Shown here: positions 1 to 58,859 of the stretch, one piece after another
How positions within the stretch are numbered: position 1 is the first letter of the stretch
Layout of the letters: the number at the start of each line of letters is the position of its first letter
Virus record (IMG/VR): IMGVR_UViG_3300034073_004285
Location: 1 to 58,859 of that record
Direction: 5' to 3' (one strand)
From: a virus
DNA length: 58,859 bases
Notes under the pieces: generated by a model
What the model was told of the DNA's origin: nothing
Seen by the model: only the letters and a program-made list of their open reading frames with translations
Databases searched by the model: none
Translations under genes and position numbers: made by a program

Positions 1-127
1 TATAGTTGGGCGGCGTTTTTCTGCTCACCGTCATCGGTTTCTTTATCACCGTCATCGGATAACTGCTTACCGTAAGCGGTTTCCGTCTTTGGTTGGGTTG
101 TACCGTTTAACTGGTCTAGAGCGACTT
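1..127. repeat. Terminal direct repeat, left copy
   Basis: These 127 bases are identical to positions 58733-58859. An exact overlap of 127 bases is what a de Bruijn assembler using k=127 leaves at the ends of a circular contig, so it most likely marks circular closure rather than a biological terminal repeat. The replication-initiator frame runs through it without interruption, which supports this. Confidence 0.95.
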
Positions 128-524
128 GGATGACTTCGGGAAGAACAATAAAATGGCGAGTTTTATCAAAGGCAAATCGGCTGTTAGGGTTGCGGAAAAT
201 ATCAATAAACCCTTTGTCTTTGAGGGTTTGTAACCCGTTTCGGATCTTGTCCTTTCCCCATGCTCCTAACATGGCTTTCCTGAGATCGGCTTCTGTATGC
301 CATTGAGTTAAAGCGGTGTCGTACTTTCCACGCTCTCCATGTCGCTCAGCAATTTCGTTAGCGGCGATCGCCTGGTGGCGTTGATCTAGCTTGACGTTGT
401 GCCAATAAATCAGGTGGTTAAGTAAGGCGGCGGCGCAAGTGTCACCGTCGCAAATTTCAACAAAACTGGCTCGGATAATAACTAGGGGATCGTTGGCAGG
501 GGGGACAATGCAAGAGGATTTCAT
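1..524 (-). CDS. Replication initiation / helicase-loader-like protein, N-terminal part (continues at 58732 down to 58261)
   Basis: The frame starts at ATG 522-524 (minus strand), runs off the left edge, and continues without a stop from 58732 to 58261, giving a 331-residue protein when the circle is closed. The N-terminal ~130 residues read like the winged-helix DNA-binding domain of phage replication initiators: a hydrophobic start, then a region around LNHLIYWHNVK, then KDKIRNGLQTLKDKGFIDI, a typical wHTH recognition segment. A low-complexity acidic linker (DDGDKETDDGEQKN) follows near the contig join. The stop overlaps the start of the DnaB-type helicase gene by 8 bases. That is the initiator/loader plus helicase order of lambda O-P or DnaD-DnaB modules, so it probably binds the phage origin and recruits the helicase. 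The family assignment is inferred from context and pattern, not from a recognised catalytic motif. Confidence 0.75.
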   Translation of the reverse strand, partial: MKSSCIVPPANDPLVIIRASFVEICDGDTCAAALLNHLIYWHNVKLDQRHQAIAANEIAERHGERGKYDTALTQWHTEADLRKAMLGAWGKDKIRNGLQTLKDKGFIDIFRNPNSRFAFDKTRHFIVLPEVIQVALDQLNGTTQPKTETAYGKQLSDDGDKETDDGEQKNAAQL

Positions 525-560
525 GGCGAGTGCTCCTGGGTGGGTGACGCTATTTTTGAT

Positions 561-815
561 TTATCCAAGGCGTTCCACCTTCGTTAGGTAAAGCTTTCTG
601 CCTTTCTCGAAAAACACCTCAGCTTCCACCAATAGGGAAACCAGCTCGGCTGTGTAGGTATAGGAAAGCCCCAGATAAACGGCGATCGCCTTTCGGGAGC
701 GTTTACCGGCTTGGACTGCCTCAATAATTCTGTTTTCGTGCAAAGCTGACTTGCAAACCCACGGTTGCTTGTTGGGGGTGTGGGTTAATATGGAGAGATG
801 GCAATTTTTGAGCAT
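561..815 (-). CDS. Small helix-turn-helix protein, 84 aa
   Basis: Residues 28-68 look like a helix-turn-helix or short winged helix: an N-terminal helix with IIEAVQAGKRSRKAIAVYLG, then a recognition-like helix with YTYTAELVSLLVEAEVFF and a C-terminal wing-like tail. It lies between thyX and the replication initiator in the leftward early operon. An AAAGGT ribosome site sits 9 bases before its ATG. It may be a small DNA-binding regulator of replication or early transcription, but no family is recognised. Confidence 0.55.
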   Translation of the reverse strand: MLKNCHLSILTHTPNKQPWVCKSALHENRIIEAVQAGKRSRKAIAVYLGLSYTYTAELVSLLVEAEVFFEKGRKLYLTKVERLG

Positions 816-834
816 AATTAGATACCTTTTGTGG

Positions 835-862
835 GGGAGGCTTAGTGCCTCCCTGTTTTTTT
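835..862 (+). terminator. Hairpin with T-tract between thyX and the 84-aa gene
   Basis: GGGAGGC (835-841) pairs with GCCTCCC (847-853) around loop TTAGT. On the plus strand it is followed by TGTTTTTTT, a classic intrinsic terminator pattern. Both neighbouring genes are on the minus strand, where no T-tract follows, so it would stop antisense transcription or act only as an RNA hairpin between two cistrons. Confidence 0.45.
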
Positions 863-1505
863 AGAAGTGCAATTCCTGCATTGCATCGTCAACAGCGGGG
901 AACTGTTGAGCGAAGATCTCGGATATAGCCAGCGCAATGTCACGGTGCTCCTTCTGGGTGGAAGGGTGACACCTGACTTGCAGGTAATGAATCCAAGAGC
1001 GAACCGAACCCTTCATGTAGAGCCGTGTCTGGGTGTTCAACGGCAGGAGCATTCGAGCGCACTCTTTGGCAATACCGTCTTCCAACGCCGCTTCGTAGCG
1101 GTCATAACAGAACTCCCAGACTTGCTCTTGCAGGTACAGGAAAGCGTCTTTCACCTCTGGGTCGAGGTCGTCAAAAGAGTTCTGCCTGTTTTTGCTGTCT
1201 TGCCGCCGTGCCTCGCAGGGCTCAAACTCCAGAGCTTCGGTGTACCGTAGGCTTCGCTCTTGGAAACAGAAGCTCCGATGGCGTAATATCTGAGCGGCGA
1301 TCGCCCTTGAGGTGACAATTTCCACAGTCATGTCGCACATCTCGAAAATTGACCAGTGCTTTTCACGGAGGCAGTATTTGAGCAAACCCACGTAATCGGG
1401 GTTGTCTTGGTTGGAGGAGGAAACCCTCGCACAGTAGGCGATCAATCCCTCGGGGGAGAGGAGATCGTCAACCGGCTTGGTGACTGAGATTAGTTGTACT
1501 TGCAT
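861..1505 (-). CDS. thyX: Flavin-dependent thymidylate synthase ThyX
   Basis: ThyX makes dTMP from dUMP using FAD, NADPH and methylene-tetrahydrofolate. The diagnostic RHR-x7-S signature is present: R75-H76-R77, seven residues, then S85. At 214 aa it has the usual length for the family. It overlaps the end of the cytosine methylase gene by 38 bases in the leftward early operon, so the two are probably translated together. With the dCTP deaminase, the NrdB subunit and a MazG-like protein elsewhere in the genome it forms a dNTP-supply set for phage replication. Confidence 0.96.
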
Positions 1506-2526
1506 TGTTGATTTCCATAATTCTTTGATAGGCGATCGCCGCGCATTGGGGCACGACAGTATTGCCGAGGGCTTTTAGGCGTTTTTGGTAGTGGGGGATT
1601 CCGGTAGCGAGGGGACTGGGGTGATGTCCGTCCACCCAAGGGGATAACCTTGCATCTATTCCACAAATTCGGGGTTGAGTTGTCCCTTCACTTGGTTGGG
1701 GTCGGGTTGAAGGTTGCCGATCGCCGACTTGAGGGCTTTCCGTCCGGTGGCATTGTTGAACCGGGTTATCGTCCCCACTGAACCCCGATCGCCGTCCATT
1801 GCCTTGGGGGTTGGTAGAAGTCCCACCGCATGGGGTAGGTGCATTTGATGTCCATTGCGTAGATTGTTCAAAGCGTTGGAGGGGCTGTGTTTGCAATCCT
1901 GAGCTTTGGGCGTTGGGAGTAATGAAGTGCCGATCATTGCCTCCATCGTCTCCTTGTGAAATCCTTGATCGACTAAGGCTTGCGCCATGTCCCGGCTTCC
2001 ACTTCCCCCGCATAGTCCACGAGTTTGAGGGGTAGGCAATGATGAAAACCCGTTCCCTTTGGTGAGGCGCTCCCATGCTGGCCGCTGAAACAACTTGCCA
2101 TTCCGCATCAAACCCGCTTTGGGCAATTTCCCAGAGAACACGGTCAAGTCCCCGGTTAATAAGGGCTGGGACGTTTTCAAGCAATAGGAATCGGGGCTGA
2201 ACTGTGCGAAGGATTCGGACAACTTCAAAGAACAACCCAGATCGCTTACCTTCCAGCCCTCGCCCGTTGGGGTTGGCACTTGAAAGGTCTTGACAGGGAA
2301 ATCCGGCGGTGATGATGTCGAATTGTCCGTGGGTAGGAGAGAAAGTTGTAACGTCGTCATGAATAGGAACTCCATGAAAGTTTTTCTGTAGAACTCGCTG
2401 GCAGTAGGGGTCAATTTCCACAAATTGGGTGGTTTCTATTCCGAACCAACTAGCCGCCAAACTGAATCCACCAATGCCAGCAAAAAGATCGCACTGCCTG
2501 AGGTTTACCAGTTGCGCTGTGGGCAT
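1468..2526 (-). CDS. C5-cytosine DNA methyltransferase
   Basis: Transfers methyl from S-adenosylmethionine to cytosine in DNA. Motif I is DLFAGIGG (13-20), motif [10 protein letters not shown] with catalytic C78, motif VI ENV (117-119), motif VIII QRERVF (156-161), and the C-terminal motif X region reads ALGNTVVPQ. The 352 aa are typical for the family. The target-recognition region (about 170-290) is rich in Ser, Gln and Pro and gives no specificity by eye. There is no partner restriction enzyme beside it, so it probably protects phage DNA from host restriction. GGAGAAAGT precedes the ATG. The gene overlaps both neighbours. Confidence 0.95.
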
Positions 2527-2789
2527 ACTTTCTCCACCTCTACCAACTGGTAGGCGTTGGATTCTAAGCGGACTATTACCTCTGCCCGCAAGAGGTTTCT
2601 GATTGTGTACTGGGCGTTATAGGGAGCCACTATTTTTTGGAGTTCCCGCAATGTCACCCGTTTTTTGCCGGACATATATTCCAAGATTTTTAACTCCTTG
2701 CGGATCTCTAGGTCTTTTTTGGTGAGGGCTTCACCGTCAAAAACCCCCTTGATCTTTTTGACATCTTTGTGTCGATAAATGGCAACCAT
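2505..2789 (-). CDS. Small wHTH-like early protein, 94 aa
   Basis: The frame could open at GTG 2792, but the ATG at 2789 is preferred: it forms a TGATG stop-start overlap with the 59-aa gene upstream and has GGAGGA at proper distance. Residues 29-85 resemble a winged helix: a lysine-rich helix ending ELKILEYMSG, then KRVTLRELQKIV and TIRNLLRAEVIVRL. It overlaps the methylase start by 22 bases. It is likely a small DNA-binding accessory protein of unknown target. Confidence 0.6.
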   Translation of the reverse strand: MVAIYRHKDVKKIKGVFDGEALTKKDLEIRKELKILEYMSGKKRVTLRELQKIVAPYNAQYTIRNLLRAEVIVRLESNAYQLVEVEKVCPQRNW

Positions 2790-2968
2790 CACGAGTCCTC
2801 CTTGTTGATTTCTTTAATGACATAAGTGGCGTACTCACCTGCCACTTTCCGCACAAACTCCGAGGGGGTGAGTTTGACGTAATAGGCGGCCAGCTCTATC
2901 CGTTGTTGTTCCCCTGCCGATAAACGCAGGGAAACCTGTTGGGTTAAACGTTGACTTGTTTTTGGCAT
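2789..2968 (-). CDS. Ribbon-helix-helix-like protein, 59 aa
   Basis: A short frame from ATG 2966-2968 to TGA 2789-2791. It begins MPKTSQRLTQQVSLRLSAGE and continues with a segment like QQRIELAAYYVKLTPSEFVRKV. This beta-strand, helix, helix pattern with alternating hydrophobics is typical of CopG/DUF1778-like ribbon-helix-helix DNA-binding proteins. The stop is fused to the next start (TGATG) and the start lies inside the previous gene, so tight coupling supports that it is real. Confidence 0.65.
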   Translation of the reverse strand: MPKTSQRLTQQVSLRLSAGEQQRIELAAYYVKLTPSEFVRKVAGEYATYVIKEINKEDS

Positions 2969-3201
2969 TTTTCTAATTGCTTACGAAACAAACCTAAGTG
3001 AACTGAATAATTGCGGCCTTGACGGCGAAAAGTCTTTTTGAACTCAGGGCGGGCTAACCGTTCCCTGATGAAGGTGGAACTGACTCCCAACCGACAGGCC
3101 GCCGACTTAACTGATTGCCAGCCATCGGCTTGGGCTTCGAGTGCCTCCACCCGCGCCAATAGCTGGTCAATTTGTTGTTGTTGAGTGAGGACTCTGGACA
3201 T
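2944..3201 (-). CDS. Excisionase/MerR-like helix-turn-helix protein, 85 aa
   Basis: An N-terminal coiled-coil-like segment (QQQQIDQLLARVEALEAQ) is followed by WQSVKSAACRLGVSSTFIRE and a basic stretch with RRQGRNYSVHLGLFRKQL. This is the pattern of small helix-turn-helix proteins with a DNA-contacting wing. ATG 3201 is preferred over the upstream GTG because GGAG lies 8 bases before it and the previous gene stops at 3204. It could be an excisionase or early regulator; it is not next to the integrase, so the role is open. Confidence 0.6.
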   Translation of the reverse strand: MSRVLTQQQQIDQLLARVEALEAQADGWQSVKSAACRLGVSSTFIRERLARPEFKKTFRRQGRNYSVHLGLFRKQLEKCQKQVNV

Positions 3202-3203
3202 AG

Positions 3204-3428
3204 CTACCACTCCACAGCCTGCCAGCCCCTTTCGTGGCAGTAACTACGCCACTGGGGATTCTTGTTTTGGAACCGCCGGAGCCAAACAGGAAAGGCTTGG
3301 CAGGCTTCACCGCCGACTTTCCAAATACCGAACTCTAGGCAGTCCGGTACAAAGTAGATCACCTCTTTTTTGCGCATTGACTGCACCAGTTGATGGCCGG
3401 GGTTGTGTTTAGGACGATCTGCAAGCAT
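3204..3428 (-). CDS. Hypothetical early protein, 74 aa
   Basis: No family recognised. It is rich in aromatic and basic residues (FPVWLRRFQNKNPQWRSYCH) with three cysteines and two histidines near the C-terminus. It stops two bases before the start of the 85-aa HTH gene and starts just below the exported protein gene, so it is part of the tightly packed early operon. Confidence 0.6.
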   Translation of the reverse strand: MLADRPKHNPGHQLVQSMRKKEVIYFVPDCLEFGIWKVGGEACQAFPVWLRRFQNKNPQWRSYCHERGWQAVEW

Positions 3429-3430
3429 GG

Positions 3431-3754
3431 TTAGAGTGATTGTTGATTTTTAAATTGGGGTTGGGTTTGGGGTGATTTGGGAGCAGTTAAAGCACGGTCA
3501 ATCAATGCAGGGCACAGCCGACGGCCGGCCAAGGCGATCGCCTTTGCAGATATTTCCTGATTGCGTGTGAACTGTTCGTACCATTGGGAGTTATCCCAGA
3601 GTGCCTGCTCTGTGGACTCCCGAAACCCGAACCCCATAGCGAGGTACTCACACTGGGACTGGGCGATCGCCTCTGCCCAAATAGGTAAGGCTTGGGCCAC
3701 CTGTGTGGTGGATAGGGTTAGAAAGTAGGTAGCGGTTAGAATTAGCTTTTTCAT
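3431..3754 (-). CDS. Small secreted/periplasmic protein, 107 aa
   Basis: From ATG 3754 the N-terminus is a clear Sec signal peptide: MKKL, a hydrophobic core TATYFLTLST, then an AQA cleavage-like site before LPIWAEA. The mature part is about 85 aa with a pair of cysteines (SQCEYLAM and RRLCPAL) that could form a disulphide. A start at 3769 is possible, but an ATGA overlap with the 28-aa gene upstream and GGAG 9 bases away favour 3754. Export of an early phage protein suggests a role at the envelope, for example superinfection exclusion. That is inference. Confidence 0.65.
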   Translation of the reverse strand: MKKLILTATYFLTLSTTQVAQALPIWAEAIAQSQCEYLAMGFGFRESTEQALWDNSQWYEQFTRNQEISAKAIALAGRRLCPALIDRALTAPKSPQTQPQFKNQQSL

Positions 3755-3837
3755 TGCATTAGGCTCCATAGAATTACGGCGATCGCCGTTGGTAAGTTGA
3801 GCAGACAGGTAACACCGAGGATTTTTAGGTGGTTCAT
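3751..3837 (-). CDS. Tiny membrane peptide, 28 aa
   Basis: MNHLKILGVTCLLNLPTAIA and a short tail: essentially one transmembrane helix. Its start overlaps the stop of the 44-aa gene (ATGA) and its stop overlaps the start of the exported-protein gene (ATGA). Such couplings on both sides are unlikely by chance and argue that it is translated. Its length rules out confident family assignment. Confidence 0.5.
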   Translation of the reverse strand: MNHLKILGVTCLLNLPTAIAVILWSLMQ

Positions 3838-3968
3838 TTTGTCCCCATGTTTTTGAATGCTTGCCACCGCCGGATAGCAGTGTGGAATTGGTTCTGGATT
3901 ATGTCCAGTTCGCTTTTTTTGGGAACGGGGGGAAGGGTGGGCAATAAACGTGCGTAAGAAGTTTGCAT
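3834..3968 (-). CDS. Small hypothetical protein, 44 aa
   Basis: Runs from ATG 3968 to TGA 3834. It starts MQTSYARLLPTLPPVPKKSE and has an amphipathic helix with IQNQFHTAIRRWQAFKNM. It is coupled to the 28-aa gene by an ATGA overlap and fills the only gap between two longer genes. No function can be given. Confidence 0.5.
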   Translation of the reverse strand: MQTSYARLLPTLPPVPKKSELDIIQNQFHTAIRRWQAFKNMGTK

Positions 3969-3978
3969 TTAGAAGTCC

Positions 3979-4320
3979 TCAGGCTTTGAGTAGTAAGGTT
4001 TCGAGTTGTCCACTATCGGGATTGACAGCAATGATTTCGGCTGTAGTTGTTGGATAACTGGCATACCGTGGACTATTGACAATCCAAGAGTGCAAGCTTT
4101 GGTTTTTAATGGCTTGGCGTTTGATTGGGTTTAGGTGGTGTTCAGTTTCTATCCACCGCTTAACCGCTTCTGCCTCCCCCAAGTGAATACTTGAGTCAAC
4201 ACAATGGCCATCCACTAAAACCAGAAAATTATTAGTCCTTGAACTCTCGGCGATCGTGATTTTTGGGTTGTAAGTTGCATAACTGGGATCTAGTTCCTTG
4301 CGGCGTTTGGCATCTCCCAT
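3979..4320 (-). CDS. Hypothetical early protein beginning MGDAKRRKELDP, 113 aa
   Basis: The frame is open further upstream, but the MGDAKRRK start at 4320 follows a GAGGAC ribosome site and clears the previous gene, and M-G-x-A-K-R-R-K-x-x-D-P is a start often seen in small cyanobacterial and phage proteins. The middle has VDGHCVDSSIHLGEAEAVKR and the end YPTTTAEIIAVNPDSGQLET, suggesting a small alpha/beta fold. Function unknown. Confidence 0.6.
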   Translation of the reverse strand: MGDAKRRKELDPSYATYNPKITIAESSRTNNFLVLVDGHCVDSSIHLGEAEAVKRWIETEHHLNPIKRQAIKNQSLHSWIVNSPRYASYPTTTAEIIAVNPDSGQLETLLLKA

Positions 4321-4339
4321 TGGTTTAGTCCTCAAGTAA

Positions 4340-4807
4340 TTAAGCGGCTTTGCGGGGTTGAAAAAGGGGTAAGTCTTGGAGTTCATCAGGGAAGATTGGA
4401 TCAAGGATTTTTGCTTTGTCCCGCCAATACTTCCGCCAAGAGTCAATACAGTTTTTGACTGTTATTGGTTGTTTCGGCGATCGCCATGCACGGGGGGAAA
4501 TCCAAGTTTCTTTGACTAAGCAGTTATCACCGGGAACATGGCTGGTGGCTTCTGTTTCGTGTTCGGCAATGATGCCTAGAACGTTAACGCCGCCCCGTGT
4601 CATGGCTTCAAACATTCGAGTGAAGGCTAGTCGTTGCCCCCAGGGAAGATCCTTGCCCTTGTATTTGTATTCAAGGAAGATGAACTCAACGCCATCAAAC
4701 TCTAGGAATCCGTCAATATCTGTTGGTTTGATGCCCCGCTCAAATCGCAATCCACCAAAGCAGATTTGCTGTGAAAACCGATTCATGTTTGTGATGTGTT
4801 CAAACAT
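4340..4807 (-). CDS. PD-(D/E)XK-like nuclease, 155 aa
   Basis: Residues about 21-52 carry a RGIKPTDIDGFLEF strand with two aspartates, followed by FIFLEYKYKGKDLP. D-x(n)-E-x-K is the core of PD-(D/E)XK nucleases such as VRR-NUC or Holliday-junction resolvase-like phage enzymes, and GQRLAFTRMFEAM fits the following helix. It starts 4 bases after the ParB-methylase gene and so shares its operon. It may process DNA during replication or recombination, or act with the methylase in host-DNA attack or self-protection. Substrate cannot be stated. Confidence 0.65.
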   Translation of the reverse strand: MFEHITNMNRFSQQICFGGLRFERGIKPTDIDGFLEFDGVEFIFLEYKYKGKDLPWGQRLAFTRMFEAMTRGGVNVLGIIAEHETEATSHVPGDNCLVKETWISPRAWRSPKQPITVKNCIDSWRKYWRDKAKILDPIFPDELQDLPLFQPRKAA

Positions 4808-4810
4808 CGG

Positions 4811-6793
4811 TTAAGCCTCCCAAGCAAACTTTTCAGACTCAATGCGTTGCTCGGTTTTTGGGTAAAATTCCTCGGATTTTTCAACCCAATAGGCAACACG
4901 CTGTAAACGCTTGGCGGCCACTGCTGTGGTTCCACTTCCGGCAAAGGGATCTAATACCCGTCCGCCAAAGGGAACAAACAAGGTGATTAGTTTTTCGTAC
5001 AGTTCCAAGGGTTTTTGCGTGTCGTGCCAACCTACCCGTTCTGTCCCACCGCATTGCGGAATAGTAAAGATGCGAGAGGGATATTCCCCATAGATTCGTT
5101 GGTAGTCTTCAATTCCTTGGGTAAGGCTTTTTTCCCCAGGCTTGAAGGCAACAAAAATATATTCAAAGTTTGTCTGCAATGTCGTGGGGGACAATTGCGG
5201 GGCGGCGTTGGGTTTATGCCAAATTGATTGCAATTCTTCCGTTAGCAATCCCGCTTCTTTAGCGGCCAATACCATGCGGTGGTAAATGTGCAGGGTACAG
5301 GTGGCGACAATCACACCGCCGGGGTGCAACCATTCCGCCACATGGGGTATCCATTCTTCCGGGGAAATGGCTTCCCCTTCGGTGTCTTCAAAGTTTTTGT
5401 CAACCGATGCCCGCTTGCCATCTCGCAAGGTAAAACCACCATTGCTGATTAAATAGGGCGGATCGGTGATAATAGCGTCTAGTAATTCGTTGCCAAAGTC
5501 TTTTAAGGAAAGAGTCAAAATGTCGGCGTTAATGCCGGTTGGTGCATACTCAACCCGCAAGGCGTTAAGACGGGCCAACTCTTCTTGTCGCTGACGTTCC
5601 TGCTCTTCCTTCGATGCTTTGGCTTTATTCCATCGTTCATACTTGGCATTACAGCCCATAGCCCAGTTGGAAATTTCAGCCCGAATTTTGTCAATCTTTT
5701 TCTGGCTTGGAACCTTATCCCCATCAATAAGACTGGGTAGTTTTTCCAGAAATTTAGCGGACAGGTTGACGGGTTCACAGTAGGGAAGATCATCTTCGTT
5801 GAACTGCCAGACCATTTCTTCCTTGGGTAAGGCTTCTAGCCCCTCCATGGCAGACTTAACCCATAGCCCAATGCTGTGTTGCAAGTTCTGGGGATTGTCA
5901 GACGTAGCATCGGCAATAACTTTTTTCACCCAATACTCAGGGTTTAAGAAGCCGTGCAATACCTGGGGAATGTCAACCTCTTTGATCGCGCTAACAATCG
6001 TTTCGGTTTGCTTGACACTCCATTCTTTTTCAATGAGTAATTCCGTCAACTGTTGCCCGTATTGTTCGGGGGCTTTAAGGATTTCAGCTAGGTGACTAGA
6101 TTTATTTAAAAGCATTCGGATGTCCGAACACTTTATTCGACTAAGTAACTTGGCTGCTGAATGACATTCAGATAGTGTGCTTTTTGCCTTACCAACCATT
6201 CGTGCATATTCAGAAAGCCCACCTTTCTTACCTCGCCCACCTTCCGACAATTCCACATATTTCAAAACGTGAATGCCGTACTCTAGCGGGGAAAGTTCGC
6301 CTTGGTTATTGGCTAACACCAATTCCATGAAGGCCGCCACGTCGCCCATTTCTTTCACCCAACAGGGCAACATCTGACAGTTTGCTTGCAACGCCGCCTT
6401 ATGACGAGTGTGGCCGGAGATGATTTGATAGCCATCTTCAAATGGACGGACTAACAAGGCGTATTCAGGCTTGAAACCACCGTCAGCAATGGACTGGGCA
6501 ATGGTATCGATAATGTCCTCCCGATAAATTAGGCGGGGGTTGTCGGGGTGGGGGAATAACTGATCAACGGGTAGCCATTGAATGGTGGCACTGCCGATCT
6601 TTTCGGCTCCGCTAACGTCCAGCAGGCTCAATTGGGTTGATGGCAATTGCGGTGATTCGCTTGATTGGCCGCCCGTTTGCTCCTTTGTGACGATTGTGAT
6701 CCTCCCGTCGATCTTGGCCGTGGTGAAGTTATTAACGTCGGGCCCCGTGGTTACCGACTCGTCTACCACTTGCGGCTGTGACTCAAAAACCAT
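4811..6793 (-). CDS. ParB/Srx-domain plus DNA N6-adenine (or N4-cytosine) methyltransferase
   Basis: A 660-aa two-part protein. Residues ~70-220 form a ParB-like N domain: LPHP/FPHPDNPR-type start, IISGHTRHKAALQ, then LSEYARMVGKAKSTLSE, which looks like the ParB HTH. Residues ~430-650 form a methyltransferase with DPPY (about 444) before DPFAGSGT (about 614), the class beta order, and QKPLELYEKLI typical of this group. The middle (~370-410) is a Lys/Glu-rich coiled coil. It is the first gene of the leftward early operon and starts 8 bases after operator O1, so it should be silenced in the lysogen and made early on induction. Fusion suggests sequence-guided methylation or protection; target unknown. 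Confidence 0.9.
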   Translation of the reverse strand: MVFESQPQVVDESVTTGPDVNNFTTAKIDGRITIVTKEQTGGQSSESPQLPSTQLSLLDVSGAEKIGSATIQWLPVDQLFPHPDNPRLIYREDIIDTIAQSIADGGFKPEYALLVRPFEDGYQIISGHTRHKAALQANCQMLPCWVKEMGDVAAFMELVLANNQGELSPLEYGIHVLKYVELSEGGRGKKGGLSEYARMVGKAKSTLSECHSAAKLLSRIKCSDIRMLLNKSSHLAEILKAPEQYGQQLTELLIEKEWSVKQTETIVSAIKEVDIPQVLHGFLNPEYWVKKVIADATSDNPQNLQHSIGLWVKSAMEGLEALPKEEMVWQFNEDDLPYCEPVNLSAKFLEKLPSLIDGDKVPSQKKIDKIRAEISNWAMGCNAKYERWNKAKASKEEQERQRQEELARLNALRVEYAPTGINADILTLSLKDFGNELLDAIITDPPYLISNGGFTLRDGKRASVDKNFEDTEGEAISPEEWIPHVAEWLHPGGVIVATCTLHIYHRMVLAAKEAGLLTEELQSIWHKPNAAPQLSPTTLQTNFEYIFVAFKPGEKSLTQGIEDYQRIYGEYPSRIFTIPQCGGTERVGWHDTQKPLELYEKLITLFVPFGGRVLDPFAGSGTTAVAAKRLQRVAYWVEKSEEFYPKTEQRIESEKFAWEA

Positions 6794-6800
6794 AGTATCT

Positions 6801-6817
6801 CTTGATGAATTTGCAAG
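6801..6817. promoter_or_regulatory. Operator-like palindrome O1
   Basis: CTTGATGAATTTGCAAG, an imperfect inverted repeat with CTTG/CAAG ends and the same TTGATGAATT arm as O2 and O3. It lies in the leader between the predicted leftward promoter and the ParB-methylase start. Confidence 0.6.
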
Positions 6818-6854
6818 TTACCTCTTAAGAGTACAGTGACTTGATGAATTCGTC
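6817..6854 (-). promoter_or_regulatory. Leftward early promoter candidate
   Basis: On the minus strand TTGACG (within O2) is followed by a 17-base spacer and TACTCT, a sigma70-like promoter reading into the ParB-methylase operon. The -35 lies inside the O2 palindrome, so a protein bound at O2 would block it. Coordinates are approximate. Confidence 0.5.
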
Positions 6855-6858
6855 AAGT
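6839..6858. promoter_or_regulatory. Operator-like palindrome O2
   Basis: ACTTGATGAATTCGTCAAGT, a 20-base inverted repeat with only one mismatched pair. Best copy of a family of four sites (O1-O4) that surround the two divergent regulator genes. Confidence 0.75.
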
Positions 6859-6875
6859 CATTTGCAGAAAAAAAA

Positions 6876-7088
6876 TTAAGTGCTGACCCTGTCCCGTTTT
6901 GATGACTTTCGCCTTTCAATCTGATCCAATAGCACCGACGTGCTCACACCCAGAGCACTAGCCGCCTTAGACAGCGACTTGCCAGATATTGCATAATATC
7001 CGTTAAACCATCGACACCACATTTCAGCGGGAATGCCGGTCATAGACTCAAGTTCAGATAGCTTGGCTTTTTGAAAATTTACAATCAT
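6876..7088 (-). CDS. Cro-like small HTH regulator, 70 aa
   Basis: Residues 9-60 carry a helix-turn-helix: LSELESMTGIPAEMWCRWFN followed by SGKSLSKAASALGVSTSVLL. It is divergent from the 93-aa HTH gene across a 118-base gap holding operators O3 and O4, and lies between that gap and the O1/O2 sites. This is the classic place for a Cro-type regulator transcribed in the lytic direction. The short positively charged tail (ERRKSSKRDRV) could contact DNA. Which of the two genes maintains lysogeny cannot be proven from sequence. Confidence 0.7.
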   Translation of the reverse strand: MIVNFQKAKLSELESMTGIPAEMWCRWFNGYYAISGKSLSKAASALGVSTSVLLDQIERRKSSKRDRVST

Positions 7089-7093
7089 GTGCG

Positions 7094-7111
7094 GTTGATG
7101 AATTGTGCAAC
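7094..7111. promoter_or_regulatory. Operator-like palindrome O3
   Basis: GTTGATGAATTGTGCAAC: arms GTTG/CAAC with central AATT and the shared TTGATGAATT half. It sits 6 bases before the start of the Cro-like gene, where binding would repress it. Confidence 0.65.
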
Positions 7112-7149
7112 TCTACACTAGCACAACATATACCATGACCAATACTGCA

Positions 7150-7165
7150 TTGACGATTTCGTCAA
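7150..7165. promoter_or_regulatory. Operator-like palindrome O4
   Basis: TTGACGATTTCGTCAA: two perfect 7-base arms (TTGACGA/TCGTCAA) around two bases. On the plus strand its TTGACG could be the -35 of a promoter with TAAGAT 16 bases on, reading into the 93-aa regulator gene, so binding here would be autoregulatory. Confidence 0.65.
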
Positions 7166-7206
7166 AAAAAGTAAGATGGTAGATATAGGAACTGGTATTA
7201 ACGAAA

Positions 7207-7488
7207 ATGTTTATGAATAGAGCCTTTAAGTTGACCATAGAGAAGTTCAACATCCGTGCCGTCGATATTGCTAGATCGAGTGGTGTGGCCGAGTCTGATG
7301 TGTCTAGGTTTTTGAACGGAAAAACAGATAGCGGGTATAAGAAGGTTGATAAGTTGATCTCCGCACTGCCTCCAACCGCCAAAGATTACTTTTGGCTGGT
7401 CTACAAAAGCGGGGATGCAGTTTTCGAGCAGGACTGCATCGATCGCCGTCTAGCCGTGTGTGAAAGCGGCGGAAAATACCATGCTTGA
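7207..7488 (+). CDS. Lysogeny repressor candidate, HTH protein, 93 aa
   Basis: The N-terminal half has an HTH reading NIRAVDIARSSGVAESDVSR followed by FLNGKTDSGYKKVDKLISAL, an XRE/Cro-CI-type pattern (recognition helix, FLNGK turn, then a packing helix). There is no C-terminal protease-sensitive domain, so it is not a LexA/CI-type cleavable repressor. It is divergent from the Cro-like gene and overlaps the integrase start by 8 bases, so repressor and integrase are co-transcribed rightward. That is consistent with a gene expressed in the lysogen. Confidence 0.75.
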   Translation: MFMNRAFKLTIEKFNIRAVDIARSSGVAESDVSRFLNGKTDSGYKKVDKLISALPPTAKDYFWLVYKSGDAVFEQDCIDRRLAVCESGGKYHA

Positions 7489-8524
7489 TCGCCTGAATGC
7501 CAAACTAGAGAGAGTGAAGATACGACAGAAAGGGAATAGACTGTATCTGCGGGCCACGCTACCAGCCCGCACAGGTACAGGAAAATGGAGCCAGACAGAC
7601 GTTAGAACAGGTTGCCCAGCCACCGAAACAGGATACAAGGCGGCATTCGGCAAAGCACAAAAATTAGAATCAGACCTAATATTAGAACGCTTCAACTGGG
7701 ACGACTGGCTAGGAGAAAAAGAGCAACAGTTGATCGTCCCCATCCACCGGAATATAGAAACCGCTATCCAAGCCTTCGGCGATCGCCATTGGGAGAGCAA
7801 CCCCAGAACCAAGGATAAGGAAAAGTATTACCACAACGACTATGGGATCGCCTTTAACCAACTGCCACTGGATGAACCTCTCACCGTGGAAGTACTGAGG
7901 AAAACACTGATCAAAAGCGAACCCGATACCAGAGCCAGACAGCGAAACCACAACGCCTATACCGCACTGGCCAAGTTTGCTGGCTTAGAACTGCCAGCGG
8001 ACTGGAAGAAACTAAAGGGGAACTATAAACCAGCACCCCGAACAATCCCCAGCGATGAAGAAATCCTAGCTGTGTGGGATAACCTCAGCGAGGGAAGATG
8101 GCGGTGGGCTTACGGCATGATGGCCGCCTATGGCTTGCGAAACCATGAACTTGCCAAAATCGATCTATCTCAGTTTCCAGTTCTGCGAGTCCTCCCAGAC
8201 ACCAAAACAGGGGAGCGTCTAGTCTATCCACTCCATAAACACTGGCCCGATCGCCTAGGGTTGGCAGAGTTCAACCCACCCCAGTATTCCGGCACCAGCA
8301 ACCGTAACAACGGCGATCGAGCAATCAAGGCTTTCCACCGATTAGGGATCGAGTTCACCCCCTACGCCTTGCGCCACGCCTACGCCATTAGAGGAGCCAA
8401 ATTAGGAGTCAGTCCGGCGATCGTGGCCAAGTGGCTGGGCCATAGCCTTAGTGTTCACCACAACACCTACAACCGCTGGATCTCCCAACTCGACTTTGAT
8501 AAGATTTGGGATCGGCTAGAATAA
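7481..8524 (+). CDS. int: Tyrosine site-specific integrase
   Basis: Integrates and, with help, excises the phage genome at attP. From ATG 7481 the protein is 347 aa. Conserved residues of the C-terminal catalytic domain are visible: R220 in YGLRNHEL, R298 in YALRHAYA (a Tyr replaces the first His of the usual HxxR box), H321 in WLGHS and the nucleophile Y330 in HHNTYNRW. The N-terminal ~170 residues would hold arm- and core-binding domains. A GTG at 7460 could start 7 codons earlier, but the ATG at 7481 overlaps the repressor stop as a coupled start. attP lies 140 bases downstream, the usual arrangement. Confidence 0.95.
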   Translation: MLDRLNAKLERVKIRQKGNRLYLRATLPARTGTGKWSQTDVRTGCPATETGYKAAFGKAQKLESDLILERFNWDDWLGEKEQQLIVPIHRNIETAIQAFGDRHWESNPRTKDKEKYYHNDYGIAFNQLPLDEPLTVEVLRKTLIKSEPDTRARQRNHNAYTALAKFAGLELPADWKKLKGNYKPAPRTIPSDEEILAVWDNLSEGRWRWAYGMMAAYGLRNHELAKIDLSQFPVLRVLPDTKTGERLVYPLHKHWPDRLGLAEFNPPQYSGTSNRNNGDRAIKAFHRLGIEFTPYALRHAYAIRGAKLGVSPAIVAKWLGHSLSVHHNTYNRWISQLDFDKIWDRLE

Positions 8525-8663
8525 TGGCGATCGCCGTTAACGGATGGCAACCCTAGCTTTTGCGATATAAGCCTGTTAACGGGGCTAGGTGCGGAACGGG
8601 TGACGGCGATCGCCCCCAACGGGGAAGAATTAGGGAAGAGGGATAAGGATTTCTGAAAGTCAA
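8525..8663. other. int-attP intergenic segment
   Basis: No gene seen. GTTAACGG occurs twice (near 8536 and 8575) and HIP1 octamers occur at both ends. The repeated octamer could be an integrase arm-type site, but nothing in the sequence proves it. Confidence 0.35.
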
Positions 8664-8709
8664 GCTGGTGACGGGATTTGAACCTGCGACCGGCTGATTA
8701 CAAATCAGT
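8664..8709 (-). other. attP core: 3' half of tRNA-Thr(TGT)
   Basis: On the minus strand this reads as the anticodon arm, variable loop, T arm and 3' acceptor strand of a threonine tRNA: a CTGA stem with loop TTTGTAA (anticodon TGT), then GGTTCAAATCC and the acceptor strand CACCAGC, with no encoded CCA, as usual in cyanobacteria. No matching D arm or 5' acceptor strand (GCTGGTG) precedes it, so it is not a whole tRNA. A tRNA 3' end beside int is the signature of attP: on integration the phage copy would restore the interrupted host tRNA-Thr gene. Confidence 0.88.
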
Positions 8710-8745
8710 TCTGCACCAGTAACCCACGCCACACCCCAAACCGCT

Positions 8746-8777
8746 AAACCCCATACAGCAAGGGGTTTTTGCTTTTT
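8746..8777 (+). terminator. Rho-independent terminator after int/attP
   Basis: AAACCCC (8746-8752) pairs with GGGGTTT (8762-8768) around 9 loop bases, followed by TTTGCTTTTTT. In the free genome it ends the repressor-int transcript before the tail hub. It lies on the hub side of attP, so in the prophage it would instead stop host transcription from entering the hub gene. Confidence 0.75.
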
Positions 8778-8838
8778 TATAGCCGTGCAAAATTGCCAAC
8801 TATCAACGCCACTCCCCCAAAAATTTAGGGAACTGCTA

Positions 8839-8866
8839 GGGAAGACTTCCCCTCCGTATAAATCCA
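8839..8866 (+). promoter_or_regulatory. Late promoter of the tail hub operon, with upstream inverted repeat
   Basis: GTATAAATCCA at 8856-8866 is one of seven exact copies of the proposed late promoter, here on the plus strand, 10 bases before the hub ATG. A perfect inverted repeat GGGAAG-A-CTTCCC (8839-8851) sits directly upstream, unlike at most other copies. No -35 element is visible. Confidence 0.75.
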
Positions 8867-8876
8867 CAATGGCGGA

Positions 8877-11330
8877 ATGGCACTCGAAACTTTGGCGATC
8901 GGTCTAGCTCTCAACGTCGGCTCCTCTCTGTTAGGAGCAATTTTTGGGCAACCCAGAAAACCGATTACCCAGAGGGAAATCAATAAGCTCGAAACTTTTG
9001 ATCAACCCCAATCCCGCTACGGTGAGGTTATTCCCCGTTGTTATGGCAAGGTAAGGGTACAGGGGATTTACGCTGCGGCTCAGGTGCCTTTCCCTTGGGA
9101 ACGAGACGATTATTTCAACAGCTCTACCAGCGAGTGGGAGCTAACCTATATCTACTACGGCAACTTGGCCGTGGTGTGGTGTCTAAAGCCACGGATCAGC
9201 AGTTCACCCGTCGTCAAACGGATCTACTTTAATAAGCAGTTCTATTACTCCGACGGGAGTATTGATTCAATCCTCGGCTTGTACTGGGGACAGTTTGAGG
9301 GGTTAACCGTTAACAACTACTACGGCGATCAAACCGCTGCCGACCCGATTACCGATTTTCTGGGAGAGTACCAAACCGCTTTTAAAAATACCGTCTATTC
9401 AGCTCTGGGACGTTTGCGCCTTAACAACAGCGACGGCGGACTGTTTGACTTTCGATACCCCAACTTAGAGGCAGAAATCCACACTCACAGCGGCTCCCTT
9501 TACCTCTCGGCAGTGATCGCCGATCTACTGGAAGGGGCAGGCTACGATCCCAGTGAGTTTGATGTCACTGAGTTGGCCAACGTGGAAATCACCGGCTTTG
9601 TCACTGGGGTGGAAAGTCTAGCGGCTAAGTTAGAGCAGTTGCAGTTCTGCTATTTCTTCGAGATCGTTGACACCGGAGCCAAGCTCAAGTTCATCAAGTC
9701 CTTCCGCTCCAGTTCTTCGGCTTACCTGCCCTTGACGGTGCTGGGTGGCACTGACGGGGAAAAGGCAGGTGAGCTGTTTACCGAGTCCGAGGTGGAATTG
9801 TCCAGCCTGCCTACCTCTTTCCGGTTGGTTTATAACAACTACAACGACGACTACCAACAAGCCAGCAAAGAAAGTTTTCAAATCAAATTAGGGGAATGGG
9901 AGAACGTCGAGGAGGTGCAGACTACGCTCACCCTTAGCGAATCCGACTCTTTAACTATTGTCAACCGTCAACTGTTGCTGGCATGGGCACGACGCAAGCA
10001 ATACAAGTTTTCTTTACTCCCTCGCTTTCAGTACCTCGAAGCCGGTGACGTGGTAGACCTGATTCTGCGGGACGATACGGCCACCCAAGTCCAAATCACT
10101 CGGATCAACCAGTCCGCTTCTGGCTTGCTCACGGTGGAGGCTGTTGGTTACGACGGCTCAATATTTGGGCTCGGCTACACCGCACCAGCAGACAACCAAA
10201 CCACCGCCACCATCACCCAAGGCGATCCTATCCCCCTTGGCCAAGCCGATATTTACGCCGTCAACTCCGTTACCAACGCTGACGGCACGGTTACCTACAC
10301 CGAGGGGGACGACTACACCGTAGACACCGCCACCGGCACTGTCACCCCTGTGGAAGGGGGCGATATTCCCGAAGGCTCCGAGGTGATCATCTACTGGCAA
10401 GGTGAACCTCAAGACCCGCCTCCACCTGCCGCTCCAATTGACACCACCCTAGCGGCGATCGATATTGTCAAACCCACCGATAGCGACGCACCAGGGATCT
10501 ACGTTTTTGCCGATGGGGACTCCCCTTGGCAGTCAGCAACCCTCTGGATCTCTAATGACGGCACCAACTACGTCAGTGGGGGCACAATTTACCGAGGCTT
10601 TTTCGGCACTTGTGGCTCTATCCTCCCCGACGGCTCTGGTATTGATAACCTCTCCACCCTTTCCGTCGTTTTGACGGAAACCATGTCCTTGCCAGCTAGT
10701 GGCCGAGTATTGGTGGGGAACGAGATCCTTGACTATAGCAGTGCCGTTTTAGCCGCATCCACCTCCACCAGTCGCACCTATACCCTCAGCCAGTTCAACC
10801 GAGCACTACGCAACACCGACGGCACTGGCCACGTTGCCAACGAGGACTTTTATCTGCTCTCTGGGTATAAGTACGTCTCGGCTATTTCCGAAGCCGATAT
10901 AGGCACAACCCGCTACTTTAAAGCCGTTACACCAGGGCAAGAATTAGCCGACGTAACGGCGATCTCTATTCTGATTGAAGGCAACTCCCTCAAGGGTTTT
11001 CAAATCACCCATTTTTCCCCCACTCAAGGGGAAATAGGAACAGCAATTTCTATCTATGGCTCTGGCTTTACAGGAGCCACCTCAGCGGCAGTCAACGGCA
11101 CAAACATAACCAGTTTTGTTGTCGTTTCAGACACCGAGATCACTGGGATAGTAGCCACAGGAACCACCACAGGGAAAGTGTCAGTAACGGTGGGGAGTAA
11201 TACGGCTTACAGTGTGGCTGATTTTGTTGTCACTGTATTGGCTGTAGAATGGGGGGACATTGGCGGCAATGCTGGTGACAACCCCACGTTAGAATATGAA
11301 TTGTTAAAGTTATTTTGGGTGCAATTATGA
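8877..11330 (+). CDS. Central tail hub / tail tip protein, 817 aa
   Basis: The N-terminus (LNVGSSLLGAIFGQPRKP, then DQPQSRYGEVIPRCYGKVRV) is the signature of the tail-tip hub family (Phage-tail_3, related to lambda J and gene-transfer-agent hubs). The middle contains GDVVDLILRDDTATQVQITR, a hub-type beta domain. Residues ~470-510 and ~555-690 hold Ig/baseplate-like regions, and the C-terminus (~715-795) has an IPT/TIG Ig-like domain (FSPTQGEIGTAISIYGSGFT). It would seal the tail tube and carry the fibres. It is on the plus strand, opposite to all other tail genes. Confidence 0.85.
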   Translation: MALETLAIGLALNVGSSLLGAIFGQPRKPITQREINKLETFDQPQSRYGEVIPRCYGKVRVQGIYAAAQVPFPWERDDYFNSSTSEWELTYIYYGNLAVVWCLKPRISSSPVVKRIYFNKQFYYSDGSIDSILGLYWGQFEGLTVNNYYGDQTAADPITDFLGEYQTAFKNTVYSALGRLRLNNSDGGLFDFRYPNLEAEIHTHSGSLYLSAVIADLLEGAGYDPSEFDVTELANVEITGFVTGVESLAAKLEQLQFCYFFEIVDTGAKLKFIKSFRSSSSAYLPLTVLGGTDGEKAGELFTESEVELSSLPTSFRLVYNNYNDDYQQASKESFQIKLGEWENVEEVQTTLTLSESDSLTIVNRQLLLAWARRKQYKFSLLPRFQYLEAGDVVDLILRDDTATQVQITRINQSASGLLTVEAVGYDGSIFGLGYTAPADNQTTATITQGDPIPLGQADIYAVNSVTNADGTVTYTEGDDYTVDTATGTVTPVEGGDIPEGSEVIIYWQGEPQDPPPPAAPIDTTLAAIDIVKPTDSDAPGIYVFADGDSPWQSATLWISNDGTNYVSGGTIYRGFFGTCGSILPDGSGIDNLSTLSVVLTETMSLPASGRVLVGNEILDYSSAVLAASTSTSRTYTLSQFNRALRNTDGTGHVANEDFYLLSGYKYVSAISEADIGTTRYFKAVTPGQELADVTAISILIEGNSLKGFQITHFSPTQGEIGTAISIYGSGFTGATSAAVNGTNITSFVVVSDTEITGIVATGTTTGKVSVTVGSNTAYSVADFVVTVLAVEWGDIGGNAGDNPTLEYELLKLFWVQL

Positions 11331-11674
11331 TGGAATTTCCAACTAATCCTATAGACTATCCAAGATTTATTTTCTTAGATACGCAATCAGAACCTCTGGC
11401 GCTTTATAAGCCTTTTCAATACATTGCCAATCTGTCTGGGGATGTTTTTATTGACCTAATCGGAATGGTTTTGGGAGGCGAAGAAACCAAGGTATGCGTT
11501 CCCTTGGCTGACTTTACTTCTGGCAGGTTTATCCCTGTATTACAAGTCAACAATTTAAGGCAATTGGTAGGGTCTTTTCAATCGTTAGACTCTAACGTGT
11601 TGTTTGGCGGTTCATTCCCAAATAATGCGCCTGTTATTGAAATTCCCGATCCACTTATTAATCCAGAGGTATAA
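11327..11674 (+). CDS. Hypothetical tail-tip-associated protein, 115 aa
   Basis: The start ATG at 11327 overlaps the hub stop (ATGATG context), so it is coupled to the hub. It begins MMEFPTNPIDYPRFIFLDTQ and is mostly beta-rich. No family recognised; its position suggests a small fibre or hub-accessory protein. Confidence 0.6.
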   Translation: MMEFPTNPIDYPRFIFLDTQSEPLALYKPFQYIANLSGDVFIDLIGMVLGGEETKVCVPLADFTSGRFIPVLQVNNLRQLVGSFQSLDSNVLFGGSFPNNAPVIEIPDPLINPEV

Positions 11675-11676
11675 AA

Positions 11677-12024
11677 ATGTCCACTATTTCTGACCCGCAA
11701 TTTAAAGGGGCTGTTTTAAATAGCACTTTGACAACTGCATTGTTAACTGCTTCGGCGGGCACTAGGATTAAAATTGACCATATCACGATTAGCAACGGAG
11801 GAACTGCGGGGACGGTTACTTTAAGCCGTTTTGATAGCTCCGCCAGTGCCAGCTATAGGCTTTTAAATGCTTACACTATCGCCGCAAATAATGCCACTAC
11901 TGGCAATCTCCCCCCAGTTGAATTAATGACACTTTACCTAGAGGCTGGGGACGAATTAAGGGGCGGGGCTACAACCACAACCGACGCTGAAATTTCTATT
12001 GATTATTTTGTGATTACATTATGA
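11677..12024 (+). CDS. Small beta-sandwich virion protein, 115 aa
   Basis: Starts after GAGGT two bases below the previous stop. The sequence (IKIDHITISNGGTAGTVTLS, then LYLEAGDELRGGATTTTDAE) is typical of small all-beta phage proteins that decorate fibres or heads. It ends in an ATGA overlap with the glycine-rich gene. Likely a structural component of the tail tip; the exact role is unknown. Confidence 0.6.
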   Translation: MSTISDPQFKGAVLNSTLTTALLTASAGTRIKIDHITISNGGTAGTVTLSRFDSSASASYRLLNAYTIAANNATTGNLPPVELMTLYLEAGDELRGGATTTTDAEISIDYFVITL

Positions 12025-13073
12025 CAGTTCATAAAGTTAACAATAAGCATGGCAAAATCATAAGGTCTGGATTAAGTCATGGTGCGAAAGTTATTGCAAC
12101 GCCCAGTACCGATATTGCTCAAGCTCAATCGTCACGAATCAAAAATGCTTTAGGGCGAAACGTCGGGGTCTCAACTGGCACGGGAGGAAGTGGCGGGGCT
12201 GGTGTTTTTGACGCTATTTTTACAGCACCGGGAACCTATTCATGGACAGTGCCCAGTGGGGTTACGTCTGTCTGTGTTGTGTGTGTAGGGGGTGGGGGGG
12301 CAGGCGATGACGGAAATTCTGGGGACGGTGGCGGCGGGGGCGGGGGCGGTGGTGGTTTAATTTTCGCCAATTACATCCCTGTAACGCCGGGGGCATCCTG
12401 TTCTGTTGTGGTGGGTGCTGGCGGGAGCAACGGAAACGGAAAAGGAGCTAGGTCGCAATCTGGGGGAAATAGCTCGTTTACTTGCACGGCAGGAAGTTTG
12501 ACCGCAAATGGCGGACAGGGAGGGGGAAATTATCCTGCTATTCCGGGCGCCACGGGGGGAAGTTTTAGTTTTTCGTTGCCCTCAACCATTCCTGTTTTTG
12601 GCTTTAGCGGAGGAAATGGGGGCAGTCCTTACGATGGCGGCGGGGGCGGTGGTGGATCGGCAGGATTCGGGGGTAACGGCGGCAACGGGTCTATGTCCTC
12701 TAATCAAGTTGGACATTTATATTCAGTAACGTCAACATTGAATTTTGGCGCAGGGGGCGGCGGCGGTGCGGTTTTTGCCCGCGGGCTGGGCAGTGGAGGC
12801 GGTGGGAATGGAGGGGTCGGTGGCAGTAATACCACTGGAGGCGGGGGCGGGGGAAGCTATATTTTCAGGACTGATATTTTATCCCTTATTAATGGTTCCA
12901 ATGGCAACAATTTAACCTCTGCTGGCTCAAAAGGGGGAAATGGAGGTTTTCCGGGCGGTGGCGGTGGCGGTTCATGGGACAACAATACGGGCGTAGTCTC
13001 AAACGGTGGCAACGGTGTAGTCAGAATTGTCTGGGGAGATGATGCGCTGTTCCCTTACAATGCACTTGTTTAA
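12021..13073 (+). CDS. Glycine-rich tail fibre adhesin, 350 aa
   Basis: A short N-terminal region with an alpha-helical stretch leads to FTAPGTYSWTVPSGVTSVCV, the start of the glycine-rich domain seen in phage receptor-binding proteins. It then has many blocks of 4-10 glycines alternating with short loops up to ~330, as in adhesins built from packed polyglycine-II helices (for example phage S16 gp38). The variable loops between Gly blocks are the likely receptor contacts. Last gene of the plus-strand hub operon, meeting the minus-strand tail genes 20 bases on. Confidence 0.78.
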   Translation: MTVHKVNNKHGKIIRSGLSHGAKVIATPSTDIAQAQSSRIKNALGRNVGVSTGTGGSGGAGVFDAIFTAPGTYSWTVPSGVTSVCVVCVGGGGAGDDGNSGDGGGGGGGGGGLIFANYIPVTPGASCSVVVGAGGSNGNGKGARSQSGGNSSFTCTAGSLTANGGQGGGNYPAIPGATGGSFSFSLPSTIPVFGFSGGNGGSPYDGGGGGGGSAGFGGNGGNGSMSSNQVGHLYSVTSTLNFGAGGGGGAVFARGLGSGGGGNGGVGGSNTTGGGGGGSYIFRTDILSLINGSNGNNLTSAGSKGGNGGFPGGGGGGSWDNNTGVVSNGGNGVVRIVWGDDALFPYNALV

Positions 13074-13093
13074 CCGTGCCTTGATTCAGTCGC

Positions 13094-14479
13094 TTAAGAT
13101 ATTAATACCTTATCAAAGGTAAAACTCTTAATAAAATAAGTCCCAGTTCCCGATCTACAAATCAGTCGTTGCCCTGTTCTTTCTATCCGCAAACAACAGA
13201 TACTCCCCGGAGGGTCTGCTATAGCCGTATCATCTTCATAGAGTAGAAATGACTCTCCCCCAGTAGAGTCAAGTACTGATTCCTCGTCATTCTCCCAAAT
13301 AACAGACACTAGCACCCAGTAAAGAGCCAACCCTGAGACAGGGAAACTATCTGGGTCTAATGGATCGCTCCCCCCGTCAACCTCGTCCCCATCATTAACC
13401 CCGTCCCCATCGGTATCGGAGTTGTTTGGGTCTGTTCCTAACAAAATTTCCTCGTCATCGGTTAGCCCGTCGCCGTCTGAATCTAGAGAGCTAGCTACAC
13501 CGATCGCCGTAACAGCCATTCCCCCCAGATTGAAAATAACTTCATCCTCACTGTAGGCTTCAAAGCGAAAACTGATCCTATCCTCAGCAAAACGCACGTC
13601 TTGAACCGTATTAGTCTGCCAATCCTTGAAGCGAAACGGGATTGCCATGCCCCGACAGACACGAAACAATCTAATCAGATAATCCAACTCCGAACGGATC
13701 AAAAGCCGATCGCCAATGTCCCAACTACCAAGGGAAGAGTCCCAGCGGGATTTTCGTAGCTCAAATTCGGCGGCGTTGGCTTTGATGCCTGTGGAAAAAG
13801 ACGGGCCGCCTAGGGTGCCGAAATCGTAACCGAGATCGATCACCTCTGCCAGACTACCAGGAAGAGCGTCTAAATCAGGGTAAATGGTTGGCTCTACCCG
13901 AATTTCGGTGCAAGTCAATGGTGCCAGAGTAAACAATCCCTTGGCTTCAAAAGTAAAATCTATTTTGTCCTGCTCAAACCTTACTGGCACGTCAAACTCA
14001 AAATCAACGGCGATCGCCCCTGTTAGTTCGGTGGTGAGGACTCCCGTGGTGGTATCCACGCTCCAACCGTTTTCCTCTTCCACGCCGTCAACGTAAACCA
14101 CCACACTACCGGCTACCGGCTTGGTTATAGGTCTGGTTACCGTAGCAGTGGAAATTGAGTAAGTTTTCACCAGTTGCCACGTTTGCACCGTACCATTCCC
14201 CGTTCCTATCGATTGATTAGTCGCTTTGTAATCGCTCCAGTCCCTCAGCCGGAAGCCGATCGCCGCCCCTTTGACGGTGGCATGGAAAGCTAGTAGGGTG
14301 TTCAGTTCGGACTGGGTAACACGGCGATCGCCGAGCTGTGCCATAACTAGCGGCTGGCTCCACAATACCCGCCGTTGCTCCTGCCCATCGGATTGGGTGA
14401 GGACGGCAGTGTTGAACCGTGGGCCAAAGGTGGCTCCGTAGTTAATGCCCAAGTCTAATCGTTGCTCGTGAAACGTCAT
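13094..14479 (-). CDS. Tail tip protein with two DUF2460-like domains and a Ca-binding TSP3 repeat segment, 461 aa
   Basis: Residues 1-190 match the DUF2460 pattern found in siphophage and gene-transfer-agent distal tail proteins (NYGATFGPRFNTAVLTQSDG, then LLAFHATVKGAAIGFRLRDW). Residues ~215-315 repeat a shorter version (FGTLGGPSFSTGIKANAAEF, then RVCRGMAIPFRFKDWQ). After that, ~330-380 carry DxDxDGxxDxxE motifs such as DSDGDGLTDDEE and DTDGDGVNDGDE, thrombospondin type-3 calcium-binding repeats. The start overlaps the upstream stop as ATGA. Probably the distal tail ring joining tube and hub. Confidence 0.8.
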   Translation of the reverse strand: MTFHEQRLDLGINYGATFGPRFNTAVLTQSDGQEQRRVLWSQPLVMAQLGDRRVTQSELNTLLAFHATVKGAAIGFRLRDWSDYKATNQSIGTGNGTVQTWQLVKTYSISTATVTRPITKPVAGSVVVYVDGVEEENGWSVDTTTGVLTTELTGAIAVDFEFDVPVRFEQDKIDFTFEAKGLFTLAPLTCTEIRVEPTIYPDLDALPGSLAEVIDLGYDFGTLGGPSFSTGIKANAAEFELRKSRWDSSLGSWDIGDRLLIRSELDYLIRLFRVCRGMAIPFRFKDWQTNTVQDVRFAEDRISFRFEAYSEDEVIFNLGGMAVTAIGVASSLDSDGDGLTDDEEILLGTDPNNSDTDGDGVNDGDEVDGGSDPLDPDSFPVSGLALYWVLVSVIWENDEESVLDSTGGESFLLYEDDTAIADPPGSICCLRIERTGQRLICRSGTGTYFIKSFTFDKVLIS

Positions 14480-15336
14480 GCCGGTTGCTCGTCTGCTCTA
14501 GTGGTGACTGTATCCTGCCCCGGTAGTGCCGGTTCCCCCTGAAAATTATCTTTATTGCCGTAGACAGACCTACATGTGCCAAAGGTTTTATCACAAGCTC
14601 TAACGATTAAAGCCGTATCCCCTACAGTGACAGGGTTCGGTGGCGGGTTCAACAGCCGAATCGTGGTACCACTGGAGTAAATTACCGTGCCAGTGTAGCC
14701 GGTGTTGTCCCCCGTTAGCCACGTCAGGGTTCCTCCCAGAAAATAATTGTCAGCACGGCTCAGATTAGTGGAAAAATTCTTGTCACTGGTAACACCGGCG
14801 ATCGTGGCCGTCTCGGTAAAGTTGGCTAAATTGATCCCGCAGACCGAGTCACCGAACTGGTTGCGGCAAGTTTTACTGGTGACTGCCCCTTGTTTGGTTT
14901 GGAGCAAATCCTGCAAACCCCTCGCCTCCACCGTATAGCCCAAATCCGTTAGGCTCACCTTCCCCAACCGTCCCGACACCAGCGGCTCGTACTGGTAGGG
15001 AGAGTCAAAGGTGGTAGGCAAAACGAAAGGATTCACCCGAAACACAAAAACGGCGGCGTTATCGTAGGCTCCTCTGGCTATTTCCGCCTCTGTCACCGAG
15101 TCAGAAAAATAGGAAACCAGCGACACCTGATCAGCCTGTTTCTCTAAGCTCCGATCTATATCCGACGGCAGTATTCCCCCCTCGGCGTGATAGGTGACAC
15201 CGTCAATCACCAAAGGGCGATCGAACTCCGTTAAACCCACTACCACACCGTCGGTGCGGGTGATTCGCCAACAGCAAGGTAGGTAGTTGGAGGACTGGGA
15301 TAAGTAGGATAGGAACGGGGCTGTGTAAGATTTCAT
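14476..15336 (-). CDS. Tail assembly protein, DUF2163 / BR0599 family, 286 aa
   Basis: The start MKSYTAPFLSYLSQSSNYLP with CWRITRTDGVVVGLTEFDRP matches DUF2163, and CRNQFGDSVCGINLANFTE with a C-terminal RACDKTFGTCRS is the cysteine pattern of the BR0599 half. In gene-transfer agents and related siphophages this protein follows DUF2460 and links the distal tail to the hub. It has its own late promoter copy (15347-15358) and is translationally coupled to the DUF2460 gene. Confidence 0.88.
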   Translation of the reverse strand: MKSYTAPFLSYLSQSSNYLPCCWRITRTDGVVVGLTEFDRPLVIDGVTYHAEGGILPSDIDRSLEKQADQVSLVSYFSDSVTEAEIARGAYDNAAVFVFRVNPFVLPTTFDSPYQYEPLVSGRLGKVSLTDLGYTVEARGLQDLLQTKQGAVTSKTCRNQFGDSVCGINLANFTETATIAGVTSDKNFSTNLSRADNYFLGGTLTWLTGDNTGYTGTVIYSSGTTIRLLNPPPNPVTVGDTALIVRACDKTFGTCRSVYGNKDNFQGEPALPGQDTVTTRADEQPA

Positions 15337-15346
15337 GCCACCATTC

Positions 15347-15358
15347 TGGATTTATACA
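15347..15358 (-). promoter_or_regulatory. Late promoter copy
   Basis: Minus-strand TGTATAAATCCA, 10 bases before the DUF2163 gene start. The bases after it (GAATGGTGGCATG) resemble those at the hub and adaptor promoters. Confidence 0.75.
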
Positions 15359-15378
15359 AAAATTCTTTTGGAAACCCC

Positions 15379-15408
15379 TTGATATCATCACACCGGTTGT
15401 GTTATATT
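15379..15408 (+). promoter_or_regulatory. Sigma70-type promoter of accessory cassette, copy 1
   Basis: TTGATA, 18-base spacer, TATATT. The spacer contains TCACACCGGTTGTGT, partly palindromic. The promoter at 16385-16414 has the same spacing and shares TCACACC and TTGYGT in the spacer. The leader then has AACAACCAACCAC before the ATG. Confidence 0.65.
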
Positions 15409-15438
15409 TATTTTATTGAAACAACCAACCACAAAACC

Positions 15439-15942
15439 ATGAACACCACAGCTATCGCTCAACACCTCAATATCCTTGATTCCGCAATCATCGAAGTTCA
15501 AGAATGGGCTTCTGTCATTTGGGTTAAATTTGTAGGCGGTTGCCGTTTTGTGTCCAAAAAAATTAACGAGGCTAAAAAAATGAGCAAATTAACAATAATT
15601 GACGGAAAAGGATTTGGTGCTACCATTGTCCATGAAGACGGGCATAGCGAGTATTACAGCCAGCTAAGTGGCGACCTTTACATAGTTGGAACTGTATTAG
15701 GAAATTATTATGATTACCAACATTGTCTAATCGCATTAGATGCTGGCGGCGAAGTGATTGACAGTAGCACCAGTAAATGGGGAGAAACTCGCCTCCACAA
15801 AGTTTCAGTTGATTCCGACAAATTAATTGAATACTGCCAAAAACTAGAAAAAGCACGTAACCCTCGCGCTGGCATGATGCAAACCAGCACAGGTGAGTGG
15901 GTCATGGCAGATGATTGGGATCGGATTGAATGCTGTCGATAA
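15439..15942 (+). CDS. Accessory (moron) protein, 167 aa
   Basis: The frame opens at 15379 inside the promoter, so ATG 15439 (MNTTAIAQHLNILDSAIIEV), after the AACAACCAACCAC leader, is chosen. An N-terminal helical part is followed from ~50 by an alpha/beta region (MSKLTIIDGKGFGATIVHED). No family recognised. It faces against the surrounding tail genes and has its own promoter and terminator, the layout of a moron gene expressed from the prophage. Confidence 0.6.
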   Translation: MNTTAIAQHLNILDSAIIEVQEWASVIWVKFVGGCRFVSKKINEAKKMSKLTIIDGKGFGATIVHEDGHSEYYSQLSGDLYIVGTVLGNYYDYQHCLIALDAGGEVIDSSTSKWGETRLHKVSVDSDKLIEYCQKLEKARNPRAGMMQTSTGEWVMADDWDRIECCR

Positions 15943-16103
15943 TGAACAAGATCCCCTCTCTCCAACAGTGGCGGCGATTCAAGCTGTGGCTAGACAACGA
16001 TTGCAATGTCAAAGCCACAGCAAAGGCGGACGGCTCCCAGCCTGAAATAATCCGCAAGGCGATCGCCGCCGTCCACTGGCACCTAAAAAAATCAAAAACC
16101 TAA
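15942..16103 (+). CDS. Small accessory protein, 53 aa
   Basis: TAATG overlap with the 167-aa gene. Begins MNKIPSLQQWRRFKLWLDND and has ATAKADGSQPEIIRKAIAAV, a helical, basic, possibly HTH-like segment ending in a Lys-rich tail. Followed 4 bases later by the terminator, so it is the last gene of this short operon. Function unknown. Confidence 0.6.
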   Translation: MNKIPSLQQWRRFKLWLDNDCNVKATAKADGSQPEIIRKAIAAVHWHLKKSKT

Positions 16104-16105
16104 TC

Positions 16106-16144
16106 AAAATCCCCGCTAACCAACCACGGAAAAGCGGGGATTTT
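16106..16144 (+). terminator. Terminator with AACCAACCAC loop, copy 1
   Basis: AATCCCCGC (16108-16116) pairs with GCGGGGATT (16134-16142), then TT. The loop contains AACCAACCACGGAAA, almost the same loop as in the terminator at 17206-17248 and the same string as in the leaders of the cassette genes. Confidence 0.8.
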
Positions 16145-16190
16145 GCAACTAGCCATAAAGCGGCTTGCACACTTAAAAGTAGTATAGCCT

Positions 16191-16379
16191 ATGACCCCCT
16201 GCCTTTACTGCAACCATCCTAAAACCCACAAGCACGGCGATCGCCGTTTCAAATGTCCCAACTGTGGCAAAACCTTCCGAGTAGATAAACTCTCGGAGAC
16301 GGGAAGGCCTGCGATCGGCGATCGACCCATGACGGGATATGAACGGCTGAAACGTTGCCTCAGAAAAAAAAATTCCTGA
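16191..16379 (+). CDS. Zinc-ribbon protein (IS1 InsA-like N-terminus), 62 aa
   Basis: CLYCNHPKTHKHG followed by FKCPNCGKTFR: two CxxC pairs 16 residues apart, the zinc ribbon of IS1-type transposase InsA. Only the ribbon and a short basic tail (RPMTGYERLKRCLRKK) are present and no transposase catalytic domain follows, so it is either a domesticated DNA-binding protein or a remnant. It lies between two terminator/promoter units and has no strong ribosome site. Confidence 0.5.
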   Translation: MTPCLYCNHPKTHKHGDRRFKCPNCGKTFRVDKLSETGRPAIGDRPMTGYERLKRCLRKKNS

Positions 16380-16384
16380 CCCCC

Positions 16385-16414
16385 TTGTCAGTTTCACACC
16401 ACTTGCGTTATATT
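16385..16414 (+). promoter_or_regulatory. Sigma70-type promoter of accessory cassette, copy 2
   Basis: TTGTCA, 18-base spacer, TATATT; spacer shares TCACACC and TTGCGT with the promoter at 15379. Leader contains CAAACAACCAACCACGGAG before the ATG at 16450. Confidence 0.65.
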
Positions 16415-16449
16415 TAAAGAGTCAAACAACCAACCACGGAGACAAAATT

Positions 16450-16749
16450 ATGGAAATTTACCGCTACGCATCAACCGACATTCAACAACACCATCAAGAT
16501 CAGTTATCTAAATTTGGTTTGTGGTGGGCCGACTTGGAAGAGGCAGGAATTGAAACCGCTTATCTTGCATGGGATGGCGATACAATCACGGGATTTCAAA
16601 CCGTATCTATGGATGGGCTATGTGTGGCGATCGAGGTTGATCCCGAATTTCAAGGGCAGGGCATAGCTCGCGCATTGATTAATGAATCTGGTTGTACAAA
16701 GCCAGAACGCAATGAAAATCCTGAATTCTGGGAGGCGATTAATTACTAA
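16450..16749 (+). CDS. Short GNAT-like acetyltransferase, 99 aa
   Basis: VEVDPEFQGQGIARALI-like text is present as EVDPEFQGQGIARALINES, the acetyl-CoA-binding motif A (Q/RxxGxG/A) of GNAT enzymes, after two strands (TAYLAWDGDTITGF, SMDGLCVAI). At 99 aa it is shorter than usual GNATs (140-180) and motif B is missing after ~85, so it may be truncated. GGAGACAAAATT precedes the ATG. Substrate unknown. Confidence 0.6.
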   Translation: MEIYRYASTDIQQHHQDQLSKFGLWWADLEEAGIETAYLAWDGDTITGFQTVSMDGLCVAIEVDPEFQGQGIARALINESGCTKPERNENPEFWEAINY

Positions 16750-17204
16750 TGCGGCAAGTCATTAACTGGGAACCAATAGATCCCATATTGGGAACAAAAC
16801 CAGACCCCGAAATTGCCAAAAGCTTTAATATTCCAAGCACATCCGTTTTGAGAAGACGGCAAAAGCTCGGCATCCCTGCTGTTGGCTTTCACAATAAATA
16901 TCCCTGGCAAAACATCGACCCACTACTGGGGAAAATTTCAGACACCGAAATTAGTAAAAAAATTGATATTCCAAAAACGTCGCTGTATGAGAGGCGAAAA
17001 ATGCTGAATATCCCATCAGCCAAAAAGATAACGGAAGAAATGATCCAGCAGTGGATTGACTGGGAAATAGAAGGCATTCCACAAACTGAAATGGCTAAAC
17101 GCTCAAATGTTCACTGGACAACCGTTCATCGGCATTTGAATACGGCACTAAACAAGCCTAAATTTGGCAAGTTTGCACATTTGATCAAAGAATCCAAGCC
17201 TTAA
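16749..17204 (+). CDS. Protein with three tandem HTH repeats, 151 aa
   Basis: Two close repeats read WEPIDPILGTKPDPEIAKSF... and WQNIDPLLGKISDTEISKKI..., each ending RRxKLxIP, a known phage/cyanobacterial HTH repeat. A third, looser HTH (QTEMAKRSNVHWTTVHRHL) follows. Start and previous stop overlap (TAATG), so it is co-expressed with the GNAT. Likely a DNA-binding regulator; target unknown. Confidence 0.65.
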   Translation: MRQVINWEPIDPILGTKPDPEIAKSFNIPSTSVLRRRQKLGIPAVGFHNKYPWQNIDPLLGKISDTEISKKIDIPKTSLYERRKMLNIPSAKKITEEMIQQWIDWEIEGIPQTEMAKRSNVHWTTVHRHLNTALNKPKFGKFAHLIKESKP

Positions 17205-17205
17205 T

Positions 17206-17248
17206 CAAAATCCCCGCCAAACCAACCACGGAAAAGCGGGGATTTTTC
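17206..17248. terminator. Bidirectional terminator with AACCAACCAC loop, copy 2
   Basis: AAATCCCCGC (17208-17217) pairs with GCGGGGATTT (17236-17245), with T-tracts on both strands. It ends the plus-strand cassette and also the minus-strand tape-measure transcript, whose stop is 5 bases away. Loop includes AAACCAACCACGGAAAA. Confidence 0.82.
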
Positions 17249-17252
17249 TACT

Positions 17253-20200
17253 CTACACATTCCGCAACTCAGAAGCCATTTCCCGCGCTAACGTCCGACT
17301 CTGACGATAAAAACGGCTTTCCTTGTCATTGATATTTACGTTAACCGTGTTAGTCGTTGCCCCCGCCATGCCCCGGCGATCGCCGTTATCAGGCAACGAT
17401 AGCCGAGGGGACTGGTAGGTGTTCAAGCCAGATAACAAACGGCTTTCTAGCCCAACGTAACCACCGTCAAAATAACCCGGCAAACGGTTTAACAAATTCA
17501 GCGTTGGCAACCCTATTTTTTGGGTTGCTTTTTTGTTGAGCACAAACTCCCCAGCGTGAACAATTCCCGCCGGTTGTAGGCGATCGCCGTTGCCCGTATA
17601 GCCGCCAGAAGCAAAACCTGGAATAGCACCTTCAAAAATGCCGCCAAATAAGCCATTTAACCCCTGTTGGATCATCTGGGAACCTAATTCAGTGATTGAC
17701 TGCAACAGGGAGTTAGTAAAAGCTTGGATTGCATTTTCGCCGTTAATCAGAGCGGTGAAAAAATTATTGAAGGCTCCGCTCAGCATGTCTCCCACGGTTT
17801 CGGAAACGTCACGGAATTGGCGATCAATCAACTGCAAGTCCTGTGCCAGAATCTCCGCTTCTCGGGAAACGAGGCTTTCTGCTAGTGCCGGATTTCCTTG
17901 ATATTTCTGCCGTAACTCAATGGCCTTTTGCTCAAACTCCGCTCTCCTAGCGGCGATCGCCTGTTGCTCCCTGATAGCAGTAGCCTCAAACGGATTAGTG
18001 GTGAGGTTGGCACGGTTTTCGGCATTCCGAGCCGCCAGATCCCGTTCTATGTTCTGTAACTCCAAGCGACGGTTTACATCATCAAAATAGGCTTGTTTTT
18101 GCCGGTTCTGGGAGGTTTCCAGTGTTTGCGCCAGCATAGTCTGCTTAGTGGTTTCATCGGTGATTTCCCTGTTGATTCTGGCTATTTCTGTCAGGGTTTC
18201 CAGTTCTATTTGTTGCAGTTCCAGTTTTAGCTGTTGCTCTATGTTGCCGTTGAAAACGGCGATCGCCAATTTCCCCTGAACGATTTCCAATTCCCTAGCA
18301 CGGAGTAGAGAGTCGTATTCGTAGTTAGCTGTTACGATTTGAGCATCCCGAATCTGTTCATGGTATTTCAGTTGTTTGGCCAACTCATCACCTTCTAGAC
18401 GGGTGGATAGTTCCAAAGACTGTTTTTTAAATTCAACATTGGCCCTTTCAATCTCGGCATCCCGTTTGAGTAAATCCTGACGGGTTTCCGCCGCCGCTTG
18501 CGCTTTCAATGCCGCCAATTCAGCGTCCTGATTGGTTTGCCGGATCGCCTGTTGCAGTTGGTTGAACTCTTGCATTTTGGCTCGTAGCGGTTCCAACTGC
18601 GCCTGATAGTTCTGTGTTTCTGCTAGTGCTTTTTGGTAAGCTGGCAAAAACTCAGACTCTAGGCGATCGGCTAATCCTCGCATATTCGCCGCCGCTTCTG
18701 GTGCAATCCCCAATTGAGAGGATGCCTCCCTCAGTGCCGGAGCAAAATCCGTCATGGTGGCGATCGCCTGTTTGAGAACAATTTCCCGTTCTGTCAGTTG
18801 ATTAGTCAACTGCCGCAGTTGGTTTTCCGCTTGACGGTTTTCGGCGGCGGCTTGACGGGATAGGGTTTGGGGTGAGTATTGATCGTCTAAATCCGCAAAC
18901 TGATTTTTGAGGTCTGCGACATCGTTACCCAGGTTGCGTAGCTCCTGATCCAATTGCACCCCAGCCCCAAGAATCTCGGCGGCGGAGTTAATACGAAAAT
19001 CCTTGAACTCCTGATTTAATAGCTCGGCGTTGCCATCCACTACTGCTTTTTTGAGTCCAACTAGGGTAGCGGTGTCGGACTTGGCCTTTTGAACGGCGGG
19101 ATCGGGAACGGTGCTAATGGCCGGGGGCGTTGCACTGGGTTGGTTGTAACTGACACTAGTGGCGACGGGTTGAGGTTTAGCACCGGGGGAAACCGTTTGG
19201 TAATTGACGTTTGCCACCCCCGATTGAATAGTTCCTAGTGCCTTGGCCGCACCATAACTCAGGTCTAGCCCCCGCCCACCATACTGGGCATCTGTCCCAA
19301 AATTTCCGGTATCCGTTACTCGCACAACCACCTGTTTCCCGTTGGCAGGGTTGGTGACTAGCAAATACGTGCCAAAGGGTATGGAGGGGCGTTTGTCGGT
19401 TTTGGATCGCCATGGAACAGCTACAGTCAATCCGTTCTCATCATAAACTTCACCGCTAGCTGTTTTCCTGCCGTGCCATCTAGTGGGATCTGTGGGTCCA
19501 CCATAGAAAGAGGCTTTAGCAGTTCGGGTTTTTCCAGTGGGTTGCATCCCAGACGGCGCATTCGCTACAGTTTGGGTTGGTGCCTTAGCCAGATTGGATT
19601 GGGTCGGGCGGGGCAACCCTGAAACCATCGAGGTCGGGTCAAAACTTTTGCCATTCCGCCATGTTTCAAAGTGCAAGTGCGGGCCACTACTTAATCGGTC
19701 TTTGGCGGAAATACTGGCAAGGCGATCGCCGGCTCCTACTCGTTGCCCTTCCTTGATATTTTTGGGGACAACGTGACCATAAACATAAGTAACGCCATCG
19801 TCGCCAATCACAACTATTTTGTGACTATTGACCTTTTTGTCCCATAGCTTAATTTCCTTAATGGTTCCCGCCGCTACAGAGTGAACTGCTTCCCCCACCG
19901 CCGCATTAAAATCAATCCCTTGATGTTTTCTTCGCCCCCCGTCACGATTAGCGCCATAGCGTTGTCCGCTAGATATTCCAACTTGCCCGTTAACTAGAGG
20001 ATAAAATCGCCCGCCACGAATAGCCGATTGGGTTGCCGTGGTTTGCCCCGCGCCATCCAACACCGCATTACCCATTCCCAACGCCGCTTTGAACGCCTCC
20101 ACCGCTTCAGTGGCTCCGTTCACCGATCGCCCAAAGTCGATCATCTGATTTTCCAGACTGTACTTCTCAGAACCAAATTGCAACAGGGAACTTTTTTGCC

Positions 20201-23200
20201 CGATCGCCTTTTCCATCAGTTGGCCCGCCTGATCAAAAATGCCCTGAATCGTGCCAATGATGCCATTCATGAACGTGTTGGAACCAGGGGCGATCGCCTG
20301 TTGAAGTTTTTGGCGGATGCGCCCGTATTTCATTTGGTTTTTGACACGTTCGATCTCTAACCTTGTTTCCTCAATTTGGAGGGTTAACTGCTGGAAGAAA
20401 TCCTGGATGCTTCGACTGAGATCAAAAAGCCCATTTTTCTGATCTAGTAAACTTTGCGCTAGTTGTTCCTCAGATTGCCCCAACTCGTCCTGAATTTCCA
20501 ACATCCGCTTGAGCATCACCGCTACGGATTTACGTTCCCCACTATCGGGACTAATATCATTAATTAGGCGATCGAGGGTGGCGGAGTTATTGAGGTCGGT
20601 TCCCTCCAACTTGGCTTGTTCTGCCAACTCCTCTAGCAGTTTGGCGGTTTTGGGTTCGGTGAGGTAACTGTTAATCTCCTCCACCTGTTTCCGCAAAAAA
20701 ACAATCCTTTCCTGAGTGGCTTGGGAGTCGAGGGAACCAAGCCCCAAACCTTGCACCGTTGTACCAGTGCCTTGGCTGGTAGCCTGACGCAAGAATTTTA
20801 CCCTGTTATTGGTGGCTTGTCGGTTCAGGTTTTCATTGAAAGCTGTGTACTGTTCGTTCAAATTGCGCATTTGACGCTCAAGAAAGCTTAACGATTTTTG
20901 CAAGGAATTAGAGAGATCATCATAACTTTGCTTGGTTTTTTCCAAGTCAGCCAATGCCGTTTCCATGGACAATCTCAGGCTGTCCTTTTGGCTTTCCGGT
21001 GCTTTGATATTGGCTAGATCTTCAAGCCCCTGTTTTAGTGTGGTAATGTCCTCTTCTAGGGCGGTGGCATAAGCACTGGTTCCCTTAAAGAGTCGTTCCC
21101 GCTCCTTGAGTAATTCCTGCTCCTCTTTAACGATTTTGCCGTATTGTTCGGTGTCTCCCTTAATTAAATTAGCCCGACGGGTACGGATGCGGTTAATCTC
21201 CTCGTCAATTTTTTTGACATCTTCCACCAATTTTTCAGCCCCGATTTGTTCTTGCAATGTGCTGTAGGCGTTAAAGACGGAATCGCCGCCTTTAATTAAA
21301 AAGTCATCAAATTGTTTTTCCCCAAGTGTCCGGAGTCCGACACCCTGGCGGATTGCTTCAAGGTTTGCATTTTTCCCCATTAACGCCAATGGTCCAAATC
21401 GTGCCAATTTCCCGATGTTTTGCCCCATCCCGGCTTCTGGATCAATCCCGACTTTTTCCGCTAGGGGTTTGATGTCAATCCCAAAGGGACTCCAAGACTC
21501 CTCGCTAACAATTCGCCCAGTAAAGAGTGTCTTGGTTTCTGATGCCGTGTTATTGAGTTCTGCCAAGGTTTTTTTCATCTCAATGGTGGCTTTTTTGGCG
21601 GTATCCAGTGATTTAGTAAACTCATCAAATCGATCTTGGGTAACATTAAATGCGGCGGTAACAGCGTCGATCGCCAACTGGATTAGGATGATTTGTCCCA
21701 AATAGGTACCGATTACAGGCAAAGCGGACTTTAAGACCGACATGGTAGCGGCGATCGCCGATTTGAATAAAGCGCCGGCGATCGCCGTTTTAGCGAAACC
21801 AGCCAATAGCGAGGCAGAGTTCCACGCCAGCACCAAGCCCAGTGCAGAAACTATCTGAATTACCGTAGGCATTGCCGATGTAAACCAGTCAATTAATGCG
21901 GACAGTCCGTTGAAGATCACCTTCGCCTGATCAAACCACGAACTTAGACTCCGCCGAAATTGCTCTAGTGAGTTCTGGTATCTGGCGATCGCCTGAGCAG
22001 TGGTTTCAGAACTATTGGCCACCACGGCGTTCTCGGCGGCGTACTGAGCGGCGATCTTAGGCATTACATCCGAGGCTAGTAACTCACCACTGGACATTAA
22101 ATCGTCTAATTGAGCCACACTTACTCCAAGGGAACGAGCCAGAGTACCTTGGAAGTCCAGAGCCGCAATTTCCCCTAATTGTCCCCGCACCTCTTCGGCT
22201 GACATTTTTTGCTTACTGAGGGACTGTTGCAGTGCCGCAAACATCCGCCCTTGCTCTTCGTTAGACAATCCCCGCACAGAGGCAGTCTGGGAAAATGCTT
22301 CAAAAATTTGTTGGGTTTGGGTTCCTTCTAACGCTGTCCCCCTAGTGGTGGAGAGTAAACCCAAATAGGCATCCTCAGCCGTTTTGAGGTCAACCCCCAG
22401 TTTTTTGGCGGTGTTAGCCACAAATTGCAAATTGGTTTCGGCTTTGGCTGAACTGCCAGAGATGGCAACAAAGGCACGATTAAGAGACTCGAAGGCGATC
22501 ACAGTGTCAAAAGCACCGGCGGCCATCGCCCCAAACCCTTGCACTGCCATGGTGAAAACGTTTTCCAAGATCATGGCCGCACCAAAGCCAAGGATTAGGT
22601 TTTTCAGTTGTCCGAAAATGGGGAACGCTTCCCCTACTTTGCTAAATAGTCCACTAAACCCTTCTTTGATTTTGTCGATACCTCCCGCTACCCCTTGATC
22701 CACCTGACGGATGAAGCGAACAATATTATTTTCGCCATCACCTCCCAGTTCCTCCATACCCATGTTCCAACCTTGCACTACTTGCAGGGCCATTTCATAG
22801 AACTCACGGGAGGGAGATTTGATACCTAGTGCCTTTTTAGCACCCTTGATCGCCGCTTCACCCAATGCATATCCAGAGTTTTCAGCCTCTTTTAGTTCCC
22901 CTTCGATGCCTTCGGTAAAGCCGTCGCTGGTGCTTTCGGCGATCGCCTGATAAACCCCAACAGGAGCACGTCCTTTTACGTTGGGATACCCCTTGACTGC
23001 CTCCCGTTGGAGTTTTGTCATCTCGGCGGCCTGATCTCGCCACATTCCCCGCCCTTCAAAGAACTTGACGTTTTGCGCCATTTTCTTGAACAGTACCCGC
23101 AGTTTTTCGGACTGTTCCACTAGTTCGGTACCGATCGCCTTGGAGATTTCGGCGTTACCTTTGGCGATCGCCTGACGGAAAGCGGCTTTTTTGTCGTCTA

Positions 23201-26200
23201 ATTCTTGGGAGATGTTGTCAATTTTGCTCCGTAGGGACTGGGCCACGTTTTCGCCACTGGCTTTTAGTTCCTCGATCTCGTCATCCAGTGCGACTTCAAA
23301 CTCTTCCCCTAGTTCGGTAGCCCACTGGTGAACGTAGGCCAGCCATCGTTCTGCTTGTTTCTGGGAGTCAATTGCCTCTTTAATGGGTTCGGTGATCTGT
23401 GGCTGTGGCTGTGGCTGTTCTTCCCACGGATCTGCAACTGCTGGCGTGGGTTTTACTGTAGCCGTTGCCTTGGGTTGCGGTTTGGGGGTGGGTTTCGGTT
23501 TGGCGGCGGCAGTGGCTTTTTCTTGTCCTTTGAATAGTCCGGCGATCGCCCCGGCAATGCCCCGTCCCCATTTCACCAGTTGCCCTAAAAGGGGAATGCC
23601 TTCCAACCAATCCAAGAAACCGTTAATTCGTTCTAGAATCGCTTTGCGTCCCTCTTCGTAGCCATCGGCAAAGCCTTGCCCCACGGCGGCGGCTGTTTGT
23701 TTAGCTTCTTCAGCCTGTCGTTTGGCTTGTGCTTTTAGTACCCTGAACTGTTGCGCCATTTCCTCGGCTTCAGCTCGGAAAAACCCCCGTCTTTGCCGTT
23801 CCTTCCCTATTCCTAGCTCGTTCCCATAGGCTTCTGCTTCAGCGGCGGCTATATGATCAAACCCTTGTTGATAACGGCGATCGGTGGAGTCGATACCCAA
23901 CTGTCCCATAAATGCCTGAGCGGAACGTCCGGCGGATTGTTTTACCCGTGGATCATCCATTTCCGCCCGTCGCCCCAGCACCCCTTGATAACGCAGATAA
24001 TCCTGTGGTTTATCAGCCCAACGGGAGCCCACACCAAAACGTGACTGCATGGCGTGGGTATATTCGTGGATCAGATCCTCTGGCAACTGTTCGCCCCGTT
24101 TGGGATCGATAACGATCTTGTTTTCTCGTACCTGATAGACCGCCGCCGCCGGACTGCCTGCTGGTAGTTGTTTTAAATTGGGGAAGTAGCCCTTGGCTTC
24201 TTCTAGTTGTGCAGTGGTGGCGGTTCCAGTTTTGCCAATTTCTTGGAATAGTTTGCGAACTTTTTCGGCTGGAGTGACTGCTTCACCTGTCACTTTAGGG
24301 AGGTCGTAAACTACTTCAATTACCGACTTAACGTAAGTTTCGAGTAGTTTCCGTTTTTCTTCTAGGGTTCCCTCAAATCCTTCTAATCCACTTTCTAGTC
24401 CGGCTATAATTTGCTTGCCGATCGCCTTGAATACCTTGGAGGGTGAGTCAATTTGTAATGCGTCTTCTGTTCCTTGGGATAACGCTTTACCGATCGCCGC
24501 CCCGGAATCTTTGACATCGCCAAGATCGCCTTCAATGGATTGGGTTAGAGAGTCGGTGACGTTGATGCCGATGTCAGAGAGGGCTTTTTTGTAGTTCTCT
24601 AACCCCTCCGTGCTCAATGCTTGTTCTGCGAGTTCAAACGCCTCGCTGTTAAAACTTTTTTTATTTGTATCGTATCCAAGCAGTGCAAAGTCAAAGACGC
24701 TTCTCAGGTTTTCTTTGTCTGGGGCATCTTCTGTTGCACGATCAAACTGTTTTTGTAATCTATTTCTGATTTTTTGTTGTTTTATTTGAGGTGCAACCGA
24801 TTCCGCATCAGCACGGAAAAAAGGACGCTTGCTAAAGCGTAATTCTTTGCGACGATTAAATTTAGATTCTATCCCCTCTGCGTTGGCATAAGCTTCTGAC
24901 TCAATAGATTCTGCAAAAGTCCTAAGTTTATCCCTATCTGTTGGGGGCGCACTGGGAAAGAGAGAAACATAGTGATCGGCAGACGACTTCACTCCTCCGG
25001 CAATTCTTGGAGGCATTGGTTTTTTTTGTAATTCTTTCCACCCCGAAAGCGACAATGACGGTGAAAAACGGGTTAACTCATCAACGGAATAATCTTCTTG
25101 GTTCGGAGGTAGTCCCTTTAAGTTAAATTGCAGCGCGTGAGTATATTCATGTATGAAATCATTGATTGACGCTTTTTCTCGTGCCAAAATTTTGTTGTTA
25201 AGAACATCATAAGAAGCTCCTGCTATCCCCCCGTTTGCTAGTATGCCCAACTGTGGAAAATAACCCTTAGCCTGTGTCAATTGTTCCGGTGTAGCATTGC
25301 CAGCTTTGCCAATTTCTTGGAATAGTTTTCTGACTTCTTGTGCCGGGGTTTCCGCCTCACCCATGACCTTTTTAAAGTCATAGACCAACTCAATAACCGA
25401 CTTAACATAGGTTTCTAACAGTTTTCGTTTTTCTTCTAACGTCCCTTCAAATCCTTCTAATCCCCCTTCTAATCCGGCAATAACATCCTTTCCGATCGCC
25501 TTATAAACCTTGGAGGGTGAGTCAATACCTAAAGCGTCTTCTGTGCCTTGGGCTAGGGTTTGTCCGACACTTTCGCCAGTGCCCCGTAACTTGCCCAATA
25601 ATCCCTCTAGGGAATCAATTAGGGAGTTAATCGAGTTATCGCCCATGGCGGCGAATTGGGTTTCTAGTTCGGCAATTAGCGGTTGTAAGGCTTCTCCTGC
25701 TTGGGATTTTAGCCCAGCAAAAATATCATTGACATTGCCCCGAATGTCGGCCACGCTGTCATCAAATCGGGCAGATAACGGGACGGGAACCCCGGCGTCG
25801 GTTGTGGTTACGGGTTTAGCGGATTTTATTTGGTTGGGGTTGAAAACCATCAAAGAATTTTGACGTTTGTTTCCCTCATACTTGTTTAAGTAGGAAAGGC
25901 TTTGATAACCAGCGCCTTGAATATCTTTCCATATTGCTTCTTCTACCAAATGCTTTTTGTTAAGCAAATCCTCTGCCGTAGTAGGAATTTGCTCGTCTTT
26001 TTCTTTGTCCAAAATCCATGCTGTTTGCGCGGCTTCTCTTTCTGCCTTTTTTTCAAACAACCAGGCATCCATCATCTTTGTTGAGATGGCGTTGTATTCC
26101 CCGCTAGAAAGTGACTGCTTTACACTGTCTAGGTTTGGTGTCTCTATTCCCTTGTTTCCTAATTCCCATGCAACAGTGTCAGACTGCCAATCATTTAAGT

Positions 26201-29200
26201 CGGCAACCTCAAGGGACTCTCCTTTGTTCACAAAGTATGGTTTAGCCTTGCCAAATTCCTTGGCTTGATCCTTTGTTCCAAAGTGGAAACCAAGATCCCT
26301 TATGTATGACTGATCAAACTCCGTAAAATTCAAGCCTTCCTTGCTTGCGTGATACCATTTTTGATTGCCATAAACTGAGTTTTTCGCCGTCTTATCTACC
26401 ATCCTCCTAGCCTTAGCGGTGTCCCCCGTCGCCACTGCCCGCAAATATTCCAAATCCTTGGCGATAGTTGCCTTAAGTTTTTCCACTTCAGCGGAAATCG
26501 CCTTACCCGCATCCCGTAGCGATTCCACTGCACCCATACCGAAGGAGTCGCCCGCATTTTTCCCTCGATCCTTCATCTCCTCGGAGGGGCTGTGCATATC
26601 AAGGGAGTCGTCAACGCCGGCTTTTAAAGCCTCACCTATGCCAACGCCCGCTCCCTTGAGTTCTGCTAATTGGGATTCGACGGCTTTGGTTAGGAAGTCA
26701 ACGGCGTTTTGAATGGAAACGTCTAGATTTGACTCGGTAAATGGATTTTTGAATGGATTACTGCCAGCAAATTGTTTTTTAGACAAAGACAACTGGCTAG
26801 GCTCAAAAGAAACGACCTCTTTTTCAGCATCTAGATAAGCCAAGGAGATCCCCAAGCGCTTCATTACCTTTTCAATCTCGCCTTCCAAGTCTTCGGCAAA
26901 TTCAGCACCGAACTTGATTAAGGCGATCTTGGTTCCTTTCTTGATCGTCGCCAGCAAGATAGTGGGAATATCTTGGTAATACTGCGCCTGCGATGCAAAA
27001 TTAGCGGCGACTTTTGGCGAAAGCGAAAAACTGGTGCTCCGTTGGATAACGTCATGTCCGCCGCCACGGAAAGCGTCATCATCTAGCTGATCGCCCCTTA
27101 GAAATCCTTTAGACCTGATTGCTTTCGCAGACCGTCCACTGGTGCCGTGATAGACGGTCAAGGGTTTATTTAGTGTCGCAATGTCAAAATACTTGTTTGC
27201 ATCTTCTAGCGCCGCTTTTAACTCTTTCAGTACCCCTTCCATCTGCTCAGAAACCACAGCCCGCGCCTCTGAGATAGTGGATTCCAAACCACTAACAAAG
27301 GAATCACCCGCCATCTCGCCCCTGTCTCTCATCTCCTCAGACGGCGAGTGCATATCGAGGGAGTCGTCAACGCCAGCTTTTAAAGCCTCACCTATGCCAA
27401 CGCCGGCAGACTGAACTCCCGCCAACTTGCCTCGAACCGAATCAATAAACGACTGAGCCGCATTATCGCCACTGTCCGCCAACCCCTCAGACTCCGCCAC
27501 CAGATCTGGCAACCCAACGGGAACCCGCCCCGCACCCTTGTCTCCCTTCAGGACTTCGTTTTGAATCCTTTTAACCTGATTGCGTTGGGATTGTAGCGAT
27601 TTTGTGCCCACATAATCAGAGGGGAGAGCCGCCAACAAGTCACCGTAAACCTGATCCACCGTTTGGGCATCGGCCAGTAATTTTTCGCCAATTTCCGCCG
27701 CCAATTGCCGATCGCCGTCTTGAACTGCCTGACGGTACGCTTTGACTTGTCCTTGCAGTCCTTTGTTGTATTGCGCCGCTGTATCCCGTTTTTGGGATAG
27801 GTTCATGTCCTTGAAATTGGGAATTAAGGTACGCACCGTCTCCCCAGCCGATCGCCGTGAAGAGTCCACAATTTCCGATAGGCGATCGGCGTACTGACGG
27901 GATAAGGCAGTTCCCTTTTTCCTGCCTCCCATTTGTTCCAAGGGAGCTTGCAGACTTTCTAAGCCTTGCCGCAACTGCTCTACAGTCACAGACAACCCCG
28001 CCATCCCCTCCTGCAGAACGGCGATCGCCTCTTGCAGTGGTGAAATATTCAGAGGATCAGCATTGACGGCATCCAATGAACTGGACAACAGAAGCAACTC
28101 GGAACGAAGCTGATCCAACTCGGGCCCGTTCAGCCCTTCAATGGAAGACAATAACTCTTTGGCTTGTTGTGACGCTTCACCTGCCAACCGTTCCTGAACA
28201 GCATTAGGGGTGGTAGGTCTTAGCCTGCTAGATAATGCCCCAGCCACAGCACTGTGTTTTAGGTATTGCGGCAGTTCATGCCCACCTAGCTTGGCGTTTT
28301 CCTCGTCTGTTAATCGTTGGGTTTCTGGCAATAGATCAGGGCGCATCACCTGAACTGCCATATCCTGCCCAACGAAATCCTTTTCCCCCAAGAAAGACTG
28401 GTAGTTTTGCTGGTTAAATCCCACCCCTAGATCGGGTGTAGCAATACCAAAGCCAGCCACGTCTGTGATGCCAGCTTGTTGCAAAATAGCCAGAGCTTCT
28501 TCCACCACCAAACCGCCAAAGCTATGGCCAGCCAAACTGATTTTGGCTTGGGGATTTTGTCTTTTTGCGGCGATCACCTGCCCCGCTAACTGGCTGGCGT
28601 CTGGGTTATAACCCCGCACCAGCATTGAGTCAATTTGTCCAACGGCAAAGCGTAGCCCCTGTAAGCCGTTGATAATATTCCCGATGGTAGCGTTATCAAC
28701 CTTTGCCTTTTTCAGCGCACCGTAAACACCTTTTATCGTCTCCATATCAAGGGAAACATCGGTGTTAGGGTTCTCCACCGTGATGGTTTTAACGTTCTGA
28801 ACACCAAACTCATTCTTGATCTCCCTGCCGACGTAGCTACCGGCCCGCCCCTGCCTCCGAGCTACACCGCCAACCGTGAAGACGTTCTCCCTGTTTTCAT
28901 CTAGCTTGATTTTTTCGGCATTATCAGCAACCAGTAGCGCATCCCTCAGTGCGGCGTTTTGTGTTTGCCAACTACGCCGAGCCTTGATCGCATCTTTAAC
29001 TCCCGCCACTGGGTTGGTAGCAAAGTTCCCAACACCATAACCTACTGATTCGGTGTTAATGCCGATATTTTTCTTGGTTCCCCGATCAAACCCCTTAACA
29101 AACTGGTTCCCCAGCCCCTGAAATAAACCCTGTCCGACTTTCTCTAAAAATCCAGTCTGAATCCGTAGCGGTTGGCGGCGGATCTCACTGGCGATCGCCT

Positions 29201-29552
29201 TGGGAAGGGTTTTAACTAGGCGATCTAAATCGACGGTAACAGTGATGCCGTTTTTCTTGCTATTAGTATTGACAGTGGTATTGGCTTTGTCAGATCCCGA
29301 TTTTACGGCCAACCCAGCCCGCAACCGCTCCAAACCAGAATCAGTGCGCTTCTGGAAGGAGACAGCAGCATTGATAGCCCCTTCTATAACCTCCAACTCC
29401 GAGCGAATATCGATCAGTGTGGCATTTTGATCTAATTGTGCGCCATACCGTTGGCGACCCACGCCCAACTGCCTAGAGCCAAGGGAGCCGGTTGTATTTC
29501 TGAGCCGTTCAACCGCATCAACGACTGCCACAAAACCACGATTATCAACCAT
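17253..29552 (-). CDS. Giant multidomain tape measure protein, 4,099 aa
   Basis: Sets tail length and carries wall-degrading and other enzyme-like domains. ATG 29552 is chosen over TTG 29561. Canonical part: TMP N-terminal domain ~2335-2530 (DLKTAEDAYLGLLSTTRG, SAEEVRGQLGEIAALD), membrane segments ~2560-2640, coiled coils ~2700-3080 and 3500-3900, and the usual TMP C-terminus (GFASGGYTGNGDRLQPAGIV). Wall enzymes: M23/LytM endopeptidase ~3195-3310 with HQGID and GPHLHFE; RlpA-like double-psi barrel ~3345-3457 with VRVTDTGNF and GRGLDLS. The first ~2,250 residues are extra: alpha/beta-hydrolase-like GHSFGG (~342-347), ADP-ribosyltransferase-like regions (~798-925, ~1065-1245), HEYTHALQ (~1468) and HEYTHAMQ (~1830) zincin-like motifs, with SPS repeats near 737, 988, 1347, 1703 and 2247. 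Family roles are known; activity here is inferred. Confidence 0.92.
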   Translation of the reverse strand: MVDNRGFVAVVDAVERLRNTTGSLGSRQLGVGRQRYGAQLDQNATLIDIRSELEVIEGAINAAVSFQKRTDSGLERLRAGLAVKSGSDKANTTVNTNSKKNGITVTVDLDRLVKTLPKAIASEIRRQPLRIQTGFLEKVGQGLFQGLGNQFVKGFDRGTKKNIGINTESVGYGVGNFATNPVAGVKDAIKARRSWQTQNAALRDALLVADNAEKIKLDENRENVFTVGGVARRQGRAGSYVGREIKNEFGVQNVKTITVENPNTDVSLDMETIKGVYGALKKAKVDNATIGNIINGLQGLRFAVGQIDSMLVRGYNPDASQLAGQVIAAKRQNPQAKISLAGHSFGGLVVEEALAILQQAGITDVAGFGIATPDLGVGFNQQNYQSFLGEKDFVGQDMAVQVMRPDLLPETQRLTDEENAKLGGHELPQYLKHSAVAGALSSRLRPTTPNAVQERLAGEASQQAKELLSSIEGLNGPELDQLRSELLLLSSSLDAVNADPLNISPLQEAIAVLQEGMAGLSVTVEQLRQGLESLQAPLEQMGGRKKGTALSRQYADRLSEIVDSSRRSAGETVRTLIPNFKDMNLSQKRDTAAQYNKGLQGQVKAYRQAVQDGDRQLAAEIGEKLLADAQTVDQVYGDLLAALPSDYVGTKSLQSQRNQVKRIQNEVLKGDKGAGRVPVGLPDLVAESEGLADSGDNAAQSFIDSVRGKLAGVQSAGVGIGEALKAGVDDSLDMHSPSEEMRDRGEMAGDSFVSGLESTISEARAVVSEQMEGVLKELKAALEDANKYFDIATLNKPLTVYHGTSGRSAKAIRSKGFLRGDQLDDDAFRGGGHDVIQRSTSFSLSPKVAANFASQAQYYQDIPTILLATIKKGTKIALIKFGAEFAEDLEGEIEKVMKRLGISLAYLDAEKEVVSFEPSQLSLSKKQFAGSNPFKNPFTESNLDVSIQNAVDFLTKAVESQLAELKGAGVGIGEALKAGVDDSLDMHSPSEEMKDRGKNAGDSFGMGAVESLRDAGKAISAEVEKLKATIAKDLEYLRAVATGDTAKARRMVDKTAKNSVYGNQKWYHASKEGLNFTEFDQSYIRDLGFHFGTKDQAKEFGKAKPYFVNKGESLEVADLNDWQSDTVAWELGNKGIETPNLDSVKQSLSSGEYNAISTKMMDAWLFEKKAEREAAQTAWILDKEKDEQIPTTAEDLLNKKHLVEEAIWKDIQGAGYQSLSYLNKYEGNKRQNSLMVFNPNQIKSAKPVTTTDAGVPVPLSARFDDSVADIRGNVNDIFAGLKSQAGEALQPLIAELETQFAAMGDNSINSLIDSLEGLLGKLRGTGESVGQTLAQGTEDALGIDSPSKVYKAIGKDVIAGLEGGLEGFEGTLEEKRKLLETYVKSVIELVYDFKKVMGEAETPAQEVRKLFQEIGKAGNATPEQLTQAKGYFPQLGILANGGIAGASYDVLNNKILAREKASINDFIHEYTHALQFNLKGLPPNQEDYSVDELTRFSPSLSLSGWKELQKKPMPPRIAGGVKSSADHYVSLFPSAPPTDRDKLRTFAESIESEAYANAEGIESKFNRRKELRFSKRPFFRADAESVAPQIKQQKIRNRLQKQFDRATEDAPDKENLRSVFDFALLGYDTNKKSFNSEAFELAEQALSTEGLENYKKALSDIGINVTDSLTQSIEGDLGDVKDSGAAIGKALSQGTEDALQIDSPSKVFKAIGKQIIAGLESGLEGFEGTLEEKRKLLETYVKSVIEVVYDLPKVTGEAVTPAEKVRKLFQEIGKTGTATTAQLEEAKGYFPNLKQLPAGSPAAAVYQVRENKIVIDPKRGEQLPEDLIHEYTHAMQSRFGVGSRWADKPQDYLRYQGVLGRRAEMDDPRVKQSAGRSAQAFMGQLGIDSTDRRYQQGFDHIAAAEAEAYGNELGIGKERQRRGFFRAEAEEMAQQFRVLKAQAKRQAEEAKQTAAAVGQGFADGYEEGRKAILERINGFLDWLEGIPLLGQLVKWGRGIAGAIAGLFKGQEKATAAAKPKPTPKPQPKATATVKPTPAVADPWEEQPQPQPQITEPIKEAIDSQKQAERWLAYVHQWATELGEEFEVALDDEIEELKASGENVAQSLRSKIDNISQELDDKKAAFRQAIAKGNAEISKAIGTELVEQSEKLRVLFKKMAQNVKFFEGRGMWRDQAAEMTKLQREAVKGYPNVKGRAPVGVYQAIAESTSDGFTEGIEGELKEAENSGYALGEAAIKGAKKALGIKSPSREFYEMALQVVQGWNMGMEELGGDGENNIVRFIRQVDQGVAGGIDKIKEGFSGLFSKVGEAFPIFGQLKNLILGFGAAMILENVFTMAVQGFGAMAAGAFDTVIAFESLNRAFVAISGSSAKAETNLQFVANTAKKLGVDLKTAEDAYLGLLSTTRGTALEGTQTQQIFEAFSQTASVRGLSNEEQGRMFAALQQSLSKQKMSAEEVRGQLGEIAALDFQGTLARSLGVSVAQLDDLMSSGELLASDVMPKIAAQYAAENAVVANSSETTAQAIARYQNSLEQFRRSLSSWFDQAKVIFNGLSALIDWFTSAMPTVIQIVSALGLVLAWNSASLLAGFAKTAIAGALFKSAIAATMSVLKSALPVIGTYLGQIILIQLAIDAVTAAFNVTQDRFDEFTKSLDTAKKATIEMKKTLAELNNTASETKTLFTGRIVSEESWSPFGIDIKPLAEKVGIDPEAGMGQNIGKLARFGPLALMGKNANLEAIRQGVGLRTLGEKQFDDFLIKGGDSVFNAYSTLQEQIGAEKLVEDVKKIDEEINRIRTRRANLIKGDTEQYGKIVKEEQELLKERERLFKGTSAYATALEEDITTLKQGLEDLANIKAPESQKDSLRLSMETALADLEKTKQSYDDLSNSLQKSLSFLERQMRNLNEQYTAFNENLNRQATNNRVKFLRQATSQGTGTTVQGLGLGSLDSQATQERIVFLRKQVEEINSYLTEPKTAKLLEELAEQAKLEGTDLNNSATLDRLINDISPDSGERKSVAVMLKRMLEIQDELGQSEEQLAQSLLDQKNGLFDLSRSIQDFFQQLTLQIEETRLEIERVKNQMKYGRIRQKLQQAIAPGSNTFMNGIIGTIQGIFDQAGQLMEKAIGQKSSLLQFGSEKYSLENQMIDFGRSVNGATEAVEAFKAALGMGNAVLDGAGQTTATQSAIRGGRFYPLVNGQVGISSGQRYGANRDGGRRKHQGIDFNAAVGEAVHSVAAGTIKEIKLWDKKVNSHKIVVIGDDGVTYVYGHVVPKNIKEGQRVGAGDRLASISAKDRLSSGPHLHFETWRNGKSFDPTSMVSGLPRPTQSNLAKAPTQTVANAPSGMQPTGKTRTAKASFYGGPTDPTRWHGRKTASGEVYDENGLTVAVPWRSKTDKRPSIPFGTYLLVTNPANGKQVVVRVTDTGNFGTDAQYGGRGLDLSYGAAKALGTIQSGVANVNYQTVSPGAKPQPVATSVSYNQPSATPPAISTVPDPAVQKAKSDTATLVGLKKAVVDGNAELLNQEFKDFRINSAAEILGAGVQLDQELRNLGNDVADLKNQFADLDDQYSPQTLSRQAAAENRQAENQLRQLTNQLTEREIVLKQAIATMTDFAPALREASSQLGIAPEAAANMRGLADRLESEFLPAYQKALAETQNYQAQLEPLRAKMQEFNQLQQAIRQTNQDAELAALKAQAAAETRQDLLKRDAEIERANVEFKKQSLELSTRLEGDELAKQLKYHEQIRDAQIVTANYEYDSLLRARELEIVQGKLAIAVFNGNIEQQLKLELQQIELETLTEIARINREITDETTKQTMLAQTLETSQNRQKQAYFDDVNRRLELQNIERDLAARNAENRANLTTNPFEATAIREQQAIAARRAEFEQKAIELRQKYQGNPALAESLVSREAEILAQDLQLIDRQFRDVSETVGDMLSGAFNNFFTALINGENAIQAFTNSLLQSITELGSQMIQQGLNGLFGGIFEGAIPGFASGGYTGNGDRLQPAGIVHAGEFVLNKKATQKIGLPTLNLLNRLPGYFDGGYVGLESRLLSGLNTYQSPRLSLPDNGDRRGMAGATTNTVNVNINDKESRFYRQSRTLAREMASELRNV

Positions 29553-29795
29553 TGCCCCCAAGCCCCTTTAGTGTTTTTTGAATGCTTTTTTTGTCCCCTT
29601 GAGCGGCCACACTAGTCAGAATTAATTGACTACGCCTATCCTCCGCCTCCAACTCCATAGCGCACTCCAAAAAGAGTTTGATTTGGGGGTAGGTGTAATT
29701 CCTAATCTCTGACCAGCTATGACCGGCCCTGATTAATCGGCTGATTCTAATACCCCAGTCTTCGGCGTTTCCGCTTTGACCTCCTCTTTTTTGGG
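29545..29795 (-). CDS. Tail assembly chaperone, -1 frameshift extension (gpT-like)
   Basis: The frame lacks a start codon of its own and is entered by a -1 shift from the upstream chaperone gene. Its product begins after the A-run as RGGQSGNAEDWGIRISRLIR, continues AGHSWSEIRNYTYPQIKLFL and ends 8 bases into the tape measure gene. A short helical domain with Y-T-Y-x-Q and a frame overlap just before the tape measure gene is the lambda gpG-T arrangement. It gives about 80 extra residues. Confidence 0.82.
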
Positions 29796-30164
29796 TTGCA
29801 CGATCGCCATTAGTTTCGGAAAAAAATCCATGTTCTGTTTCAGAACTTCTGCCATCAAACTTAGGACTTCATCGTGCCCCAGTTCTTGCAATTTTTCTTT
29901 TTCTACGCCAGAGCAAACGTGGAGAATATGCAACATATCACCGGCGATCGCCGCCTTACTTTCCCCACAACCAAGGATGGCGGAGAGTAAGGCGAAATTG
30001 TCTTGATTAGCGGTTTCATCCCCCAGTACTTTGAAGTAACGATCAATGATGGCGATCGCCTCAGCACCTTCATCGGTGAGGATTTTGATAGGGCCAATTT
30101 TCACGTCACCAACGGAAGTTTTGAATGTTTTGGTGGGTACAAGAACGGTTAATTGAGAAGCCAT
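29733..30164 (-). CDS. Tail assembly chaperone (gpG-like), 143 aa
   Basis: Short helical protein between the tail tube and tape measure genes: MASQLTVLVPTKTFKTSVGD, then a conserved helical core (VEKEKLQELGHDEVLSLMAE) and a Lys/Glu/Pro-rich tail at the frameshift site. In this family the short form and the frameshifted long form together wrap the tape measure during tail assembly. ATG 30164 is preferred to the GTG at 30173. Confidence 0.82.
   Translation of the reverse strand: MASQLTVLVPTKTFKTSVGDVKIGPIKILTDEGAEAIAIIDRYFKVLGDETANQDNFALLSAILGCGESKAAIAGDMLHILHVCSGVEKEKLQELGHDEVLSLMAEVLKQNMDFFPKLMAIVQPKKEEVKAETPKTGVLESAD
29786..29795 (-). other. Programmed -1 frameshift site of the tail chaperone
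   Basis: Minus-strand CCCAAAAAAG, zero-frame codons CCC AAA AAA GAG. A -1 slip on the A-run joins the gpG-like frame to the gpT-like frame. The exact heptamer is uncertain because the codon phase does not give a perfect X XXY YYZ; single-tRNA slippage on AAA is the simplest reading. Confidence 0.6.
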
Positions 30165-30215
30165 ATTGTTCACAGAATAAAGGTTAAAAAGAGGGGGAAT
30201 TATCCCCCATTGGGA

Positions 30216-30980
30216 TTAGTCTTGGATCACGTAGTTGCCATAGCCGCCGAGGTTAGAAGACGCTTGGAGGGGTTCAAATAGGCACTCAAAAGTGGCGGTC
30301 ATGGTGACGATTTCATCCCCTAACAAATTGCCGAGGCTAGCGGGGTCAAAAGAGACCTTGAACAGTTCAACAGAAACCCGTTTGCGGTTAACGGTATTGA
30401 AGCCGTTGAAGTAGAGGTAATATTCCTTGAACTGGGAACCAAATAAATCCACCTGAGTTGCGTCACCACTGGTGTAATTGACTAAAATAGGATCGCCAGC
30501 CAAGGTGGAACCTTCAGGAACATAGATCACCCGTCCGTCCACAACGTAATCGTCACCAGCGGTGAACGTGGTGCCAGCAGGGTCACTGGTGATAGAGGTA
30601 ACGGCAGTGACGATCGCCGAGGTCAAAAGAAAGGCCTTACCAGCGGCAGGGGCGGTGTGCGACTCAGCAGAAACGGTGGCACCAGATACGGCAGTTAGTT
30701 TGCCGCGCATGAAGTCGCGGAAATTGGTAGCTCCGGTGTTATCCAGAACAAGGTTGCCAGTGAGGGTAGTAGAACGGGGAATGCGCACGTCCTTGCGCCC
30801 ATCACCGGACTGGTGCTCCATGTGTTCCACGAATTCCTGACTAGGATCAAAAGTAAGCTCGGATGCGTCACCGATAAAGGTTAAGCCGGTGCTGGCTTTG
30901 GTGCCGGTGGTGAGGTCACGGTCAGCGATAAAAATAGTTCCAGAATTTCTCTGGTAGTATTCGGGTAGATTGAAGGCCAT
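30216..30980 (-). CDS. Major tail tube protein, 254 aa
   Basis: Polymerises into the tail tube. Begins MAFNLPEYYQRNSGTIFIAD, has an early segment STGLTFIGDASELTFDPSQE and a C-terminal part ending GNYVIQD, with the alternating beta pattern of siphophage tube proteins. Residues ~110-175 form an inserted Ig-like region (TFTAGDDYVVDGRVIYVPEG). Position before the frameshifted chaperone and tape measure is diagnostic. It has its own late promoter (31017-31028) and a GGGAG ribosome site. Confidence 0.88.
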   Translation of the reverse strand: MAFNLPEYYQRNSGTIFIADRDLTTGTKASTGLTFIGDASELTFDPSQEFVEHMEHQSGDGRKDVRIPRSTTLTGNLVLDNTGATNFRDFMRGKLTAVSGATVSAESHTAPAAGKAFLLTSAIVTAVTSITSDPAGTTFTAGDDYVVDGRVIYVPEGSTLAGDPILVNYTSGDATQVDLFGSQFKEYYLYFNGFNTVNRKRVSVELFKVSFDPASLGNLLGDEIVTMTATFECLFEPLQASSNLGGYGNYVIQD

Positions 30981-31016
30981 TGGTAGCTCCCTCTGGGTTA
31001 ATTTCTACCCTCAGTT

Positions 31017-31028
31017 TGGATTTATACG
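31017..31028 (-). promoter_or_regulatory. Late promoter copy (tail tube / tape measure operon)
   Basis: Minus-strand CGTATAAATCCA upstream of the tail tube gene, back-to-back with a plus-strand variant at 31033-31044. Confidence 0.75.
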
Positions 31029-31032
31029 CTGG

Positions 31033-31044
31033 TGTATAAATTGA
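31033..31044 (+). promoter_or_regulatory. Late promoter variant, plus strand
   Basis: TGTATAAATTGA, 29 bases before the 138-aa plus-strand gene. Differs from the consensus in the last four bases. Confidence 0.6.
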
Positions 31045-31072
31045 CAATCAGGAAAAAATTCCCCAGTGCGCC

Positions 31073-31489
31073 ATGCCCAACCATCCCAGTGAACCTAAAC
31101 AAGTGAGCGGAGTCGCTGAACAGCCGATCACGGTGGAGGCTATCAACGATATTTGGTTTTTGATCGTGGCACTGGCGGCGGTGGTGGCCTACTGTGTGCG
31201 GGTGGAGCTGAGCGTCCAGAACTGCGATCGCCGTATCAACAGAATTGAAACCGATGTTCGCGAACTGGAGAGCGATTTCGAGGACTCACTAGCAGAAGTG
31301 CGGAAGGCTTTTTCCGCTGAACTACAGGCGGCTCTGGAAAGTCAACGGGAATTTATAGCCGGTCAAACGGCTTTGATTTTAGAAAAAATCCACAATATCA
31401 AAGAGCAAACCGATCGCCAGGGGAAGGAACTGCGGGAGGTAGGCGGCTTGCTGAGCTATAAAAGACACCATAACGATCTTGAGGACTAA
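31073..31489 (+). CDS. Membrane-anchored coiled-coil protein, 138 aa
   Basis: One transmembrane helix at ~26-45 (DIWFLIVALAAVVAYCVRV) and then a long coiled coil (~50-125) with heptads such as RINRIETDVRELESDFEDSL. This could be a class III holin-like or spanin-like envelope protein, or a membrane factor used in tail assembly. It is transcribed opposite to the tail genes from its own late promoter variant and ends 4 bases inside the convergent tail-terminator gene. No family assigned. Confidence 0.6.
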   Translation: MPNHPSEPKQVSGVAEQPITVEAINDIWFLIVALAAVVAYCVRVELSVQNCDRRINRIETDVRELESDFEDSLAEVRKAFSAELQAALESQREFIAGQTALILEKIHNIKEQTDRQGKELREVGGLLSYKRHHNDLED

Positions 31490-31902
31490 TACCTGTATTC
31501 GATTTCTAGAGTCAGGGTACAACAAACGAACGGCTTCCCTTTCGCTTCTACTTGTTTACTTTCGGAGATGGGACGCACAGCGATCACGTTGCTGTACCAG
31601 TGTGTCTTCACCGTCGCCTGATAAATATCCTCCATCAGGTGACAGGAAACCTCCAGCTTGTCCGCTTGGGTGGTGACGGCGATCGCCTCCACTTCCACTA
31701 CCAGCCGGTTGGTTTGGCGGGTGTTAGCCCACTCGTAATTCGTGTCAATATCCCGAAAAGTCACCGAGGGTACACCGTTATAGTCTTGCTCGTAGGTGTC
31801 CCAATAGGTACAGGCAGAGCCTATTTCGGTGTTGTAACCGTTGGCCGTGGTGATTTTTTCCAGTTGGGTTTGCAGTGCTTGCAATAGTTCTAGTCTGAGC
31901 AT
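31486..31902 (-). CDS. Tail terminator / minor tail protein (gpU-like), 138 aa
   Basis: Small alpha/beta protein: MLRLELLQALQTQLEKITTA, then QTNRLVVEVEAIAVTTQADK and CCTLTLEIEYRY at the end. The pattern of an N-terminal helix and mixed strands just before the tail tube gene is that of gpU/gpZ-type terminators that cap the tail tube and join it to the head. A late promoter variant lies 30 bases upstream. Confidence 0.7.
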   Translation of the reverse strand: MLRLELLQALQTQLEKITTANGYNTEIGSACTYWDTYEQDYNGVPSVTFRDIDTNYEWANTRQTNRLVVEVEAIAVTTQADKLEVSCHLMEDIYQATVKTHWYSNVIAVRPISESKQVEAKGKPFVCCTLTLEIEYRY

Positions 31903-31931
31903 TTTTCTAGTTCTCTGATTTGCCTATATCC

Positions 31932-31943
31932 TCAACTTATACG
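31932..31943 (-). promoter_or_regulatory. Late promoter variant (tail terminator gene)
   Basis: Minus-strand CGTATAAGTTGA, keeping GTATAA with changes in the 3' half. Confidence 0.5.
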
Positions 31944-31994
31944 GAGTTCCCCTGGCGCACCAGAGATAATAGTTAAAAGATTTTTTGAGCCAAC

Positions 31995-33119
31995 ATGAAA
32001 TTTTCTTGCAGTCAATCAGAATTAAACAACTCCCTCGGCTTAGTTTCCCGCGCTGTTTCTCCTCGTCCCACTCACCCTATATTGGGAAACATTCTGCTGG
32101 AAGTCGTCGGCGATCGCCTGACGTTAACCGGCTTTGATTTGTCGGTGGGGGTGCGGGTGGAGATGCCGGCAGAGGTGGAAAAAACTGGTGCGGTGACAGT
32201 GCCGGCCAAGCTATTCGCTGATATAGTGTCTCGTTTGAGCGATGATCTAACTGTCGAACTAGAAGGCGATAACCTAGAGCATTTTGCCAATCGGGTTATT
32301 ATTCGCTCCGAAAGTGGCCGGTTTGAGTTGGGAGGACTAGAGGCGGAGGAGTTTCCGTCTCTGCCAGAGGTAGCGGGGGAGGGGGTAACTCTGCCAGCAC
32401 AAGCTTTTTTGAAGGGACTGGCCGGTTCTGTGTTTGCCGCTAGCACCGACGACACCAAGCAGGTGTTAACAGGCGTGCATATCCACTCGGTAGAAGATGG
32501 GTTGGAGTTTGCCGCCACGGATGGACACCGCTTGGCAGTAATGACGGTGAACTGTGACAGTGTTCCCGATTTGGTGGTTACCCTCCCCGGCCGTGCTTTG
32601 CGAGAGTTGGAACGGTTGGCAGGTCAAGCAGAAGAAACCACCTTCTTTGCTGATGATACCCAAGCTGTCTTTGTAGCTGGCGATCGCCGTTTAACTTGTC
32701 GCAAGTTGGAGGGAGCCTATCCCAATTATCCCCAGTTGATACCGGCACAATTTAGCCGTGAGTTCACCGTCGATCGCCGTCGGTTGATCAGTGGCTTGGA
32801 GCGGGTAGCGGTGTTGGCTGATCAGAAGACTAACTTGGTTAAAATCTCCCTAGATACCAGTAACACACTGGAGCGTCTTTGTTTGGAGGTAGAGGGGAGG
32901 GATGTTGGTAATGGCCGGGATACTATGCCGGTGCAGGTTTTGCAGGGAACGGCAATCGAGATCGGTTTCAATCTGGGTTATCTGTTGCACGGTCTAAAGG
33001 CTTTTACCTGTCAAGAGGTGAAGATTTCTTGCAACGAGCCAACCCAGCCGGTGATTCTCTCCCCCCTCAACGGCGATCGGCAGATTTATTTGGTAATGCC
33101 GGTGCAAATTGTTCGGTAG
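31995..33119 (+). CDS. dnaN: DNA polymerase III beta subunit (sliding clamp)
   Basis: A full 374-aa clamp: MKFSCSQSELNNSLGLVSRA start, RPTHPILGNILLEV in domain I, FAATDGHRLAVMTV in domain II and the C-terminal MPVQI motif (host clamps end MPMRL-like). All three domains are present. It should dimerise on DNA and tether a polymerase. Phage-borne bacterial-type clamps are uncommon. The gene is on the plus strand among late minus-strand genes, with an untranslated leader of ~90 bases, and runs 34 bases into the convergent rusA gene. Confidence 0.95.
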   Translation: MKFSCSQSELNNSLGLVSRAVSPRPTHPILGNILLEVVGDRLTLTGFDLSVGVRVEMPAEVEKTGAVTVPAKLFADIVSRLSDDLTVELEGDNLEHFANRVIIRSESGRFELGGLEAEEFPSLPEVAGEGVTLPAQAFLKGLAGSVFAASTDDTKQVLTGVHIHSVEDGLEFAATDGHRLAVMTVNCDSVPDLVVTLPGRALRELERLAGQAEETTFFADDTQAVFVAGDRRLTCRKLEGAYPNYPQLIPAQFSREFTVDRRRLISGLERVAVLADQKTNLVKISLDTSNTLERLCLEVEGRDVGNGRDTMPVQVLQGTAIEIGFNLGYLLHGLKAFTCQEVKISCNEPTQPVILSPLNGDRQIYLVMPVQIVR

Positions 33120-33472
33120 GGTTCTACCTTGATATGGGTTTCGGGTGGTTCGCCGCTATAAATTAGTTGAATTTTAAGGGACGGTATCCGTGTCAGATTA
33201 TCGTCCTTTATTATTCCCGCCTGCACCATTGCGTCAAGTATTGCCCCAGCGATGTTATCGGCATCTCCCCTCCGGCTGTGTTTGCCTATCAGGATTATTT
33301 CTATCGCTACTGGTTCGGCGATCGCCCCTCCGTGGTGTTGTTGGCGTAGTTCCCAGATGGCGTTGTTTTTCCAGTCCCGATAGTTTTGGGGGAGGTAGTG
33401 GCGTCCGGTGGATAATCCCCTTGGCCGTGCCTTGGGGATTATGGTGTCGGTTAGGGTGAAAGTGTGGGTCAT
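33086..33472 (-). CDS. rusA: RusA-type Holliday junction resolvase, 128 aa
   Basis: Resolves four-way DNA junctions before packaging. Residues ~65-95 show the RusA core RRGDADNIAGAILDAMVQAG followed by IIKDD, with the conserved aspartates, after an N-terminal strand IIPKARPR. Length is typical (120-130 aa). It is convergent with and overlaps dnaN. Confidence 0.93.
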   Translation of the reverse strand: MTHTFTLTDTIIPKARPRGLSTGRHYLPQNYRDWKNNAIWELRQQHHGGAIAEPVAIEIILIGKHSRRGDADNIAGAILDAMVQAGIIKDDNLTRIPSLKIQLIYSGEPPETHIKVEPYRTICTGITK

Positions 33473-33649
33473 CTAACCCAAAAACACATAACCAACATTG
33501 ACAGCGTTTGCCTCATCTTCAGTGCTAACCATGACAGTGGATTGGGATTCCACCCCGTAAGCCTCAACAAGTACCTTGACAAACCAATGTTTATGATAAA
33601 AATATGGCTTGTCAATTACTTTCACGACAGTTAAATCAATCAAATTCAT
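33473..33649 (-). CDS. Small hypothetical protein, 58 aa
   Basis: From ATG 33649 (MNLIDLTVVKVIDKPYFYHK) after GGGGAATAATC. Beta-rich, ending VNVGYVFLG. It stops directly against the rusA start. The leader resembles that of the 60-aa gene upstream. Unknown function. Confidence 0.55.
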   Translation of the reverse strand: MNLIDLTVVKVIDKPYFYHKHWFVKVLVEAYGVESQSTVMVSTEDEANAVNVGYVFLG

Positions 33650-33700
33650 GATTATTCCCCAATCAATTTTTGGCGATGGTTCCCATTGCAAGTTCCCAAC

Positions 33701-33883
33701 TTAAGCATCTCGGATGATTTTCTCCAAGTTTTTGATTTGGGCTTCCTGCATAACAGCAAGACACTCCGTCACAGATTTACGGACTTCGTCGTGCATTAAA
33801 TCCAATGTGTTGTGTTCATTCCCTGTATCCATTGAGTCTAGGTACATAGATAGAATTTTGCAGACAAATTCAAGATTTCCCAT
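33701..33883 (-). CDS. Small helical protein, 60 aa
   Basis: MGNLEFVCKILSMYLDSMDT, then a helix NTLDLMHDEVRKSVTECLAV. Good GGGGAG ribosome site. Fully helical; no family recognised. Confidence 0.55.
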   Translation of the reverse strand: MGNLEFVCKILSMYLDSMDTGNEHNTLDLMHDEVRKSVTECLAVMQEAQIKNLEKIIRDA

Positions 33884-33899
33884 TAGATTTACTCCCCAA

Positions 33900-34595
33900 T
33901 TAATGTCTGACGACTAGCGTCGTGGTTTCTGGCAAGCGAACGTCGGGATAACAAGCCCGCCAAACGTCGTGATCGTAAAGGTTCTTGTATTCAAAGCGAG
34001 GACAGGGAACCCTTTTTATTTCGTAGCCTAGCCGATTACTCATTGCCTTTAGTGTTTGCCATTTAAAGCGGGATTCGCTGACGTTGTTAAACTTGGCCAC
34101 CCGAATAATGGAGGAGTAGTTGAACAGTTCATCTACGGCTTCGGATAGCTGTTCATTCTGTTCCTCTAGTAAAGCCTTTTCTGCCTGTGCCTTTTCCAGT
34201 TCCAGTGCCAGCCGTCCTGCTTCTAGCAAAGCCTGTGCATAAGTCTTGGGGACTGTCGGCTCCTGTGTTGGCACTAAGCTGGTTTGCCCAGTGGCCATTA
34301 AGTTGAAAATGTGGCTATCACACCAAACGGCAAAATCATCAGAAAGCCAGCGAGCTAAATTAATTGCAACGCTGGGATGTCCCCACGTTCCACCATTAAT
34401 CCCCTCCTCTGTGTAAACTACCTCAGATGTGAGGGAGTTTGAAAGCGTTGCCAGATAAGACTTTGTGCCTTTTAGCCGAAACCAGTTGTCTAGGCGAGCA
34501 CCATTGGCTTGGCACATTTGGGTTAGATTCACAAACCCATCATTGCGCCGCTGAATTAGTTGTCCGTTGTAGTCGAAATTCTGTAGGCTAGTCAT
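33900..34595 (-). CDS. KilA-N domain protein, 231 aa
   Basis: Residues ~5-105 are a KilA-N DNA-binding domain: YNGQLIQRRNDGFVNLTQMC, then LDNWFRLKGTKSYLATLS and THPSVAINLARWLS-like GHPSVAINLARWLSDDFAV. A coiled coil (~130-175) and a C-terminal domain (residues ~180-231, MSNRLGYEIKRVPCPRFEYK) follow, as in phage antirepressor-type proteins. ATG 34595 is preferred over an upstream frame extension because of GAGAGG and because the extension crosses strong hairpins. It lies in the late region, downstream of holin and endolysin, so a classic antirepressor role is unsure. Confidence 0.82.
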   Translation of the reverse strand: MTSLQNFDYNGQLIQRRNDGFVNLTQMCQANGARLDNWFRLKGTKSYLATLSNSLTSEVVYTEEGINGGTWGHPSVAINLARWLSDDFAVWCDSHIFNLMATGQTSLVPTQEPTVPKTYAQALLEAGRLALELEKAQAEKALLEEQNEQLSEAVDELFNYSSIIRVAKFNNVSESRFKWQTLKAMSNRLGYEIKRVPCPRFEYKNLYDHDVWRACYPDVRLPETTTLVVRH

Positions 34596-34629
34596 AAGCC
34601 GATACCTCTCTGATAGGTGTTGGTAAAGT

Positions 34630-34652
34630 CCTCCCAGCCGCAAACTGGGGGG
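34630..34652. other. Strong hairpin upstream of the KilA-N gene
   Basis: CCTCCCAG (34630-34637) pairs with CTGGGGGG (34645-34652) around a 7-base loop. A second small hairpin (ACCT...AGGT) lies closer to the KilA-N start. No T-tract follows on the minus strand. It may be an RNA processing or attenuation element between holin and KilA-N, or a scar of an IS200/IS605-type end. Confidence 0.45.
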
Positions 34653-34694
34653 CATTCTATTATTTTAACCCCTCGCTATGGAAGGCGATCGCCG

Positions 34695-34985
34695 TCAGAT
34701 GTTGTCATCTCCTGAATAGTGAGGCGATCGCCGTTGAGTGGAAGGCTTAAGAGACTTAATTTCAGCCTCCAAAGCCTTGTTACGTTGAATCAGTTTTTTG
34801 AGCTTTTCATCATCAGAATCAGCCTTACTTCCCCGACGCATATAACCGGCGATCGCCCCCATGCCAAACTGAATAGAAGCCTGTGCCAGAGTGATAATCT
34901 CCCCCTGATACACCGCCGCAAAAACAAAAGCCACGGTGATAAACGCCACTAAAGCTAAGGCGATCGCGTCGTCGTCTAAACGCAT
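34695..34985 (-). CDS. Holin-like membrane protein, 96 aa
   Basis: Residues 7-28 (IALALVAFITVAFVFAAVY) and 32-50 (ITLAQASIQFGMGAIAGYM) are two membrane-spanning segments. They are followed by a charged tail (SKADSDDEKLKKLIQRNKAL). Two TMs and a charged C-terminus fit a class II-like holin. It starts 2 bases after the endolysin stop. The membrane pore function is inferred from that position and topology. Confidence 0.72.
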   Translation of the reverse strand: MRLDDDAIALALVAFITVAFVFAAVYQGEIITLAQASIQFGMGAIAGYMRRGSKADSDDEKLKKLIQRNKALEAEIKSLKPSTQRRSPHYSGDDNI

Positions 34986-34987
34986 GG

Positions 34988-35965
34988 TTAATCCGTGGGA
35001 TAGGTAACAAACAGAGGTAGGCGGCTAACTCCCAACCCTTGGAGCTTCAGCATCTCCCCCTCAAAAGACTTGAACCGATCGCCACTCATGACAATGCACC
35101 CCATCGATCCGGGAGTGTTAGCGTCCCGATGGATACCCAAGTCAGAGCGCACCCCACCCTTGTCGGTTCTCACCTCAAACGGCAGGATCTTATAGAAATT
35201 CCCCTCCACTCCCTTGACTTTAATCAGGTTCACTGGTGCAGTTTCCACCCACCAACACCGCAGGCTAGGCACTCGGTACTCTGGCGGAATCGGGCCGCCC
35301 CGTGCGTGAAATCCCTCCGCTACCTGCTTAGTGCCGAGGGAGGTGGTAGCTACCCAAACCTGATGAGTTCGGCCACCTTCGGCTCCGACAGAACGCAGAG
35401 CCAAACGGCCATGCTCCAGACGATTATCACTATCCAGAGCCAGACAAAAATCCAGAAACCAGTAATTTGCGGGCATAGTAGCTTCCTCGGTAATTTGAAC
35501 ATTTTTCGGTGAAGGTGACGGCGATCGCCATAATTCAGCCTCTTTTTGCCGCCGTCTGGTCAGTCCCAGTAAGGGTTTGCCGTTGGCTTTGTCGTACAGC
35601 AACAACGCTTCTGGCACAGCACCCCAGTCCTTTTCCCTTAGTCGTTTGCTGAGGGTGTCAAAACCGTTGGAGCCATAGAAGCTAGATCCCAAATTCCAAG
35701 CAAAGCTAATTAGTGCCGCCTGTTGGTTTGGGTTCATTTCCTCCCAGAACGGTATTCCCCGCAGTTTTGGCAGGTACTCTGTTTTGACTTGTTCCCTCAA
35801 TAGGCGATCGGCGTCGGCTTCACCGGCTAATTTGTCTCCTTTCCTGACGGGACGGCCATTAATGCGGGTGAGTCCATGGCCAATCGTGTAAACGTTTGCC
35901 GGGCACAAATACGCCTCCAGCCTCAACCCTTCAAATTCTTTGATAATGGCGATCGCCGTTTCCAT
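34988..35965 (-). CDS. Two-domain endolysin: GH24 muramidase plus L,D-transpeptidase-like domain, 325 aa
   Basis: Residues 1-148 are a T4-lysozyme-type GH24 domain with the E-8-C-5-T signature: E12, C21, T27 in FEGLRLEAYLCPANVYTIGH. Residues ~165-325 end with GIHRDANTPGSMGCIVM (277-293), an H...S-x-G-C pattern of YkuD/DUF2778 cysteine enzymes that act on peptide cross-links, with C290 as the likely nucleophile. ATG 35965 (METAIAI) is chosen over TTG 35971. Late promoter 35994-36005 lies just upstream and the holin follows. A C-terminal cysteine peptidase with a muramidase would cut two bond types in peptidoglycan. Confidence 0.88.
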   Translation of the reverse strand: METAIAIIKEFEGLRLEAYLCPANVYTIGHGLTRINGRPVRKGDKLAGEADADRLLREQVKTEYLPKLRGIPFWEEMNPNQQAALISFAWNLGSSFYGSNGFDTLSKRLREKDWGAVPEALLLYDKANGKPLLGLTRRRQKEAELWRSPSPSPKNVQITEEATMPANYWFLDFCLALDSDNRLEHGRLALRSVGAEGGRTHQVWVATTSLGTKQVAEGFHARGGPIPPEYRVPSLRCWWVETAPVNLIKVKGVEGNFYKILPFEVRTDKGGVRSDLGIHRDANTPGSMGCIVMSGDRFKSFEGEMLKLQGLGVSRLPLFVTYPTD

Positions 35966-35993
35966 AGCCAAGGTGTTGTAGTTTCCCCCAGCT

Positions 35994-36005
35994 TGGATTT
36001 ATACG
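35994..36005 (-). promoter_or_regulatory. Late promoter copy (lysis genes)
   Basis: Minus-strand CGTATAAATCCA, directly after the terminator at 36009-36035 and about 30 bases before the endolysin start. Confidence 0.78.
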
Positions 36006-36008
36006 AGC

Positions 36009-36035
36009 AAAAAAAAGCCCCCGCCATCAGCAGGG
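36009..36035 (-). terminator. Terminator after the fibre genes
   Basis: On the minus strand CCCTGC-TGATG-GCGGGG followed by an 8-T run. It ends the capsid-to-fibre transcript just before the lysis promoter. Confidence 0.75.
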
Positions 36036-36126
36036 AATAGGAGGTCTACAGCTATAAATTAATTTTAGCCCGCCCCACTGAACTACTCCAGAATTGCCGC
36101 CACAAAATCAGCAGGTAGATTGTCTA

Positions 36127-36570
36127 TTAAAAACTTAGTGGAATATCATTGGCATCGGCGATCGCCTGCCACTCTGTAATAGCATCAACTGATGGCGGGA
36201 ATGACTCTTTGTACTGATTGTAGACAGATTGCAATATTGCCCAATTATTGTCAATTTTGGCATTAGTAGCAACGTCCAAAAAACCGCTCTGACGGAACAC
36301 AGAAAAATGGCTGAGCCACGATTCAAAATTTGCGTTGGCAAACATATCCTGAAGGAATTTGGCAGGATCATATCCTTCTGGAGGAGTCACTATCGGCAAA
36401 CCCAAAACTGCTCTTGCTGTGTCAATTGAGTCAAACCAAATCCAGCCGTTTTGATTGTTTGGATAACGATAGAGATCTTTATCCAATTCCGTCAGAGTAA
36501 AGCCGGGACCATAAATAGTCAAGCCGGTACGGAGTACATTGTTAATTAATTTGTAGTATCCTGCAGTCAT
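36127..36570 (-). CDS. Hypothetical tail fibre-associated protein, 147 aa
   Basis: MTAGYYKLINNVLRTGLTIY and a helical second half (NNWAILQSVYNQYKESFPPS). GGAGAATC precedes the ATG. It is the last gene after two fibre genes, where fibre chaperones or tips are common. At the end AGT TTT TAA, a -1 slip on the T-run would extend the protein by 16 residues (LIDNLPADFVAAILE). Confidence 0.6.
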   Translation of the reverse strand: MTAGYYKLINNVLRTGLTIYGPGFTLTELDKDLYRYPNNQNGWIWFDSIDTARAVLGLPIVTPPEGYDPAKFLQDMFANANFESWLSHFSVFRQSGFLDVATNAKIDNNWAILQSVYNQYKESFPPSVDAITEWQAIADANDIPLSF

Positions 36571-36582
36571 GATTCTCCTTTG

Positions 36583-37929
36583 TTAAGTGCCGATTACTGT
36601 CCAACCTTTTGCAGTTGCAATTGACGGATCATCTGCTGTGGTTCCCCAATTTCCAGTGACGGTAATAGTGGGAGCCCCTGTTGCCACAGGCAGGTTAGAA
36701 TAGATCTCGTTCAACGCATTAGGTCCCAGAGAGCAGGAGGCTAGATTGACGCTTTGATTGCTGGGGAAGATAACGTCTACCTTTGCTAGGGAAAGACATA
36801 AATTGAACATATTGCTAAAGTTAGTCCCTAGTGAAGTATTTAATTGTGGAATACTTTGTAGGGAAAAACATGCATTGAACATAAGAGTAAAGTTAGTCCC
36901 TAGTGAAGTATTTAATTGTGGAATACTTTGTAGGGAATAACAGTAACTAAACATACTGCTAAAGCTGGTTCCCAATGAAGTATTTAATTGTGGAATACTT
37001 TGTAGGGAATAACAGTAATTAAACATATTAGTAAAGTAAATCCCTAGTGAAGTATCTAATTGCGGTATACTTTGTAGGGAATAACATGAAATGAACATAT
37101 TGCTAAAGTTAGTCCCTAGTGAAGTATTTAATTGTGGAATACTTTGTAGGGAATAACATGAATTGAACATATTGGTAAAGTTAGTCCCTAGTGAAGTATC
37201 TAATTGTGGAATACTTTGTAGGGAATAACATGAATTGAACATATTGCTAAAGTTAGTCCCTAGTGAAGTATTTAATTGTGGAATACTTTGTAGGGAAAAA
37301 CATGCAATGAACATATTGCTAAAGTTAGTCCCTAGTGAAGTATCTAATTGCGGTATACTTTGTAGGGAATAACAGCTACTAAACATATTAATAAAGTTAG
37401 TCTGACTATTACTTCCCACCCATTCAAACTGCTCTAGTAAACGATGCACCCAACTGCCGCTATACAATGTCATTGTTCCAGAGTTATTGAGTGCTAACCG
37501 GATGTCTAACCATTGGGAGGACTCCCCATTCACCAACCCAGTTTGATTGTGTTTAACACTTAAATTAATGTTGCTTAAATTTTGCCCTGATTGGGGCGTA
37601 ATAATTACTAGAGCCTGCTTATAGCCTCTAGTAGTCAACGTACTGTCAAGGGCAGGTGCGTTGTAGTTATAGTTGCGATAAGCGGTTACTCCAGAAGCGT
37701 AATTCTGGATCGTGCCGTCCCCCCAGTCAACGGTATAAGCCCCCGTGGCGGTGACGGTGATAAAATTAGACTCGTTATCAAATACAGCGTAGAGTCCGTA
37801 GAATATTTGGTCAGTGGCAGTGACGGTTGGCAGTGGGAGCCAGTCACTAGGGCGTTGGTAGCTCGTTGAAGACGTTGAGTTACCAGACAAAAGAATCGAG
37901 CCTAAATAAAGTTTTCCTGTAGTTGGCAT
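36583..37929 (-). CDS. Tail fibre with BspA-like leucine-rich repeats, 448 aa
   Basis: N-terminal ~160 residues are a beta-rich region with a WGDGTI PKD-like motif. Residues ~185-385 are eight 24-residue units of the form CYSLQSIPQLDTSLGTNFSN plus MFxx, the BspA/DUF285-type surface repeat. The C-terminus (~400-448, LGPNALNEIYSNLPV) is typical of LRR fibres. Such repeats in phage fibres bind surface receptors. Stop of the upstream fibre gene overlaps the start (TAATG). The repeat is visible at DNA level as 72-bp units. Confidence 0.82.
   Translation of the reverse strand: MPTTGKLYLGSILLSGNSTSSTSYQRPSDWLPLPTVTATDQIFYGLYAVFDNESNFITVTATGAYTVDWGDGTIQNYASGVTAYRNYNYNAPALDSTLTTRGYKQALVIITPQSGQNLSNINLSVKHNQTGLVNGESSQWLDIRLALNNSGTMTLYSGSWVHRLLEQFEWVGSNSQTNFINMFSSCYSLQSIPQLDTSLGTNFSNMFIACFSLQSIPQLNTSLGTNFSNMFNSCYSLQSIPQLDTSLGTNFTNMFNSCYSLQSIPQLNTSLGTNFSNMFISCYSLQSIPQLDTSLGIYFTNMFNYCYSLQSIPQLNTSLGTSFSSMFSYCYSLQSIPQLNTSLGTNFTLMFNACFSLQSIPQLNTSLGTNFSNMFNLCLSLAKVDVIFPSNQSVNLASCSLGPNALNEIYSNLPVATGAPTITVTGNWGTTADDPSIATAKGWTVIGT
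36796..37372. repeat. Eight tandem 72-bp repeats in the BspA-like fibre gene
   Basis: Conserved units containing TAGTCCCTAGTGAAGTAT recur every 72 bases with scattered changes. Most changes fall at unit ends (positions coding for the last four residues) and at Asp/Asn. Boundaries are approximate. Confidence 0.85.
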
Positions 37930-38639
37930 TAGTCTGTGATCACATAAAGAGTTGACGGGTTAGGCGCAGAAATCGCATCATATTCGGCTTGGGTGAGACT
38001 AACTATATTTGTCACCACGTCTGCTCCTGTGATACCTGTCGGGTTGCTAATCACAGTGCCAGCATTGTAGCCCTGTACTGTAATCCCAATATCATCAGGT
38101 TGTAACGCTGTATCAGCCAGTGTGCCCTGAGCCGCTGTAGCGTAGTCTGTGCTATTTGTTGCCGCCGCTGTTCCTAATGTTGGTTTATTTAGGATTTGAG
38201 CGTCACCACTAACCGCATTCCAATCGGCGTTGACGTTGACTTCTGCGCCTTCTGCTATTCCTGCTAATTTAGTTTCCTGATCGGTGGTAAAACTGGCGGT
38301 TGTATTTGTTAAAACCGTAGCCAATGGCTGATAGTTAGCCAGTGCCGTTGTTAATTCGCCATCAGTAACATATCCAGACAAATCAGGGTTAACTTGCGCC
38401 CCCGATTCAATCCCTTCTAGTTTTGTTTTTTCAGCATCAGTAAAAGTATTATAGTCAGGGTCAATAACCGTATTCGCATTATAGGGCTGTACTGTAACGC
38501 CAATGTCGTCAGGTAATAAAGCCTCGCTATTTTCTACAACCTTGACTACTGCAATCTCTATCTCTTGCGGGGTTTCTGGCAGAACAGATACGGTAATGTC
38601 ATTCTCTACCAATTCAACTGTAATATCAGGCAAGCTCAT
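37929..38639 (-). CDS. Tail fibre protein, 236 aa
   Basis: Has two TKLEGIESGAQVN-type motifs (TFTDAEKTKLEGIESGAQVN and TDQETKLAGIAEGAEVNVNA), the repeat of trimeric phage side-tail fibres, and ends AEYDAI...NPSTLYVITD, a common fibre C-terminus that binds the next protein. It overlaps both neighbours. Likely the shaft that carries the BspA-like tip protein. Confidence 0.82.
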   Translation of the reverse strand: MSLPDITVELVENDITVSVLPETPQEIEIAVVKVVENSEALLPDDIGVTVQPYNANTVIDPDYNTFTDAEKTKLEGIESGAQVNPDLSGYVTDGELTTALANYQPLATVLTNTTASFTTDQETKLAGIAEGAEVNVNADWNAVSGDAQILNKPTLGTAAATNSTDYATAAQGTLADTALQPDDIGITVQGYNAGTVISNPTGITGADVVTNIVSLTQAEYDAISAPNPSTLYVITD

Positions 38640-39036
38640 CTCTATTAGCCTCTCCTATTACCCACAAGTAGCCCGGTGCAATCTTTTTAATTAAACCGTT
38701 AAAGCTAAATTCTAGATCATAAATTAAAGCATTTCTGTCACTTGGATCGCCGATTCCTTGGTATTTGGTAATAGGCAAATCTTTGGTAGTTTCAGCGTCT
38801 AAAGTTGGCATGAATATTGTTTTGAGGTTTTCGGAGTCGTATAACGGTGAGGGAAAAGTGAACTCTGCTAATAGTTCGCCGCCCTTGTCGGATCGCCCAT
38901 TCCTAATCTGCCCAGAGCCTACCCAATTAGTAAAATCGCCGTCAGGGTAAGTTTCGTTAGATCCAAGGGAAACAACTAGCTTTTGCCAAGTTTCCCCTTG
39001 GACAACGCAAATAGTTGGGTAGGTTGAGCAGGTCAT
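38626..39036 (-). CDS. Hypothetical baseplate/fibre attachment protein, 136 aa
   Basis: Starts after GGAGGAGAC. VVQGETWQKLVVSLGSNETY and a beta-rich body resemble N-terminal attachment domains of baseplate upper proteins (BppU-like). It precedes the fibre shaft gene with a 14-base overlap, so it may connect fibre to tail. The family is a guess. Confidence 0.5.
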   Translation of the reverse strand: MTCSTYPTICVVQGETWQKLVVSLGSNETYPDGDFTNWVGSGQIRNGRSDKGGELLAEFTFPSPLYDSENLKTIFMPTLDAETTKDLPITKYQGIGDPSDRNALIYDLEFSFNGLIKKIAPGYLWVIGEANRDELA

Positions 39037-39323
39037 GTCTCCTCCAGAATCAGCTTGATAACTTGACCGTCTTCGATTGGTTGAATCTCTGCCACAGTGA
39101 AGGACTCGGTATTAATGACCACCGTCACCCCCTGTGCAATCCCCTCCAAGTCAGTCGCTTTGGCGATCGCCGTAATGGAACGCCCGCCAGCACCGAAGGC
39201 CAGCGGGTCATGCTTGCGGCTGAACAGACAGGGGAAGGTTTTGCCGTTCCAAGTGAGAGGAAGTCCGAAGTCTTGGAAGAAAACGGACAGATCCTCGAAG
39301 CTATAGACTGGCAAGCTGGTCAT
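39033..39323 (-). CDS. Head-tail connector (gpFII-like), 96 aa
   Basis: From ATG 39323. It has LPLTWNGKTFPCLFSRKHDP and ends in SFTVAEIQPIEDGQVIKLIL, the beta-strand signature of gpFII-type head-tail joining proteins (attachment to the portal side). About 100 aa is the usual length. Position between capsid and tail genes fits. Confidence 0.68.
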   Translation of the reverse strand: MTSLPVYSFEDLSVFFQDFGLPLTWNGKTFPCLFSRKHDPLAFGAGGRSITAIAKATDLEGIAQGVTVVINTESFTVAEIQPIEDGQVIKLILEET

Positions 39324-39531
39324 CTTCAATCACCTGGTTGATCACTTCCACCACTTCCTCGGGGGTAGGCTCCTCCACCAGTTCCACGTTGCCGCCGGAA
39401 AGGTGGAGGTTGAGGCAGTGTAGTGGCATTTCTGGCAATAGCTCACCCGGCGCATAATAAACGCCAGCGTGGCGACAGCCTTGGTTGGCGGAACGATAGA
39501 CAACGCTACGGTCAGTTTTTTTCCGAGCCAT
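39301..39531 (-). CDS. Small late protein, 76 aa
   Basis: MARKKTDRSVVYRSANQGCR, then a short loop with a PGELLPEMPLHC turn and an acidic C-terminal helix (EEVVEVINQVIEDDQL). A similar PGAILKLTPEQF turn occurs in the 74-aa gene at 39895-40119, so the two may be paralogs. Probably a head-tail joining protein. Confidence 0.55.
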   Translation of the reverse strand: MARKKTDRSVVYRSANQGCRHAGVYYAPGELLPEMPLHCLNLHLSGGNVELVEEPTPEEVVEVINQVIEDDQLASL

Positions 39532-39533
39532 GG

Positions 39534-39968
39534 CTAGAACCTCTCAGCGGTGATATAGCCAACGATCACTCGGATATAATCATCGGCACCGCCGCCAATA
39601 GTCCCAGCGGCCGCCCCGTTGGTGTCACAGGCAAACAAACCGATCTCCTCAGCCGCCGCTACCGTGGTGGAGGTAGCCAGAAGCACGGCAGAGTCAGAAA
39701 CGGCAGTCAGATCCGAGGATAGCCAGTACTTGTCAGGGTCAGCGGTGGAGGTTAATCGTCCCACACCGATTTTGACGGCAGTAGCGGCGGTAATAGTGTT
39801 AGGAATGTCGATCGCCACGTGGGAAACCACAGAGCCGGCGGGGATAGTGCCAATGCTGAAATTGGCGGCGGCAGTGGTGAGGTCAACGATTTTGCTAATT
39901 GTCCCCGTCGTCAACCCCTGAGGGAGAGGTGCGGGGTTTGCGGGTACGATTTTGTCTGGGACTGTCAT
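39534..39968 (-). CDS. Capsid decoration / head protein, 144 aa
   Basis: All-beta, Ala/Thr-rich: TGTISKIVDLTTAAANFSIG, IGVGRLTSTADPDKYW and a GADDYIRVIVGYITAERF end. It follows the capsid gene, where decoration or cement proteins are found. Overlaps the end of the 74-aa gene. Exact role not certain. Confidence 0.6.
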   Translation of the reverse strand: MTVPDKIVPANPAPLPQGLTTGTISKIVDLTTAAANFSIGTIPAGSVVSHVAIDIPNTITAATAVKIGVGRLTSTADPDKYWLSSDLTAVSDSAVLLATSTTVAAAEEIGLFACDTNGAAAGTIGGGADDYIRVIVGYITAERF

Positions 39969-40119
39969 TTTCGGGTTCCTCGTAGGGTTCTAATTGGTGC
40001 GAATAGAGAGCAAACTGTTCGGGGGTGAGTTTCAGGATTGCCCCTGGGGAGTGGATGCCACCGCCAACTAAGTGGAGGTGGAACCCAGCCCGGACTCGAT
40101 AGGAGAATAATTCAGACAT
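39895..40119 (-). CDS. Small late protein, 74 aa
   Basis: MSELFSYRVRAGFHLHLVGG followed by HSPGAILKLTPEQFALYSHQ and a basic, disordered tail. The 74-base overlap with the decoration gene is long but both frames look coding. It resembles the PGxxLxLT turn of the 76-aa gene. Likely a small head-completion factor. Confidence 0.5.
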   Translation of the reverse strand: MSELFSYRVRAGFHLHLVGGGIHSPGAILKLTPEQFALYSHQLEPYEEPENDSPRQNRTRKPRTSPSGVDDGDN

Positions 40120-40124
40120 GGCTA

Positions 40125-42122
40125 CTAACTAGCGGTTTTAGCGTCGGTGAACATCCCGAAGGACTCTTCATAAGCGACATTCAGATCCATGGTCTGGAAT
40201 GCAACGATTTCTACGCCACCGGTGCGGAAGGTTGCGCCGTTGTAGTTGGCAGAAAGGCTTAACCCTTCCCACTCGCCGATATAAATTTGACTCCAGTCAC
40301 CCAGATAGATCTCGGAGAGGTTGGTGCCGTTGCCTTTGGTGAGGGTGGAGCGCACTTGGTTGGTGACGTAATAGGGTTTACCGCAGAAGGTGCTGGAGCC
40401 GTCACGAATAATGAAATTGCCTTCCACACCGGAAGCCTGAACGGGGGTGATCATCAAACGGGCTTGGGTTTTGGCGTTGATTAACCATTTCAATCCGTTG
40501 ATATTGGCGTTGGCCGCTTCGATTTCACCGCACAGTTCGATCAGCTTTTCGTAGGTGGGATACCCGCCGTCGGTACCAAAGCCAGCAGTCAATTTTTTGA
40601 TGCCGCTATAGTTAGCGATTCCCTTGGGAACGGGAGCCACACCAGAGCCATAGAGCACCGTTTGATCGATTTTCAGGGCCATCGCTTTCACGAGGTTATC
40701 CCGTGCGATCATCTCAGCGTCGGGAGTCGATTGCAGTAACAGTGTGCGGGTGAGGGTGGTATAAGCGGCGATGGTTTTGGGGTTTAAGCCGATTTGCCCA
40801 ACGGTGTAGTTGGATTCGGGTGCAGGCTCGTTTTCGTTGATCCAATCAGCGGTGCTAACTCCCGTCTCTTTAGGGAAAGCGACGTTACCACGCAAACCAG
40901 TGATGAACTTAGCTCCCATTTGGAGCACGATCGCCTTATTGCGGAGAGCCTCGATCCACATGTCGGCACGGAGATCGGTGTCAATTAGGTTGCCGCCGAG
41001 GGTAGCAGAGCCGGTGTTTTGAATGTCCCGCTGGCCGTAGTAAAGGTTACGGGTGGGGAAGTAAACCCGATCCTCACTGCCACCTACTTGCTTGGCAATT
41101 TGTTGGCTAACCTCTCTCTCGAAGCAGTTTTTGCCGTAGTCATTGGGGAAGTCAGGGATCATGCTACGGAGCAACCGGAGCATAGAATACTGTTGGTTCT
41201 CCCGTTTGCCAAAGCCAGCCAGATAGTCACGGGGTTTGTCGGTGGGGTTGCTCACACCGGCGATCGGTTGTTGGTTGAAGCCTCGCTCTACTTCCACGGC
41301 AAAAATACCTCTGGCTTCCTCCACCGATTTACCGGACTCAATTAGTTCCTCAGATAGTTTGGCGAATTGTGGCCCGAGGTTTCGGCTCCACTGATCGCCC
41401 ATGGCACGGATTGATCTCTGGCGATCGGTTTCCGCCGCACGGAGTTCATCCATGTTAATTTCTGGTTTTTCGTTTTCCATCTGCCCCCCCTTGGGTGTTT
41501 CTGTAACCTCTAGCTTGGATTTATACAGAGGTGTTTTTGTTGTTTTTTCCTCTGTTTCAGTTTCTTCTTCTTCCTCTATTTCCACCTCAACGGCTTCAAT
41601 GGGTTCAACGGCGATCGCCTCTGGGGTCGTTTCTGACGGGGAATCTTCCAAGCTACGCCCAACACCAACAGACGGATCAGCCGGGTCAGACACGAAACTG
41701 CAATGCACTGGGGTAAATCGGGTGACGTAGCATTTGCCGTCCCGTTCAACCCAATCATCTATTTGGTAGCGAATGGAAACATTGGTAACGATGCCGTCAT
41801 CTACCAAGGATTTATATTTTGTCGCCAAATCGGTTTCAGCCCAGCGAAAAGTAACGACGCTTTTTGTTCCGTCAATACTCCAATCCAAAACCTTGCCCAG
41901 GGGTTCTGCCCCAACGGAAGGATCGTGACCGTGGTTCCACATCACCACCATTCCGTTGACACGTTCGAGGTTAATGCACTCCGGTTTGTGGACTAGAATT
42001 TCTTCCCCTGCCCAACTGCCAACGGGATACTCTGATGCTACCGACATTCGATAGACCATTGGGTCGTCGCTTGTTTTGACCGGGTTAGCCTGTAATAATA
42101 GTCGCTCTCTGGTTTCTGCCAT
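40125..42122 (-). CDS. Prohead protease fused to HK97-type major capsid protein, 665 aa
   Basis: Start chosen at ATG 42122 (MAETRERLLL) after GGAAAAGG; a frame continues to TTG 42167 but overlaps the promoter. Residues ~15-155 are a U35/HK97-type prohead protease with H64 (MWNHGHDPSVG) and S142 (CSFVSDPADPS). A Glu-rich linker (~175-200) leads to ATG at residue 215 and the capsid half. That half has a helical scaffold-like delta region (MDELRAAETDRQRSIRAMGD) and the HK97 fold with GSATLGGNLIDTDLRADMWI and YGSGVAPVPKGIA. An internal late promoter (41516-41527) and ribosome site allow a separate 451-aa capsid product. Confidence 0.9.
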   Translation of the reverse strand: MAETRERLLLQANPVKTSDDPMVYRMSVASEYPVGSWAGEEILVHKPECINLERVNGMVVMWNHGHDPSVGAEPLGKVLDWSIDGTKSVVTFRWAETDLATKYKSLVDDGIVTNVSIRYQIDDWVERDGKCYVTRFTPVHCSFVSDPADPSVGVGRSLEDSPSETTPEAIAVEPIEAVEVEIEEEEETETEEKTTKTPLYKSKLEVTETPKGGQMENEKPEINMDELRAAETDRQRSIRAMGDQWSRNLGPQFAKLSEELIESGKSVEEARGIFAVEVERGFNQQPIAGVSNPTDKPRDYLAGFGKRENQQYSMLRLLRSMIPDFPNDYGKNCFEREVSQQIAKQVGGSEDRVYFPTRNLYYGQRDIQNTGSATLGGNLIDTDLRADMWIEALRNKAIVLQMGAKFITGLRGNVAFPKETGVSTADWINENEPAPESNYTVGQIGLNPKTIAAYTTLTRTLLLQSTPDAEMIARDNLVKAMALKIDQTVLYGSGVAPVPKGIANYSGIKKLTAGFGTDGGYPTYEKLIELCGEIEAANANINGLKWLINAKTQARLMITPVQASGVEGNFIIRDGSSTFCGKPYYVTNQVRSTLTKGNGTNLSEIYLGDWSQIYIGEWEGLSLSANYNGATFRTGGVEIVAFQTMDLNVAYEESFGMFTDAKTAS
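41480..41480 (-). other. Internal translation start of the capsid protein
   Basis: ATG 41478-41480 (MENEKPEINMDEL) is preceded by AAGGGGGGGC, a very strong ribosome site, and by a late promoter 36 bases up. It would give a 451-residue capsid precursor (40125-41480) in addition to the full fusion. Confidence 0.72.
41516..41527 (-). promoter_or_regulatory. Late promoter inside the protease-capsid gene
   Basis: Minus-strand TGTATAAATCCA, an exact copy of the core, followed by an extreme ribosome site and an in-frame ATG at 41480. Confidence 0.75.
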
Positions 42123-42154
42123 GACCTTTTCCGATAGTGGTGTCATGGTCAAAA

Positions 42155-42166
42155 TAAATTTATACA
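42155..42166 (-). promoter_or_regulatory. Late promoter variant (protease-capsid gene)
   Basis: Minus-strand TGTATAAATTTA at the end of the homing endonuclease gene. It keeps capsid transcription independent of the endonuclease gene. Confidence 0.6.
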
Positions 42167-43455
42167 AGCCGCTTGATTTCCCGCTCTATCACGGCGATCG
42201 CCTTTTTGTAGGGCAGGTTTGGGGTAAAGCATTCCGTATCGCCACCACGCAACAGCAAAGGGAATAACATGGCTGGCTGTCTATAATGCCGAAACCGCTT
42301 CAATACCTTTTGCTCTATCTGGTATGCGTAAATGCCGGGGTCGATCTGCCATTCGTACCTTTCTTTGACAAATAATGCGTCTTTCCCAAACCTATCTTCT
42401 ATCGTGCTGTTAGTAATCCCAATCTTCCAAAATTCAGCAAAATCTTTTTGGAACCGAATAAAGTAAAGTATTCCAGGCTTGCCAAAGTTAAATCCATACT
42501 CCGCGCACTTGCAACACCCCTGCCCTCTTAGATGATTATTGGCTACCTGCTCAAATACTCCGTGTTCTGGGCAAATAACTTTAACCTTTTCTTTGTTGCT
42601 AGAGTACTCAACCAATGAATAGTCATATCGGTTGCCATGGACAATTACGGCTTCAGATATAAAATCCTCTGTTGTTTTCTGCGCCACCCCGGCACATTTA
42701 ATACAGCCACGCCCTTTAACGTGATCTTTTGGTGTTTGCTCAAATACACCATGATCGGGGCATATTATTTTGACCTTTTCTTTGTTGCCATAATACTCAA
42801 CCAATGAGTAGTCGTACTTGCCTCCATGAACTATGTTTGATTCATCAATAAATTCTTCAGTCGTCTTTTTCGCTGTCCCACCACATCTTGCACACCCATA
42901 ACTCATATGCTCACATGGAGATTGTTCAAATACGCCATGATCGGGGCATATTATCTTAACCTTCGCTCTTGCATTAATGTATTCAGTTAATGAGTAGTCG
43001 TACCTATATCCATGCACCGATTGCGCGGACTGAATAAAATCGTCTGTTGTTTTTGTTCTGGACTTAGCCCTTTGAAGTTTTCCACACTCGGTGCATCCTT
43101 TCCCCGCTAAATGACCGTTTGGCGTCTGGGCAAATATCCCATGATCGGGGCATATTATTTTGACCTTCTTGTTAGACTTTATATACTCAGCCATTGAATA
43201 GTCATACTTGCACCCGTGAACTAATAACGCATCGCGGATAAAGTCATCGGTATTTTTCCCTTTCCCTTGGCACTTAAGACACCCACTCCCTTGCAAGTGT
43301 CCATTGGCACACTGTTCAAACAATCCATGATCGGGGCAGATTATTTTTACCTTAAACTTTGCCTTGACATATTCAGTCTGGGAATAATCGTATTTGTGAC
43401 CATGTACGGATTGCGCCTCTTGAATAAATTGCGCTGTAGTCTTACACTTTTTCAT
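42160..43455 (-). CDS. Homing endonuclease-like protein: five zinc-finger-like repeats plus GIY-YIG-like end, 431 aa
   Basis: Five repeats of about 62 aa, each with HGxKYDYS...EY, then KVKIICPDHGxFxQ and a GCxxC pair, the pattern of DUF723-type treble-clef fingers. Residues ~325-431 begin PGILYFIRFQKDFAEFWKIG and continue ITNSTIEDRFG, matching the GIY-YIG/T5orf172 nuclease fold (xxLYxI...WKIGxT). This is a free-standing homing gene between portal and capsid, a usual site. Fingers should set target binding; activity not proven. Confidence 0.78.
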   Translation of the reverse strand: MKKCKTTAQFIQEAQSVHGHKYDYSQTEYVKAKFKVKIICPDHGLFEQCANGHLQGSGCLKCQGKGKNTDDFIRDALLVHGCKYDYSMAEYIKSNKKVKIICPDHGIFAQTPNGHLAGKGCTECGKLQRAKSRTKTTDDFIQSAQSVHGYRYDYSLTEYINARAKVKIICPDHGVFEQSPCEHMSYGCARCGGTAKKTTEEFIDESNIVHGGKYDYSLVEYYGNKEKVKIICPDHGVFEQTPKDHVKGRGCIKCAGVAQKTTEDFISEAVIVHGNRYDYSLVEYSSNKEKVKVICPEHGVFEQVANNHLRGQGCCKCAEYGFNFGKPGILYFIRFQKDFAEFWKIGITNSTIEDRFGKDALFVKERYEWQIDPGIYAYQIEQKVLKRFRHYRQPAMLFPLLLRGGDTECFTPNLPYKKAIAVIEREIKRLV

Positions 43456-43522
43456 GTTGACCTATTGACCAGGTTGACCGCGCCTCGGAATGTTACCAGC
43501 ATTGCCGGGGCTTCAAAGTATT

Positions 43523-45115
43523 TTACAATCTTTGCATCTGTTTTTTCCGTTTTCTAGGTAACCGTTTTTCCCTTGGTGGTGTTACTGGCTTAGGTTGATT
43601 TTCCTGCTGTGCGTCATCTGCCAAAATTGCCTCGGCATCCACTTCAATGGGCTCAAAATTGACACCATATTTTTTCTCTAACTCCATCTCCATTGCTTTC
43701 TCCCGAAGGATGTCCTCGTAATCAATCCCCTTTTCTGCCAAAAATCGGGTTCGAGTATTTACGCCCAGCGATATTTCAAGCTCTGTGGACTTCAGATCTT
43801 TTAGCGGGTCAACCCACGGCATAGAACTACCGCACCACCAATCACAGACATAATCTGCCTTGTTGAACTCGTAATCCCTGGGCATCGTAACAAAACCCGA
43901 CATTGCCGCCGCATCCAGCCAGTGCCGAAAAACAGGGGAGTTCAAGTCTGTATTCAGTCGATCCCGTAACAGTTTCACCCGCCGCCATTCGTTCAATTTC
44001 CCTTCACGCAAACTTGAATAATTAGCACTGCTCAAATCTTTATGAACTTGGTGGGCACTTAATCCCAAAATCCCTGCAATACTGCGCTGAAAATGCTGTG
44101 CAAAATCAACCAACTTGTCATTGGGGCTGGAAGCATCGAAGGGTGCTATTTTTTGCCCCGGCTGTAAATACTCAATCATGCCGGGATATAACTCTTTGCC
44201 CCACTGCCCCGATTCATCAATAAATTCCGGTTCGATGTCTGGAAATTCGGATTCTATAAAGACGGAAATAGCGGATTGCACTCGCGCTTTAACAATTTCA
44301 CTTTCTTCAAGCCCCAACAGGTTACGAGCTTTCAGTATGCCTGCATGGATCGCCGGAACTCCCCTAGTCTGCCCCGGACGCCATCCCTGACGGTTTACCA
44401 AGTGCAAAACCTGCCAAGCCGGAACGGGTTTAGACTGGAATCCTTGGGTTCTGGCACCGTAAAAGTCCCCAGGGTGATCTTCCAATAGCCAGTAATATTC
44501 TGGCCGTTTCCACTCGTTAACCTCCACCCCCATCCTGATCTCGTTACCGTTTTTTGCTCTAGCAAAATTTAGGCGATCATCCAACTGATCTACCTCGATT
44601 AACTCCAAGGCAAAAGGCACTGGGGAATCGTCAAAACGCTTACTCACCAACCGCACTAACACGCCGCCATCTACCAGCATTGAGTGCAAAACTGTTGCCT
44701 GCATTTCCCAGAAAGTCTGACGGCCCGCCGCATCACACCAGCTAGGATTATTGGCCCAACGGTTAAATTTCTTTTCAATTTCCTCATTTAGCCGTAAATT
44801 CAAACCGCCGCCGCGCTTCATTTGCACCTGACTTTGCAAGTGAATCCCTGTATCTACCACCAAAGAAACAAGTTCATCGATCGCCGTTTGAACGTTGGAG
44901 TCGTCCTGATAGAGGGAGCGACTCCTGGCGATTAGAAGTCGCAGACTACTCCAGATTTCATTGTCGGCACTGGTTTGGCCAACGTGCCAATCTAGGACAC
45001 CCGTTGTGTTAGTGCTAGCCCCTGCGTATTTGCGGATGCCATAGCTCCGCCCCTGTTTCTCTACAGGCAAGGGGATTTTAAATAAATTGGCGATCGCCGT
45101 TTGGAAGCGGTTCAT
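43523..45115 (-). CDS. Portal protein, lambda B-like, 530 aa
   Basis: Forms the dodecameric ring through which DNA enters the head. Lambda-type (Phage_portal_2) features include RLLIARSRSLYQDDSNVQTA near the N-terminus, VHLVNRQGWRPGQTRGVPAI-like HLVNRQGWRPGQTRGVPAIH (~235-255) and the stalk segment ISSANYSSLREGKLNEW-like SSANYSSLREGKLNEWRRVK (~370-390). The C-terminal tail is Lys/Arg-rich. It has a late promoter variant upstream. Length 530 is normal. Confidence 0.93.
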   Translation of the reverse strand: MNRFQTAIANLFKIPLPVEKQGRSYGIRKYAGASTNTTGVLDWHVGQTSADNEIWSSLRLLIARSRSLYQDDSNVQTAIDELVSLVVDTGIHLQSQVQMKRGGGLNLRLNEEIEKKFNRWANNPSWCDAAGRQTFWEMQATVLHSMLVDGGVLVRLVSKRFDDSPVPFALELIEVDQLDDRLNFARAKNGNEIRMGVEVNEWKRPEYYWLLEDHPGDFYGARTQGFQSKPVPAWQVLHLVNRQGWRPGQTRGVPAIHAGILKARNLLGLEESEIVKARVQSAISVFIESEFPDIEPEFIDESGQWGKELYPGMIEYLQPGQKIAPFDASSPNDKLVDFAQHFQRSIAGILGLSAHQVHKDLSSANYSSLREGKLNEWRRVKLLRDRLNTDLNSPVFRHWLDAAAMSGFVTMPRDYEFNKADYVCDWWCGSSMPWVDPLKDLKSTELEISLGVNTRTRFLAEKGIDYEDILREKAMEMELEKKYGVNFEPIEVDAEAILADDAQQENQPKPVTPPREKRLPRKRKKQMQRL

Positions 45116-45142
45116 ATTATTTGCGGCTACTTTCCCCCAGTC

Positions 45143-45154
45143 TGAATTTATACA
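45143..45154 (-). promoter_or_regulatory. Late promoter variant (portal gene)
   Basis: Minus-strand TGTATAAATTCA, one base from the exact core, 30 bases before the portal start. Confidence 0.68.
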
Positions 45155-45155
45155 G

Positions 45156-45467
45156 CTAGACTTTTTCGAGTAAAACGCCTAGATCGTACTGGGAGAGCAC
45201 CTGAGCAATAATTTCTGTCACTTCCTCGGGGGAAACACTGGGGCGATCGATGATCTCGGTTAATTTGTCGATATTTTGCCGGCAGTAGGCTAGGAAAAAA
45301 TCGTCTAACTCGCTGATGGTTTTTTCGGCTTCGGCTTCGATAATTTTGGCCCGTTGATCTAGCTTGTGCCACAGGTACCTAAATATCTCCACCTGCACCG
45401 GCTTTAGGAATCCTTCCACCACAACGCCCAACGCTAAGCCGATTAGGATGCTGCAAATAGTTGCCAC
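45156..45467 (-). CDS. Membrane protein with helical cytoplasmic part, 103 aa
   Basis: GTG start at 45467 after GGAGGAG. One transmembrane helix (ICSILIGLALGVVVEGFL) then a helical region of about 80 aa with EAEAEKTISELDDFFLAY. No family recognised. It is the last gene before the portal and has its own late promoter variant (45496-45507), so it is made late. It could be an envelope or holin-like factor. Confidence 0.6.
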   Translation of the reverse strand: MATICSILIGLALGVVVEGFLKPVQVEIFRYLWHKLDQRAKIIEAEAEKTISELDDFFLAYCRQNIDKLTEIIDRPSVSPEEVTEIIAQVLSQYDLGVLLEKV

Positions 45468-45495
45468 TGGTTTCTCCTCCGCTTTTTTCCTAGCT

Positions 45496-45507
45496 TAGGT
45501 TTATACG
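45496..45507 (-). promoter_or_regulatory. Late promoter variant (103-aa membrane gene)
   Basis: Minus-strand CGTATAAACCTA, directly after the terminator of the accessory cassette. Confidence 0.55.
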
Positions 45508-45508
45508 C

Positions 45509-45533
45509 AAAAAAATCCCGCCACTAGGACGGG
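45509..45533 (-). terminator. Terminator of the 45.5-47.1 kb accessory cassette
   Basis: Minus-strand CCCGTC-CTAGT-GGCGGG followed by ATTTTTTT. It ends the small-gene cassette after the zinc-ribbon extension. Confidence 0.75.
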
Positions 45534-45541
45534 TTTGGGAG

Positions 45542-45652
45542 TTATTTGTTGCGGTTGAATTGTCGGTTACAGTCACGGCATAGCCACTGCTGTTTTCCTG
45601 ATTTGGCTACGCCGTTTTTGACTGTGTTTAGGCTGTTACAGTTTGGGCAGAC
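45542..45652 (-). CDS. Zinc-ribbon extension reached by -1 frameshift
   Basis: Frame of 36 residues with no start codon: VCPNCNSLNTVKNGVAKSGK then QWLCRDCNRQFNRNK. Two CxxC pairs give an IS1 InsA-like zinc ribbon. A stop (TGA) lies just before the slip site in this frame, so the only way in is a -1 shift at the G GGA AAG heptamer of the upstream gene (45652-45658). If the shift occurs the product is the 144-aa protein with its last 8 residues replaced by this ribbon. Confidence 0.6.
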   Translation of the reverse strand, partial: VCPNCNSLNTVKNGVAKSGKQQWLCRDCNRQFNRNK

Positions 45653-46062
45653 TTTCCCTCAATTTTGCCGTATTCGGCATCTAACAACCGGCGCTTGTGT
45701 TGGTAGACTAACTCTTTAAAATCATTTTCAGATGTGACGATTTCAACTTTGATTAACGCCATAGAGTAAACATCTCCGTAGCTGACTACTTGAGCAATAA
45801 ACCGAGTGCCCGGGGGCAACTCGACTACGTTGCTCCACTCATAACCGCCTTTGTAATTTTTTTGACGGTTGTATTTCTCGTCTTTTCCGAGGGCGGAAGT
45901 GCCTCCAAGTTGCAAGGTTTCATCGCCTGTGACGGTTCCAGCAAAAATGCCGTCTTTATCGGTGGGGGGATAATCGCAAGCGATGGTTACAACTTCTCCT
46001 TTTTCTGTCACATATTGCCCAGATACTTGGGCATTGCCTGTTGCTTTTTTGATGCTTTTCAT
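45628..46062 (-). CDS. Accessory protein with C-terminal frameshift site, 144 aa
   Basis: MKSIKKATGNAQVSGQYVTE, then beta-rich middle (TGDETLQLGGTSALGKDEKY) and a helical, basic C-terminus (KELVYQHKRRLLDAEYGKIE). No family recognised. Near the end GAG GGA AAG TCT contains the lambda-type slippery heptamer GGGAAAG in phase, with the zinc-ribbon frame behind it. It shares the intercistronic leader with its upstream neighbours. Confidence 0.65.
   Translation of the reverse strand: MKSIKKATGNAQVSGQYVTEKGEVVTIACDYPPTDKDGIFAGTVTGDETLQLGGTSALGKDEKYNRQKNYKGGYEWSNVVELPPGTRFIAQVVSYGDVYSMALIKVEIVTSENDFKELVYQHKRRLLDAEYGKIEGKSAQTVTA
45652..45658 (-). other. GGGAAAG slippery heptamer in phase
   Basis: Zero-frame reading is G GGA AAG, identical to the lambda gpG-T slippery sequence. 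A -1 slip changes the downstream frame from a 5-codon tail to the zinc ribbon. Confidence 0.68.
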
Positions 46063-46081
46063 TGACTTTCCCTATAGTTGA

Positions 46082-46124
46082 TTGGTTTACTTGCCCCTGA
46101 TTAGCGACAGAGGCGATCGCCGGT
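46082..46124. repeat. 43-bp intercistronic direct repeat, copy A
   Basis: Exactly identical to 46402-46444. It contains a HIP1 octamer at one end and TTGGTTTAC at the other (on the minus strand GTAAACCAA, part of the leader of the next gene). Confidence 0.9.
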
Positions 46125-46133
46125 TGGAGTTAA

Positions 46134-46379
46134 TTAAATAACGATATAATCACCGTCCAAAATCTGGTTTTTCACCTTTTCCCATACTGGATAGGCGGGC
46201 AAGACTTGCCACTTTGTGGCCTTGTCACGATCTTGAGTGACTACCGCAACGGTGCGGGTGTTGTTTTTGCGATATTTAATCGCCTCTTTAGTAACGGGGG
46301 ACGCTACTGCGGGTTTTATAACCCGGTAGCCATTATAGAAATAGTTTTGACCGCCGACTATGACTTGCATTACGTTCAT
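46134..46379 (-). CDS. Small accessory protein, 81 aa
   Basis: MNVMQVIVGGQNYFYNGYRV, a beta-rich start, then a Lys/Arg-rich middle and VWEKVKNQILDGDYIVI. No family recognised. Leader has GTAAACCAACCAC and AAAGGAAG. Compact beta-alpha form like its neighbours. Confidence 0.6.
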   Translation of the reverse strand: MNVMQVIVGGQNYFYNGYRVIKPAVASPVTKEAIKYRKNNTRTVAVVTQDRDKATKWQVLPAYPVWEKVKNQILDGDYIVI

Positions 46380-46401
46380 GATTGTCTAACTTCCTTTGTG
46401 G

Positions 46402-46444
46402 TTGGTTTACTTGCCCCTGATTAGCGACAGAGGCGATCGCCGGT
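46402..46444. repeat. 43-bp intercistronic direct repeat, copy B
   Basis: Identical to 46082-46124. Both copies sit right after a stop codon and end in the leader of the next gene, so it looks like a unit copied together with a gene. Confidence 0.9.
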
Positions 46445-46449
46445 GTAGT

Positions 46450-46677
46450 TTAACCTAGATCCCATGTTGCAACAGTTTCGTCAGGGGACTCCCCTTGATG
46501 ATACTGGGCACTCCATTGATCAAATTTAATGTTTTGGTCGTTTAATATTTTTTCAAGGTCAGCAGTCGGGACACTGCTAGGGAAGGATAAAACTACTTTT
46601 TTGCCTTCGGTTTTGATTAAGATCTCGCCGCCCTGTACAGAAGCTACGGTTGTCCAGTCATTAGTTAAAGCGTTCAT
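46450..46677 (-). CDS. Small accessory protein, 75 aa
   Basis: Start chosen at ATG 46677 (MNALTNDWTTVASVQGGEIL) after CCGGAGATAATC and the AACAACCAACCAC leader, although the frame is open to 46716. Beta-rich N-terminal half (EILIKTEGKKVVLSFPSSV), acidic C-terminus. Unknown function. Confidence 0.6.
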   Translation of the reverse strand: MNALTNDWTTVASVQGGEILIKTEGKKVVLSFPSSVPTADLEKILNDQNIKFDQWSAQYHQGESPDETVATWDLG

Positions 46678-46742
46678 GATTATCTCCGGTGGTTGGTTGT
46701 TTGTAGTGCCATCCATTAGGCGGGATGGCGATCGCCGGTTAA

Positions 46743-47051
46743 TTAAATTTTGTGGGCAGGAATATACCCTGATTGATCACAATTTTTTACCCATTGCTTG
46801 ATTGCATATTCATCACTGACCTGCACTAGGGTTTCGCCATCGTCCCCCACTATGTATGCACCCGTCGCATAGGTATGCACCCCATTCCAAATGGAAACTT
46901 CCCCTTTAACCACCGTGCCACGCTTGCCTTGTGGGGGATGCAATTGGAAACGCAAGAAAAATGGGGAAGATCCTATTTTTTCGTTTTCGTCGTACAACAA
47001 AACGCCAATTGCTCCGGGTGTAAATTTGTAGTCTAGTTTAATTGCGTTCAT
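46743..47051 (-). CDS. Small accessory protein, 102 aa
   Basis: ATG 47051 (MNAIKLDYKFTPGAIGVLLY) after AACCAACCACAAGGAATG is chosen; the open frame extends to 47264 but the earlier part is not protein-like. Beta-rich: FLRFQLHPPQGKRGTVVKGE, then ATGAYIVGDDGETLVQVSDE. First gene of the cassette. No family recognised. Confidence 0.62.
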   Translation of the reverse strand: MNAIKLDYKFTPGAIGVLLYDENEKIGSSPFFLRFQLHPPQGKRGTVVKGEVSIWNGVHTYATGAYIVGDDGETLVQVSDEYAIKQWVKNCDQSGYIPAHKI

Positions 47052-47207
47052 GGCTTCATTCCTTGTGGTTGGTTTACTGGGTTGGGACTGTCCCCTCCAC
47101 CCATGAATCCAATATAATCCCCCATCCCTAGCTCTATCATGTCGTCTTGTGACACCTTTAAAACTGGCACACGATTTATTGACTTTTATGAAAACTGTGA
47201 TATAGAA

Positions 47208-47235
47208 GCAAAAACCCCCTATATAGTAGGGGGCT
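47208..47235 (-). terminator. Terminator after the 133-aa late gene
   Basis: Minus-strand CCCCCTA-CTATA-TAGGGGG followed by TTTTTGC. It separates the late 133-aa gene from the accessory cassette. Confidence 0.8.
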
Positions 47236-47267
47236 GAGTCCTTAGAGTTTACCTTTTCGTCCAAAAC

Positions 47268-47669
47268 CTAGTTTTTTTTTAGTTTACTAGCACCACCGGC
47301 AAACTTGCCTTTCAACCCACCGCCAGCACTTAACCCAGCTACACCACCGCCAGCCAGCTTAGCTTTTAGTTGCTCTAGGGCTCCGGTTAGCTCAGACTGG
47401 GGGACAGTCCCGGGCACTGGCAGATCGTTAAATTTTGCCATAAAGGCGTTTAACTCCTCGATTGAATTGACGGTAGGTAACTCCTCGACAGGAATAGTAA
47501 TACCGTATTGCCCTTGCAGAATCTCAGAATTGTAAATGTTCAAGAGTTCCTGAGCAGGCATATTCAAGGCTTCGTTGAACTTATCCTCGATACCCAACTC
47601 TTTGGCGTGTTTACGCAGTACCTCCGTGGCTTGGGCACGGGTTTGATCGTTGACAGGGGAAGCAGACAT
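47268..47669 (-). CDS. Late structural protein candidate, 133 aa
   Basis: MSASPVNDQTRAQATEVLRK, helical N-terminal half, then a Gly/Ala/Lys-rich C-terminus (KLAGGGVAGLSAGGGLKGKF). It is a single-gene unit: exact late promoter (47702-47713), GGAG ribosome site, and terminator. Such a stand-alone strong unit suggests an abundant late protein. No family recognised. Confidence 0.62.
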   Translation of the reverse strand: MSASPVNDQTRAQATEVLRKHAKELGIEDKFNEALNMPAQELLNIYNSEILQGQYGITIPVEELPTVNSIEELNAFMAKFNDLPVPGTVPQSELTGALEQLKAKLAGGGVAGLSAGGGLKGKFAGGASKLKKN

Positions 47670-47695
47670 AAATACTCCGTGATGGGCGATTTCCT

Positions 47696-47971
47696 TTATT
47701 GTGGATTTATACGGCGGGGACTAATCGGCTTTTTTTGGGGTGGCCGCCACGCCTGCCAAGCGGACTGGATCGCCGTGGCTTGTACCGAGGTGAAGGTGCT
47801 GTTTTTGCACAATTTTTTGAGCCGTTCTTGTAGGGTGATTTGCGCCTGCCGGTGGGGGAAGGGGAAGATCCCCTTTTTCTGTTCCTCCAACTCTTTTTTG
47901 TAAGCTTCGTTCACCGCCCGCTCCCAGTTTTTGAGGGCGATCGCCAGTTGTTCAGTAGATTCCTGTAGCAC
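47696..47971 (-). CDS. Small late helical protein, 91 aa
   Basis: MLQESTEQLAIALKNWERAV and a basic helical body, ending with PPQKKPISPRRINPQ. Overlaps the stop of the 77-aa gene. The late promoter for the next gene lies inside its C-terminus. Function unknown. Confidence 0.58.
   Translation of the reverse strand: MLQESTEQLAIALKNWERAVNEAYKKELEEQKKGIFPFPHRQAQITLQERLKKLCKNSTFTSVQATAIQSAWQAWRPPQKKPISPRRINPQ
47702..47713 (-). promoter_or_regulatory. Late promoter copy (133-aa gene)
   Basis: Minus-strand CGTATAAATCCA followed by CAATAAAGG, 33 bases before the start. Confidence 0.75.
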
Positions 47972-48185
47972 ATTGCCCCCCGTTTAGAGAGTAGTTTGGT
48001 AGGCGAATTGTGTTCTGTGAAGCGAGGTAAGTCTGGAGGAAACGGAATTGTTCCTTGTTTAATTGAATTGCGGAGTTTGAAAAATGTAACTCAGCACCTG
48101 CCTCGTTAACAATAATTTGGGTGACTAAATCGAGGTTTAACCATTGCGGTAGGGTTGATTCCCCCTTGGGAAAATATAAGAACAT
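47952..48185 (-). CDS. Small hypothetical protein, 77 aa
   Basis: MFLYFPKGESTLPQWLNLDL, then beta strands TQIIVNEAGAELHFSNSAIQ and a helix EQFRFLQTYLASQN. Looks like a small alpha/beta domain. Overlaps the 91-aa gene by 20 bases. Unknown function. Confidence 0.58.
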   Translation of the reverse strand: MFLYFPKGESTLPQWLNLDLVTQIIVNEAGAELHFSNSAIQLNKEQFRFLQTYLASQNTIRLPNYSLNGGQCATGIY

Positions 48186-48248
48186 AACACTCCTTAATCG
48201 ACTCTAATAATTATCCCACCCGCTACAGGTGGGAACCGTAATTTTTGC

Positions 48249-49268
48249 CTAGAAGTCTTCCCAACCGTCTAGTGCTGAGGACATATTGTATTCGGTAACA
48301 GTTGCCTCAAAAAAGTTCCCCTTAACGTCACCGCCACTGCTGGTATTGGCGATTTTTTCCAAGTGTTGATAGGGGTTAATTTTTTGATTGTAGAGCGGTG
48401 GCAAATTGATCGCCTTTAACCGCAGGTCTGCCAGATATTTGGTGTACAGTTCGGGGGCGTGGGGAGGGATACCCAGAACGTCGTTGTTGGTGATATGGTG
48501 TGTCCATTCGATTTCCTTAGTAACAGCCAGATCAACCATCTCCAAGAGTTTGTCTTGGGAGTAGGGGAAGGTTTTGAACGCTTCGGCTAGGAGCTTGGAG
48601 AATAGGCGAACGTGATCCAGTTCATCACGGTTGATCAGGCTGATAATATCGCCAGTCCCCTGCATCAATTGACGACTAGAGAGTGTATAGAAAAATGCGA
48701 AGCCGTTGTAGAAGTACAACCCCTCTAGGAGATAATCAGCAAATAAAGCGTAGAGGTAATCTTCGTCGCTTCGGGTGTCACAATATTGCTGGTAATAGCT
48801 GGTAATTAATTGACAGCGATCCGCCAGTATTTTGTCAGACTCCCAGAGGTAATAAATAGAGTCCCTTTCCTTTTCGGGGTAAAGGGTTTCGATCATGTAC
48901 TTGTAGGACTCGCTATGGATCCCCTCGAAATAACACTGCTCAGCCAGACAGTGGCGGACAGAGGGAGCAGTCATCACCTCACTGATTTTAGGCAACATCG
49001 TTTCTTGAATTGAATCCAGATAGGTCAAGTAGGACAGAATGCCTGTATAGGCTTGACGCTCGGAGTTGGTAAGTTGAGCAAAGCTGTTAACGTCTGGGGT
49101 TAAATCCACCCGTTGAGGCACCCAGAATTTCTCGCGCATTTGCTTGTAGAGTTGATCAGCCCACTGGTAGGGATTGCGATCCAAGTTCATTAGGTTGGTG
49201 GTTTCACCGTTCCAGATTTTCAAGTCTTTGTCGGTGGCGTTGATGTCGAAAATAGCGGGTGACTTCAT
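48249..49268 (-). CDS. nrdB: Ribonucleotide reductase class Ia, beta subunit
   Basis: Holds the di-iron tyrosyl radical that starts reduction of ribonucleotides to deoxyribonucleotides. All ligands are visible: D85 (LDSIQ), E115 and H118 (FEGIHSESY), radical Y122, E182 (EGLYFYNGF), E216 and H219 (RDELDHV). The C-terminus (SSALDGWEDF) has the acidic tail that docks on NrdA. Length 339 aa is normal. No alpha subunit gene is present in this genome, so it must pair with the host enzyme. Confidence 0.95.
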   Translation of the reverse strand: MKSPAIFDINATDKDLKIWNGETTNLMNLDRNPYQWADQLYKQMREKFWVPQRVDLTPDVNSFAQLTNSERQAYTGILSYLTYLDSIQETMLPKISEVMTAPSVRHCLAEQCYFEGIHSESYKYMIETLYPEKERDSIYYLWESDKILADRCQLITSYYQQYCDTRSDEDYLYALFADYLLEGLYFYNGFAFFYTLSSRQLMQGTGDIISLINRDELDHVRLFSKLLAEAFKTFPYSQDKLLEMVDLAVTKEIEWTHHITNNDVLGIPPHAPELYTKYLADLRLKAINLPPLYNQKINPYQHLEKIANTSSGGDVKGNFFEATVTEYNMSSALDGWEDF

Positions 49269-49270
49269 GA

Positions 49271-49585
49271 TTATAGATAGGTAACTTGTTTGCTTGAGCG
49301 GGCTTGTTTGTCGCTGACGACTAGCTCAACCGCTTCCTCGTCAGACTCGCAGACACCGATCGCCTGCCAGCCAAAATTGGCGATCGCCGAAATCACCTCG
49401 CTAAAATCCGCCGAGGCTACCACTAGGGTGAGAGGCAGAAATATTAGTAAAACGGTATAGAGGCAAGTTCGGCTTCCCCAGAACCACAGCCAACAGGGGC
49501 GATAGAAGACTTGGTACTCCTCCCGCACAGGATCGGTGCGCTGTAGCCGGATGATTCGATAGTGGGAATAGTGGGGATAGTTCAC
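49271..49585 (-). CDS. Small membrane protein, 104 aa
   Basis: Contains a transmembrane helix (~41-58, LYTVLLIFLPLTLVVASA) between a basic aromatic N-terminus and a C-terminal region EVISAIANFGWQAIGVCESD. It sits between phoH (ATGA overlap) and nrdB. Function unknown. Confidence 0.6.
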   Translation of the reverse strand: MNYPHYSHYRIIRLQRTDPVREEYQVFYRPCWLWFWGSRTCLYTVLLIFLPLTLVVASADFSEVISAIANFGWQAIGVCESDEEAVELVVSDKQARSSKQVTYL

Positions 49586-50292
49586 TGTTTTAATCTGTCT
49601 CGAATAGTGGAAAAGGCGTCAATAATTTCCCGAATTAGGGGATCTCGCAGGATGTCGTTGTAATTAAGGTTAATCACACAGAAAGGACTTCTGCGTGAAA
49701 ACTCCTCACACACCAATTCAAAAGCGTCAAACTCACGGGAAAACAAATCCCGCTGTCCCTTGAAGTCCCCCAGCAAAATTAGCTTAGATGACTCTGGTTT
49801 GCGGGTCATAACGGTTTCCAAAGCCGTTAGATCGGCGTTTTGTGCTTCATCCAAAACTAGGATTGTTTCCAACGGCGATCGCCCTCGGATCATCTCCACG
49901 TCACTACCTTCAATGCGCTTAGTTTTTAATAGGTAGTCCAGCTCACCCGGAGGGACTAAAGCGGTGAGGTTATCCTCGATTGGTTTCAACAAGGGAGAGA
50001 GTTTTTCCGACTCCTCACCGGGGCGAAAACCTAAGCCTTTTTCGTTAGGGCGTTGGATATTCTGGCGGATATAAAGGATTTTTTCATACAATCCCTGCTT
50101 AACTAATTTGAGGCTGGTTTGCAACGCCAAAAAAGTTTTTAAGCTACCGGCTGGCCCATTAATAATGGTGACAGGATTGCGGTGGATAGACTGAATGATC
50201 CGCTCGTGATTAGCCGTTAACCGTTTAAAGTGGGACGGCGATCGCCACTGGTGGGGATTATCAGAAAGCTTACTGGCTCTGGTTTTTCGCAT
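49582..50292 (-). CDS. PhoH-like P-loop ATPase, 236 aa
   Basis: Walker A GPAGSLKT (46-53) and Walker B ILVLDEAQN (~143-151) with the PhoH-type QNIQRPNEKGLGFRPGEESE region, which precedes TLMxR-like EMIRGRSPLE. PhoH-like proteins are common in phages and cyanophages; they are ATPases linked to RNA metabolism but the phage role is unclear. It overlaps the 72-aa gene by 23 bases. Confidence 0.9.
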   Translation of the reverse strand: MRKTRASKLSDNPHQWRSPSHFKRLTANHERIIQSIHRNPVTIINGPAGSLKTFLALQTSLKLVKQGLYEKILYIRQNIQRPNEKGLGFRPGEESEKLSPLLKPIEDNLTALVPPGELDYLLKTKRIEGSDVEMIRGRSPLETILVLDEAQNADLTALETVMTRKPESSKLILLGDFKGQRDLFSREFDAFELVCEEFSRRSPFCVINLNYNDILRDPLIREIIDAFSTIRDRLKQ

Positions 50293-50488
50293 TGGTGAGG
50301 GGGTTAGCGGGGCAGTGTTCGGAGAGGTAGACAGCCTCTTTGATTTGTGCGCTTAAGTCCTTATAGCGTTGATTTTTAGCAGTCAACAATTCCTTTTTCA
50401 GGCGTTCAATTTCGTCAGGACGGGCAACCCATTTTCTGCACAATTCACAGAATTGATTGTCTAGTCCCGGAATGGAAATTTTATGCAC
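50270..50488 (-). CDS. Small cysteine-containing protein, 72 aa
   Basis: GTG start at 50488. MHKISIPGLDNQFCELCRKW then a charged helix IERLKKELLTAKNQRYKDLS. A CxxC pair and one further cysteine, plus one histidine, hint at metal binding. Overlaps neighbours on both sides. Unknown function. Confidence 0.5.
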   Translation of the reverse strand: MHKISIPGLDNQFCELCRKWVARPDEIERLKKELLTAKNQRYKDLSAQIKEAVYLSEHCPANPLTNAKNQSQ

Positions 50489-50729
50489 AGGGATGACTAG
50501 CCTCAGTCAACGCCACGTTAATTTCTAGCCCCACCATAGCGGCTCGTTTCTCCCAAGTATCGCCAATAGTGGAGCCCTTACACGGGTTAATACAAGGTCG
50601 ATCGCCGCTTAATTTATTGCAAACCAAACCGGCTAAATCGTGGGGATTACCTTTCTTTCCGGTGCCACTCCAGTGGTGTACCCCGTCGATAAACTGTGTG
50701 CCACAGGTGGGACAAACTGCGATGGCCAT
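50481..50729 (-). CDS. Zinc-binding protein (HNH-like pattern), 82 aa
   Basis: CPTCGTQFIDGVHHWSGTGK, then GNPHDLAGLVCNKLSGDRPC and NPC. Paired cysteines and histidines (CxxC, HH, H, C...C..C) fit a zinc ribbon or a reduced HNH-type fold. The packaging-associated HNH nuclease of cos phages would be in this part of the genome, but the H-N-H motif is not clear. Confidence 0.55.
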   Translation of the reverse strand: MAIAVCPTCGTQFIDGVHHWSGTGKKGNPHDLAGLVCNKLSGDRPCINPCKGSTIGDTWEKRAAMVGLEINVALTEASHPCA

Positions 50730-50732
50730 AGC

Positions 50733-50810
50733 CTAATCCTCAAAGAGCTTTTTTAAATAATAATGCCAGCAAAATATGATCACCAGAAAAAGCGCAAAAA
50801 TAATGATCAT
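50733..50810 (-). CDS. Tiny membrane peptide, 25 aa
   Basis: MIIIFALFLVIIFCWHYYLK plus KLFED: one hydrophobic helix with a charged C-terminus. The start overlaps the stop of the head-tail gene (ATGA), and it precedes the zinc protein by 3 bases. Coupling supports translation. A small membrane effector or a spurious coupled ORF are both possible. Confidence 0.5.
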   Translation of the reverse strand: MIIIFALFLVIIFCWHYYLKKLFED

Positions 50811-51340
50811 GGTGAAAACCTCGCTCTAGCGGTGCGAGAAATCCCTCGACTTCTGGCTTCTTCGTTTTGTACCCTTTGATACCAATAAGCCTCAGCTTTT
50901 TGTAACTCTTCTAAACTGCGATAAGTTACGCCCCTGCCTTCGATCTGATAACTAGAAACCTTGCCACTAGCTAGATCGGCGATCGCCTGCTGTATGCCGT
51001 CTAAAATTTTCTTGGCCATGGTGCGGCCATCATAAGGTTCATCTACCAGAGCGAGGTTATCTACTACCTGCAAGGTGCCGTTCCCAACAAACAGGACTTT
51101 GCCGGTGTCAACGTGAATTAGTCGGGCACTCCATTGGTATTGCCCTGGTAATGCGTCCTCAAAATCAGCCCCGTCAATCTCGGTGAGCCAGCCGGTGCCG
51201 TTGGCGGTGCTGGTGGTGGGGATAATTATGTTGCCAGCGATACTGACTTGGAGATCCCAATGGTCACTGGAATACTCCGTCAAACTACTCTCGAACTCTG
51301 TGGAAACGGCGATCGTTAATTCTTTGGGGATGTTCAGCAT
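50807..51340 (-). CDS. Head-tail adaptor, gpW-like C-terminus, 177 aa
   Basis: From ATG 51340. The N-terminal ~105 residues are an Ig-like beta domain (LPGQYQWSARLIHVDTGKVL). The C-terminal ~60 residues (MAKKILDGIQQAIADLASGK, then GRGVTYRSLEELQKAEAYWY) carry the pattern of gpW-like adaptors (SGKxxSYxIxGRSVTRxSLxEL). It lies between the large terminase and the small late genes with its own late promoter. The track start TTG 51349 is less likely. Confidence 0.72.
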   Translation of the reverse strand: MLNIPKELTIAVSTEFESSLTEYSSDHWDLQVSIAGNIIIPTTSTANGTGWLTEIDGADFEDALPGQYQWSARLIHVDTGKVLFVGNGTLQVVDNLALVDEPYDGRTMAKKILDGIQQAIADLASGKVSSYQIEGRGVTYRSLEELQKAEAYWYQRVQNEEARSRGISRTARARFSP

Positions 51341-51370
51341 GGCGGCCAACCAAATAGATTGCCGCCATTG

Positions 51371-51382
51371 TGGATTTATACG
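51371..51382 (-). promoter_or_regulatory. Late promoter copy (adaptor gene)
   Basis: Minus-strand CGTATAAATCCA within the last codons of the terminase gene. The next bases, CAATGGCGG, are identical to those after the hub promoter at 8856. Confidence 0.78.
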
Positions 51383-53307
51383 CCCCGCCCATAGCCGCTC
51401 AGGTAGCCCGATCGCCGTGGTGTTTTGCGGGTAGTAGTGCGAGGCCTCTGGGGTTCTGGAACGGGAAGGTTTAAGTCTTTTTCCGGTGTGGGTTCAGGTG
51501 TGGAGAGAGGATTGCTAACGCTCACTAATTGGCGCAACTTCTCCCAATGGGCGGCGTTAAAACGGTTTAAACCGACAAAAATGGCGGCGGCGTAGGCATA
51601 AACGGCACAGTCTAGGGGTTCATTTCGCACACCTGGTACCGGCTCCCAGACATACGCCCACTGTGCTCCTTTTTTCTTCTTGACTAACACCTCAGAGCCT
51701 GCCAATTCCTGACAGTAGCGAGGGGGAACGTTGACGGGTAGGTTCAGATATTTGGGGGACGGCTGTGCGATCCGGCACCGGCCAAGGAGAGTTTGTTTGA
51801 TTAAATCCACACCGAGGAGGTGAAGCTTAACCCCCTTTTTGATTGTCTTCCCTTGCCAATTGGTTTCCTGCCAAGTAGCGGGGGCAACTAACTTGCGATC
51901 GCCTTCCTTCCCTTTGACTACCATCCAAGCCTGCTTGCCACGGCTCCTGCCATAAACCTCTTGGGTGAGGTAGCCAGAATCCACCGCCGCCTTTTTAATT
52001 TTGATAGTGCCACCGAGGGGATGGTGGAACTCGTAGCCCAACACTTCCTCTAACTCCTGCCAAACCCCATCCCGACTTGGATCGCCGAACAAAACATCAT
52101 GGCGAATCAAGTAGCTTTGCTCTCCTTCCCCCCAGCCAAAAATGGACACCTCAATCCTGTCCCCTTGCACGTCTACCCCAGCAGTCAAGAGTAGAACACC
52201 TTCGGGAATTTGGCCCATCTGATAGTCAGAGTTTTCGGCTCGGTATTGCAGGTTTTCCCAGTCGAATTTGGTTTGCAAGTCGTGTTCATAGGGGAGTCCT
52301 AGTGACGTATTCCAAAACACTTGCAGACGGAGAGGATCACCGATCGCCGCTTCGTAGTCCCTAGCCACGTCCTCCCACGCTTTCCAAGGGGAGTACAACT
52401 CGTTAAGGTGGAAGCCAGCGATACTGCCTTTTCTTCCCTGTGCCTGCCAGTGGCCGGCCCTGAGCATTGTCAGTTTGTTGGTTTCTTCTATATCTGCTTG
52501 GCAATGCACGCACTCGTACCGCACTTCCTCAATATCAAACTTTTGCAAGTTCACGCTTCCTTTGTTTTTGTACTTCAACCCCTCCCACTTCAAGGTCTGA
52601 TACTCTCCACAGTGGGGGCAGGGTACTTGGTACTCACGGCGATCGCTCAGTAGCCAAAGCTTCTCTATTCGGCTTTTCCCTTGGATAGTGGGAGTGCTCA
52701 CCCAAATATGGATTTTATTCCAGAAAGTTGTAGTACGCTTTTTAGCTAAATTGACAGGATCACCTTCTGTACCCGCCGACTCTGGCCAGCGATCCAACTC
52801 ATCCCCAATCACCGCACGGATCGGACGGGAGGCGAGGGAGGCTGGGGAGTTGGCACCAGCAAGGGTAAGCACTCCTCCTGGAAACCGCTTGCTCAACAAG
52901 GTATTCCCCGAATCCCTAGACTGGGGTGGTTTTATTTTGTCGGCAAAACATTTGGAGTCCCGAAACATTGGCGCAAGGCGATCCTTGCTGAACGCCTCGG
53001 CCATTTCCAGAGTGGGGTTAATTGACAGAATAGGACATGGTTGGAGGTCAATCAAAAAACCAATCAGGCTTAAGACAACCGTACTCTTCCCCACCTGCGC
53101 ACTTGACATAATTACCACGTCTTCAATGGCGGGATCGGCGATAGCGTCTAACATTTCCCGCTGGTAGCAAGCACGGTCAAAATTGATCCGACCCGGTTCA
53201 GCACTAGCTTCGGGACTAAGGTGCATCCGTTGCTCTGCCCATTCGCTAGGCTTCCACCGCACTGGTGGGGCGATCGCCGTTGACGCTGAGGTGAGGAGGC
53301 TAGGCAT
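51376..53307 (-). CDS. Terminase large subunit, GpA family, 643 aa
   Basis: ATP-driven DNA packaging motor and nuclease. From ATG 53307: Walker A SSAQVGKST (68-76), Walker B AVIGDELD (~165-172), a zinc-ribbon insert with CPHCG (~233) and CVHC (~275), and a nuclease domain beginning LLTAGVDVQGDRIEVSIFGW. This is the lambda GpA-type terminase, so cos packaging is expected. Start overlap with the MazG-like stop is close (2 bases apart). The C-terminus contains the next late promoter. Confidence 0.94.
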   Translation of the reverse strand: MPSLLTSASTAIAPPVRWKPSEWAEQRMHLSPEASAEPGRINFDRACYQREMLDAIADPAIEDVVIMSSAQVGKSTVVLSLIGFLIDLQPCPILSINPTLEMAEAFSKDRLAPMFRDSKCFADKIKPPQSRDSGNTLLSKRFPGGVLTLAGANSPASLASRPIRAVIGDELDRWPESAGTEGDPVNLAKKRTTTFWNKIHIWVSTPTIQGKSRIEKLWLLSDRREYQVPCPHCGEYQTLKWEGLKYKNKGSVNLQKFDIEEVRYECVHCQADIEETNKLTMLRAGHWQAQGRKGSIAGFHLNELYSPWKAWEDVARDYEAAIGDPLRLQVFWNTSLGLPYEHDLQTKFDWENLQYRAENSDYQMGQIPEGVLLLTAGVDVQGDRIEVSIFGWGEGEQSYLIRHDVLFGDPSRDGVWQELEEVLGYEFHHPLGGTIKIKKAAVDSGYLTQEVYGRSRGKQAWMVVKGKEGDRKLVAPATWQETNWQGKTIKKGVKLHLLGVDLIKQTLLGRCRIAQPSPKYLNLPVNVPPRYCQELAGSEVLVKKKKGAQWAYVWEPVPGVRNEPLDCAVYAYAAAIFVGLNRFNAAHWEKLRQLVSVSNPLSTPEPTPEKDLNLPVPEPQRPRTTTRKTPRRSGYLSGYGRGV

Positions 53308-53308
53308 T

Positions 53309-53566
53309 TTAAAACAAGATGTTAGAGTACATAAACTCACCCTCTTCAATGCACTGGCGGATATAGCAGGCGAGGTCTAGTATTTCAGCATAGGCATCGA
53401 CTAAACCCTTTCGCCCATTGCCCGCCTGCAACAAAGTCCCGTACTTTTCCAATCCAAACCGTTTCCTGTCCTCAATATCCTTGACAACCAAATCATGTAT
53501 AGATGGGTTGCTATTGGGTACGGGGTTAGGTTCAGGCACCGAATAATTCACGCAAACCTCACTCAC
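53309..53566 (-). CDS. MazG-like nucleotide pyrophosphohydrolase family protein, 85 aa
   Basis: Has the conserved phage pattern VVKDIEDRKRFGLEKYGTLL, then GNGRKGLVDAYAEILDLACY with IRQ, i.e. D-x-x-x-R..KYG...NGR..LVDAY-E-LDLA, found in small all-alpha MazG-like proteins. It may hydrolyse dNTPs or modified nucleotides to steer the nucleotide pool. Overlaps its upstream neighbour by 4 bases and lies before the large terminase. Confidence 0.75.
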   Translation of the reverse strand: MSEVCVNYSVPEPNPVPNSNPSIHDLVVKDIEDRKRFGLEKYGTLLQAGNGRKGLVDAYAEILDLACYIRQCIEEGEFMYSNILF

Positions 53567-53790
53567 AACAAATTCTCCTCTAAGACTTTTTTGGCAGTTG
53601 TCAGATCAGCCCCAAGGTAGTCGCCGCTGTCACCAAACCACCGAGCCACATCGGGCACCGCCCAGAAGCCGGTCTTGGTGCGCCACTCTATTGTGAACTG
53701 GTAGAGGTTGGGGTTGTCTTCCACGGCTTGATCGGCGATCGCCTGTAGAATGTTTCGCTCTGCCTGCTTGCTTAACTTAGTTTTTGTCAT
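53563..53790 (-). CDS. Small hypothetical protein, 75 aa (paralog A)
   Basis: FTIEWRTKTGFWAVPDVARW followed by a helix TTAKKVLEENLL. The W-R/K-T-x-x-G-x-W-A strand pattern is shared with the next upstream gene. ATGA overlap with it. No function known. Confidence 0.58.
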   Translation of the reverse strand: MTKTKLSKQAERNILQAIADQAVEDNPNLYQFTIEWRTKTGFWAVPDVARWFGDSGDYLGADLTTAKKVLEENLL

Positions 53791-53984
53791 TTACCCTCCA
53801 TTACTCGGCGATCGCCGGTGTTAGCGAGCATTTTTAGCTTGTGCTTCGCTTCGTAGTGGTTTGAGCCAAGAAAGATTTTGTCGTGGTCGGCGATCGCCCA
53901 CCAACCGCCTCTAGTTTTCCACTCGACTATGTAGCCACTCAAAACACTTTCTGCCATCTCTTGCAGTTGTTTTTTGTAATTCAC
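53787..53984 (-). CDS. Small hypothetical protein, ~65 aa (paralog B)
   Basis: GTG 53984 after GGAGAAAC is the preferred start; the frame stays open to 54023. YIVEWKTRGGWWAIADHDKI, then a helix HYEAKHKLKML. Shares its core with paralog A, so the two probably arose by tandem duplication. Confidence 0.52.
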   Translation of the reverse strand: MNYKKQLQEMAESVLSGYIVEWKTRGGWWAIADHDKIFLGSNHYEAKHKLKMLANTGDRRVMEGK

Positions 53985-54067
53985 TGAAATTGTTTCTCCA
54001 TGTTTACAAAACGATCTAGGCACTCAGCTAGTTTTTCCGGGCTGTAATCACAGTGATCGGCTCAGCA

Positions 54068-54649
54068 TTAGCCTTTACTCTCCATAACTCGGCGATCGTT
54101 GTTGTACCGGCCACGCACAGAATAATCCTGATCCGGCGGGGCAAGCGTAAGGGAAAAAACCAACTGCCCCATCTTTAGTCCCGGATAAATTGGGAGGGGT
54201 GCAAGGTCGTCATTGGTTAACTCCATAGTTAGCTTGCTGTGACTCCAACCCGGATCACAAAAACCTGCAAGCTGATGTCCATACCACTCCCTGCCCCGAC
54301 TAGATTTGAGTTTAAACTGAGCGCAAAGAAAATTAGGCAAGCAAAATTTTTCCAGTGATGCCACCAATAGCCGATCGCCGTTTACAAACCAAAAAGGCTT
54401 AGATTCAGAATAGTTAGACAAATCAATATCCAGATACCCGTTATCAGTCCGCAACTTAGCCGTCTGTCCCACCCTAATATCCAAGGATGCAGGGTTAACC
54501 AAACTTGGATCAAACGGCTCCACCATTGGCAACACCTTGGCGGGAATATCAGCCCACAAACTCGAATAATAAAACCGCAACTCATCGGGCACAACGCCCC
54601 GGCACAAGTCAGCAATATGGCGATCGATTAGAATCACTGGCAACCTCAA
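54068..54649 (-). CDS. dcd: dCTP deaminase (Dcd/DUT-like), 193 aa
   Basis: Converts dCTP to dUTP and feeds ThyX. The family core LKSSRGREWYGHQLAGFCDP, followed by GW and LTMELTN, holds the substrate-binding Ser-Arg and catalytic Glu region. VNPASLDIRVGQTAKL is the usual SxDLRLG-like N-terminal strand. Length 193 aa is normal. It lies directly after the small terminase gene. Confidence 0.9.
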   Translation of the reverse strand: MRLPVILIDRHIADLCRGVVPDELRFYYSSLWADIPAKVLPMVEPFDPSLVNPASLDIRVGQTAKLRTDNGYLDIDLSNYSESKPFWFVNGDRLLVASLEKFCLPNFLCAQFKLKSSRGREWYGHQLAGFCDPGWSHSKLTMELTNDDLAPLPIYPGLKMGQLVFSLTLAPPDQDYSVRGRYNNDRRVMESKG

Positions 54650-54667
54650 AACAACACCAAAACTATT

Positions 54668-55207
54668 TTAAGCTTCCTCACTTTCAAGCTCCGTAATTTC
54701 CCTAGAATTAGCAAATTCCACCGCCAACTCTTGCAGACATTCATCGATCGCCTGAGTCAAAATAGCGGCGATCGTCTTGGGTTCAGAGATGCCAGCTAGT
54801 TGCAGTGCCATTCTGGAAGGCAATGCCAAAAATCTTGCTCTAGTGGTTAACAAAGCCGTTTGAAATTGTTCCAGTGCCTCGGAAAAGTTGATCACCTCTC
54901 CCCTTAATTTTTGCAGTTCCAGTTCCTTCAACCCTGCCACCGCTTCTTCAGTTCTGCACTTGGCCAGCAAAAGCCTTTGGTTGGGGTTTTCTGTCTCCTG
55001 TTCTTCTTTTTGCAATTTTAGGCGATCGATTAACTTCTGCTTTCTGGCAATATCCCGCTGAAAAATAATCACCAAATCCACCAACCCATCGGGGTTCTGC
55101 TCAATATTTTTCTGATCAATCCACTCCTTGATAGTGCGACGACTTACACCAGTCACCCGCACCGCTTCTGCCTGTGTCTCCCAGAGTGTTACCTGTTTTT
55201 GTACCAT
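54668..55207 (-). CDS. Terminase small subunit, Nu1-like, 179 aa
   Basis: Recognises the phage DNA end for packaging. ATG 55207 (MVQKQVTLWETQAEAVRVTG) is chosen; an upstream extension exists but lacks a ribosome site. Residues 10-35 are the winged-helix HTH of Nu1 (VRVTGVSRRTIKEWI), then a coiled coil (~55-95) with RDIARKQKLIDRLKLQKEEQ and a C-terminal LPSRMALQLAGI segment common in Nu1-type proteins. Next to a GpA-type large subunit, this fits a cos system; cos should lie close to here. Confidence 0.82.
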   Translation of the reverse strand: MVQKQVTLWETQAEAVRVTGVSRRTIKEWIDQKNIEQNPDGLVDLVIIFQRDIARKQKLIDRLKLQKEEQETENPNQRLLLAKCRTEEAVAGLKELELQKLRGEVINFSEALEQFQTALLTTRARFLALPSRMALQLAGISEPKTIAAILTQAIDECLQELAVEFANSREITELESEEA

Positions 55208-55318
55208 GTTTTCCCGTTGTTCTCGTGGTGGTGCATAGCTTTGTATTGCCTTATACCTAGAAATACCGTGCGCCACTGCGAACCGCATTGAAAAGTACTA
55301 GGAAGAACCTACTATATT
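55208..55318. other. Intergenic region before small terminase; possible cos and weak late-promoter match
   Basis: Minus-strand AGGTATAAGGCA (55247-55258) shares GTATAA with the late promoters but not the CCA end. In lambda-type phages cos lies just upstream of the small terminase, so this 111-base gap is the best candidate for it; no palindrome proving cos was seen. Confidence 0.35.
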
Positions 55319-55606
55319 TTATCGGGTGCGATATGCACCTTGGCGGCGTAGGACAGCCGAAATACTGCCCTGACTAACACCCCAGTCCCTTGCTAGTTCT
55401 CGGCAGGTTAACCCCGCCTGATGGTGGGAACGAATTAATAAACATTGGGACGGGGTAAACGTTTTTTCACGGTGGAGCTTATTAGAAATCCACCGCTCTG
55501 TTCTAACAGAACGGGGTGAGGGGGGATTGTAACCGGCGGCGATCTGGCTGTACCGCCGTGCTACCGCTGGCCCGTATGTCTGTAGAAGATAAGCCTGATA
55601 GTCCAC
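55319..55606 (-). CDS. HTH protein, 95 aa
   Basis: Starts at GTG 55606 after GGGGGGAATT. Residues ~58-90 form a helix-turn-helix: HHQAGLTCRELARDWGVSQG, then SISAVLRRQGAYRTR, with an upstream FTPSQCLLIRS helix. This is the trihelical DNA-binding form found in phage regulators and in sigma region 4-like proteins. It precedes the terminase genes at the early/late boundary, so it is a candidate late regulator. No family assigned. Confidence 0.62.
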   Translation of the reverse strand: MDYQAYLLQTYGPAVARRYSQIAAGYNPPSPRSVRTERWISNKLHREKTFTPSQCLLIRSHHQAGLTCRELARDWGVSQGSISAVLRRQGAYRTR

Positions 55607-55630
55607 AATTCCCCCCAGAACGCAACAGTT

Positions 55631-56371
55631 TTATCCTACTACCTCAGCAACGGGAATGGCTGACTTGAGGCGTTGCAACAAGTCCAACTTGTCTTTGGCG
55701 ATCTTGCAGATTTCAGTGGCATCATTTGGGTCAATGCCCTGTTGCAGTGCCCATTCATAGCCATCGATCCGCCACTGATCAGGATCTTGCAATGGTTCTG
55801 TTTCAACAATAGGCTCAGTGGTGGATGCTTCGGGAAGAAGGCTGTTGCACTGAGGGAATGCTTTTCGCAGTGCTTGACTCTCAGCGCATTTTGCCAACAT
55901 AGTTAAAGGCATGTTCTGCCATAACCCAGACGGTTTCCCTTCATAAGTTTGAACGAATTCGGAGTATTTTGCGATACCTACAAATGGGCATCGTTGTCCC
56001 CCTATCATTTTCCAAACAGTAACCTTGCAGATGGAAGGCAGTGTCCGCCCTGTCTGTTCAAAACTAAAGCAGTCAAGCCCTTCGTCAAATAGCGGTTCGT
56101 CACTTCCAGCGTATTGTCCCGTTCGGTCTGCAATAGCTCGTAGTCCGTCCACTGATATTTGGAACGTCCACTTATAAGCCTTGTTTGCCTTGTCATAGCG
56201 TTGGATTGCATAGACTTGTTTAGCAAATGGATCTAGTCCAGCCCTTTGGCAAATCATTCCAAACAAAGCCAACTCGTTGTCAGATGGTGGCGTTTTGCCA
56301 GCCATGATAGTGGACTTGATCAATGCGATTTGCTCTTGGTTAAAGCCTTGTTTAACAATTGCAGTACTCAT
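55631..56371 (-). CDS. bet: RecT/Redbeta-type single-strand annealing protein, 246 aa
   Basis: Anneals complementary single strands in phage recombination. The Bet/RecT pattern is clear: SDNELALFGMICQRAGLDPF, then KQVYAIQRYDK, FQISVDGLRAIADRTGQYAG and LAKCAESQALRKAFPQ. Length is typical. No lambda-exonuclease-like partner is obvious beside it; the PD-(D/E)XK protein at 4.3 kb could fill that role (inference). Confidence 0.93.
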   Translation of the reverse strand: MSTAIVKQGFNQEQIALIKSTIMAGKTPPSDNELALFGMICQRAGLDPFAKQVYAIQRYDKANKAYKWTFQISVDGLRAIADRTGQYAGSDEPLFDEGLDCFSFEQTGRTLPSICKVTVWKMIGGQRCPFVGIAKYSEFVQTYEGKPSGLWQNMPLTMLAKCAESQALRKAFPQCNSLLPEASTTEPIVETEPLQDPDQWRIDGYEWALQQGIDPNDATEICKIAKDKLDLLQRLKSAIPVAEVVG

Positions 56372-56373
56372 AA

Positions 56374-56742
56374 TTAAATAATCTCAGTAGTGGTTAATCG
56401 TCGGTAATAGTTGTTAGCCCGTACAAAGGCCCACGCAAGGCGATCATTCTCTTCAGACTCAACTTCTAGGTAAAGCCCATAGCGGACTGCCAGAGGTTTG
56501 AGCCCTCGGTGCTGACGTTGGTGGTTTATCAATGCAATGGCGGCATAACGGTTTCTGCCGTCAAGTATCTTTCCTGCATAGAGCTGAATGGGAACTAATT
56601 GCCCCGTGCGCTCTATGTCCTGAGCCAGCTTTGCCAGTTGATCGTCGGGTAGGCGATCAAACAAGTTGGCGTAGGGGTGAGGCAGAAACTCAGGCTCGGT
56701 TATGCCTGGATAGTGCGGGGGATTGGCCTTGGGGTTCTCCAC
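56374..56742 (-). CDS. ParB-like nuclease-domain protein, 122 aa
   Basis: GTG start 56742. Residues ~20-70 match the ParB N domain: HPYANLFDRLPDDQLAKLAQ, IERTGQLVPIQLYAGKILDG, RNRYAAIALI, the GHRR-like box being DGRNRYAA. Only the ParB N domain plus a C-terminal segment YYRRLTTTEII is present, so it is not a partition protein. It overlaps its upstream neighbour by 53 bases. Confidence 0.78.
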   Translation of the reverse strand: MENPKANPPHYPGITEPEFLPHPYANLFDRLPDDQLAKLAQDIERTGQLVPIQLYAGKILDGRNRYAAIALINHQRQHRGLKPLAVRYGLYLEVESEENDRLAWAFVRANNYYRRLTTTEII

Positions 56743-56962
56743 GGATTTCCTCCAGTAAATCGTGAAAGGTTAAGAATTCTTTGTCGGTTTCGAGTTGGAT
56801 TAATAGCACTGGGTCGGTGTCTATTCCCCAAGCGCATTCCTGCCCCCGAAGCCAAAAATATAGGTAGCCACCAGACACAACAGGATCGCCTTTGGCTATA
56901 TTTTCCCACGCACACTCTCCTAGTTGCGTAATAACTAGGTCTTTAATCGTCGTCGTAATCAT
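56690..56962 (-). CDS. Small hypothetical early protein, 90 aa
   Basis: MITTTIKDLVITQLGECAWE, then beta strands (SGGYLYFWLRGQECAWGIDT) and an acidic helix. Overlaps the DnaB stop by 20 bases, so it is coupled to the helicase. No family recognised. Confidence 0.58.
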   Translation of the reverse strand: MITTTIKDLVITQLGECAWENIAKGDPVVSGGYLYFWLRGQECAWGIDTDPVLLIQLETDKEFLTFHDLLEEIRGEPQGQSPALSRHNRA

Positions 56963-58268
56963 TACTGCCTCCGTAACTCACAAAATTGGTAATTGTCCCC
57001 ACACTGGGGTCGAAATTTGCCTTGGCTGTAACGCCACTTACCCCGTGCCTGTTTTTGGCAAGGATAAGTTCAAGAATCCCTTGGTCGGGAGTGTTGGGGT
57101 TGTAATATTCGTCCCTATAAAGCATCACGATCACGTCGGCATCCTGTTCAATAGCCCCAGAGCTTCTGATGTCGGACATAACAGGTCGCTTGTCGTTACG
57201 TCCCTCCACACCACGGGAAAGCTGGGAGAGTGCAATCACAGGACAGTCAAACGTTTTAGCTAAGCTCTTCAATGCCGAGCTGTAACGCCCCAGTTCCCCC
57301 ACTCGGTTGCCTGAACCCTGATCGCCAATGAGTTGGAGATAGTCCACAACGATCGCCCCCATTTTTTGGTGCTGACGGTAAATTTTGTGACACTCGGACT
57401 GCAAATAAGGCACGGTGACAAGATCGCCGGGGGTGTCGTCAATAAAAATCGGCAGGGAGCTTAAAGCGGCGGCACCATCGGCTAATTGGCCAATGTATTG
57501 GGGGTTGATGGAGTTGGTGTTCAGCCAGCTCTGGGGAAGATTCGCTTCTGTGGCCCAATAGCGGCGGGTTATTGAGTCGGCAGACATTTCTAGGCTAAAA
57601 ACAGCCACCGGCCCTTGGTTGGCAAGGATTCTGGAAGCGAACTGAGCAACAAAGGTTTTGCCCATGGCTGGCCTACCAGCCACTACAACCAATTCCCCAC
57701 CTCTTAAGCCACCGTCTAGGCACTGGTCAAAATAATTTAAGCCGGTGGGAATAGCAGAATTTTTGCCTTCCTCAAGTTGCTTCCAGATTTCTGGCATAAA
57801 TTCGGAAATATGCCTTAACCCTCTAGCAGTGGTTTTATCGGCGATCGCCGTTGTCAACTCAGCCTCAGCTTTATTTCTAAGCTCCTCCCATTCAACGGAG
57901 GTATCAAAGGCATCGGTCAAAAGAGTTTGGCAGGCGGCGATTAGCTTGCGCCGTTGGTATTTTTCGTGAACGATCGCCGCATAGCGATCCACATTGACAG
58001 CCGAAACGGTGGAATCTGCCATGTTTAGCAGAACACCAACCCCACCGATTTGCTCAAGGTCATTTCCCAAGCCTTCGGAAACAGTCAGGAAATCCACTGG
58101 CTGATTGCGATCAACCAAACCGAGGATCACCTTCCAGATTTTTTGGTGTGCTGGGGCGTAAAATTCTTCCGGCCGGAGCTTTATTTTGGCGATCGCCGCT
58201 GGTGCGACTAAAACACCGCCTAAAATCGCCTGCTCTGCCTCTAAATTGTGCGGAGGGATATTAGCCAT
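56943..58268 (-). CDS. dnaB: Replicative DNA helicase, DnaB family
   Basis: Hexameric 5'-3' helicase that opens the fork. N-terminal primase-interacting domain (PHNLEAEQAILGGVLVAPAA), then the RecA-like core with Walker A GRPAMGKT (198-205), IVVDYLQLIGDQ (Walker B/H2) and SQLSRGVEGRNDKRPVMSDI with R-finger region. 441 aa is the normal size. It follows the initiator gene with an 8-base overlap. Confidence 0.96.
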   Translation of the reverse strand: MANIPPHNLEAEQAILGGVLVAPAAIAKIKLRPEEFYAPAHQKIWKVILGLVDRNQPVDFLTVSEGLGNDLEQIGGVGVLLNMADSTVSAVNVDRYAAIVHEKYQRRKLIAACQTLLTDAFDTSVEWEELRNKAEAELTTAIADKTTARGLRHISEFMPEIWKQLEEGKNSAIPTGLNYFDQCLDGGLRGGELVVVAGRPAMGKTFVAQFASRILANQGPVAVFSLEMSADSITRRYWATEANLPQSWLNTNSINPQYIGQLADGAAALSSLPIFIDDTPGDLVTVPYLQSECHKIYRQHQKMGAIVVDYLQLIGDQGSGNRVGELGRYSSALKSLAKTFDCPVIALSQLSRGVEGRNDKRPVMSDIRSSGAIEQDADVIVMLYRDEYYNPNTPDQGILELILAKNRHGVSGVTAKANFDPSVGTITNFVSYGGSNDYDDD

Positions 58269-58859
58269 GTCTCGCCCTCCTTATCGCCTCTGCTGAGGCA
58301 ATTCTGTCGGGGATTTCGACTAGTTGGGGTTGGCGGGGTGCGACTTTTTTCGCAACCGGCGGCGCAGAAAGATTTTTTCGGAAATGCTTGGCAAACTGAA
58401 CCCAGTGCTTGTTAGCAAGTTCTGTTCCTGGATTTTGGAACAAACTTGACAAAACTTTGCCAACGTAAGCCTCGGGATCTTTCTTGTCGGCATGAACAGC
58501 AAGCATGAACTGATCAAAAGCTTCCCAAACCACTTTCGGATCTTGATCCAGTTCTTGAGCTAATTCTCCCCAAGGACTATCAACGAGGAAGTTCTTGGTT
58601 GCTGGTTGTTTTGTTTGCTTGGCTACTTCTCTTGCAATTTGTTTTGCTTGGCCAAGAAAAAATGGATCTTCTATACCAGCATCAGCACCAGCCTCTGATC
58701 CTGTTGTTGTGATCTTAGAAGTAGTCTCTATATATAGTTGGGCGGCGTTTTTCTGCTCACCGTCATCGGTTTCTTTATCACCGTCATCGGATAACTGCTT
58801 ACCGTAAGCGGTTTCCGTCTTTGGTTGGGTTGTACCGTTTAACTGGTCTAGAGCGACTT
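58261..58859 (-). CDS. Replication initiation / helicase-loader-like protein, C-terminal part (continues from 1..524)
   Basis: The frame enters from the right edge (58733-58859 repeats 1-127) and ends at TGA 58261. A frame beginning MVWEAFDQ at 58533 is an internal GTG, not the start. Residues ~245-331 carry DPKVVWEAFDQFMLAVHADK, FAKHFRKNLS and a basic tail, a likely helicase-binding and DNA-binding region. See the 1-524 entry for the N-terminal winged helix. Confidence 0.78.
   Translation of the reverse strand, partial: VALDQLNGTTQPKTETAYGKQLSDDGDKETDDGEQKNAAQLYIETTSKITTTGSEAGADAGIEDPFFLGQAKQIAREVAKQTKQPATKNFLVDSPWGELAQELDQDPKVVWEAFDQFMLAVHADKKDPEAYVGKVLSSLFQNPGTELANKHWVQFAKHFRKNLSAPPVAKKVAPRQPQLVEIPDRIASAEAIRRARHG
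58733..58859. repeat. Terminal direct repeat, right copy
   Basis: Identical to 1-127. Confidence 0.95.

What the first reader, a model, noticed from the sequence alone, without database searches (positions are those of the whole stretch)
22800..29552. Tape measure protein with a ~2,250-residue N-terminal extension full of effector-like domains
Before the usual tape measure domains there is an alpha/beta-hydrolase-like GHSFGG region (~345), two ADP-ribosyltransferase-like regions (VYHGTSGRSAKAIRSKGF near 800 and KWYHASKEG...FNPNQIKSA from 1065 to 1245), and two HEYTHA(L/M)Q metallopeptidase-like motifs (~1468, ~1830). Similar domains are known from phage polyvalent proteins that are injected with DNA to overcome host defence. 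Here they seem to be packed into the tail ruler itself, which is ejected at infection. With 4,099 residues it is among the largest tape measures, and the length cannot all be tail ruler.
Basis: partly seen in the sequence, partly recalled or inferred. Interest (0 to 1): 0.92.

Follow-up and report, generated by a model that had tools for sequence, protein, structure and literature searches.

The report
Tape measure protein carrying effector cassettes
A virus that probably infects cyanobacteria has built a string of enzyme-like modules into the protein that sets the length of its tail, and relatives carry different modules at equivalent repeat-bounded positions, so this tail protein looks like a swappable carrier for enzymes delivered at infection.

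Summary
Confirmed: one uninterrupted reading frame (17253-29561, minus strand; 4,099 aa from the ATG at 29552) is a tape measure protein (TMP) with a ~2,250-residue N-terminal extension. The extension holds a cutinase-like serine esterase, two ART-like segments and two zincin-type HExxH segments. The last four lie between copies of a TMP repeat ('SPS' repeat). Relatives in IMG/VR and cyanobacterial prophages share the layout. The esterase is the recurrent part: Ser and His of its triad are invariant in 12 aligned copies. Modules between the SPS repeats vary: near-identical phages differ by clean gain/loss or replacement of one module at these repeats. Other carriers hold an ART-PolyVal domain (E=5e-15), a kinase-like domain or other zincins; one closed cyanobacterial chromosome has a 3,411-aa TMP with two zincins.

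Most likely this is a 'polyvalent' effector payload built into the tail ruler and ejected with it. Delivery and activity are inferred. The ART call is weakest: neither window copy keeps the family's H-Y-D signature and no confident fold was obtained. I found no description of such phage TMPs in the papers searched; closest are polyvalent proteins, MuF toxins and TMP-like effectors of contractile injection systems. New variant of a known kind.

The parts
17253..29561 (-). Giant tape measure protein gene (4,102 codons from TTG; ATG at 29552 gives 4,099 aa)
28992..29561 (-). N-terminal segment (res 1-190), conserved in relatives L002-L005
   Evidence: BLASTP
28212..28901 (-). Cutinase-like serine esterase (res 221-450); GHSFGG at 345, Asp in EKDFVGQ 393, His in GGHELPQ 426
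   Evidence: DUF676 E 2.6e-6 above cut-off; triad in relatives; cutinase by profile and fold
27462..27911 (-). Helical module (res 551-700), shared with close relatives
27192..27452 (-). SPS repeat 1 (SPS at 739)
   Evidence: TMP families phrog_4372/5493/1686 have several matching stretches
26727..27191 (-). Cassette D1: ART-like segment (res 791-945), H-S-E instead of H-Y-D; GC 0.456
   Evidence: motifs and weak ART-PolyVal E 0.14; GC
26412..26696 (-). SPS repeat 2 (SPS at 991)
25797..26384 (-). Cassette D2: ART-PolyVal-like segment (res 1060-1255); GC 0.418; Asn at the place of the strand-5 Asp
   Evidence: ART-PolyVal E 1.4e-5, below cut-off; GC
25407..25649 (-). SPS repeat 3 (SPS at 1348)
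24642..25406 (-). Cassette D3: zincin-type metallopeptidase (res 1386-1640); HEYTHALQ 1471, ESEAY 1554; GC 0.418
24327..24578 (-). SPS repeat 4 (SPS at 1706)
23682..24326 (-). Cassette D4: zincin-type metallopeptidase (res 1746-1960); HEYTHAMQ 1832, EAEAY 1908
   Evidence: DUF6782 E 7.6e-5, below cut-off
22722..23324 (-). Second helical module and SPS repeat 5 (res 2080-2280; SPS at 2249)
21945..22514 (-). TMP_3 tape measure domain (res 2350-2539)
   Evidence: E 1.5e-22, above cut-off
19635..19928 (-). M23 peptidoglycan peptidase domain (res 3212-3309)
   Evidence: E 1e-18
19200..19481 (-). RlpA-type DPBB domain (res 3361-3454)
   Evidence: E 2.1e-12; TIGR00413 E 1.4e-17
13094..15336 (-). Baseplate genes downstream (DUF2460; phiJL001 Gp84 / BR0599 hub) that place the TMP in a tail cluster with gene-transfer-agent-type baseplate genes

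Best explanation
The gene encodes a tape measure protein whose C-terminal ~1,850 residues do the usual work (tail assembly, cell-wall breaching by M23 and DPBB) and whose N-terminal ~2,250 residues carry a payload of host-directed enzymes: a constant cutinase-like esterase and a variable set of modules (here two ART-like, two zincin-like). The modules sit between SPS repeats of the TMP and are gained, lost or replaced by recombination between those repeats. At infection the TMP leaves the tail with or before the DNA, so the payload reaches the cell envelope or cytoplasm, where the esterase would act on lipids or other esters and the modules would modify or cleave host proteins; the zincins may also cut the payload from the ruler. 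Shown here: architecture, conservation of the esterase and zincin catalytic residues, amino-acid constraint, and module exchange at the repeats in relatives. Inferred: packaging, ejection, activity, targets.
For: Architecture in one frame. Esterase in the relatives in the same order; Ser and His invariant in 12 copies, Asp in nearly all. In 386 cyanobacterial genomes the eight strong esterase matches (E<=3e-16) lie in seven frames of 1,585-3,854 aa: six carry TMP_3 and one is a MuF protein. Six zincin-like segments from four phages share essentially only HExxH and the downstream Glu. Exchange at DNA level: L017 and L018 are 97-99% identical but a 1.1-kb module between SPS repeats is present only in L018, and L017's junction is a chimera of the two repeats; L002 and L004 are 99.1% identical for 8.2 kb up to an SPS repeat, then carry different modules. 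Other modules: ART-PolyVal E 4.7e-15 in L004, kinase-like HGDLHLNN..DFG in L066, two zincins in a closed chromosome, L087. Three of four window modules are 8-12 GC points below the first two SPS repeats. Amino-acid constraint on esterase and module (pN 0.14-0.36, synonymous sites saturated). Precedent for TMP ejection from tails with the same baseplate type: RcGTA (PMC7296036), R4C (PMC10276861).
Against: No structure supports the ART calls (D1, D2 low confidence) or the zincin fold (pLDDT 44). D1 and D2 lack the full H-Y-D triad. Several relatives have the esterase but no recognisable module (L009, L013, L062, L063, L065), so modules are dispensable. Whether a folded ~200-residue domain fits a narrow tail lumen is unknown. 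The gene could be translated from internal starts or be processed before packaging.
Confidence: 0.6

Rival explanations
1. Envelope-entry toolkit: the esterase works with M23 and DPBB to open the envelope during DNA delivery, and the other modules help locally (cutting surface or periplasmic proteins) rather than subverting the host from inside.
For: M23 and DPBB are in the same chain. The esterase is the most constant part and resembles cutinases, with mycobacteriophage lysin B among the fold matches. The TMP is ejected into the periplasm in RcGTA (PMC7296036).
Against: The same esterase family rides on a MuF protein in another prophage (L064), and MuF is a head/portal protein, not part of the tail tip. 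ART- and kinase-type modules need NAD or ATP, which are scarce in the periplasm (general knowledge).
Confidence: 0.22
2. Self-processing: the zincins mainly cut the TMP itself to release the payload or mature the ruler, and are not effectors.
For: D3 and D4 lie between the ART-like modules and the TMP_3 domain, the right place for such a cut. Processing by zincins is proposed for polyvalent proteins (PMC5512222).
Against: Many relatives of the same layout show no zincin motif (L002, L009, L013, L014, L062-L066), so processing by them is not general. Not exclusive of the best explanation.
Confidence: 0.1
3. Inert insertions: folded domains tolerated by the TMP repeats, with no function beyond bulk.
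For: Modules come and go between near-identical strains. The window's ART-like segments deviate at catalytic positions.
Against: Catalytic residues of esterase and zincin are the best conserved positions across weakly similar copies. Amino-acid constraint on esterase and module resembles that on the TMP_3 domain. New modules are again often enzyme-like.
Confidence: 0.08

Closest known systems
Polyvalent proteins (Iyer et al. 2017, PMC5512222)
   Same: Several unrelated enzyme domains in one phage polypeptide; ART and zincin are among their commonest domains; often more than one zincin per protein; injection with the DNA is proposed.
   Different: That paper's text does not contain 'tape measure', 'lipase' or 'hydrolase' and reports a paucity of polyvalent proteins in cyanobacteria. 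Here the carrier is the tail ruler and a cutinase-like esterase is the constant part.
MuF polymorphic toxins (Jamet et al. 2017, PMC5576092)
   Same: Enzyme or toxin domains fused to a virion protein; the L004 ART resembles one fused to MuF in Microbacterium phage Schubert; the esterase itself is found on a MuF protein in L064.
   Different: MuF is a head/portal protein with a C-terminal variable part, usually followed by a small putative immunity ORF; here the variable part is N-terminal and internal in a tail protein, and no same-strand small ORF directly follows.
TMP-like effectors of contractile injection systems (Sle1, Tme; PMC13277306)
   Same: A TMP-like protein as a reconfigurable carrier of functional domains, loaded in a tube and ejected.
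   Different: Those serve bacterial injection systems of actinobacteria, with DUF4157 in or beside them. Here it is the TMP of a phage with head, packaging and replication genes, and the modules lie between ruler repeats.
TMPs with cell-wall hydrolase domains and repeat units (Belcaid et al. 2011 as cited in PMC7296036; M23/SLT/NlpC TMPs from general knowledge)
   Same: M23 and DPBB domains; repeat units gained and lost.
   Different: Those domains serve entry through the wall; ART-like, zincin, kinase-like and cutinase-like domains are not part of that set.

Membership tests
Tape measure protein | TMP_3 / tape_meas_nterm domain above curated cut-off | tested here: met
   80.7 bits vs cut-off 41; TIGR02675 32.7 vs 21.35
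Tape measure protein | Position in a tail gene cluster before baseplate genes | tested here: met
   DUF2460 and phiJL001-Gp84/BR0599 genes lie downstream on the same strand
Tape measure protein | Length sets tail length | not testable with these tools
   needs electron microscopy
Polyvalent proteins | Several enzyme domains of unrelated activity in one polypeptide | tested here: met
   esterase, zincin motifs, M23, DPBB
Polyvalent proteins | Domains belong to the families described there (ART-PolyVal, polyvalent zincins) | tested here: inconclusive
   window D2 E 1.4e-5 and D4 DUF6782 E 7.6e-5, both below cut-off; relative L004 above cut-off
Polyvalent proteins | Packaged and injected with DNA | not testable with these tools
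   inferred from the TMP role
ART of polyvalent proteins (H-Y-D) | His, Tyr and Asp at strands 1, 2 and 5 | tested here: not met
   By hand alignment D1 reads H-S-E and D2 reads H-H-N; relative L004 reads H-Y-E
Zincin metallopeptidase | HExxH plus downstream Glu in a helix | tested here: met
   invariant in 4 and in 6 sequences
Zincin metallopeptidase | Zincin fold | tested here: inconclusive
   AlphaFold pLDDT 44, no fold match
Cutinase / lipase-type alpha/beta hydrolase | GxSxG nucleophile elbow, Asp, His | tested here: met
Cutinase / lipase-type alpha/beta hydrolase | alpha/beta hydrolase fold | tested here: met
   core of the segment at pLDDT 74-92; best fold matches are cutinases, probability 0.92-1.00 but E about 0.06-0.1; profile match to cutinase 4psc E 1.1e-5
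MuF polymorphic toxin | MuF domain in the carrier | tested here: not met
   no MuF match in the window protein; present in L064 only
CIS TMP-like effector (Sle1/Tme) | DUF4157 domain or partner, contractile sheath cluster | tested here: inconclusive
   no DUF4157 in the protein; not every window gene was scanned for a sheath

The most novel reading that the evidence does not exclude
Phages of cyanobacteria use the tape measure protein as a general, polymorphic effector carrier: a constant cutinase-like esterase plus interchangeable modules (ART, zincin, kinase, others) traded at ruler repeats. It would be another virion-borne effector vehicle beside head-injected polyvalent proteins and MuF toxins, and could account for the reported paucity of polyvalent proteins in cyanobacteria.
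Probability: 0.5. Interest if true: 0.85.

Novelty: new variant of a known kind. Interest (0 to 1): 0.74.

Why it matters
The tape measure protein is normally read as ruler, plug and entry channel. If it also carries exchangeable enzymes, every copy in the tail delivers a dose of effectors at first contact, before any phage gene is expressed, and the make-up of that dose changes by recombination between ruler repeats. It would mean that very large TMPs, usually filed as 'tail length', should be re-read for hidden enzymes, and it offers a natural design of modules that a tail lumen tolerates. The matched pair L017/L018, with and without one module in an otherwise 97-99% identical frame, is a natural experiment.

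Tried and rejected
Assembly or fusion artefact: rejected, since independent contigs and a closed chromosome have the same kind of layout. Close relatives by the whole extension in IMG/VR: none. D1, D2 and D4 against 50,697 phages by tblastn: no match. D3/D4 profile and D2 against 386 cyanobacterial genomes: no match. TMP_3 alignment against genome contigs: no relatives; the esterase alignment gave one. L004 ART against viral contigs: only itself and L003. PADLOC: nothing convincing. AlphaFold of the zincin with a 4-row alignment: useless; D1/D2 inside a 1,048-residue job: low confidence. The six-row esterase alignment was too loose to scan with. ART-PolyVal in cyanobacterial genomes: strong hits mostly in frames of ~2,700-3,070 aa of ~2-Mb genomes; the one read (L091) looks like an ordinary polyvalent protein, not a TMP. 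The L002 and L014/L018 modules remain unclassified.

Full report
What is there. The window is a 58,859-base virus record. On the minus strand, 17253-29561 is a single open frame of 4,102 codons, 4,099 aa from the ATG at 29552. Residue numbers below follow the TTG. The C-terminal half is an ordinary tape measure protein (TMP): TMP_3 at 2350-2539 (E 1.5e-22), M23 peptidase at 3212-3309, RlpA-type DPBB at 3361-3454. Genes downstream on the same strand encode DUF2460 and phiJL001-Gp84/BR0599 baseplate proteins. The first 2,250 residues hold an esterase (221-450), a helical module (551-700), then a strict alternation of five SPS repeats (SPS at 739, 991, 1348, 1706, 2249) and four effector-like segments: D1 791-945, D2 1060-1255, D3 1386-1640, D4 1746-1960. 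If the nine elements were in random order such alternation has a chance of 1 in 126. D3 and D4 are a duplication (43% identity). D1, D2 and D3 have GC 0.42-0.46, against 0.54 for the first two SPS repeats and 0.51 for the esterase.

What the segments are. Esterase: DUF676 above cut-off (E 2.6e-6); a profile of 12 relatives matches cutinase 4psc (E 1.1e-5); its core is predicted at pLDDT 74-92 and the nearest folds are cutinases (probability 0.92-1.00, though E is only about 0.06-0.1 because most of the long model is poor). Ser and His are invariant and Asp nearly so. D2: ART-PolyVal E 1.4e-5, below cut-off; D1: only E 0.14. By hand alignment the H-Y-D triad of polyvalent ARTs reads H-H-N in D2 and H-S-E in D1, so activity of the window's own ARTs is doubtful. 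D3/D4: DUF6782 E 7.6e-5 for D4 and Tox-MPTase4 E 0.019 for D3, both below cut-off; across six zincin-like segments from four phages or prophages the invariant positions are essentially HE..H and E..A. The zincin model was uninformative (pLDDT 44).

Relatives. IMG/VR gave L002-L005 with ~49% identity in the TMP_3 region; an alignment of the esterase gave L009 (a Xenococcus MAG) and L013-L019. Eleven of twelve of these records also match the window's TMP_3 region, and the frames that look complete are 2,925-3,971 aa. Among 386 cyanobacterial genomes, the eight strong esterase matches (E<=3e-16) lie in seven long frames: six carry TMP_3 and one (L064) is a MuF protein. Aphanizomenon phage CL131 has four esterase copies in two separate genes directly upstream of its TMP gene. 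So the esterase family is tied to virion proteins, chiefly TMPs.

Exchange of modules. L017 and L018 are 99.0% and 97.3% identical at DNA level on the two sides of a 1.1-kb stretch that only L018 has; in L017 the left part of one repeat is joined to the right part of the next, as recombination between repeats would leave it. L002 and L004 are 99.1% identical for 8.2 kb up to an SPS repeat (res ~1344), then differ: an unclassified module in L002, an ART-PolyVal module (E 4.7e-15) in L004. L003 equals L004 (99.5%) from there on but has another esterase variant and a zincin before it. L005 has a zincin between SPS repeats. L066 has a kinase-like segment with VIKFP, HGDLHLNN and DFG (ABC1 E 5.1e-5, just above cut-off). 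L087, in a closed 8.59-Mb chromosome, has a 3,411-aa TMP with two zincins. Amino-acid changes are held down (pN 0.14-0.36 while synonymous sites are saturated), as in the TMP_3 domain.

How it most likely works. TMPs of tails with the same baseplate type are ejected into the host envelope: RcGTA (PMC7296036) and roseophage R4C (PMC10276861). In the window protein the wall-cutting domains are towards the C-terminus and the payload is N-terminal. I infer that the payload follows the wall-cutting part into the cell, that the esterase acts on lipid or other ester bonds, that ART, zincin and kinase modules act on host proteins, and that zincins may sever the payload. None of these steps is shown here. 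The MuF-borne copy of the esterase (L064) speaks for a role beyond the tail tip.

What is known. Polyvalent proteins (PMC5512222) are the closest idea: ART and zincin are hallmarks there; the text does not contain 'tape measure', 'lipase' or 'hydrolase', and it states a paucity in cyanobacteria. MuF toxins (PMC5576092) are the closest carrier in phages. Sle1 and Tme (PMC13277306) show TMP-like proteins as reconfigurable effectors of contractile injection systems; that paper also notes host-modulating C-terminal motifs in TMPs of some actinobacterial phages. I found no paper describing effector modules of this kind inside the TMP of a phage, but the library lacks most subscription journals. Hence 'new variant of a known kind'.

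Limits. The host of the window phage is not known; a cyanobacterium is inferred from relatives. Homologues of D1, D2 and D4 themselves were not found in phages, nor of D2 and D3/D4 in cyanobacterial genomes, so their assignment rests on weak profiles, motifs and analogy with modules at equivalent repeat-bounded positions in relatives.

Noticed in passing
L064:4338-9272 (-): In another cyanobacterial prophage (G074) the same esterase family is fused to a MuF head protein, and a separate 1,587-aa TMP_3 frame lies ~12 kb away on the same contig.
   Followed up: partly
L066:573-12131 (-), residues ~996-1140: A 3,853-aa cyanobacterial TMP contains a kinase-like segment (VIKFP, HGDLHLNN, PIDFG).
   Followed up: partly
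L006:5563-11987 (Aphanizomenon phage CL131 gp047-gp048): Four esterase copies in two genes just before the TMP gene, with CKxGKxCGDxCIPK motifs between them; the last copy has lost the Ser.
   Followed up: partly
L003:7376-7560: The TMP frame of L003 is split into two overlapping frames here; assembly error or real frame break.
   Followed up: no
window:42160-43455 (-): Between portal and capsid genes lies a protein of tandem ~60-residue Cys/His repeats (VHG.KYDYS...KVKIICPDHG), perhaps a homing-endonuclease-like insert.
   Followed up: no
window:36583-37929 (-): Protein with about eight ~24-residue repeats (SLQSIPQLNTSLGTNF.NMF), like surface-repeat proteins.
   Followed up: no
window:4811-6793 (-): ParB-N domain fused to an N6/N4 DNA methyltransferase; a C5 methyltransferase lies nearby (1468-2526).
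   Followed up: partly
L091:3403-12000: ART-PolyVal domains in a long polyvalent-type protein of a ~2-Mb Cyanobacteriota genome, apparently not a TMP; such proteins are not absent from the phylum.
   Followed up: partly
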